This document shows positions 1-27,572 of a DNA stretch of 27,572 nt, one piece after another. The stretch is from the IMG/VR virus record IMGVR_UViG_3300030101_001054, positions 1 through 27,572 of that record. One strand, given 5' to 3'. Position 1 is the first letter of the stretch. Every line of letters starts with the position of its first letter. This DNA comes from a virus. The notes beneath the pieces were generated by a model. It did no database searches. It saw nothing but the letters and a program-made list of their open reading frames with translations, and was not told the origin of the DNA. A program made the translations under genes and the position numbers.

Positions 1-435
1 TTTTTGAAACCTATCTAATGATAGTTTCTTTTTGTTTGGTATTTGCTCTCCTGCTGCATCTGTATCTTTATCAGTTATTATTCCAAGCATACTAGACAAA
101 GCATATCTACGAATATATGTAACTGCACTTCCTAGAACTTGAAATTGATTCATACCTTTTAAATTTACATCTTCAGGAATAGATGTTTTACTTGTGATTG
201 TTTGCCCTGTATCAATGTGAAATAATGTTGTTTCTATACAACCTTCATTCATTAATTGAGTAAAGCCTAATTTATGCTTTTTTAACAATGGATTAATCAC
301 TTTAAAGATTGTAGGTAAATCACTATACGAATATCCATAGCCTTTTGTTCCTTTATGTATTACAGGACATTCTTGTTGAAATGATGCAAGGCTTTTGTAA
401 ATGCTTTTTGTTTGTTGTTTTTCTGTTTTGTTCAT
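1..435 (-). CDS. erf: Erf-family ssDNA-annealing recombinase (partial)
   Basis: 145 residues, cut by the left edge. Core of the ERF family: KGYGYSYSDLPTIFKVINPLL, then LGFTQLM, GQTITSKTSIPED, and QVLGSAVTYIRRYALSSMLGI, TDKDTDA. The last, with Y-x-RRYALSSLLGI-D-DTD, is diagnostic. Erf anneals complementary single strands in phage recombination and concatemer formation. The C-terminal part, which usually binds DNA, lies outside the window. It is the last gene here of the recombination module with NinG and the nuclease. Confidence 0.9.
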   Translation of the reverse strand, partial: MNKTEKQQTKSIYKSLASFQQECPVIHKGTKGYGYSYSDLPTIFKVINPLLKKHKLGFTQLMNEGCIETTLFHIDTGQTITSKTSIPEDVNLKGMNQFQVLGSAVTYIRRYALSSMLGIITDKDTDAAGEQIPNKKKLSLDRFQK

Positions 436-437
436 AG

Positions 438-677
438 TTATTTAGATTTAATTGATTTAACTTTTGACTTCTTTTTGTTTTTCTTTTGTTCTTTTTGATA
501 TGCTCGTTCTCCAGCTTCTTTAGTTTTGATTGTTTTAGCTAGAAAAAATACTGCGTGATTTACTGCTTGAGTATTATTAGATTTAATACCAATTTTTTTT
601 AATTCTGCTTTGATAATTTCTAAACATTCTTCATCAGGTGCATACAACCTTTTTTTAGGTTTAGCTTCTATTTTCAT
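438..677 (-). CDS. Small basic protein upstream of Erf (79 aa)
   Basis: 79 residues. MKIEAKPKKRLYAPDEECLEII, then a helical middle (KKIGIKSNNTQAVNHAVFFLAKTIKTK) and a lysine-rich tail (KKNKKKSKVKSIKSK). The middle, with an LY-PDEE strand then two helices, is reminiscent of a small ribbon-helix-helix DNA-binding protein, but this is weak. Two bases separate its stop from the Erf start. It may be an Erf partner or regulator, from context. Confidence 0.6.
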   Translation of the reverse strand: MKIEAKPKKRLYAPDEECLEIIKAELKKIGIKSNNTQAVNHAVFFLAKTIKTKEAGERAYQKEQKKNKKKSKVKSIKSK

Positions 678-685
678 AAGATTAT

Positions 686-713
686 TTTTTTACAAAGATA
701 CAAAAATATATAC
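686..713 (-). promoter_or_regulatory. Possible internal promoter before the Erf gene pair
   Basis: On the minus strand TATTTTTG (708-701) and TATCTTTG (700-693) both fit the Bacteroidota -7 consensus TANNTTTG, 15-25 bases before the ATG at 677. GTATATATTTTTGT (713-700) closely matches a motif in the AT-rich gap at 5089-5104. No well-spaced -33 TTTG was found. A weak call. Confidence 0.35.
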
Positions 714-716
714 AAA

Positions 717-1241
717 CTATATACTTTTTACCTTCTTCTTATACTTGTCTATTATCTCATATAATTCTTCTCTTGTGTATTTTTTTGTTTTATGTCTATT
801 GTTTTCTAAATACTCTACTCTATCAACACCTATTTTTTTTATTAGATTAATCCTGTAATCAATAGAATTTGAATGTTTATATGTATTGCAATACTCACAT
901 TGAAGATGTACGTTAAACTCGTTAAAAGTCAAAAATTTACTTTTGCCACTAGCAATATAATGACCAGCATTTATTTTTTTAGGCTTTGGATTTTGACAAG
1001 ATATACAAGGCAAACCTTTATCTCTTAATCTAATGTATTTATTAAAAACTATTTGTGCTTCTTTAAGTAAATCTTGAACTGTTTTAAGTTTTTCTTTTCT
1101 AATTCTCTTTTCCTTATTCCATTTTTTTTCAGCTTGTTTTTTTAAATATTCAAAATAGGCATCTATACATTCGTCTTTATAACAAAACTTCCTGTTAAAT
1201 TGTTTTGGCTCAAATTTCTCTTTACAATTTTTGCACCTCAT
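717..1241 (-). CDS. ninG: NinG/Rap recombination endonuclease
   Basis: 174 residues. N-terminal zinc motif C3-x2-C6 with C20 and C25, a long basic coiled-coil (35-70), then the NinG core: LPCISCQ (C79, C82), NAGHYIASGKSKFL (H94), VHLQCEYCNTYKHSN (C115, C118) and IDYRINLIKKIG. This matches lambda NinG (Rap), a structure-specific nuclease active in recombination. Near Erf and a PD-(D/E)XK nuclease, it completes a phage recombination module. The frame overlaps the nuclease gene by 20 bases. Confidence 0.88.
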   Translation of the reverse strand: MRCKNCKEKFEPKQFNRKFCYKDECIDAYFEYLKKQAEKKWNKEKRIRKEKLKTVQDLLKEAQIVFNKYIRLRDKGLPCISCQNPKPKKINAGHYIASGKSKFLTFNEFNVHLQCEYCNTYKHSNSIDYRINLIKKIGVDRVEYLENNRHKTKKYTREELYEIIDKYKKKVKSI

Positions 1242-1587
1242 TTATTAAATCTATAATAGGTAATAATATTCCTTTAGATGTATTTGAATCTCCTCCTAAA
1301 ATATCTCTTTTTGTTCCAATATACCTTCTACATAGTTTCTTTAAATCTTCTGTTTGTATTAAAAATAATCTTGTATCTGTTATAAAATAACAATAATAAT
1401 CAGATTCAGATGTTGATAAACCACTTGGTTTACCTCTACTAAAATATTCTATAAAAATATTCCCTGTTTTAATAGCTTGTAAATCTTTTTTAACTTCTAT
1501 TTTTTTATGCTCTAATAAACTTCCTAAAGATTGTTCAGCTATTTGACCAACTTTTAAATCATATTTAAAATCATTATTGTATTCCAT
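1222..1587 (-). CDS. PD-(D/E)XK-type phage nuclease
   Basis: 121 residues. E18 in a helix (GQIAEQS), then KKIEVKKD (E31, K33, D35) on a beta strand and TGNIFIEYFSRGKPSGLSTSESDYYCYF at 41-68. This order (acidic helix, EVK strand, then GN-IE-RGKPSG) matches small phage PD-(D/E)XK nucleases annotated as endonuclease or Holliday-junction resolvase. It may resolve recombination intermediates made with Erf. It overlaps genes on both sides (14 and 20 bases). The superfamily is likely; the specific substrate is unknown. Confidence 0.7.
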   Translation of the reverse strand: MEYNNDFKYDLKVGQIAEQSLGSLLEHKKIEVKKDLQAIKTGNIFIEYFSRGKPSGLSTSESDYYCYFITDTRLFLIQTEDLKKLCRRYIGTKRDILGGDSNTSKGILLPIIDLINEVQKL

Positions 1588-1855
1588 CTTTTAGTTTTTT
1601 ATACATTTTTTTTATTGATAAAGTACCTTCAGGCTGGGAATCACTATACTCTCTTAAATTATATGTTTTTAAATCTTGTTTATATGTATCTAAAATTAAA
1701 TAAGGTAAGTAATCTTTTAAATGTTTAGGTACGTCTAAACGAGAATAACGATTTACTATAACATATTTGTCTGAATGTATTTCTATACTGTTTAAAAATA
1801 ATTCGTGTTTATATGCCTTGTAATGAACGTCTGATATTTTTTCGTATGTTATCAT
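1574..1855 (-). CDS. Hypothetical protein (93 aa)
   Basis: 93 residues, mixed alpha/beta (MITYEKISDVHYKAYKHELF; SDKYVIVNRYSRLDVPKHLKDYLPYLILD). No domain recognised. It overlaps the nuclease gene downstream by 14 bases and follows the PAPS-reductase gene by 10 bases, so it belongs to the same operon. Tyrosine- and lysine-rich. Function unknown; a DNA-metabolism partner is possible from position only. Confidence 0.65.
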   Translation of the reverse strand: MITYEKISDVHYKAYKHELFLNSIEIHSDKYVIVNRYSRLDVPKHLKDYLPYLILDTYKQDLKTYNLREYSDSQPEGTLSIKKMYKKLKDGIQ

Positions 1856-1865
1856 AATTTAGTTT

Positions 1866-2708
1866 TTATAATCCACAGTAACCACTATCACAATCATTAA
1901 AATCATTAAAATCTATTTCAGTTTGTGGTTTAAAATTAATAATTTGTTTATAGGTTAAATCTTTTTTAAATGTATTTGGTTTGTTTTGTTCTTCCATTTT
2001 AGAAAACCATTCCATTTTGTTAGAATGTTCTTGTGCCATTTTATTTAAAAACATTGGGCTTCTATGAAAACACCCTACGCAATTATTATAATATCCTTTT
2101 TTAAAATTTACTGTTTTATTTTTATTCCAAAAATTTTGTATTTCTGTTTGTGTTATTCCATTATCTATTAAAGGAAATGATGGTTTTCTCCATTCTACCA
2201 TACCCCATTTATTACGTTTACCTGAAGAATCAATTATTATTTTTATTTCTTCATTTCCGTTATTATTTAATTTATCAAGCATTCTAATTTGCCTTTTTTC
2301 TTCCCCTTTACGAAACCCTATCCTCATCTCGCATACTTCATTAATATTTTTTTGCCACCATTCAAAAATAGGCTTCATCTTTAATTCTGTTGTGCAATAC
2401 CTAACCATCATATTTGGTAAATATCCTCCTTTATATTTTATAACATCTTCAAAAGGTTTTCCTGTAAGCCATTTAATATTAACTTGCTCTGATAAATTAA
2501 GCATTATTTCTATTATATTATCTTGTTCTGTTGTACCTACAAATTCGCAACCAAGTAAATCAGAAACTATTTGCCTTACTTTTTTATCAGGATATAAGCA
2601 AAGTTTATCGTTTGTTCTGACCAAAGAAAAAACATTATAATCAGCAGGATAATTAATTGCTATATAGCTTGATGATTTGCCACCACTTAAACTATTAACT
2701 GTTTTCAT
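1866..2708 (-). CDS. PAPS-reductase-family (N-type ATP pyrophosphatase) enzyme
   Basis: 280 residues. PP-loop SGGKSSS at 8-14 and the adenylating-family pattern of PAPS reductase/DndC-like proteins. Four cysteines are placed as in Fe-S members: C105 (RYCTTELK), C210 and C213 (NCVGCFHRSP), C273/C278 (CDSGYC). GFRKGEEKR at 131-139 is a further family-like block. It could act in sulfur activation for nucleotide or DNA modification, or in nucleotide metabolism. It is coupled to the helicase gene (ATGA). Phages often carry this family, with unknown substrate. Confidence 0.8.
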   Translation of the reverse strand: MKTVNSLSGGKSSSYIAINYPADYNVFSLVRTNDKLCLYPDKKVRQIVSDLLGCEFVGTTEQDNIIEIMLNLSEQVNIKWLTGKPFEDVIKYKGGYLPNMMVRYCTTELKMKPIFEWWQKNINEVCEMRIGFRKGEEKRQIRMLDKLNNNGNEEIKIIIDSSGKRNKWGMVEWRKPSFPLIDNGITQTEIQNFWNKNKTVNFKKGYYNNCVGCFHRSPMFLNKMAQEHSNKMEWFSKMEEQNKPNTFKKDLTYKQIINFKPQTEIDFNDFNDCDSGYCGL

Positions 2709-3565
2709 ACCTCTAAACTATTTATTCCAGCACAAGTAAATTTTGTGCCTTCCTCAAGTTTAAATAATACAGGCTCATTGTAGAACGTAGGGCTACCACC
2801 GGATTCTGTCATTTTTATTTTTAAAACGTGTATTTGTGTGTACATCCAATCGTAAGGATGGCTTGTATATCTATGAATACTTATAAAATCATCACTGCGA
2901 TTTAGCCACTTACCACCTCCTTCAGCATCTGCTCCATTTGGTCTTATAGTCATTCCTTCGTAATCGTGTTTTGCAGGATGTACTTTTCGTAATGCTTCTG
3001 TTGATGCGTGCATACAAACATAAATTGTCGTATTAAACTTCTTTGCAAATAATCTTAATTTACTAGCTGTTTCGTAATCGTGTTCGTGTGCGTTTACTCC
3101 TTTAGGTTTTGAAAATGCGTTAATTGGGTCAATCATTATAGAATCATATTTTTTGTTTATTGATTGAATACCTTTCATAAATTCGTTTATATTCCAAATT
3201 TTAAGATGGTCTATAAAATCAAAATGCTTTTCTATAAATTCTTTGTTTGTTTTTAACTCAAACTTTGTTTGGTCTTTTATCTTTTTTCCAGCATATAAAT
3301 CTATCAAATTTCTTTTTAAACCATTTACTGTATTTTCTGCTGCATAAATTAGATGTTTCTTTTTATGAATTTTAGATAAACAAAGTAAATACCATAAAAC
3401 CCAATATGTTTTACCTACGTTTGCGTGTCCGATAATTATGCAAAAACTTCCAGCTTTAAATCTTAAGTGTTTATCTAAATCGTTGTTTATTCCTAAACCT
3501 TGTGGAACTTTATTTTGTCTAGCTTGTTCTAGGAAATCGTCATTTTCCCTGTGGTTTATAATCAT
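2705..3565 (-). CDS. RecA-fold ATPase, DnaB-like replicative helicase
   Basis: 286 residues. Walker A GHANVGKT at 46-53; Walker B YDSIMIDP ending D146; VCMHAS at 183-188 as the sensor strand; GGGKWLNRSDDFISIHR then a basic IHVLKIKMTESGG end typical of DnaB/Twinkle C-terminal motifs. There is no N-terminal primase or DnaB N-domain, so it is the core ATPase only. It should unwind DNA at the fork, loaded by the organizer-like protein encoded just upstream. The stop overlaps the next ATG (ATGA). A RadA/RecA-like recombination role is the main alternative. Confidence 0.75.
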   Translation of the reverse strand: MIINHRENDDFLEQARQNKVPQGLGINNDLDKHLRFKAGSFCIIIGHANVGKTYWVLWYLLCLSKIHKKKHLIYAAENTVNGLKRNLIDLYAGKKIKDQTKFELKTNKEFIEKHFDFIDHLKIWNINEFMKGIQSINKKYDSIMIDPINAFSKPKGVNAHEHDYETASKLRLFAKKFNTTIYVCMHASTEALRKVHPAKHDYEGMTIRPNGADAEGGGKWLNRSDDFISIHRYTSHPYDWMYTQIHVLKIKMTESGGSPTFYNEPVLFKLEEGTKFTCAGINSLEV

Positions 3566-3588
3566 AGTTTAAAAGTAATATTATTTTT

Positions 3589-4017
3589 TTATACTCCTGT
3601 TGGTAGATTCTCGTTCCAATGCTTTATCTTTTTCTCTTTCTTTATATTATCTATTTCTATTTCTTTTTCTATTTCTTTATGCTTAAGCCTGCCTTTAGCC
3701 TGCCTTAAGCCACCCTTTCTACCTGCAATGCTTAATTTTAATGACTTATCGTCAATTTGTTTTTTTTCTTCATCAAGGAATTTAATCTTTATTTTGTTCC
3801 TTTTTTTTATTAAAAAATTATTTTCTATTAAATAATCTATGTTTTTATCTTCTTTTGTTCTCTTTTTTATTTCTTCTATCGTTAAACAGTTTTTTCTGTT
3901 CCAATATTCACAACATACTTTTATAAATAATCCTTGTATTTCATAAGATTCGTATGCTATGTTCCCTGTAAGCCATTCACTTACATTAAATCTAAAAAAA
4001 GGTAGTTCCTTCGCCAT
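3589..4017 (-). CDS. Replisome organizer / replication initiator-like protein
   Basis: 142 residues. The N-terminus (MAKELPFFRFNVSEWLTGNIAY; EIQGLFIKVCCEYWNRKNCLTIEEI) matches the winged-helix start of the phage replication-initiation proteins of Bacteroidota phages. This is followed by a second lobe (LIENNFLIKKRNKIKIKFLDEE) and the common linker SIAGRKGGLRQAK, after which comes a low-complexity K/E/I tail. The tail-coding DNA contains three tandem 11-bp repeats and an A-rich tract, as in lambda O. It probably binds these repeats and loads the helicase encoded next. The family is from pattern; origin binding is inferred. Confidence 0.7.
   Translation of the reverse strand: MAKELPFFRFNVSEWLTGNIAYESYEIQGLFIKVCCEYWNRKNCLTIEEIKKRTKEDKNIDYLIENNFLIKKRNKIKIKFLDEEKKQIDDKSLKLSIAGRKGGLRQAKGRLKHKEIEKEIEIDNIKKEKKIKHWNENLPTGV
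3686..3718. repeat. Three tandem 11-bp iterons, candidate origin of replication
   Basis: AGCCTGCCTTT (3686-3696), AGCCTGCCTTA (3697-3707) and AGCCACCCTTT (3708-3718) on the plus strand, about one helical turn apart. They are G/C-rich in a very AT-rich genome, and an A/T-only-type tract (3634-3685) lies on one side. The period is not a multiple of three, so protein coding does not explain it. Confidence 0.55.
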
Positions 4018-4349
4018 TACTTTATTTTGTTTATTAATAAATTTTGTTGTCCTAATATTTGATACATTGAACTTAATAAATCGTTATTTGGTATTACTCC
4101 CATAGGAAAATCTTGTCTAATTTCTTCAGTAATTTCTTTAAACAATTTATCTTCTTTAAAATATTCATATTCATTTATTCCGTGAATTATTGTTGCGTGA
4201 CTTCTACTAAACAATTTACCAATTTTTTGTAATGAGTAACCATAAGTTTTTCGTAAATAAGCAAACATATAAAATCTTTTATAAACCAACTCTCTTTTCC
4301 TGTTATTTGTATCTAATTTTTCTAGTTGTATGTATTCTTGTATGTTCAT
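4017..4349 (-). CDS. DnaA domain IV-like DNA-binding protein
   Basis: 110 residues. Residues 20-58 resemble the C-terminal DNA-binding domain of DnaA: a helix RELVYKRFYMFAYLRKTYG, then YSLQKIGKLFSRSHATIIHG, comparable to DnaA's SLPEIGRxFGGRDHTTVLHA signature. No ATPase domain is present. Such a protein could bind DnaA-box-like sites at the phage origin or compete with host DnaA. It sits immediately upstream of, and is coupled (TAATG) to, the replisome-organizer-like gene that carries the candidate origin. The domain call is fairly clear; the role is inferred. Confidence 0.72.
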   Translation of the reverse strand: MNIQEYIQLEKLDTNNRKRELVYKRFYMFAYLRKTYGYSLQKIGKLFSRSHATIIHGINEYEYFKEDKLFKEITEEIRQDFPMGVIPNNDLLSSMYQILGQQNLLINKIK

Positions 4350-4477
4350 TATTTTTTTAATTTAAACTCATTAACTAATTTTTGTATAATCCTGTTTAAT
4401 GTTTTATCAGTAACATCTATTTTTTTAAGTATATTAATAATGTCATTAACTGCTGTTTGTTCTATTTCTCCTTTCAT
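4349..4477 (-). CDS. Hypothetical small protein (42 aa)
   Basis: 42 residues, helical (MKGEIEQTAVNDIINILKKI; TLNRIIQKLVNEFKLKK). ATGA overlap at its start and TAATG at its end link it to the genes on either side. No motif. It may be a small partner of the DnaA-domain protein that follows, which is context only. Confidence 0.58.
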   Translation of the reverse strand: MKGEIEQTAVNDIINILKKIDVTDKTLNRIIQKLVNEFKLKK

Positions 4478-4653
4478 TTTAGTTTATTTAGTTCTTTGTG
4501 AATATGCTGGAATGTTTCGTTATATGTAGGATTACCTGATGGTCTTATTGTCTTTTTTATTTTTATGTTTGGTTTATATACATTATCCCATTCTCGTTTC
4601 TTGTTAGGACAATTAAAAGCATCATGTATTTTTTGCATTATATCTATTTTCAT
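4474..4653 (-). CDS. Hypothetical small protein (59 aa)
   Basis: 59 residues: MKIDIMQKIHDAFNCPNKKR, then a middle with WDNVYKPNIKIKKTIRPSGNP and a helical end FQHIHKELNKLK. The ATG overlaps the upstream stop and the TGA overlaps the next ATG (both ATGA), so it sits exactly between two coupled genes. No domain recognised; basic. Function unknown, in a replication operon. Confidence 0.6.
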   Translation of the reverse strand: MKIDIMQKIHDAFNCPNKKREWDNVYKPNIKIKKTIRPSGNPTYNETFQHIHKELNKLK

Positions 4654-5033
4654 CTTTCTTCAGTTTTACTTTGACAAATATCTTCAAATTCGTTATTTAT
4701 CTGTTCTATTGTTACAGCATCAAGATTAAAATGTTCAATAGGTTTTCTTTCTATTTGTATGTTTCTAAAATTATATACTCTTTCTAAATCTTCTGCGTCT
4801 GTAATATGACATCTATCAACTACAATGTCCTCGCAATAAAAATCACATTCACATACATATTCATTTCCTTCATTATCATACAAAAATAATTCTTCTCCAT
4901 CTCTTTCAACTTCTAACTCTTGTGTATCGTTTACTTCAATAGTTATTATTGCGTAGTTTTCTTTTACACCTTCTAATAATGCTAAATTATAGTTTGTGTA
5001 ATGTTTGTCGTTTACTCGGTAAATTTTTGTCAT
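4650..5033 (-). CDS. Hypothetical protein, first gene of the replication operon
   Basis: 127 residues, acidic. Beta-rich N-terminus (MTKIYRVNDKHYTNYNLALLEG; YAIITIEVNDTQELEVE) and DGEELFLYDNEGNEYVCECDF, with cysteines at CECDFYC that could bind metal. C-terminal FNLDAVTIEQINNEFEDI. No domain recognised. The first gene after the AT-rich gap; the stop overlaps the next start (ATGA). It may be an early or regulatory protein, from position only. Confidence 0.65.
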   Translation of the reverse strand: MTKIYRVNDKHYTNYNLALLEGVKENYAIITIEVNDTQELEVERDGEELFLYDNEGNEYVCECDFYCEDIVVDRCHITDAEDLERVYNFRNIQIERKPIEHFNLDAVTIEQINNEFEDICQSKTEER

Positions 5034-5168
5034 TTTTTATAGTTTTAAAGTTTATGGCAATAAAACTAATAATAATATTTTACTTATTAACAAAAAATAT
5101 ATACTTTTTTACAAAGTTTTTTGTAAGTAACTAAAAATCAATAAAATAAAATGTAAAAAAAATTAAGA
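5034..5168. promoter_or_regulatory. Extremely AT-rich regulatory gap with an inverted repeat
   Basis: 135 bases without a gene, by eye nearly 90% A+T, upstream of the replication operon. It contains the perfect inverted repeat TTACAAA-GTTT-TTTGTAA (5109-5126), a possible operator. On the minus strand GTATATATTTTTTGTT (5104-5089) matches a motif before the gene at 438-677. It probably holds the promoter of the replication operon, but no fully consensus Bacteroidota promoter could be placed. Confidence 0.45.
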
Positions 5169-5882
5169 TTATAAATCCATAGGCTGATTTATAGCATACT
5201 TTCCTCCGAAAACGACTGCGCATCCAATAGCTGGTTTACGAAAATTTTTACCATAAGCCATTGCATAAGATTCGTGATTGATACCACAGCCTACAGCACA
5301 ACCAAATATTTTAAAATTTTGACCTACTGCCCATTCTACTCCACATTCTGTATGCCTATGCCCTTGAACTGTACTCATCATATCGTCTTTAGCTTTCTTT
5401 ATAGCTTTACCTGATTCTCCGTGTATATATTGAACACCATCAATAACTACTCTATCTGTAAAATTCCAACCTTTAACTCCTAGAACTTCACTATATTCTT
5501 TAATCCATTGTTTAGGAATACCACCACTAAATGCCTTTCTACGAATAAGTCTATCGTGATTTCCAATTGTTACATCAGCTTTAGGAAATGCTTTATACCA
5601 TCTTTGTAGTCTTTTTATTGCATAGTCAAGTTCATCTCCAGCACCCATTCCATCAGGGTCAGTCTCGTGAAAGCTAGAAAAATGATTATCTAAACAATCT
5701 CCAATTTGTACTACTCTGTTACAATTCCATTTAGCATAGACATCTTTACAATGTTCTAAATAACCATCTAAACAAAATGGCTCGTGTAAATCTCCAATAA
5801 CTAAAACTCTTGTTTCTTTTTTTGTAATGTTAAAAAATGCCTTTTTTAAATTACCTCTTAATCTTGGTCTGAAATCTTTCAT
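5169..5882 (-). CDS. Calcineurin-like metallophosphoesterase
   Basis: 237 residues. All family motifs are present: GDLHEP (30-35), GDCLDN (61-66), GNHDRL (107-112), H154 (YIHGE) and GHRH (174-177), which hold two metal ions. The substrate is not shown; phage members of this family act on phosphodiesters or nucleotides. It lies between the lysis and replication modules, starting right after the hairpin at 5898-5927 and followed by the AT-rich gap at 5034-5168. It may be the first or last gene of either unit. The family is certain, the role is not. Confidence 0.88.
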   Translation of the reverse strand: MKDFRPRLRGNLKKAFFNITKKETRVLVIGDLHEPFCLDGYLEHCKDVYAKWNCNRVVQIGDCLDNHFSSFHETDPDGMGAGDELDYAIKRLQRWYKAFPKADVTIGNHDRLIRRKAFSGGIPKQWIKEYSEVLGVKGWNFTDRVVIDGVQYIHGESGKAIKKAKDDMMSTVQGHRHTECGVEWAVGQNFKIFGCAVGCGINHESYAMAYGKNFRKPAIGCAVVFGGKYAINQPMDL

Positions 5883-5897
5883 AATAAATAAATAAAT

Positions 5898-5927
5898 AAA
5901 GCCCTGCTAAACTAATAACAGGACTTT
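5898..5927 (-). terminator. Hairpin between spanin and phosphoesterase genes
   Basis: Minus strand: AAAGTCCTGTTA pairs with TAGCAGGGCTTT (12 bp, two G-U) around loop TTAGTT, followed by an interrupted T-rich run (ATTTATTTATT). A second small hairpin (AAGCCTT/AAGGTTT, 5950-5967) precedes it. A probable end of the lysis transcript, of moderate strength. Confidence 0.65.
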
Positions 5928-5998
5928 AGACGAAAAACTATAAACTATGAAACCTTTTACAAGGCTTACAATATTAGTAAATATATTTAATAAATAAA

Positions 5999-6442
5999 CT
6001 ATTTTCTTAAAATTAAAACTATAAAACCTCCACATAAAACACCTAAAAAAAATAAAAACAACCATAACATCCAGCCACCTCCTGATTTACGAACCTCTGT
6101 TTGTTTAATTCTTTTGTTTAGTCTTTTGTCTAATCTATCAATTTTTGCAGTTTCTTTTATAGTCTTTATTTCTTTTTTCGATTCTAAGCGTATCTCCTGC
6201 CTTGTTTTAGGATTTTTGATGTATTTATACCTTGTGCTAATTATCGTGTCTCTAATCGTCTTAAAATAGGTATAACGGATAGTATCATTAACAACATAAG
6301 CTACAGAATCTAATGTTTCTATTTTTAATGTATCTACAATAACTCTATCCTGTAATATTTCAGGGTCTTTTTTTATTGCTTTTTTTAAATGGTATGTACT
6401 TGTGCAACTAGATAATAATAAAACTATAATTATATATCTCAT
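5999..6442 (-). CDS. Unimolecular spanin (u-spanin) candidate
   Basis: 147 residues. The first 13 residues form a very short lipoprotein signal (MRYIIIVLLLSSC; lipobox LSSC, C13). A long periplasmic charged helical/beta region follows (DTLKIETLDSVAYVVNDTIRYTY; KKEIKTIKETAKIDRLDKRLNKR), then a C-terminal membrane segment (about 123-145, WMLWLFLFFLGVLCGGFIV) ending LRK. A lipid anchor at one end and an inner-membrane anchor at the other is the hallmark of u-spanins such as T1 gp11, which fuse inner and outer membranes at lysis. It lies directly after holin and endolysin, as expected. Confidence 0.75.
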   Translation of the reverse strand: MRYIIIVLLLSSCTSTYHLKKAIKKDPEILQDRVIVDTLKIETLDSVAYVVNDTIRYTYFKTIRDTIISTRYKYIKNPKTRQEIRLESKKEIKTIKETAKIDRLDKRLNKRIKQTEVRKSGGGWMLWLFLFFLGVLCGGFIVLILRK

Positions 6443-6936
6443 AAAACTGTTGGCTTTTTAGTATAGATGTTTTTTTTGTTTACTCCAATTTCCTTTAACC
6501 ATTCTTCAACGTCAAAACTAGGACAGGCTTTTGCTGCAAAATGATAATGCCCAGCTATTCGCCATTGTGGCTGTAAAGTAGTATGAGCCTTTACATAGAT
6601 TTCTAATGCTTCTTTTTGTGCATCTGTTCTTGTATCTTTTGCTTTTTTACCACTTTTATCAAGACCTCCTACAAATACAATATGCCTACTCTGTGAGTTT
6701 TTAGAACGCACTCCGTTTGTAACTTCCCAACTATCAACATAATGGTCGTCATTATAAGGAACTAATTCTTCAATAGTTCCGTCTAAATGTATCATTTCAG
6801 AATAACCTACTTGAGACCAACCACGACCACCTTTATCTTTTGGATTAGTATGCCATCTATAAATTTCGTTAGATGTAACTTCCCTTCCTTCAGGTGTAGC
6901 TGTACAATGAATAATTAAATATTCTAAATTTGCCAT
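6439..6936 (-). CDS. N-acetylmuramoyl-L-alanine amidase endolysin (Amidase_2, T7 lysozyme-like)
   Basis: 165 residues. LIIHCTATPEG gives H10; GYSEMIHLDG has the conserved Tyr45; GHYHFAAKACPSFDV gives H130, K136 and C138 with the same spacing as T7 lysozyme H122, K128 and C130. This is a zinc amidase that cuts the bond between MurNAc and L-alanine of peptidoglycan. No signal peptide, so it needs the holin just upstream. No cell-wall-binding domain. The stop overlaps the spanin start by 4 bases (ATGA). Confidence 0.92.
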   Translation of the reverse strand: MANLEYLIIHCTATPEGREVTSNEIYRWHTNPKDKGGRGWSQVGYSEMIHLDGTIEELVPYNDDHYVDSWEVTNGVRSKNSQSRHIVFVGGLDKSGKKAKDTRTDAQKEALEIYVKAHTTLQPQWRIAGHYHFAAKACPSFDVEEWLKEIGVNKKNIYTKKPTVL

Positions 6937-7370
6937 TAACGTAAATTTTTACGAATATCTCTAGCCTTTAAAATAATGTCTGTAATTTTTTGTAAGAACG
7001 AACAACCTTTAACTGCTTGAAACGATTCGTCTATAGATTTAACCTCTACTGATATTAATGCTAATGCTATTAGTTTTGTCGCTAAATAATCAATACTTAT
7101 AAAATTGCTCACTAATTCGTTTATTATAAAAAAGTCTGTTGTATAAACCAATAAGACTGCAACTATATAACTCATCAATTTAGGCACTAATCCTTTTCTT
7201 GCTTTTCTACTTGATACTTTTTCTTTTAATTTTTTTGCTCTCCATATTCCTGCGATAGTATCTAAAATCGTAGATAAACCTACTAATAAAATAATAGGCT
7301 TGATTGGACTAAAAAACACTAATATTGTTTTCATAAAAACTGATGTATGTGCTACGATTAATTGTTTCAT
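6936..7370 (-). CDS. Holin
   Basis: 144 residues with three hydrophobic segments (about 14-43, 65-86, 94-112). The basic loop KEKVSSRKARKGLVPKL and SVEVKSIDESF match the phage holin type common in Bacteroidota (SRK...GL...K, then E-x-KSIxEN). It would form lesions in the inner membrane to time lysis. Directly followed by the amidase gene (TAATG overlap). Membrane topology is predicted by eye only. Confidence 0.75.
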   Translation of the reverse strand: MKQLIVAHTSVFMKTILVFFSPIKPIILLVGLSTILDTIAGIWRAKKLKEKVSSRKARKGLVPKLMSYIVAVLLVYTTDFFIINELVSNFISIDYLATKLIALALISVEVKSIDESFQAVKGCSFLQKITDIILKARDIRKNLR

Positions 7371-7444
7371 TTCTTACTTTTTGTCATTAAGTAAACTTGT
7401 AACTTTTTGATGTTTACTTGTTTTGGTTTATATACTTTTCTCAT
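7367..7444 (-). CDS. Tiny coupled peptide between connector and holin (25 aa)
   Basis: 25 residues: MRKVYKPKQVNIKKLQVYLM then TKSKK; strongly basic. Its ATG overlaps the connector stop (ATGA) and its TGA overlaps the holin ATG (ATGA), so the frame exactly bridges two genes. This double fit suggests real translation, perhaps as a relay that lets ribosomes reach the holin start. No domain. Function unknown; it may matter more as a coupling device than as a protein. Confidence 0.5.
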   Translation of the reverse strand: MRKVYKPKQVNIKKLQVYLMTKSKK

Positions 7445-7992
7445 ATAGCTACATCTCGTTTATCATAACCTTGTACTGTTTCAGGTGTTTCATCTAAAAC
7501 CCAACCACAACTAAATGCGTTTTTATCAGGGTCCATATCATCACTTTCGTTATTATTGTATTCAGGGAACAAGCTAGAATTTTTACACATATACTGCACA
7601 AATCTATCTGTATAATGTTGTGCTATTTGTCTTTCTTTTTCTACTAGATAATCAACTTCGTTTTTTTCTACAGTTTCTCCATTTTCTGTTCCGTGTTTAT
7701 ATACACCTTTGTTGGCTATTGTATAAGCTGCAAATGGTAAATATTCTACCATAGCAAAATGAATCAACATCTTTTTTAAATGATTGTTTACCAAATCTAA
7801 ATAATCTCCAGCTAATGTTCCTGCTGTAATATCTGCTAGAATCTTATCTAATAGATTTGTACCTGTATAGTTTTGTATATGAATGTCTTGTGCTATTAGA
7901 GCAAACTGAACAAATTTATCTACATCAGTATTTCCGTTCAAAGCTGTAAACTTTGGTATGTCTTGTGTTGTTATTAATAATGCGTAACTCAT
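7441..7992 (-). CDS. Head-tail connector (DUF6712-like)
   Basis: 183 residues directly after the portal. Helical with VDKFVQFALIAQDIHIQNYTG, then LVNNHLKKMLIHFAMVEYLPF, then YLVEKERQIAQHYTDRF and an acidic tail (NNNESDDMDPDKNAF). This pattern (KFI...IEIAQ...H...LG) is that of the connector/adaptor proteins (DUF6712-like) that follow the portal in Bacteroidota phages and form the ring under it. The stop overlaps a 25-codon gene (ATGA). Good fit in length and position. Confidence 0.7.
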   Translation of the reverse strand: MSYALLITTQDIPKFTALNGNTDVDKFVQFALIAQDIHIQNYTGTNLLDKILADITAGTLAGDYLDLVNNHLKKMLIHFAMVEYLPFAAYTIANKGVYKHGTENGETVEKNEVDYLVEKERQIAQHYTDRFVQYMCKNSSLFPEYNNNESDDMDPDKNAFSCGWVLDETPETVQGYDKRDVAI

Positions 7993-8003
7993 TTTCTATT
8001 TTT

Positions 8004-9767
8004 TTATACGTCTGATGGTAAATTAGGATTGTTAGGACTAAAACCTTTTAATGGCATATCTTTAGGCATCATAGAAACCTCACTAGGATTATCTACTCTA
8101 TAACCAAATCTTTGTCCTTTTCCTGTACTTATCTCATTTGTCTTTGGACTTCCTATTGTAGCCTTTTTATTAGCACTTACATACGTTCTCCTTTTCCATT
8201 TATGACGACATCTTGCACCTCCTTTATATTTGAATAAATCGTAGTTATCTGTACCACCTTCTCCAAAACCTTTATTTGGATTTGCAGCACTTAATCTATC
8301 AATATCTTCTTTACGATAAAGTTTAGCTGCTCTCATCATTTCTCTACAAAACTTTCTTTGTGGTGCTGGATTACCTGCGTAAACGTATCGTACTTTAAAA
8401 TAAAATCCTCTAACCTCTCTATCTTGTTCACTTGGTTTATTTGGTGCTGTTCTTCCTGTCGCAAATTTCCATATTTTAGATAATGTAGTTTCTTCTTCTT
8501 TTTGCAATTCAGCTTCCCATTCTTTAACCTGATTATTAAGGTTTTCTTCTTCGTCTAAATCTACTTCTCTTTCATCCATTAAAACCCAATCATCAGAATC
8601 ATTTTCTCCTAACTCGTGAATCAAATCTATAAATTGGTCTGACAAACGTAATTCAGCTTCTTCTTTTGCTTGTTGTTTTTCTTCTATAGAATCCATTAGA
8701 TTTAATCGTTTAAAATATAAATCTAAAGCTGCTCCATTGAAAGCTAAATATTCATCTATTTTATCTAGGATTGCTTGTTGGAATGTAACTATACTTTGAT
8801 TGTAAAACACCTTTGTTGCCATTTCTATTTCATCAGCATTAGAACTAAATCCGTGATTCTCGTTTGTTATACCTACAATCATAGGAGAAATAACTGTATG
8901 AGAATTTAGTATTTTTGCTTGACATTCGTTTGACAAATATTGGTAGTGTTCAGGTGCATCATCTAATGATATATCTTCTATTGTAGCTTTTGATTCTGCA
9001 TTGTCGTTAAAAGAAACTATTATTTTATCACCACTTGAGCCTGTAAGTTTATTTTTTACTTGTCTTGTAATATCTCTTTGTGCTTCTTCTGTTGGAACAC
9101 CATTAGAAAAGTTAATTAGCTTTGTAGCACTAAAACCATTCTGTACATCATTAATTTGAAAGTCTGCAATTGATTCTTCTAAAACTGCATATGGAATACC
9201 TCCGTGCCAATCAACATCTGTATAATATTTCATATCAATAGAATCAAACTTTACACAATCAATTTCTATTGCATCTTTACTTGTTCCAAAAGCTGAATAT
9301 TTTACAGGAGGATTTTTTCTTACCTCATCCCAATTATCAGAATAATAGTAAGTATCTATTTCTCCATCCTTATTACATTTACCTACTCTTATTAATCTTG
9401 TAGGTATATAATCAACCTTAACAATCTTTGTGTGTTGTTTATTATATAATATTTGGAAATATCCAGCACCTAACATTTTAAAGTTTAAGGCTATTCCTCG
9501 TAATGCTTTAGGAGAAATCATTGCTTTCATCATAGCATACTCGTTAGGCTTTCTACTAGCATCTAATGCGTGTAATCCTCTACCATAAATTAATTTTGCT
9601 ATGTTGTTTATAACAGCATTATTTGTTGTTGAATTTTTGTAACGACCAATTAACCAATCGTAATAGTCATTCTTTGCTCCATATTCTATCCAATCTTTGT
9701 TGTTAGATTCTACTATTTCAGGCTTTTCGTATTTAGCTAACTCTAATATATGTACGTTATTCTCCAT
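8004..9767 (-). CDS. Portal protein with C-terminal extension
   Basis: 587 residues. Residues 20-360 follow the portal pattern of Bacteroidota phages (WIEYGAKNDYYDWLIGRY; NAVINNIAKLIYGRG; GAGYFQILYNKQ; VDYIPTRLIRVGK; then the helical ISPMIVGITNENHGFSSNADEI). An acidic helical stretch (360-425) leads to an extra domain at 455-587 with RKFCREMMRAAKLYRKEDI, NPNKGFGEGGTDNYD and GGARCRHKWKRR, seen in other phage head proteins. The portal forms the DNA channel and the docking site for terminase. It comes after the capsid genes, an unusual position. Confidence 0.85.
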   Translation of the reverse strand: MENNVHILELAKYEKPEIVESNNKDWIEYGAKNDYYDWLIGRYKNSTTNNAVINNIAKLIYGRGLHALDASRKPNEYAMMKAMISPKALRGIALNFKMLGAGYFQILYNKQHTKIVKVDYIPTRLIRVGKCNKDGEIDTYYYSDNWDEVRKNPPVKYSAFGTSKDAIEIDCVKFDSIDMKYYTDVDWHGGIPYAVLEESIADFQINDVQNGFSATKLINFSNGVPTEEAQRDITRQVKNKLTGSSGDKIIVSFNDNAESKATIEDISLDDAPEHYQYLSNECQAKILNSHTVISPMIVGITNENHGFSSNADEIEMATKVFYNQSIVTFQQAILDKIDEYLAFNGAALDLYFKRLNLMDSIEEKQQAKEEAELRLSDQFIDLIHELGENDSDDWVLMDEREVDLDEEENLNNQVKEWEAELQKEEETTLSKIWKFATGRTAPNKPSEQDREVRGFYFKVRYVYAGNPAPQRKFCREMMRAAKLYRKEDIDRLSAANPNKGFGEGGTDNYDLFKYKGGARCRHKWKRRTYVSANKKATIGSPKTNEISTGKGQRFGYRVDNPSEVSMMPKDMPLKGFSPNNPNLPSDV

Positions 9768-10087
9768 TATATAATTATAAAGTCATTGTTTGATGTTCTT
9801 TCTGTATATGTTCCACTATTAATTGTGTAATCTGCAATAGTTTGATTTGTGCAAAATATTCTACCCTTATAAACTATCTCTGTTCCATTCTTTACATCAA
9901 AACTATATTGTTGTCCTTGTTTTAAAGTAAACGTACCAGCTATAACCATAAAATATCTATCAAATGTTGGTGTAATAGAATAGCTTGTGCTACCTTCTAC
10001 TCCTTTTATAACTAAACTATCAGCTTGGTTTACTCTTGGAATTATTTTAAAATTTTGGCTTGTGCCTTGTTCTTTTAATATTACCAT
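9767..10087 (-). CDS. Small beta-rich structural protein upstream of portal (106 aa)
   Basis: 106 residues, nearly all beta-type sequence (NFKIIPRVNQADSLVIKG; YFMVIAGTFTLKQGQQYSF; VYKGRIFCTNQTIADYTIN) ending NNDFIII. Similar short proteins (FxPR near the start, IFCTNQ near the end) sit beside portal or neck genes in flavobacterial phages. No signal peptide. The stop overlaps the portal ATG (TAATG), indicating coupled translation. Likely a head decoration or neck component; this is inference. Confidence 0.65.
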   Translation of the reverse strand: MVILKEQGTSQNFKIIPRVNQADSLVIKGVEGSTSYSITPTFDRYFMVIAGTFTLKQGQQYSFDVKNGTEIVYKGRIFCTNQTIADYTINSGTYTERTSNNDFIII

Positions 10088-10125
10088 ACTTATATAACTA
10101 TTTTTTAGGTAATTTGTTTATATAT

Positions 10126-10152
10126 AAAAAAACCCACCAATTATGGCAGGTT
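10126..10152 (-). terminator. Rho-independent terminator before the portal cluster
   Basis: Minus strand: AACCTGCC pairs with GGTGGGTT (8 bp, two adjacent wobble pairs) around loop ATAATT, then seven T. It lies about 25 bases after the stop of the 131-residue gene and about 40 bases before the next start. Confidence 0.78.
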
Positions 10153-10176
10153 AATTTATTACTTATTTATTAATGT

Positions 10177-10572
10177 TTATTTAGTATAACTTTTTGCAAT
10201 TTTTTGATATTCTTGTTCAAGTTTAGCATAAGATGTAAATAATTTACTTGCAGCAGTATATTCTTTTACAGTATTAGGATTTATACCTAATTCTTTTGCT
10301 GCTGACTCAAATTTATTCATATCTTTTATAATGTCATTTCCAATACTTTCTCCAACATCACTCCATTTAAATAATGCAGATTGAGTTTCTTTTAATTCAG
10401 ATAAAATTCTATTTGCTCTATTTATTAAACCATCTCCTTCAGATTTGTATTTTTTAAATCCATCTGAATATTTTTTTAAGTCATCAACTAAAGCTAATTC
10501 AACCTTTTCAGATTTTAACTCTACTCCTTCTGTTTTGTATAGTCTGTTTAAGACTGTTTTGTAATTATCCAT
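10177..10572 (-). CDS. Helical capsid-module protein, partial paralogue of the protease C-terminus
   Basis: 131 residues, coiled-coil-rich. Residues 17-32 (VELKSEKVELALVDDL) and 91-111 (AAKELGINPNTVKEYTAASKL) match residues 193-208 and 265-285 of the XkdF-like protease with near-equal spacing. Its N-terminus (MDNYKTVLNRLYKTEG) resembles the middle of the preceding protein (MTAYERVLTKLYS). It is probably a structural or scaffold accessory. A terminator follows its stop. Function not known; the duplication is visible directly. Confidence 0.65.
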   Translation of the reverse strand: MDNYKTVLNRLYKTEGVELKSEKVELALVDDLKKYSDGFKKYKSEGDGLINRANRILSELKETQSALFKWSDVGESIGNDIIKDMNKFESAAKELGINPNTVKEYTAASKLFTSYAKLEQEYQKIAKSYTK

Positions 10573-10583
10573 TTTATTAATGT

Positions 10584-11252
10584 TTATATGGTATTTATTT
10601 CTTTATATTCTATAATACTATTATCAAACTTTTCTTCACTTGGTGCTGTTGTATGTGTGTATTTATCTTTATCGTGGTCTTGTTCAGGCATAAAATATTC
10701 TGTACCTGTAGCATCATTTTCGTAAGTATGTATATGACTAGCACCTACTTCTACACCATTAACAACCTCATCATAATAATTAGCTTCATCTTCTGTTCTA
10801 AATAACGGATAATGAAAAACACCTTTAGGAGATTCTATAAATAAAAAATTCATTTTAGGAATCTCTTGTAACTTCCTTTTTTTAGGATAGCTATATAGCT
10901 TTGTTAAAACTCTTTCGTAAGCTGTCATTTTTAAATTCTTTTCCCTATCAATTTGTTTTAACTTTCTTTGTGCCCATTCAACTCCAGCATCTCCACCCCA
11001 AGCTAACCACATTAAACGACCACAGCCATCTCCTAATTTCTTTTTAGAATTTTGTCTATGTCTTTCAAAAGCTGCCATTCTTGCAATCGTATCTCTTGAA
11101 ATAGGCTCTCCTTTTGCTAGTTGATTTGCTCTTTGTTTACCTACTGCTGTTCCACAAGAACCCCAACCATTTTCTTCTGCATACCTTAATGCTATTTTAG
11201 CATTTTCAGATGCTTGTTTAGGATAGTCTGTATATGATTTTAATTTTACCAT
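10584..11252 (-). CDS. Phage structural protein with a GTAVG-type module
   Basis: 222 residues. The frame is open upstream to a TTG inside the terminator, but ATG at 11252 (MVKLKSYTDYPKQASENAK) is the sensible start. Residues about 10-95 hold a module known from phage capsid-gene proteins (GSCGTAVGKQRANQLAKG; TIARMAAFERHR; GCGRLMWLAWGGDAGVEWAQRK), often fused to XkdF-type proteases. The second half (MTAYERVLTKLY, then a beta-rich part with SHIHTYENDATG and HDKDKYTHTT) is unassigned. It probably acts in head assembly. Here the module is a separate gene from the protease. Confidence 0.65.
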   Translation of the reverse strand: MVKLKSYTDYPKQASENAKIALRYAEENGWGSCGTAVGKQRANQLAKGEPISRDTIARMAAFERHRQNSKKKLGDGCGRLMWLAWGGDAGVEWAQRKLKQIDREKNLKMTAYERVLTKLYSYPKKRKLQEIPKMNFLFIESPKGVFHYPLFRTEDEANYYDEVVNGVEVGASHIHTYENDATGTEYFMPEQDHDKDKYTHTTAPSEEKFDNSIIEYKEINTI

Positions 11253-11254
11253 AG

Positions 11255-11289
11255 TAAAAAAATAGAGCAAAGAATAAACTCTGCTCTAT
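11255..11289 (-). terminator. Rho-independent terminator after the tube candidate
   Basis: Minus strand: ATAGAGCAGAG pairs with CTTTGCTCTAT (11 bp, one G-U) around loop TTTATT, then seven T. It is the strongest hairpin in the window. The T-run ends 3 bases before the ATG of the next gene. Confidence 0.88.
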
Positions 11290-11294
11290 CAATA

Positions 11295-11840
11295 TTATGA
11301 TGTAACAACTGAATCAAAAAACGGACTAGCTGCAATCGTAGTTTCTGTAGCATCAATAAAGTTTGCTGGAATCTTCTCTTGAGCAACCATAGTTATTGTA
11401 TAACCATTCAAATCACCCATTGCAGTTCCTGTTGTTATTGCTGCTGTTGTAACTTCTGCTCCATGTTCTAATCCCATTAAAAAGAAATTACCATTGTAAT
11501 CTTCAACTACAACTCTTGGTCTACCAAAAGAAAGTAATTTTACTTGCTTATGTGTACCAACATCTTGTTTCTTTAAAACTGCTGTTAATGTTTGCTCTAC
11601 GAATGTTGTTCCATTCTCTCTAGAACTTGTAATAGTTTGTTCAAGGTTATTACCACCTTTTAATTCGTATTTATACCCAACGATTGACCCTGTAGAATTA
11701 AAACCATCAATTACATCAGTATCAACACCATCAAAAGTATAACTATCTATTTGTCCATAGTTTACAAAGTATAAATTTTTTATACCTCCAACTACATCTT
11801 TGCAAGGTTCTATTCTACCTGCTGAAATATCACAAGACAT
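11295..11840 (-). CDS. Structural protein, candidate major tail (tube) protein
   Basis: 181 residues, beta-rich, low in charge. Starts MSCDISAGRIEPCKDVVGG, contains IKNLYFVNYGQIDSYTF and RPRVVVEDYNGNFFLMGLEHG, then GTAMGDLNGYTITMVAQE and ends PFFDSVVTS. Proteins with the SAGR-x-EPCKD start are frequent after the capsid gene of flavobacterial phages. The 180-residue beta-barrel build fits a tail tube protein, but a capsid-decoration or neck role is possible. Terminators lie on both sides (11863-11889 and 11255-11289), so it may be expressed by read-through from the capsid gene. Confidence 0.55.
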   Translation of the reverse strand: MSCDISAGRIEPCKDVVGGIKNLYFVNYGQIDSYTFDGVDTDVIDGFNSTGSIVGYKYELKGGNNLEQTITSSRENGTTFVEQTLTAVLKKQDVGTHKQVKLLSFGRPRVVVEDYNGNFFLMGLEHGAEVTTAAITTGTAMGDLNGYTITMVAQEKIPANFIDATETTIAASPFFDSVVTS

Positions 11841-11862
11841 ATTTTATATTTTTAAATGTTAT

Positions 11863-11889
11863 AAAAAAAGGTAGGCACTTTTACCTACC
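11863..11889 (-). terminator. Rho-independent terminator after the major capsid gene
   Basis: On the minus strand GGTAGG pairs with CCTACC (extendable outwards by a G-U and A-T pairs, and inwards by two pairs to loop AAAG), followed by seven T. It starts about 25 bases after the capsid stop and ends 22 bases before the next start, leaving no room for a promoter between. Confidence 0.8.
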
Positions 11890-11914
11890 CTTTTTAAAAT
11901 CTAGTTAATTAATC

Positions 11915-12841
11915 TTATGCGTAAAGTACCACGTCTGTAGAAATACCTATTGCAACTGCTGCTGTAAATCGCATTACAACTCTTACATTTCTTGAACCAT
12001 CAAGAGGAGCCATATCAATAACCTGTACTTCGTTAGAATCGTTTAACAATCCTGTTCCAAAGAATAAGTTTGATTTTTGTGCAGCTATCATTGAATGATT
12101 TGGCATACCTTGAGCAACTACTACAGGAATACCATCAAATGATAATGCTCCATTTGTAAACCAAGTTGTACCCTGATTATTTACACCATTAGCACCTAAA
12201 CCACTTGCAGCAAAACCTCCGAGAGCACGAATATATGCTCTAGCTACATTTGATGCAACATAGATAAATGTATCTTCTTGTCCGTAAACAGGCGATGGAA
12301 TTGCATCAGCAACTTTACCCATTTCTGCAATTACGTTTGTAGCATCTACTGTTGTTCCTGTTACATCAATAACCCCTGCATCAGCAGCAGCTAAATAGTA
12401 AAAACCATCAAATTCTCCTGCATTTCCTGTTTGTCCTGACCATATATTTGATTCAATTTTTGCAGCAACTTTAGCAGCAGTATATGCTATTACATACTCC
12501 TCAAAAGATGGTGCTAAATTATCAAATGCAGAATATCCCATTTGTTCAGCTTCCCAAGATGCGTGTAAATCTTTTTTACAAAGTTGTACGTTTACTTGGA
12601 ATTCTTCAGGTTCGATTATTTTTTCTGCTAATGTTAATGTACCTGATGCAGTAAAATCACAAGTTGAATCAGCAACTATATCATTATAAGATGCAGTTTG
12701 TAAAACTGATTTGTATTTTACGTTAGGCATAATTGTAATTAGACCTTTGTCTAATGTAGATGCACTTAAAAGTGCAGCAGAGATATACTTCCCTGCAAAT
12801 TCTCCTGCATAAGTAGGAGTAGTTAAAACTGGATTTGGCAT
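11915..12841 (-). CDS. Major capsid protein, HK97-fold type
   Basis: 308 residues. Begins MPNPVLTTPTYAGEFAGKYI and contains the alternating short helices and beta strands typical of Bacteroidota siphophage capsid proteins (LAEKIIEPEEFQVNVQLCKKDL; FEEYVIAYTAAKVAAKIESN; DGIPVVVAQGMPNHSMIAAQ; VRVVMRFTAAVAIGI). Acidic, low in lysine, Ala/Gly-rich. Placed after protease and scaffold. A strong terminator follows its stop, as expected for a highly expressed gene. Identification rests on pattern and order, both clear. Confidence 0.82.
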   Translation of the reverse strand: MPNPVLTTPTYAGEFAGKYISAALLSASTLDKGLITIMPNVKYKSVLQTASYNDIVADSTCDFTASGTLTLAEKIIEPEEFQVNVQLCKKDLHASWEAEQMGYSAFDNLAPSFEEYVIAYTAAKVAAKIESNIWSGQTGNAGEFDGFYYLAAADAGVIDVTGTTVDATNVIAEMGKVADAIPSPVYGQEDTFIYVASNVARAYIRALGGFAASGLGANGVNNQGTTWFTNGALSFDGIPVVVAQGMPNHSMIAAQKSNLFFGTGLLNDSNEVQVIDMAPLDGSRNVRVVMRFTAAVAIGISTDVVLYA

Positions 12842-12867
12842 TTTGTTTTATTTATAAATTAATATTA

Positions 12868-13500
12868 TTATTTACTTAATCTTTCCATTACTCTATCTAA
12901 AGTAGATTTTGCTCTGTTTTGAGCATACTTAACTTTAATTCCTGTTGATGTGTTTTCAGGATTGTGAGTAATTGGTTTAGAAGCTGGAACATCATTTAGT
13001 TCTACTTCTTTGCTTTCTTCTTTTTCTTCTTTTTCTTCGTTTTGTACATCTGTAGATAATGTTAAATTAGACTTAAATTCTGCAAGTTTAGAATCAATTA
13101 ATTTTCCGATAGCATCCATATCTTTGCTAGAGAAATAAGATTCTTTTGTTACTGCTTCAACTACTTTTTTAGGAGTAGCAGTTTCTGTTGGTTTGCTAGA
13201 TGCAGCAACTTCTTCTTCAACTTCTTCTTCTTTTACTTCTTCTTCTCTTTCAGAAATTGAAGCAATAATTCCTTCTTCTTCTACCTTTAGAATCATACCA
13301 TCTTCTAATACATATTCTCCTTCAGGTAAAGCTATTTTTTGCTCATCTTCTGTTACTATAACTACTGCTTGACCAGCTTCAAATGTTTCTGCTTCAATAA
13401 CAGTAACACCATCTTCTAGTTTCATTGTCGCTAACTTAACTTCAACTTCCATTCCTAAAGCTGTTTTAATTGCGTTTAATGTATCACTTGCTTTGCTCAT
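12868..13500 (-). CDS. Scaffold-like capsid assembly protein
   Basis: 210 residues between the protease and the major capsid gene. N-terminal beta domain (VEVKLATMKLEDGVTVIEAETF; GEYVLEDGMILKVEEEGII), then a very acidic linker (EEEVKEEEVEEEV), a helix (MDAIGKLIDSKLAEFKSNL), a second acidic patch (EEKEEKEESKEVE) and a basic tail. The position and acidic, extended build fit an internal scaffold cleaved by the protease. Proteins with this KL-x-DG beta domain are common in Bacteroidota phages. Not an enzyme. A 26-base leader separates it from the capsid gene. Confidence 0.65.
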   Translation of the reverse strand: MSKASDTLNAIKTALGMEVEVKLATMKLEDGVTVIEAETFEAGQAVVIVTEDEQKIALPEGEYVLEDGMILKVEEEGIIASISEREEEVKEEEVEEEVAASSKPTETATPKKVVEAVTKESYFSSKDMDAIGKLIDSKLAEFKSNLTLSTDVQNEEKEEKEESKEVELNDVPASKPITHNPENTSTGIKVKYAQNRAKSTLDRVMERLSK

Positions 13501-13579
13501 TTTATCTTAATTTTAGATTATTTAATTATATAACTATTATTTAAAAAGTTTGTTTTGTTTTTAAGAATTTTTGTATAAT

Positions 13580-14506
13580 TTAAATAGTAAGTTTTTTTAA
13601 CTGTCCTTTAGCTATCTTAATTTCTTCTTTTAAATCTTCTGAAGTATTTATTCTTGCTTTTAAAGATGCATATTCTTCTATTGAGCTAGCACTTATTCCA
13701 AGGTTTTTTGCTAAAGTTTCTGTTTCTTTTAAAAGTTTTTCTGATGATTTTATTTTAGATAAAAATTCAGATTCATTAATTTTATCGCCTAATGCTCTTG
13801 CTTTAAAAATAGCATTATAAAAATTTTCTATGTTTTTATCTAATGCTTTATTAGCTTTATTATATTCTGATAATGATTTACTTAAATCACCAACTAAAGA
13901 CAATTCTACTTTATCAGACTTTAAATCTATCTCTGTAATTATATCTTTAATCTTTGCAACCATCAATTCATCTTCAGATAATTGTGTACTTGCATCTAAT
14001 TGTTCAAATCCCTGAAACATACCTTCTATACTAAAACCTTTATATTCTCCTTTTTTAATTAACTTCCATTCTTCGTCATTATTTATCTTCATCATAATAA
14101 CCCAACTACCTACAGGAGCATTTAACTTATATAAATTAGACTTATCATTTTTTGCATCTTCTACAATCCACGATTCTATAACTGTTGCATTTTTTACAGG
14201 CTTCTCGTGTTCGCTAGTTACATTATTTGCGTTTAAGTTTCGCATATATAACTCTTGTGCCTTTGCAATAGTTTCTTTACTAAAATAAATGTTAAACTCT
14301 TTGTCTTTCATTTTACGATAAATTCTCTTTTCAGGAACTAACGCAATTCCAACAACAACCCTTCTATCTTCATTAGCAACTTTCAACTCTATTTCTTGTT
14401 GGCTTAATGCTACCCAATTTTCTTCAATAGCTGGATTCTCTACAAGGCTAACAGCAAACACACCATCCTCCTTTTCGTTTCTGATAAATAATTCTATTTC
14501 TTCCAT
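13580..14506 (-). CDS. XkdF-like prohead serine protease (Peptidase S78_2 type)
   Basis: 308 residues. N-terminal GVFAVSLVENPAIEENWVAL and VVVGIALVPEKRIYR, then SEHEKP (H100) and KGFSIEGMF (S159), the expected His and Ser of the XkdF/Peptidase S78_2 fold. Residues about 193-285 form a separate helical module (IDLKSDKVELSLVGDL, then AKNLGISASSIEEYASLK) that recurs in the 131-residue protein at 10177-10572. The protease would mature the prohead, cleaving scaffold and capsid. It lies between the tape measure and scaffold-like genes. The protease call is from motifs; the third catalytic residue is not obvious. Confidence 0.78.
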   Translation of the reverse strand: MEEIELFIRNEKEDGVFAVSLVENPAIEENWVALSQQEIELKVANEDRRVVVGIALVPEKRIYRKMKDKEFNIYFSKETIAKAQELYMRNLNANNVTSEHEKPVKNATVIESWIVEDAKNDKSNLYKLNAPVGSWVIMMKINNDEEWKLIKKGEYKGFSIEGMFQGFEQLDASTQLSEDELMVAKIKDIITEIDLKSDKVELSLVGDLSKSLSEYNKANKALDKNIENFYNAIFKARALGDKINESEFLSKIKSSEKLLKETETLAKNLGISASSIEEYASLKARINTSEDLKEEIKIAKGQLKKLTI

Positions 14507-14542
14507 AATTAAATAACTTATATTTTTTGTTTATGTTTTATT

Positions 14543-16537
14543 TTATAATCCTGATAGTTGTATTTTATCTCTTTCTAAACTTTGTGCTGTTGTAACATCT
14601 CCAGCAACTACAAATGCTTTCACAGGCTGTTGTTCTTCTGTACCTAATGTTTGTGCTAATTGATTTGATGGACTATTCCCTGCAATATTAAATTGTGGAA
14701 CAGATGTAGTACTTTCTGTATCTCCTGTTTCAAGATTTGGTGTTGTTGAACTTTCAAATTTAGTGTTTTTAATTTTAGCTACATTTGCTATAGCTGTTGC
14801 AGCAGCCATAGCAGCCATAAGAGGACCCATCACAACACCAGCAGGACCCATAGATAGACCTGCTGTAAATGCAGCCATAACACTTTGAATGCCTTGTACA
14901 ATAGCCATAGCAATTTGTAGTTTTTTATTACGTTCAAATGCTTTTTTTCTTATCTTCTCTTTCTTTTCTTCATCATCTCCTGCTTTAGCTAATTCGTTAT
15001 CTGTAATTGCATTACTTAATCCTTCTAAAGCATTTAACCCTGTCATAGTATGCTGTAAGCCATTTTGAAACATTTTGAATTTTTCAGATTCTGCAAAATC
15101 TTTCATTTTTATACTTGCATTGTGAAACTTTCTTTCTAAATCTGTCAATTGCTCAATTTCTATTTCTTTGTTCTTTACAGCAAGACTTTTGTCAATTGTT
15201 GGTTCAGGTAAATCTCTAGTAGGTAATTCTATATTAAAAGAATCAACAATTTCATTTCTTTTTAGTCTAAATTGTTCTTCTAACGCTAACATCCTTGCAT
15301 CATGTTGTGCTTGTGTTATTTCTCTTTTCTTTAATGCTTCATCTAACTTTGCAGTTTCTCTATTAAATTGTGTTCCTAATGTTTCAAGCTGAACAGCCAT
15401 TGTCTGTTCTTTATTAGCTTGTTCCATATCCTCTGTTTGCCTGTCAAAATCTTGCCTCTTTTTGACCATAGCTTTGTATCTCTCAAAGTTTCTTTTTCTA
15501 GTTTCTTCTTGTCTTTTTTCATCTTCTAGAATGTTAACTTGTCTTGAGTGCCAATATTTGTCATCAATATCTTTTAAGTCTTTAAGTTCTTTTCTTCTTC
15601 TATTAATATTCTCTTTAATACTTCTAGCTGTTTCAAAATCTTCTTCTGCTAATGCTTTATGATATTCCTCCTTACCCTCAGCAATACCATCTTTTTTTGA
15701 TTGTATAGCTATTTGATTCAAAGTCATTTGTTCACCTAAAAGTTTTTGCTCCATCTCAAAAATCTCCTCATTTGTAGCACCTTTTAGTTTTGCTATTTCT
15801 ATTGCTTGGTCACCCTCTCTCTTGACATCTTTTTGAACCCTTTGTAATGATTCAGATATTTTATTATAAGTTTTTTCTATTCTTTCGTTTGCTTCTGCTG
15901 CTGTTTCTGTAGCTTCTGCTGTACCAAACCAAGCGTTCATTAAGTTTTTTACAGGGTTAAATAACGCAGCAACTAAAGCCACTAATGCAGTAATACCAGC
16001 GACAATTAAACCAACAGGATTTAAAGACATTACTACATTTAAAACTTTTTGTACTACTGTAGAAGCCATAATTGCAGCTTTTAATCCCTTAAATGCTTTA
16101 ATACCTTCACGAACAGAACTAATACCTTGCGTAATAGCCATAGCAGATTGTACTCTTAAAAGCATTTCTTCAACTGCTTCTGATTCTACACCAAAAGTAC
16201 CCATAACTCCTGTCCCTATTGCAAATGCACCTGAAACTCCTTCAATAGCACCACCTAAATTTTGTGCTGTTGTTCCAGCCATTGCATCAATTTGCAAGTC
16301 TGTATCTATAATGACTTTTTTGTAATCTCCAATTTGCCTAGATAAATCTTTAAACTCTTTAGAACTTGTATCTCCTGCTGCTGCAAGTTGGTACAGAGCA
16401 TCCTCCATTTCACCTATCTTGGTATTTAATGGTTTTACTTCACCAAATACATCTTCAAATGATGAGCCTAACTCATCCATTTGTTTAATCGCTTCTCTAG
16501 CTTGTATATCTATTTCTATTTGCTTTTTAACTGCCAT
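14543..16537 (-). CDS. Tape measure protein
   Basis: 664 residues. The N-terminus is helical (EIDIQAREAIKQMDELG), with a hydrophobic, Gly/Ala-rich central region (about 165-190, LNPVGLIVAGITALVALVAALF), then long charged coiled coils (about 220-520), a second small-residue stretch (AMAIVQGIQSVMAAFTAGLSMGPAG) and a low-complexity tail. This is the usual tape measure build. At about 1.5 A per residue it predicts a tail near 100 nm, so a siphovirus or myovirus; no contractile-sheath gene is seen, so siphovirus is favoured. The leader has a purine-rich GGGAGAAAGA just before ATG. Confidence 0.85.
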   Translation of the reverse strand: MAVKKQIEIDIQAREAIKQMDELGSSFEDVFGEVKPLNTKIGEMEDALYQLAAAGDTSSKEFKDLSRQIGDYKKVIIDTDLQIDAMAGTTAQNLGGAIEGVSGAFAIGTGVMGTFGVESEAVEEMLLRVQSAMAITQGISSVREGIKAFKGLKAAIMASTVVQKVLNVVMSLNPVGLIVAGITALVALVAALFNPVKNLMNAWFGTAEATETAAEANERIEKTYNKISESLQRVQKDVKREGDQAIEIAKLKGATNEEIFEMEQKLLGEQMTLNQIAIQSKKDGIAEGKEEYHKALAEEDFETARSIKENINRRRKELKDLKDIDDKYWHSRQVNILEDEKRQEETRKRNFERYKAMVKKRQDFDRQTEDMEQANKEQTMAVQLETLGTQFNRETAKLDEALKKREITQAQHDARMLALEEQFRLKRNEIVDSFNIELPTRDLPEPTIDKSLAVKNKEIEIEQLTDLERKFHNASIKMKDFAESEKFKMFQNGLQHTMTGLNALEGLSNAITDNELAKAGDDEEKKEKIRKKAFERNKKLQIAMAIVQGIQSVMAAFTAGLSMGPAGVVMGPLMAAMAAATAIANVAKIKNTKFESSTTPNLETGDTESTTSVPQFNIAGNSPSNQLAQTLGTEEQQPVKAFVVAGDVTTAQSLERDKIQLSGL

Positions 16538-16674
16538 TCTTTCTCCCTTTTAAGCTGTTGTTTTTTTTCTTTTATTGTCGTAGTTAGTTTGTACTTTCCT
16601 TTTGCTATTTCAATATTTTCTGTTCTACCGAAATAATCATCTTTACTTAATAATTCTAATATATCTCCTAACAT
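16516..16674 (-). CDS. Small protein before the tape measure gene (52 aa)
   Basis: 52 residues (MLGDILELLSKDDYFGRTENI, then a basic KEKKQQLKREKEWQLKSK end). The ATG follows the hub stop by one base and the frame runs 22 bases into the tape measure gene in another frame, so it is probably translated and coupled. The gene just before a tape measure is often a chaperone or adaptor, yet the frameshifted chaperone here is elsewhere. No recognised domain; coding status rests on fit between neighbours. Confidence 0.5.
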   Translation of the reverse strand: MLGDILELLSKDDYFGRTENIEIAKGKYKLTTTIKEKKQQLKREKEWQLKSK

Positions 16675-16675
16675 T

Positions 16676-18985
16676 TTATCCTGCTTGTTTAATTACTATA
16701 CTTGTTGTTGCAAAAGCTGTTCCTGCTGCATTATAATACGTTACAGGAATAGTTTGTATTCTTTCTGACCCTGTAGTATTTCTTGGTATTGTTATATCTA
16801 TTGTTCTTTCTGTTGTATATGTAACAGGCAAAGAAAAAGTTATAAATTGTGTTTCTCTTGTTGCACTTAAAGTTACATAACCACCACCACCATCAAACAT
16901 TTTAGTTGGATTAGGAGGTTTTAACATTTTAACAGGTAAACTTAATGTTCCAGCATCAGATGAAAATGCTTCGTTAGGTGTATAAATTAATCCTTTATTT
17001 ATTTCCCATTTAGATATTAATACAAACTCAACTTCTCCTGTAGTTAAATCTGTTTTCATAGAATCTATAGTGTATTTTTTATCCCTTAATAATATAGCAT
17101 CATCTAATGTTAATGTTGTTAAAACATTTATAGGTAAATGACATTTAACAGTAACTTTTCTTGATTTACTATTAAATAAATTAATTAAATAATTACTATA
17201 AAAAGTCATATATAAACTATTCTCTATTGGTGTATCTTTTAATGTAGAAACATCATAGCCAAAGTTTTGAGAATAATTTTCTAAATTGTCAAACAAATCT
17301 TGTCCCATAGGCATATATGAACTTAATGTACTTGTTGAACTACCATCATTAAATTTTAATGTTATAGATTTAGATTCATCCATAAATAATTTTACAGGCT
17401 TTGGAATGTAACTTTTACCTCCACTTGCATTATCTAAAGCATAACTTACTTGTAAATTTTGTCCTGTAAATTTTGTAAACAACATATTTTCAAAAGGTAG
17501 TTTTACTTTAAAATCACTACCATCATACGGAAAAGATTCTTGTAAATTACCATAACTTCTTCCAAACTCTCCAAGAAATTCTTCATTTAAAAAAGCCTTT
17601 GATTTTTGCCATTCAAACAATATAGATTTGTATAGTTTTAACCTATCAACTTTTATGCTTTCTGTATCTGTATATTCTGTTATATCTACTTCACCTCCAT
17701 AATTATACCATTGTTCTAATGGCTCTATTTGAAAATGTGTTGCTGTAAATGTAGGATAGCAAACTAAATTAAATTGTTTTAGCATACCACTAAACCAATC
17801 AGCAATTTTAATATCTGGTGCTAAATTTTGAAAGTTTATATTATTAGTTAAAACTAAAGGAACAGTAATTGCTGTTTCATATTCTACAACTGTTATTGAT
17901 GTAGTGCCACCTGAACTTATTGTATATTGGTATTTATGGTTTACTTTAGCTGCAGTTATATTACAAGCTGTATTTTGTATTCTTGCCTGTAAAGTATACA
18001 CATTATTTAAACTTGGTAAATTAGTTTGTACAGGTGCTAAAGAAACATCAACTGCACTACCTGAATATGTTACAGGAAGAGAACTTAAAAGAGTACCATT
18101 TTTAAAAACGTCTATGTAAATACTCGCATTAACTGACAATGTAATATCTACTAATTTTATAGTATGAAAACCTTGACCTAAACCATTCGTTAAATATGCT
18201 GAATTATATGCAACATTTATTTCACTATTTGTTAGTGTAGAATTTGCTGTTGAATCGTTAAAAACTACATCTTCAGATTCTCCAAATACAAAAGGAGTTT
18301 TAGCATTTTTAAAATATGTAAATGATTTTTTAAAATAATTAGAATCTAAAAAATTACCATTAAATGTCAAACTGTATTTTGATTGTATTTTGTCAAATAT
18401 TACTTTATCTTTTATTGCTGGAAATAATTCATTCCAAACTAATGGATAGCTATTATTTGATATATCTGTATTAGCACCATCTCCATATGTCCAAACTCTA
18501 TTAGAACTTATTAAAGGAAACCTAACATCTAAATCTCCTGTATTCGTGATAGCATTAGAAACATTTGCAGGATTATAAGCTAAAGCAATACTTGAGTAAT
18601 CTAAATCTCTTAATTTATCATCTCCAAATAAATCTTTTAAACTAACAACATCTCCGTAAAATGTAACCTTATATGATTCAGGTACATTGTTTTTTATTTC
18701 CGAGCCTTCAAGCTGTACTTTACCTCTACGAAATGGAATATGATTTATTTCAATCCTTGCTGTAGCCCTTTCTTTAGCATTAAACCCACCATCAATATCA
18801 TTATTATAAAACCAACTAAATATATCGTTGTTAGTATCACTAGCAGGAACAGTAAATCCTTGACTAAAGTCTGTAAAGCATTTAGAAATATCTTGAATAT
18901 TTTGAATACTAGATGTAATTTCAATTTTCTCATCACCGTATAAATCAACTTTTTTATCATTTATGTATAATTGGACTGTTCTCAT
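16676..18985 (-). CDS. Tail hub / baseplate protein with C-terminal BACON-like domain
   Basis: 769 residues. The N-terminal part (VQLYINDKKVDLYGDEKIEIT; DFSQGFTVPASDTNND; AKERATARIEINHIPFRRGK; SYKVTFYGDVVSLKDLFG) matches the large hub-like proteins of Bacteroidota siphophages. The centre is a long beta-rich region. The last 75 or so residues (YVTLSATRETQFITFSLPV to TTSIVIKQAG) look like a BACON/Ig-like domain, a type often used for binding glycans or mucin; the final VIKQAG is characteristic. It probably forms the tail tip and touches the host. The function of the BACON-like end is inference. Confidence 0.65.
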   Translation of the reverse strand: MRTVQLYINDKKVDLYGDEKIEITSSIQNIQDISKCFTDFSQGFTVPASDTNNDIFSWFYNNDIDGGFNAKERATARIEINHIPFRRGKVQLEGSEIKNNVPESYKVTFYGDVVSLKDLFGDDKLRDLDYSSIALAYNPANVSNAITNTGDLDVRFPLISSNRVWTYGDGANTDISNNSYPLVWNELFPAIKDKVIFDKIQSKYSLTFNGNFLDSNYFKKSFTYFKNAKTPFVFGESEDVVFNDSTANSTLTNSEINVAYNSAYLTNGLGQGFHTIKLVDITLSVNASIYIDVFKNGTLLSSLPVTYSGSAVDVSLAPVQTNLPSLNNVYTLQARIQNTACNITAAKVNHKYQYTISSGGTTSITVVEYETAITVPLVLTNNINFQNLAPDIKIADWFSGMLKQFNLVCYPTFTATHFQIEPLEQWYNYGGEVDITEYTDTESIKVDRLKLYKSILFEWQKSKAFLNEEFLGEFGRSYGNLQESFPYDGSDFKVKLPFENMLFTKFTGQNLQVSYALDNASGGKSYIPKPVKLFMDESKSITLKFNDGSSTSTLSSYMPMGQDLFDNLENYSQNFGYDVSTLKDTPIENSLYMTFYSNYLINLFNSKSRKVTVKCHLPINVLTTLTLDDAILLRDKKYTIDSMKTDLTTGEVEFVLISKWEINKGLIYTPNEAFSSDAGTLSLPVKMLKPPNPTKMFDGGGGYVTLSATRETQFITFSLPVTYTTERTIDITIPRNTTGSERIQTIPVTYYNAAGTAFATTSIVIKQAG

Positions 18986-20046
18986 TATTGAATAGTATTT
19001 ATAATATGATGTGCGTAATTAAATGTCAATGTATAATTTATTAATCTTTCGTTTATGCTCTTGTGCATATCTAAACTATTTGTTTGTGGAACAACAGGCT
19101 CTCCATCTAACCTGATTGTTTCACTTAATAATATTTGTTTCATAACATCACTATAACCTTCTCTAACAAATCCTGTATTTACAGTAATTGTTTCTGTACC
19201 ATTTGTATTAAAGTTTTGTGTTATGTTTTTAGATGTATTATATGATGGTGTAGAAGGCATCATATTAAACGTACTTCTTGTTGTGTTAATATTAGACTTT
19301 GATACCTTAAAGAAAATTATTGTTTGCCATACTCCATATTTATTTACAAAATCACAAACAACAGGAGTATATTTAGGCTCACATACCTCTGTAAATGTAA
19401 ATGTTTTATATAGTGATGAATCTTTAAATATCTTTAGTGTAGAGCCACCATTGTTTTTATGTGTTGGTGTAATGTAAGGAATGTATGCGTTATCTTGTGT
19501 GTTTAAATTTATATCTACATCTGCTGTACTACCATCTAAACAAACGTATTTAGCATCCCAATCTTCAGCAGGAGAAGCATCACTATCAATACTATAAAAT
19601 AATGCTCCGTTGTTTTGGTTTTTAAGTAAATAGTATTCTCCTTCATCTAACATTATATGAGCATCTAATACAGGATTGCTTCCATTCTCAAAATAACCAT
19701 AGCCATTATAACCAATTAAGAATTTTGTATCTTGTAATACTCCTGCTTTTTTTATTAATGCTTTACAATAAACGTAATTTCCTGCTGATGTTGCTGTTAA
19801 TGCTGTTACAGGAGTAAGTGATGTGTGACTAATATATGATTTTAAATATGGAGATATATCAAAAAAAACTGTTAGTAAACTAGCACTAGGTGCAGGCTTT
19901 GATAAATTAAATGTAGCTGTTGCTGGCTCACTTCCACCTGATTGATGTATGAATAACTCTACTTGTATTAAATCTCCAGCATTTGAAGCAGCTTGAGATA
20001 TTATATACGGACTTCTTACATTTATTTTTGTATATACGTTTGACAT
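18985..20046 (-). CDS. Structural tail-tip protein, unknown (353 aa)
   Basis: 353 residues, beta-rich throughout. It opens MSNVYTKINVRSPYII and contains SLLTVFFDISPYLKSYI and LDEGEYYLLKN. Flavobacterial phages commonly encode a protein of this look just before the large hub protein. No catalytic motif, no transmembrane segment. The stop overlaps the next start as TAATG, so it is translated together with the 769-residue hub candidate. A distal-tail or adaptor role is inferred from position; the precise identity is not visible from the sequence. Confidence 0.6.
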   Translation of the reverse strand: MSNVYTKINVRSPYIISQAASNAGDLIQVELFIHQSGGSEPATATFNLSKPAPSASLLTVFFDISPYLKSYISHTSLTPVTALTATSAGNYVYCKALIKKAGVLQDTKFLIGYNGYGYFENGSNPVLDAHIMLDEGEYYLLKNQNNGALFYSIDSDASPAEDWDAKYVCLDGSTADVDINLNTQDNAYIPYITPTHKNNGGSTLKIFKDSSLYKTFTFTEVCEPKYTPVVCDFVNKYGVWQTIIFFKVSKSNINTTRSTFNMMPSTPSYNTSKNITQNFNTNGTETITVNTGFVREGYSDVMKQILLSETIRLDGEPVVPQTNSLDMHKSINERLINYTLTFNYAHHIINTIQ

Positions 20047-20057
20047 TGTCTATTATT

Positions 20058-20540
20058 TTAATCTGTTCCTTGTGTTACTTGTTCTAAAAATTCATCTACA
20101 TCTAAACCAAATTTTTCTATTACATCTTCAGGCAATCTTAAAAAAGCATCTTCAAATGGTTTAGTAAAAAACATTGTTGGTTTTAATCCTTTTGTCCAAA
20201 CTGACCTAGCAACTGCAAATGGAGATATACCTCTTTTTCTTGCCCATTGTTGAAATGGTCTTGCTCCTATTGGCTTATTACGTTTAAATCTAAATGGAGA
20301 ATTAGGCGCTCTTTTATTTGAGTACGCACCTCTTACACCTTCATCTTGATATGCTCCATAATCTTGCATAAAAAAAGACATACTAAATGACTGTCGCATA
20401 ACCTTTAAATCAAAGCCTATAGAATTGTATAACTTTTTAGAATCGTTATGCCTTCCTTTAGTTAGCATTGACCTAGATTGTTTTACAACATACTTACCAA
20501 AGGCTGACAATTCTTTTTGTACTTCTTCTGTTTTAAACAT
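20058..20540 (-). CDS. Tail completion / HK97 gp10-like protein
   Basis: 160 residues. Helical N-terminus followed by KSRSMLTKGRHNDSKKLYNSI, then YGAYQDEGVRG, and a C-terminal FFTKPFEDAFLRLPEDVIEKF. The pattern S/TG-L-xxS/I, then Y-A-xx-x-EfG, then a closing helix is that of the HK97 gp10 / tail-completion family, which joins head and tail or completes the tube. A basic, proline-containing insert (RAPNSPFRFKRNKPIGARPF) sits in the middle. Neighbouring tail genes agree. Normal length for the family. Confidence 0.75.
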   Translation of the reverse strand: MFKTEEVQKELSAFGKYVVKQSRSMLTKGRHNDSKKLYNSIGFDLKVMRQSFSMSFFMQDYGAYQDEGVRGAYSNKRAPNSPFRFKRNKPIGARPFQQWARKRGISPFAVARSVWTKGLKPTMFFTKPFEDAFLRLPEDVIEKFGLDVDEFLEQVTQGTD

Positions 20541-20543
20541 ATC

Positions 20544-20831
20544 TTATTGCCCTGCAAATTTATGTACAGGATTATTTGGTTTTACTATATTATCAAATTC
20601 TATTTCTTGTGAACTCATAACATCAACAAAATAACCATCTTCATAAGTTGGCTCTGTTAACACTCTATCTTGTTCATCATAAGTTCCTTCTGTTATTTCT
20701 ATTTTACCAATAAAAACCACAGCTTGAATATGTGCAGCATAATCTAATTTAGAATTTAATAAAACTCCTTTATTCATTAAATCTAAAATTGCATTTTTAT
20801 AATCTTCGTATTTTAATTTATATACTATCAT
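20544..20831 (-). CDS. Hypothetical tail-region protein (95 aa)
   Basis: 95 residues, start overlapping the previous stop by ATGA. Helical N-terminus (MIVYKLKYEDYKNAILDLMNKG), then beta-rich VVFIGKIEITEGTYD, and an acidic C-terminal half ending NPVHKFAGQ. No recognised domain. Between a tail-terminator-like gene and a gp10-like tail completion gene, a small neck or tail-joining role is likely from context alone. The next gene starts 3 bases after its stop. Confidence 0.65.
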   Translation of the reverse strand: MIVYKLKYEDYKNAILDLMNKGVLLNSKLDYAAHIQAVVFIGKIEITEGTYDEQDRVLTEPTYEDGYFVDVMSSQEIEFDNIVKPNNPVHKFAGQ

Positions 20832-22804
20832 ACTGTTCGTGTTACTTTTTTAATTCTACCTGTTGACATTGTGTAGGTACTAGGATTTGATATGACATTA
20901 GTTGAGTCATCCTCAAATGTTTCTGTGACTGTTGATGTTCCTGTTAAACCTGTTACAGACAATACATCTGCATTTCTTGTAGCACTTGCTGATGTTGTTA
21001 CAATATAAGAACTAGGTGTACTAGCTTCTTCTAATTGTATTCCCCATATAAAAACATCATTAGCGTCATCTCCATTTGCAGCTCTATTTATTACCCTAAC
21101 ATTTGTTGATGTTTCACCTCCAGTATTTACCACATTATATCTAACCCAATCAGCAGTCAATGTAACAGAATTTGCACCACTACCAGCTTCTATTGTAACT
21201 TTTTCTCCAGCTGTACCTTTCATGAATATAGAAAGCACATGAGTGTTTGATGTTGTTACTGTACTATTTCTAAATACTCTAGCATTAGCAACACCACCTA
21301 AAGCTAACTTTTCTGCTGTCGTTGTCCCATCAGGTGCAACTGCATCATTAGCTGTAACTGTTGATGTATTTTTTTTCCAATATGTATTGTCAAATTCTTG
21401 TGAGTAATGTAATAAATTTGTTGATTGTGCTTCTACTAAAACAGATGGACAAGTAACACCATCATAATCTAATCTAGGAACATTTGCTGCAACAGATTCT
21501 AAAATGTTACTACTATTTGTCCTGTATGCTGTTGTGTTTCTTACAACGTCTAAATCAAAACCTCCTGCTAATGGCTTCATGGCAATTAACTTTCCTGTTC
21601 CATAAGCTGATGGCTGTATTTTTCCTAAAGGTGCAGCACTAAATACATCAGATGTATCTATACAAGAAATAGATTCAACAACTCCTCCGTGAGAAACTGC
21701 TTTTCCTGTATACATATTTATAAATACTGTCAAAGGATTTTGAACAACTAATGCTAATGTATTACTTGCTAAACTTTTTGATGTTGGTGTAAGATTTGCG
21801 CCTGTTTCATCTTTTAAAGTTACTGCTGTTGTTTTAACACTAACAAATGTTCCTTCACTTGCTCCGTTAAAATTCATAGTGCTATCTGCTAACTCTAAAT
21901 TACCTCCACTTGCAACTGTTGTACTAAATGAATCATCACTATTTGAAACTGTAGCATCTGAACAAACAATAGGATTTGCAACTGTTATAACTTGAGATAC
22001 ACCACTAGGAATATTTGTTGTACTTATTGCTGTACCATTTACATATTGAACTACTGCTGTAGCATCAAGTGCTGTAGCTGTACCATTTACAGATGCTGGA
22101 AGTTGATGTGTACCAATCACAGTACCTGCACTATTTCTAACTGATATTTCTATATCTCCTAGAGCCAATGTTCCTTGTGCTAAAATACTTGCTGTGAAAC
22201 TATCGTCAGAATTACTTACTGCACTATTAGATATTGCTTGTGTTAATGAGCCACCTGATACAATCGTTCCACTATATAAAACTGTTCCTGCTGAATCTGT
22301 AATACTATATGAAGCATCTTCACAAGCTGATGGTGCAACTGTTCCACATATAGTCATTTCGTTAGGAACTTCTACATCAAATGTTGCTGCCCAACCAGCA
22401 TAAAAGTTTTCAAACCTTTCTGTAAACGATTCAAGGCTTGGAGATGAGCCATCAGCTAAAGCAAAATTATCATTTCTTAAATCTCCTCTACGCATTAACT
22501 CTAACAATCTTGTAGCAACTGCAAATTGTGTATTTAATACATCTTGTGTATTGTCGTTACCTTTAAATTCATCTGTTGTTTCTTCTTTAGACTTATCTAC
22601 AATATCCATACAAAAAACAGTAACATTAAATATGTTTGTACGTTCTGTAATTGATGCACTATTAACTTGTATATGTGCATAAGGCATTATAGTTTGTTTC
22701 GACAAATCTATTTCATATATAGAGCCTTCAGTAACAGAATTACATTGTGGGTCCTCTAGTAATTGTGTTTTTATTGTATCTAGTAAATTGTAATATGTTA
22801 TCAT
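20828..22804 (-). CDS. Tail-terminator-like protein fused to Ig-like and carbohydrate-binding-like domains
   Basis: 658 residues. Residues 1-150 (MITYYNLLDTIKTQLLEDP; EIDLSKQTIMPYAHIQV; FNVTVFCMDIVDKSKEE; GWAATFDVEVPNEM) look like the tail terminator of flavobacterial siphophages, which normally ends about here. Residues 155-357 are Thr/Ser/Gly-rich beta modules with an internal repeat: SNSDDSF then a GTL/GNL segment at about 195-220 and again at 285-310. Residues 440-625 (STNLLHYSQEFDNTYWKK; APDGTTTAEKL; YVVTT-like end) resemble the jelly-roll, sugar-binding-like domain common in phage adhesins. The protein may cap the tube and also display surface domains. Start overlaps the previous stop (ATGA). 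The domain calls are by pattern; the combined function is inferred. Confidence 0.65.
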   Translation of the reverse strand: MITYYNLLDTIKTQLLEDPQCNSVTEGSIYEIDLSKQTIMPYAHIQVNSASITERTNIFNVTVFCMDIVDKSKEETTDEFKGNDNTQDVLNTQFAVATRLLELMRRGDLRNDNFALADGSSPSLESFTERFENFYAGWAATFDVEVPNEMTICGTVAPSACEDASYSITDSAGTVLYSGTIVSGGSLTQAISNSAVSNSDDSFTASILAQGTLALGDIEISVRNSAGTVIGTHQLPASVNGTATALDATAVVQYVNGTAISTTNIPSGVSQVITVANPIVCSDATVSNSDDSFSTTVASGGNLELADSTMNFNGASEGTFVSVKTTAVTLKDETGANLTPTSKSLASNTLALVVQNPLTVFINMYTGKAVSHGGVVESISCIDTSDVFSAAPLGKIQPSAYGTGKLIAMKPLAGGFDLDVVRNTTAYRTNSSNILESVAANVPRLDYDGVTCPSVLVEAQSTNLLHYSQEFDNTYWKKNTSTVTANDAVAPDGTTTAEKLALGGVANARVFRNSTVTTSNTHVLSIFMKGTAGEKVTIEAGSGANSVTLTADWVRYNVVNTGGETSTNVRVINRAANGDDANDVFIWGIQLEEASTPSSYIVTTSASATRNADVLSVTGLTGTSTVTETFEDDSTNVISNPSTYTMSTGRIKKVTRTV

Positions 22805-23061
22805 TTCTTATAACTCTTTTTTATTAATTCTGCTTCTACTTCGTTTTTCTCTTTTTCAAAACTTAAATATGTTAAACTTATATGTATATTTAACTTACTG
22901 ATTTCGTCAAATCTTCTAACATCGCCTTGAGCGAGGGTGTAGAAATTTTGGTAAAATCCCCACTTTTTTCCAAAGTTGGAAATTCTGCTGAAATCATTTG
23001 TATTGCCTCCTGTCTGATAGAGTGTTCCGTAACGTCTTTTAAGTCTTTCGCTAAATTCCAA
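22801..23061 (-). CDS. Frameshift extension of the tail assembly chaperone (GT-like long form)
   Basis: An 86-codon frame, -1 relative to the preceding gene and overlapping it by 172 bases. It has no ATG; its first possible start is a TTG that is the end of the T9 run itself, which is what a frameshift extension looks like. The conserved-looking part is KKWGFYQNFYTLAQGDV, then RFDEISKLNIHISLTYLSFEKEKNEVE, a pattern typical of phage tail-chaperone C-termini. Slippage after F162 gives a 248-residue fusion (162 + 86). The stop overlaps the next start (ATGA). Independent translation from TTG cannot be excluded but is less likely. Confidence 0.75.
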   Translation of the reverse strand: MEFSERLKRRYGTLYQTGGNTNDFSRISNFGKKWGFYQNFYTLAQGDVRRFDEISKLNIHISLTYLSFEKEKNEVEAELIKKSYKK

Positions 23062-23546
23062 AAAAAAACCAAGCTACCTAAAGCTATACCCAAAGGCATA
23101 TACTTCATTAAATCGCTAAATTCTTTTGTTCCTTTATACTCACATATATCATATTTATCTCGTTCCTTTTTTACTATTGGTCTAAATAAAACAGCCATAG
23201 CTTTGTGCATTTCTTCTGTTTTACCTAAATAAGATGTTAAATCTGCAAATTCTCCTGTCGTTATTTCTTCAAGGTTGGTAATAAAACCAAACTCTTGTCC
23301 TTTTATTTTAAACCTATGTTTAAATTCTACTTCACTATTTAATAAATTATATAAATGTTCTGCTATTTCTCTAACGTCTTTATGCGTCATCAAAATAACT
23401 CTTTCAAAAGGTACATTACATAATGTTTCTATTGTTCGCTGATATAAAAATTCTCCATTTATATCTTTTGTTACTGTCAAATATCGCTGGTATTGTCCAA
23501 CAGATATTTCGTTCAAATTATCAGGATATTCTATTGTTACTTTCAT
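22890..23546 (-). CDS. Tail assembly chaperone, short form (G-like)
   Basis: 218 residues, first of the tail genes, about 115 bases after terL. Beta-rich N-terminus (MKVTIEYPDNLNEISVGQYQRYL) and a helical body; the block MPLGIALGSLVFFWNL (about 151-166) spans the frameshift site. Most ribosomes should finish here, giving the short chaperone; a fraction slip -1 at T9 and make the long form. By analogy with lambda G/GT the two forms would bind the tape measure and guide tail-tube polymerisation. Unusually, it is not next to the tape measure gene, which lies about 6 kb downstream. Family assignment comes from the overlapping-frame layout and the look of the extension; no catalytic motif is expected. 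Confidence 0.75.
   Translation of the reverse strand: MKVTIEYPDNLNEISVGQYQRYLTVTKDINGEFLYQRTIETLCNVPFERVILMTHKDVREIAEHLYNLLNSEVEFKHRFKIKGQEFGFITNLEEITTGEFADLTSYLGKTEEMHKAMAVLFRPIVKKERDKYDICEYKGTKEFSDLMKYMPLGIALGSLVFFWNLAKDLKDVTEHSIRQEAIQMISAEFPTLEKSGDFTKISTPSLKAMLEDLTKSVS
23060..23069 (-). promoter_or_regulatory. Slippery sequence for programmed -1 frameshifting
   Basis: On the minus strand the sequence reads G GTT TTT TTT TGG in the chaperone frame. The heptamer T TTT TTT (23067-23061) is an ideal X XXY YYZ site: both tRNA-Phe can re-pair after a one-base backward slip. After slipping the ribosome reads TTG GAA TTT AGC, the frame of the 86-codon extension. AGGTAG lies about 6 bases upstream, but Shine-Dalgarno stimulation is doubtful in Bacteroidota. 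I see no clear downstream pseudoknot. Confidence 0.8.
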
Positions 23547-23569
23547 ATCTATTTAATTAACTATTTTTT

Positions 23570-23601
23570 TTTGTTTTTGTTATATGCAATAATTATATTT
23601 G
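23570..23601 (+). promoter_or_regulatory. Possible plus-strand Bacteroidota-type promoter
   Basis: TTTG at 23570-23573, 20 bases, then TATATTTG at 23594-23601. This fits the Bacteroidota consensus (TTTG or TTG near -33, TANNTTTG near -7). It points along the plus strand, opposite to all genes, towards the hairpin at 23626-23662. In such AT-rich DNA a chance match is quite possible. Confidence 0.3.
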
Positions 23602-23625
23602 ATTTTTATTATTTGTCATAAAAAA

Positions 23626-23662
23626 GCATCTGTAGTTTGGGAGAGTGGCAGGTGCTTTTTTT
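23626..23662 (+). terminator. A/T-flanked hairpin after terL; bidirectional terminator or small RNA
   Basis: GCATCTG (23626-23632) pairs with CAGGTGC (23649-23655) around a 16-base G-rich loop, with six A before and seven T after. On the plus strand the stem is fully paired (one G-U); on the minus strand the same position is a C-A mismatch. It can therefore end terL transcription on the minus strand but is more stable as a plus-strand RNA. No open frame fits inside. Confidence 0.55.
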
Positions 23663-24860
23663 ATTGTATAAAATATTTACCTCTATTAGGATTGTCTAAA
23701 TGGTATATGATGTTATACCTAGCAGCATCTATTGCGTGATTCCAATTGTCAATATATAGTTTACTACCTTTATCTGCATAAGAATAATTATTAAACTCTT
23801 TACCTATGTTTGTGCTGTCAGGGTCAATTATAATTTCAAAATCTTGCATCCTTACAATACCTGATTCTATTGTTCCTTTTTTTACTGCTTGTATGTTTAC
23901 CCTTTGGTGTTTTAAATCTTCTATCAATCTAGGCTCTGCTGAATCTGCAATAATTAATTTATCTCCTATTCTATCTTTTATCATTGCACCTAGTATATGT
24001 GTTTTAATTCCTGTCTGATAAATATGTTCTTTTAAATATATCTTGTTTTTAGTTTTATCAATAGCAACTTCTATTAACGTATCAGGGTCTACACTAAAAC
24101 CAAAATCCATTCCACAAGATGTTTGTAAATTATCAGGATTAAATTTACCATAAGACCAATTATCAAATACAACACCTTCTGCTCTATTTATCCAAGAGCC
24201 TTTTATTATATGGTCGTATTTCTTTGGATTGTTTTCTTTGATTCTTTCTATTTGAGAAATATAACTTTTACTTAAATTCTCTTTATTGTCTAGGTATGTT
24301 GTATGTATATATGTTACATCTCCTTTACTGTGATTCATTCCTGCTTGAACTCCTGCTTCTTCAAAAAACCTTCTGTAAATAAAATGTTCTTTTGTTGCTG
24401 GATTTAGAATCATTATAACTCTATTCTGAATGTCTTTTTGACGAACAGATAAATCTATAGTATCAAAGATATTCTCATCTACTAATTCTTCAGCTTCATC
24501 AAGTACCCAAGTAGTAACACCTTGTAATGATTTAAGATTTGCTACCTGATTACCTGATGATGTTTTAATACCTCTAAATAGAATCTTACTTTTTGTTTCT
24601 CTATGTATGATTTCATCTTTTGTTATAATAAAATCATTAAACATTTTTAGGTGCTGTATCTTATCTACAAATTCAGGAATAATAGATATTGATGCTGACC
24701 TTAATGTGTATCTTGTAAATAGAATTGTATGCCCAGCTTCATATGTCATTAACAAACATAAAAGCATATTTATAGAATACGATTTACCTGAACCTCTTCC
24801 TCCTGTAACTATAAAATATCTAGTTGGATTATTTAATGTTAAATACTTATGATTTATCAC
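23661..24860 (-). CDS. terL: Terminase large subunit
   Basis: 399 residues. ATPase: Walker A GGRGSGKS at 20-27 and Walker B VLDEAEE at 119-125, with the catalytic acid following. RNase H-like nuclease: D252 (GMDFGFSVDP), D306 (IADSAEP) and D378 (HAIDAARY) form the expected acidic triad. This is the PBSX/Terminase_3 type, normal length. It translocates DNA into the prohead and cuts the concatemer. It overlaps the small-terminase candidate by 14 bases. Its stop lies in the T-run of the hairpin at 23626-23662. Very secure. Confidence 0.96.
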   Translation of the reverse strand: MINHKYLTLNNPTRYFIVTGGRGSGKSYSINMLLCLLMTYEAGHTILFTRYTLRSASISIIPEFVDKIQHLKMFNDFIITKDEIIHRETKSKILFRGIKTSSGNQVANLKSLQGVTTWVLDEAEELVDENIFDTIDLSVRQKDIQNRVIMILNPATKEHFIYRRFFEEAGVQAGMNHSKGDVTYIHTTYLDNKENLSKSYISQIERIKENNPKKYDHIIKGSWINRAEGVVFDNWSYGKFNPDNLQTSCGMDFGFSVDPDTLIEVAIDKTKNKIYLKEHIYQTGIKTHILGAMIKDRIGDKLIIADSAEPRLIEDLKHQRVNIQAVKKGTIESGIVRMQDFEIIIDPDSTNIGKEFNNYSYADKGSKLYIDNWNHAIDAARYNIIYHLDNPNRGKYFIQ

Positions 24861-25146
24861 TACCTCTAATTAATGCTATTACTTCGTTAAAAGAATATCC
24901 TGTATTAAGATTACCTTCTATTTCTATACTGTCTTTTGGCTTTCCTAGATAATATTCTAAATACAGTTTTATTGCATTTACATCACTTTTATTTATAGCT
25001 TTCTCTTTTAGCTTTTTAATGACCTCTACGACATCTTCAGGTGTTGATGCTAGTTCTAATGCTTTTCTGTATTCATTCTTTCTCTTATCGCTTCCTTTAG
25101 CCTTTGTAGAATGTCCTTTGTTCCCATTATTTTTTCTTCCATCCAT
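24847..25146 (-). CDS. Terminase small subunit candidate
   Basis: 99 residues directly upstream of the large terminase, with a 14-base overlap. The N-terminus is basic and flexible (MDGRKNNGNKGHSTKAKG), followed by helices (KALELASTPEDVVEVIKKLKEKA, then DVNAIKLYLEYYLGKPK). The phrase YLGKPKDSIEIEG is typical of the end of small-terminase-like proteins (GKP followed by V/I-E). It would recognise the packaging site and activate the large subunit. It is short for a TerS and lacks an obvious strong helix-turn-helix, so the call rests on position, overlap and this motif. Confidence 0.65.
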   Translation of the reverse strand: MDGRKNNGNKGHSTKAKGSDKRKNEYRKALELASTPEDVVEVIKKLKEKAINKSDVNAIKLYLEYYLGKPKDSIEIEGNLNTGYSFNEVIALIRGSDKS

Positions 25147-25174
25147 AATCTAATACAATCTAACTATTAGATTT

Positions 25175-25270
25175 TCATCCAATAATATATTTTAAAATTA
25201 GCAATGTCAACAATACAATTATTACTGCTGATACATCTGCTATTAATTTATTTCTTATCCGTTTCTTCAT
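25175..25270 (-). CDS. Small single-pass membrane peptide (31 aa)
   Basis: 31 residues: basic N-terminus MKKRIRNKLIAD, then one hydrophobic segment (about residues 13-30, rich in I, L, V) ending KYIIG. The start lies inside the preceding gene (overlap about 23 bases, different frame) and the stop is about 28 bases before the small-terminase candidate. This looks like a coupled small membrane protein. No signal for cleavage. It could be a holin-like, antiholin-like or superinfection peptide, but nothing in the sequence decides this. Confidence 0.5.
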   Translation of the reverse strand: MKKRIRNKLIADVSAVIIVLLTLLILKYIIG

Positions 25271-25679
25271 ACGTTTCATAAACCTTTTTTAGTTTAGCTA
25301 CAATCTCTCTAACACATCCACCACAACCCATATCGTTCTCTATTCTTCTGTTAAATATTCTTCTTGCTATCTCTGCTAGTTTTCTCCATTCACTAGGTTT
25401 AATTACTGTAGGATTTCCTGTAAAAAATTCATCAAGTATTTCGTATTCGTATTTATCAATACATTCTACTTTCCAATTAAAAAGATTATTTAATTTCTCT
25501 TTACGTTCTTCACATCCACAGTCATCTCCAAATACAGCTTTTACTGCTTTCTTGATTCCTGTCTTTTCTGTTATAACTTCTACTACATCTCCTAAACCTT
25601 CAACCTTTGGTTTTTTAGCTTGTGCTTTTTTTGTAGTTTTTTTCTTTGTTGTTTTTTTAGCTGGTTTTTTCTTTTCCAT
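25248..25679 (-). CDS. Lysine-tailed, cysteine-containing hypothetical protein
   Basis: 143 residues. Residues 3-25 are a histone H1-like low-complexity tail made of K, T, A and P (KKTTKKKTTKK). The rest is compact and helical with cysteines at 54 and 56 (DDCGCEERK), 73 and 119/122 (MGCGGC), which could bind a metal or form a redox pair. Proteins with a CGC-ERK block and a second CGGC are seen in Bacteroidota phages without known function. Placed between the sigma-like gene and the small terminase, it may act in DNA packaging or condensation. A 31-codon membrane peptide gene overlaps its 3' end in another frame. Confidence 0.7.
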   Translation of the reverse strand: MEKKKPAKKTTKKKTTKKAQAKKPKVEGLGDVVEVITEKTGIKKAVKAVFGDDCGCEERKEKLNNLFNWKVECIDKYEYEILDEFFTGNPTVIKPSEWRKLAEIARRIFNRRIENDMGCGGCVREIVAKLKKVYETYEETDKK

Positions 25680-25686
25680 ATTATAT

Positions 25687-25821
25687 TTATTTACCTTGTC
25701 CTCTATATTTCTTTTTATAATTTTTAGAGGATTTTAATTTACTTGATTTACTTTTACTATGAATACCTTTTCTCTTTTTTTTAGGTGTAAATAGTTTTGA
25801 TACAATTACTCTTTTAGCCAT
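25687..25821 (-). CDS. Small very basic conserved-type phage protein (44 aa)
   Basis: 44 residues, starts MAKRVIVSKLFTPKKKRK and ends KYRGQGK; about 20 lysines and arginines and almost no acidic residues. ATG overlaps the sigma gene stop (TAATG), and the next gene starts 8 bases after its stop, so it is well placed in the operon. I recall short proteins of this look (SKLFTPKKKR, then K/S-rich, ending YRGQG) near terminase genes of flavobacterial phages, but no function is known to me. Its charge suggests nucleic-acid binding, perhaps during packaging or condensation; that is inference. Confidence 0.7.
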   Translation of the reverse strand: MAKRVIVSKLFTPKKKRKGIHSKSKSSKLKSSKNYKKKYRGQGK

Positions 25822-26423
25822 TACTTTATTAGTTCAAAATCTTTATATAAATAGTCTAAATAATCTTCTCCTATATTTTGTTGTAATCGTTTTTTACAAT
25901 TCTTTAAAGTATTAAATACTGACGTTAAACTAATCTTTGTTTCTTCACTTAACTTACGCATACTTTTTTCATTGCTTACATAAGTATCAAATAACATTCT
26001 ATCGTACCAATGCCACCTATTAGTTTCAGCTTCTATTTTATCTATTATAATTTTAAATGCTTTTTCATTTTCGCTACCTTCTACATCTGACATATCAAAA
26101 CCTTCTCCCAGCTTTATAATATATTCGTTTCTTTTTCTACATTTTAGATGATTCATAGAAACTCTTTTTAGAGTAATCCACATATAAATCATATTTACTT
26201 CTTTATCCTCATTTAGTATTCTTTGGCTTATTGGTAAATCTTTGTATTTATCGTTTACTCTTTTATCGTTCTCTTTATGTTTCTTTGAACCTAGTTCTGA
26301 TAATTCAATATATGCATCTTGTACTATATCTTCGATATATTTGTTATCTATGTTTTCAGGGAATGAACGTACAATTCTTAAATATTCGTTATGCCTTTTT
26401 GAAACTATATCAAACCATCTCAT
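25821..26423 (-). CDS. Sigma-70/ECF-like RNA polymerase sigma factor homologue
   Basis: 200 residues. Residues 26-45 (NKYIEDIVQDAYIEL) resemble sigma region 2.2 of ECF factors (compare EDLVQETF). Residues about 138-182 resemble region 4: a helical entry (DRMLFDTYVS) then a helix-turn-helix (MRKLSEETKISLTSVFNTLKNC) and a basic end. The linker is long and charged. Such proteins would recruit host RNA polymerase to phage promoters. Immediately upstream of the terminase and structural genes, it is a plausible late-gene activator. The stop overlaps the next start as TAATG. The fold call is from pattern; promoter specificity is unknown. An alternative is a sigma-like DNA-binding protein that does not engage polymerase. 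Confidence 0.7.
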   Translation of the reverse strand: MRWFDIVSKRHNEYLRIVRSFPENIDNKYIEDIVQDAYIELSELGSKKHKENDKRVNDKYKDLPISQRILNEDKEVNMIYMWITLKRVSMNHLKCRKRNEYIIKLGEGFDMSDVEGSENEKAFKIIIDKIEAETNRWHWYDRMLFDTYVSNEKSMRKLSEETKISLTSVFNTLKNCKKRLQQNIGEDYLDYLYKDFELIK

Positions 26424-26453
26424 AACTATATAACTTTATTTTGTTGTATTTGT

Positions 26454-26660
26454 TTATTCAATTACCTCGTTTTGTCGCATTATACGTTCTATTCTATATT
26501 CTAAATACTTTCTATTTAGTATTAATTCTGATGCGTTTATTGTGTTCGTATAGATAACTCCATCTGTTGCATCTAAACATTTTGTTTCATATACAAACTT
26601 CTTTACAAACAATTCGTTTGCCATCTTGTATTCTACTACATAAAAAAGACCATCTAACAT
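26454..26660 (-). CDS. Hypothetical small protein (68 aa)
   Basis: The frame is open from an ATG at 26684, but that codon lies inside the terminator hairpin, so I start at the ATG at 26660 (MLDGLFYVVEYKMANELF); an ATG at 26624 (MANELFVKKF) is also possible. The protein is mixed charge with a basic C-terminal helix (YLEYRIERIMRQNEVIE). No domain recognised. It sits between the terminator and the sigma-like gene, about 30 bases before that gene's start, so the two are probably co-transcribed. Confidence 0.55.
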   Translation of the reverse strand: MLDGLFYVVEYKMANELFVKKFVYETKCLDATDGVIYTNTINASELILNRKYLEYRIERIMRQNEVIE

Positions 26661-26666
26661 AAGGCA

Positions 26667-26698
26667 TAAAAAAAACCCTAACAAACTAATGCTAGGGT
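26667..26698 (-). terminator. Rho-independent terminator after the SSB-like gene
   Basis: On the minus strand, stem ACCCTAGCA pairs with TGTTAGGGT (9 bp, one G-U) around loop TTAGTT, followed directly by eight T. It lies about 7 bases after the stop of the DUF3127 gene and just before the start of the next small gene, so expression of the sigma-like gene needs read-through or its own promoter. Confidence 0.85.
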
Positions 26699-26704
26699 GT
26701 ATTA

Positions 26705-27055
26705 TTAAAATGGTAAGCCACCATCTGATTCTACTTTTACAGGTTCGTTTAATTCTATAGATGCACCTTTCTCTTTTTCACATCTCCAATGAGATAAAGA
26801 ATTATAAACTCGACCATTATACTGTTTACCTCTAATGTTAAACTCTACTTCTACGTTATCTCCAACTTTATTAAATTCTAAAAACTTATCTAAATGCTCT
26901 GTATATTCACTTGCTTTATAAATGTTAAAGCTGTAAGGAGTAACAAAACCATTTTCGCTGGTATGATTAACTACATAATCCAATACTATTGCACCATTAT
27001 CTAAAGCCTTTTTACGACCAATAGATGTAATTGTTCCTTTAATTTTAAAAGACAT
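26705..27055 (-). CDS. DUF3127-like OB-fold protein, probable ssDNA-binding protein
   Basis: 116 residues. The N-terminal beta-rich part (MSFKIKGTITSIG) and the block KVGDNVEVEFNIRG, then VYNSLSHWRCEK near residues 83-94, match the pattern of the DUF3127 family, which is common in Bacteroidota and their phages and is thought to be OB-fold and ssDNA-binding. The C-terminus ends in SDGGLPF after an acidic stretch, like the protein-interaction tip (DDDIPF) of bacterial SSB. The likely job is to coat single strands during phage replication and Erf-mediated annealing. A strong rho-independent terminator begins a few bases after its stop, closing this transcript. The family call is from motif resemblance; DNA binding is inferred. 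Confidence 0.8.
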   Translation of the reverse strand: MSFKIKGTITSIGRKKALDNGAIVLDYVVNHTSENGFVTPYSFNIYKASEYTEHLDKFLEFNKVGDNVEVEFNIRGKQYNGRVYNSLSHWRCEKEKGASIELNEPVKVESDGGLPF

Positions 27056-27104
27056 ATATTTATTTTTTTCTGTTGTTAAGTTTTACAATATAATCATTTT
27101 TTTG

Positions 27105-27332
27105 TTATCTACATAAATAGTTATCTAAAGTTGTTATTGTTTCATTAACTTTCTTCTGCCATTTATTAAATGTTAATGGCTTTGTTTTTGATTCACAATA
27201 CCTCTTATAGATAACAGATAACTCTTCAAGATTTAAAACATAGTGATTATTATTTACTAAAATATCTTTAGCTTCTTTTATTCTTCTTTTACTCTTTCTG
27301 TAATGTTCAAATATTTGATTGTCTATACTCAT
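27105..27332 (-). CDS. Hypothetical small protein (75 aa)
   Basis: A 75-residue basic, probably all-helical protein (starts MSIDNQIFEHYRKSKRR; ends TTLDNYLCR). No domain recognised, no signal peptide and no membrane segment. The ATG overlaps the upstream stop (ATGA), which supports both the start and coupled expression. It is followed after about 50 bases of AT-rich leader by the DUF3127/SSB-like gene, so a minor role in replication or recombination is possible, but this is context only. Confidence 0.65.
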   Translation of the reverse strand: MSIDNQIFEHYRKSKRRIKEAKDILVNNNHYVLNLEELSVIYKRYCESKTKPLTFNKWQKKVNETITTLDNYLCR

Positions 27333-27571
27333 AAATTATTGTTTAAAGTTATATAATATTCTCTAGCTAATGTTATTTTCTCTTTCATTTTCATAATATC
27401 ATCTCCTGTTAATTTTACTTCAAAAGATTTTACTCGTTCCCATATAGGAATTTTATCTAGGTTATGAAACTCCCTTACTTCTTCTTCTGTTTCTTCGCTA
27501 ATTTCTATTTCCCCTCTTTTCCAAGAAACTCTTTTTATTTCGTCTTGTATTAAGATTTCAGGTGTAGTAAC
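27329..27571 (-). CDS. Partial hypothetical protein (5' end beyond the window)
   Basis: An open frame enters from the right edge and ends in TGA at 27329, giving at least 80 residues (begins VTTPEILIQDE, ends YYITLNNL). The start is outside the window. It is charged, glutamate- and lysine-rich, with no motif I recognise; the middle part with ISEETEEEVREF looks helical. Its stop overlaps the next ATG as ATGA, so the two are probably translationally coupled in one operon that goes on to the SSB-like gene. I cannot assign a function. Replication or early-gene context is inferred only from the neighbours. Confidence 0.7.
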   Translation of the reverse strand, partial: VTTPEILIQDEIKRVSWKRGEIEISEETEEEVREFHNLDKIPIWERVKSFEVKLTGDDIMKMKEKITLAREYYITLNNNL

Positions 27572-27572
27572 T

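What the first reader, a model, noticed from the sequence alone, without database searches (positions are those of the whole stretch)
22801..23546. Programmed -1 frameshift in a tail assembly chaperone at a T9 run
On the minus strand the chaperone frame reads GTT TTT TTT TGG, an ideal T TTT TTT slippery heptamer (23067-23061). The -1 frame from that exact point is open for 86 codons, has no ATG, and encodes a conserved-looking tail-chaperone C-terminus. Slippage gives a 248-residue fusion beside a 218-residue short form. The logic is that of lambda G/GT. Unusually, the pair lies directly after terL, about 6 kb from the tape measure gene.
Basis: partly seen in the sequence, partly recalled or inferred. 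Interest (0 to 1): 0.72.

Follow-up and report, generated by a model that had tools for sequence, protein, structure and literature searches.

The report
T9 frameshift makes two tail-chaperone forms
A Bacteroidota-infecting phage gene beside the DNA-packaging gene very probably makes a short protein and, by slipping one base at a run of nine Ts, a longer fused one; the nine-T run is kept in over 200 related phages, which suggests that RNA polymerase, not only the ribosome, may do the slipping.

Summary
Comparative evidence is strong. Of 239 loci, 237 (202 distinct) carry both frames in the same -1 relation, with T9 (187) or T10 (15). The -1 frame is the better conserved one and has no start codon of its own. 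Very remote Bacteroidota relatives, down to about 20% identity and up to 56.5% GC, also have T9.

'Programmed -1 frameshift' is therefore supported. 'Tail assembly chaperone' is likely but rests on architecture and weak fold similarity. The position beside terL is normal for this group.

The new point is the level of slippage. In the window's broad clade the run is never shorter than nine: when the preceding base is lost, a T is gained at the other end. The both-frames-synonymous T-to-C change never occurs, no RNA stimulator is seen, and T runs of nine are avoided in a host's genes. This fits transcriptional slippage. A sister clade with the same gene pair has only T7/T8, which fits ribosomal slippage. 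Nothing here has been shown experimentally.

The parts
22890..23546 (-). zero-frame gene: 218-aa short form (G-like tail chaperone)
   Evidence: open frame with ATG; homologous protein in all 239 loci analysed; AlphaFold pLDDT 82.9; best named fold match is the Nonlabens phage P12024S protein
23060..23068 (-). T9 run, the slip site (contains in-frame T_TTT_TTT at 23061-23067)
   Evidence: T9 or T10 in 202 of 202 distinct relatives
22801..23061 (-). -1 frame T domain, 86 residues after the slip plus TGA stop; fusion of 248 aa
   Evidence: -1 frame conserved better than zero frame (47% vs 31% identity); no ATG
23074..23076 (-). TAG stop that closes the -1 frame just upstream of the T run
   Evidence: leaves room only for the run, so the -1 frame can be entered only at or next to it
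23051..23053 (-). TAG stop in the +1 frame right after the run (would end any one-base-deletion product)
   Evidence: sequence; a +1 stop within four codons in 201 of 202 relatives; may be a by-product of dual coding
23661..24860 (-). terminase large subunit, directly upstream
   Evidence: Pfam Terminase_3 E 3e-32, PHROG terminase large subunit E 9e-43
20828..22804 (-). next gene, 658 aa; its ATG overlaps the T-frame stop; tail protein match in C-terminal part
14543..16537 (-). probable tape measure protein, 6.3 kb downstream of the slip gene
   Evidence: PHROG tail length tape measure matches E 2.7e-6 to 2.9e-5

Best explanation
One gene makes two overlapping tail-assembly chaperone forms: the 218-aa G-like protein by ordinary reading, and a 248-aa G-T fusion after a -1 shift at the T9 run. 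I think the shift arises at least partly when RNA polymerase slips on T9 and inserts one U, giving U10 mRNAs that fuse the two frames; ribosomal slippage on U_UUU_UUU may add to it. By analogy with lambda, the G part would bind the tape measure protein and the T part the tail-tube protein. Shown: the frames, their conservation and the invariant run of nine or more. Inferred: that the fusion is made, that the polymerase makes it, and its role in tails. Likelihoods: a programmed -1 fusion 0.93; chaperone function 0.8; polymerase slippage contributing materially in this clade about 0.5.
For: -1 frame conserved, no own start, same run in 202/202 relatives. Run length at least nine throughout the window's broad clade; where the base before the heptamer is not T (GCT, GGT, ACT, AGT) a T appears at the 3' end so that nine remain: L244 clade, L247/L250, L248, L298/L307, L299, L301. 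The register arises at least three times on the tree, with a T10 sister, L270. Association of the two ends: Fisher p 4e-4 with three lineages. T-to-C at the heptamer's last base would be synonymous in both frames, yet 0 changes on the tree against 12-19 at four other conserved Phe codons; U_UUU_UUC shifts well in E. coli (PMC4066793). No RNA structure. In 343 kb of Galbibacter CDS, T runs of nine or more number 0 against about 7.8 expected while T7 is not avoided. Baranov et al. 2005 propose conserved 9T length among homologues as a mark of transcriptional slippage (PMC1088944).
Against: A sister clade with the same gene pair and gene order (L302, L306 and genomes of the genus of G761) has only T7, or T8 in L311, so the heptamer alone suffices somewhere in the family. 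The two outer Ts of T9 lie in codons for hydrophobic residues and could partly be kept for protein reasons. Published G/GT cases are ribosomal. No RNA, peptide or reporter data exist here. The long branches of the remote sequences make the count of independent register changes approximate. The host avoidance test also fits replication slippage.
Confidence: 0.52

Rival explanations
1. Purely ribosomal -1 frameshifting: tandem tRNA-Phe slippage on U_UUU_UUU, with the outer Ts of the run kept for amino-acid reasons or because a longer U run helps the ribosome slip.
For: The in-frame T_TTT_TTT heptamer is the only feature shared by every relative including the T7/T8 sister clade. U_UUU_UUU is among the heptamers that shift in E. 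coli even without stimulators (PMC4066793). The published tail-chaperone shifts reviewed are ribosomal (PMC5009743).
Against: Does not explain why the run is never 7 or 8 in the window's broad clade, why loss of T at one end goes with gain at the other, or why the doubly synonymous TTC is never used. No stimulatory structure was found.
Confidence: 0.4
2. The -1 frame is a separate gene with its own start, or the open frame is an accident or a homopolymer sequencing error (true run T8 or T10).
For: TTG at the slip codon is a possible start in this phage; in P12024 the C-terminal part of the -1 frame is annotated as a separate small gene, gp41.
Against: TTA, not a start, in 172 of 202 relatives; no ATG in the first 25 codons in 69 of 69. 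The same run length occurs in about 200 distinct contigs and in isolate phages and a bacterial isolate genome, always leaving the frames separate.
Confidence: 0.03
3. The frameshift is real, but the pair is not a tail assembly chaperone; it is another two-product morphogenesis or packaging factor linked to terL.
For: Next to terL wherever the gene order was read, not next to the tape measure gene; no Pfam, PDB or functional PHROG match.
Against: Two-product -1 fusion with a small helical T part is the tail-chaperone pattern; fold search finds a protein annotated tail assembly chaperone (A0A8S5V8Z8, probability 0.99, E 0.017, TM about 0.4); neighbouring genes are tail-like.
Confidence: 0.15

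Closest known systems
Lambda gpG / gpGT tail assembly chaperones
   Same: Short form plus a low-abundance -1 fusion that adds a T domain; no stimulatory signal apparent; tailed-phage morphogenesis genes
   Different: Slip site is an invariant T9 homopolymer, not a mixed heptamer; pair sits after terL, 6 kb from the tape measure gene; no detectable sequence similarity in the libraries searched; level of slippage not known
Shigella mxiE and similar genes read by transcriptional slippage on a T run
   Same: Two overlapping frames fused when one extra U is put in at a run of Us; the longer product needs the slip (PMC1088944, PMC3711429)
   Different: Not homologous; there shown by experiment, here only inferred
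dnaX: A_AAA_AAG ribosomal shift in E. coli, A9 transcriptional slippage in Thermus
   Same: One gene family in which related members seem to reach the same result with a ribosomal heptamer or a nine-base homopolymer
   Different: dnaX slippage makes a shorter product; here a longer one; both levels untested here
Nonlabens (Persicivirga) phages P12024L gp40/gp41 and P12024S gp38/gp39
   Same: Direct homologues (23-26% identity) with the same T9, the same -1 frame and the same place after terL
   Different: Annotated as two separate hypothetical proteins, fusion not recognised

Membership tests
Programmed -1 recoding (frameshift) site | slippery sequence in the zero frame at the point of frame change | tested here: met
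   T_TTT_TTT in frame in 202/202, also in remote clades
Programmed -1 recoding (frameshift) site | downstream frame conserved as protein and lacking its own start | tested here: met
   47% vs 31% identity, 0/69 with ATG in first 25 codons
Programmed -1 recoding (frameshift) site | fusion product observed | not testable with these tools
   needs mass spectrometry or reporter
Ribosomal -1 PRF | stimulatory hairpin or pseudoknot downstream (common, not obligatory) | tested here: not met
   mean z -0.36 to 0.02; RNAalifold predicts 0 pairs; pseudoknots not tested as such
Ribosomal -1 PRF | X_XXY_YYZ heptamer suffices without a longer run | tested here: inconclusive
   true in the T7/T8 sister clade, never seen in the window's own broad clade
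Programmed transcriptional slippage | homopolymer of nine or more A or T with length conserved among homologues | tested here: met
   T9 or T10 in 202/202 plus remote members with shifted register; criterion from PMC1088944; fails in the T7/T8 sister clade
Programmed transcriptional slippage | mRNAs of heterogeneous run length | not testable with these tools
   needs cDNA sequencing
Tail assembly chaperone G/GT | short form plus -1 C-terminal fusion in the morphogenesis region | tested here: met
   (as sequence; products not observed)
Tail assembly chaperone G/GT | located between major tail protein and tape measure gene | tested here: not met
   lies after terL, 6.3 kb from the tape measure gene; also after terL in P12024 and remote proviruses
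Tail assembly chaperone G/GT | sequence or fold similarity to known chaperones | tested here: inconclusive
   no PDB fold match, no Pfam; weak BFVD match to an annotated chaperone
Tail assembly chaperone G/GT | binds tape measure and tail-tube proteins; absent from virions | not testable with these tools
   experiment

The most novel reading that the evidence does not exclude
A phage tail-chaperone fusion made by RNA polymerase slippage at a strictly kept T9, in a family whose sister clade uses a ribosomal T7 heptamer: a natural swap between ribosomal and transcriptional recoding in one gene, and, as far as the searches here reached, the first tail chaperone made that way.
Probability: 0.42. 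Interest if true: 0.75.

Novelty: new variant of a known kind. Interest (0 to 1): 0.56.

Why it matters
It adds a large, unannotated G/GT-like family in phages of Bacteroidota, a phylum that rarely uses Shine-Dalgarno signals, and shows that the whole signal appears to be a homopolymer. If polymerase slippage makes the fusion, the ratio of the two forms would be set at transcription. The T9 and T7 clades then give a ready natural experiment on how ribosomal and transcriptional recoding replace each other. In practice, gene callers split or miss the fusion, as in P12024.

Tried and rejected
Independent start for the -1 frame: rejected. Sequencing error or true T8/T10: rejected by independent assemblies with the same length. 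Downstream hairpin stimulator: none. 'T9 is universal in the family': I held this until the last genome scan; rejected by the T7/T8 clade. The +1 stop after the run as independent evidence for slippage: set aside, since dual coding can explain it. Sequence and PDB searches for the G fold: no hits. Flavobacterium phage 6H gp10, a weak fold match: no T9, and no simple fusion could be read. L303-L305, weak hits: L304 and L305 showed no such gene pair; L303 was not examined.

Full report
WHAT IS THERE. On the minus strand of this 27.6-kb IMG/VR phage record, directly after the large terminase gene (23661-24860), a 218-aa frame starts at 23546 and ends at 22890. At codons 160-162 it reads GTT TTT TTT, followed by TGG: a run of nine T at 23068-23060 that contains T_TTT_TTT in frame. 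The -1 frame is closed by TAG at 23076-23074, just before the run, and is open from there to TGA at 22803-22801. Reading into it at the run adds 86 residues without methionine and gives a 248-aa fusion. Its stop overlaps the ATG of the next gene.

IS IT REAL. Relatives were collected by scans of viral contigs with patterns outside and inside the junction. Of 239 loci analysed (window and the two P12024 phages included), all had the zero-frame protein and 237 also the -1 domain, every one in the -1 relation. After removing identical copies, 202 remain: 187 with T9, 15 with T10, none shorter or longer. The codon before the two TTT varies (GTT, CTT, TTT), as does the codon after (TAC, TAT, TGG, TTG, TCG, TTC), but all nine positions are T in every sequence. 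Beyond the first 20 codons the -1 frame is the better conserved one in the overlap (47% against 31% identity), and none of 69 non-redundant members has an ATG in the first 25 codons of the -1 frame after the run. The isolate phages P12024L and P12024S of Nonlabens have the same arrangement, annotated there as two hypothetical proteins. Bacteroidota genomes and MAGs, among them the isolate Galbibacter pacificus CAA-3, carry it too. The family is uncommon in sequenced genomes: 3 of 400, 2 of 398 and 1 of 396 in family, order and phylum samples with the first profile.

LENGTH OF THE RUN. In more remote members the place of the run relative to the codons moves, but the length does not drop below nine. 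Examples are GCT TTT TTT TTC in the L244 clade, with a T10 sister GTT TTT TTT TTC in L270; GGT TTT TTT TTG in L247 and L250 but GTT TTT TTT TGG in their clade mate L251; GCT TTT TTT TTG in L248 and in L298, AGT in L307, ACT in L299, and GCT in L301, whose locus is 56.5% GC. On a tree of 87 members built without the junction columns, the shifted register arises at least three times and T10 four times. A lost T at one end goes with a gained T at the other (Fisher p 4e-4 counting three lineages). The remote branches are long, so the count of events is approximate.

SYNONYMOUS TEST. Changing the last base of the heptamer from T to C keeps Phe in the zero frame and Leu in the -1 frame. On the tree, TTT/TTC changes number 12 to 19 at four other conserved Phe codons of the G part, and none at either junction codon. 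Measured in E. coli, U_UUU_UUC belongs to the efficient ribosomal heptamers and is used by IS elements (PMC4066793). A purely ribosomal site would therefore be expected to use TTC now and then. Caveats: TTC is a minority codon here (598 of 2911), the hosts are not E. coli, and the -1 reading would move from TTA to the rarer CTA.

HOST TEST. In 343 kb of predicted coding sequence from the Galbibacter contig, T runs of nine or more number 0 against about 7.8 expected under synonymous-codon shuffling. T8 runs number 10 against 20.5, while T5 to T7 are not avoided. A runs of nine or more number 7 against about 33. Baranov and colleagues used this kind of analysis and found that selection against A and T runs sets in at nine in many bacteria. 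They proposed that a 9T run of conserved length among homologues is very likely used for transcriptional slippage (PMC1088944). Avoidance at nine also fits replication slippage.

NO OTHER SIGNAL. Folding energies up- and downstream do not differ from shuffled sequence, and the consensus fold of 31 members has no pairs. The +1 frame, which a one-base deletion would enter, is closed within four codons in 201 of 202, but dual coding can explain that.

THE COUNTER-EVIDENCE. A last scan found a sister clade with the same protein pair. Profile comparison is collinear up to the FF at the junction (probability 93%), and the T part matches at 94%. In the one locus examined the order is terL, pair, protease, then a protein of the same PHROG as the window's probable capsid protein. 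Its run is CAT TTT TTT A, that is T7, or T8 in one. So the heptamer alone is enough there, which fits ribosomal slippage, and T9 is a feature of the window's broad clade only. The simplest reading of all the data is that the family shifts at a U run, that the ancestral level cannot be told, and that the T9 clade has a length requirement that ribosomal slippage alone does not predict. I put polymerase slippage as a material contributor at about one half, ribosome only at about 0.4.

WHAT THE PROTEIN IS. No Pfam family, no functional PHROG and no solved structure matches the G or T part. The G model (pLDDT 82.9) matches unnamed proteins of uncultured tailed phages, P12024S, and weakly a protein annotated as tail assembly chaperone. 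Several BFVD entries of 226-267 aa are hit by both the G and the T model and may be single-frame fusions; I could not read them. The T model is only moderately confident (pLDDT 74.7). With the two-product logic and the tail-like neighbours, tail assembly chaperone is the best name, at about 0.8. The place after terL is the arrangement also seen in P12024 and in the remote proviruses read.

SHOWN AND INFERRED. Shown by sequence: frames, conservation, run length, register changes, lack of a start and of RNA structure. Inferred: that the fusion is made, how it is made, and what it does.

Noticed in passing
L302, L306, L308-L318: In the genus of genome G761, 11 of 13 genomes match the G profile of the T7/T8 sister clade, one copy each; the locus examined (L319) has terL, protease and a probable capsid protein, so it may be a domesticated element (gene transfer agent or tailocin-like) rather than a chance prophage.
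   Followed up: partly
L005 6001-6695; L006 6001-6695: In P12024L and P12024S the -1 domain is annotated as a separate 55-aa hypothetical protein that starts at the zero-frame stop; the N-terminal part of the T domain is missing from the annotation.
   Followed up: yes
L294 9950-10930 (Flavobacterium phage 6H gp10): A weak fold relative of G lies 2.6 kb before the tape measure gene; a T-like frame follows but no simple slippery site joins them, so the record may hold a frame error or another mode of recoding.
   Followed up: partly
window 23564-23572: An A9 run on the coding strand in the A-rich leader before the chaperone ATG; L002 has an A9 run at the same place. Untranslated, perhaps part of an A-rich initiation region.
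   Followed up: no
window about 23620-23661: Between terL and the chaperone gene the minus strand reads AAAAAAGCA...TGCTTTTTT, a wide-looped inverted repeat with a T tail that might be a weak terminator; the pattern scan did not call it.
   Followed up: no
window 20828-22804: The 658-aa product after the chaperone joins an N-terminal part of unknown PHROG, possibly tail-terminator-like, to a C-terminal part similar to tail proteins; in L003 the N-terminal part is a separate gene of about 150 aa.
   Followed up: no
BFVD A0A516L611, A0A516L5A8, A0A6J5N0W0, A0A6J7WJY4, A0A6J5SVK3: Proteins of 241-267 aa matched by both the G and the T models, possibly relatives that encode the fusion in one frame; their DNA could show how the short form is then made.
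   Followed up: no
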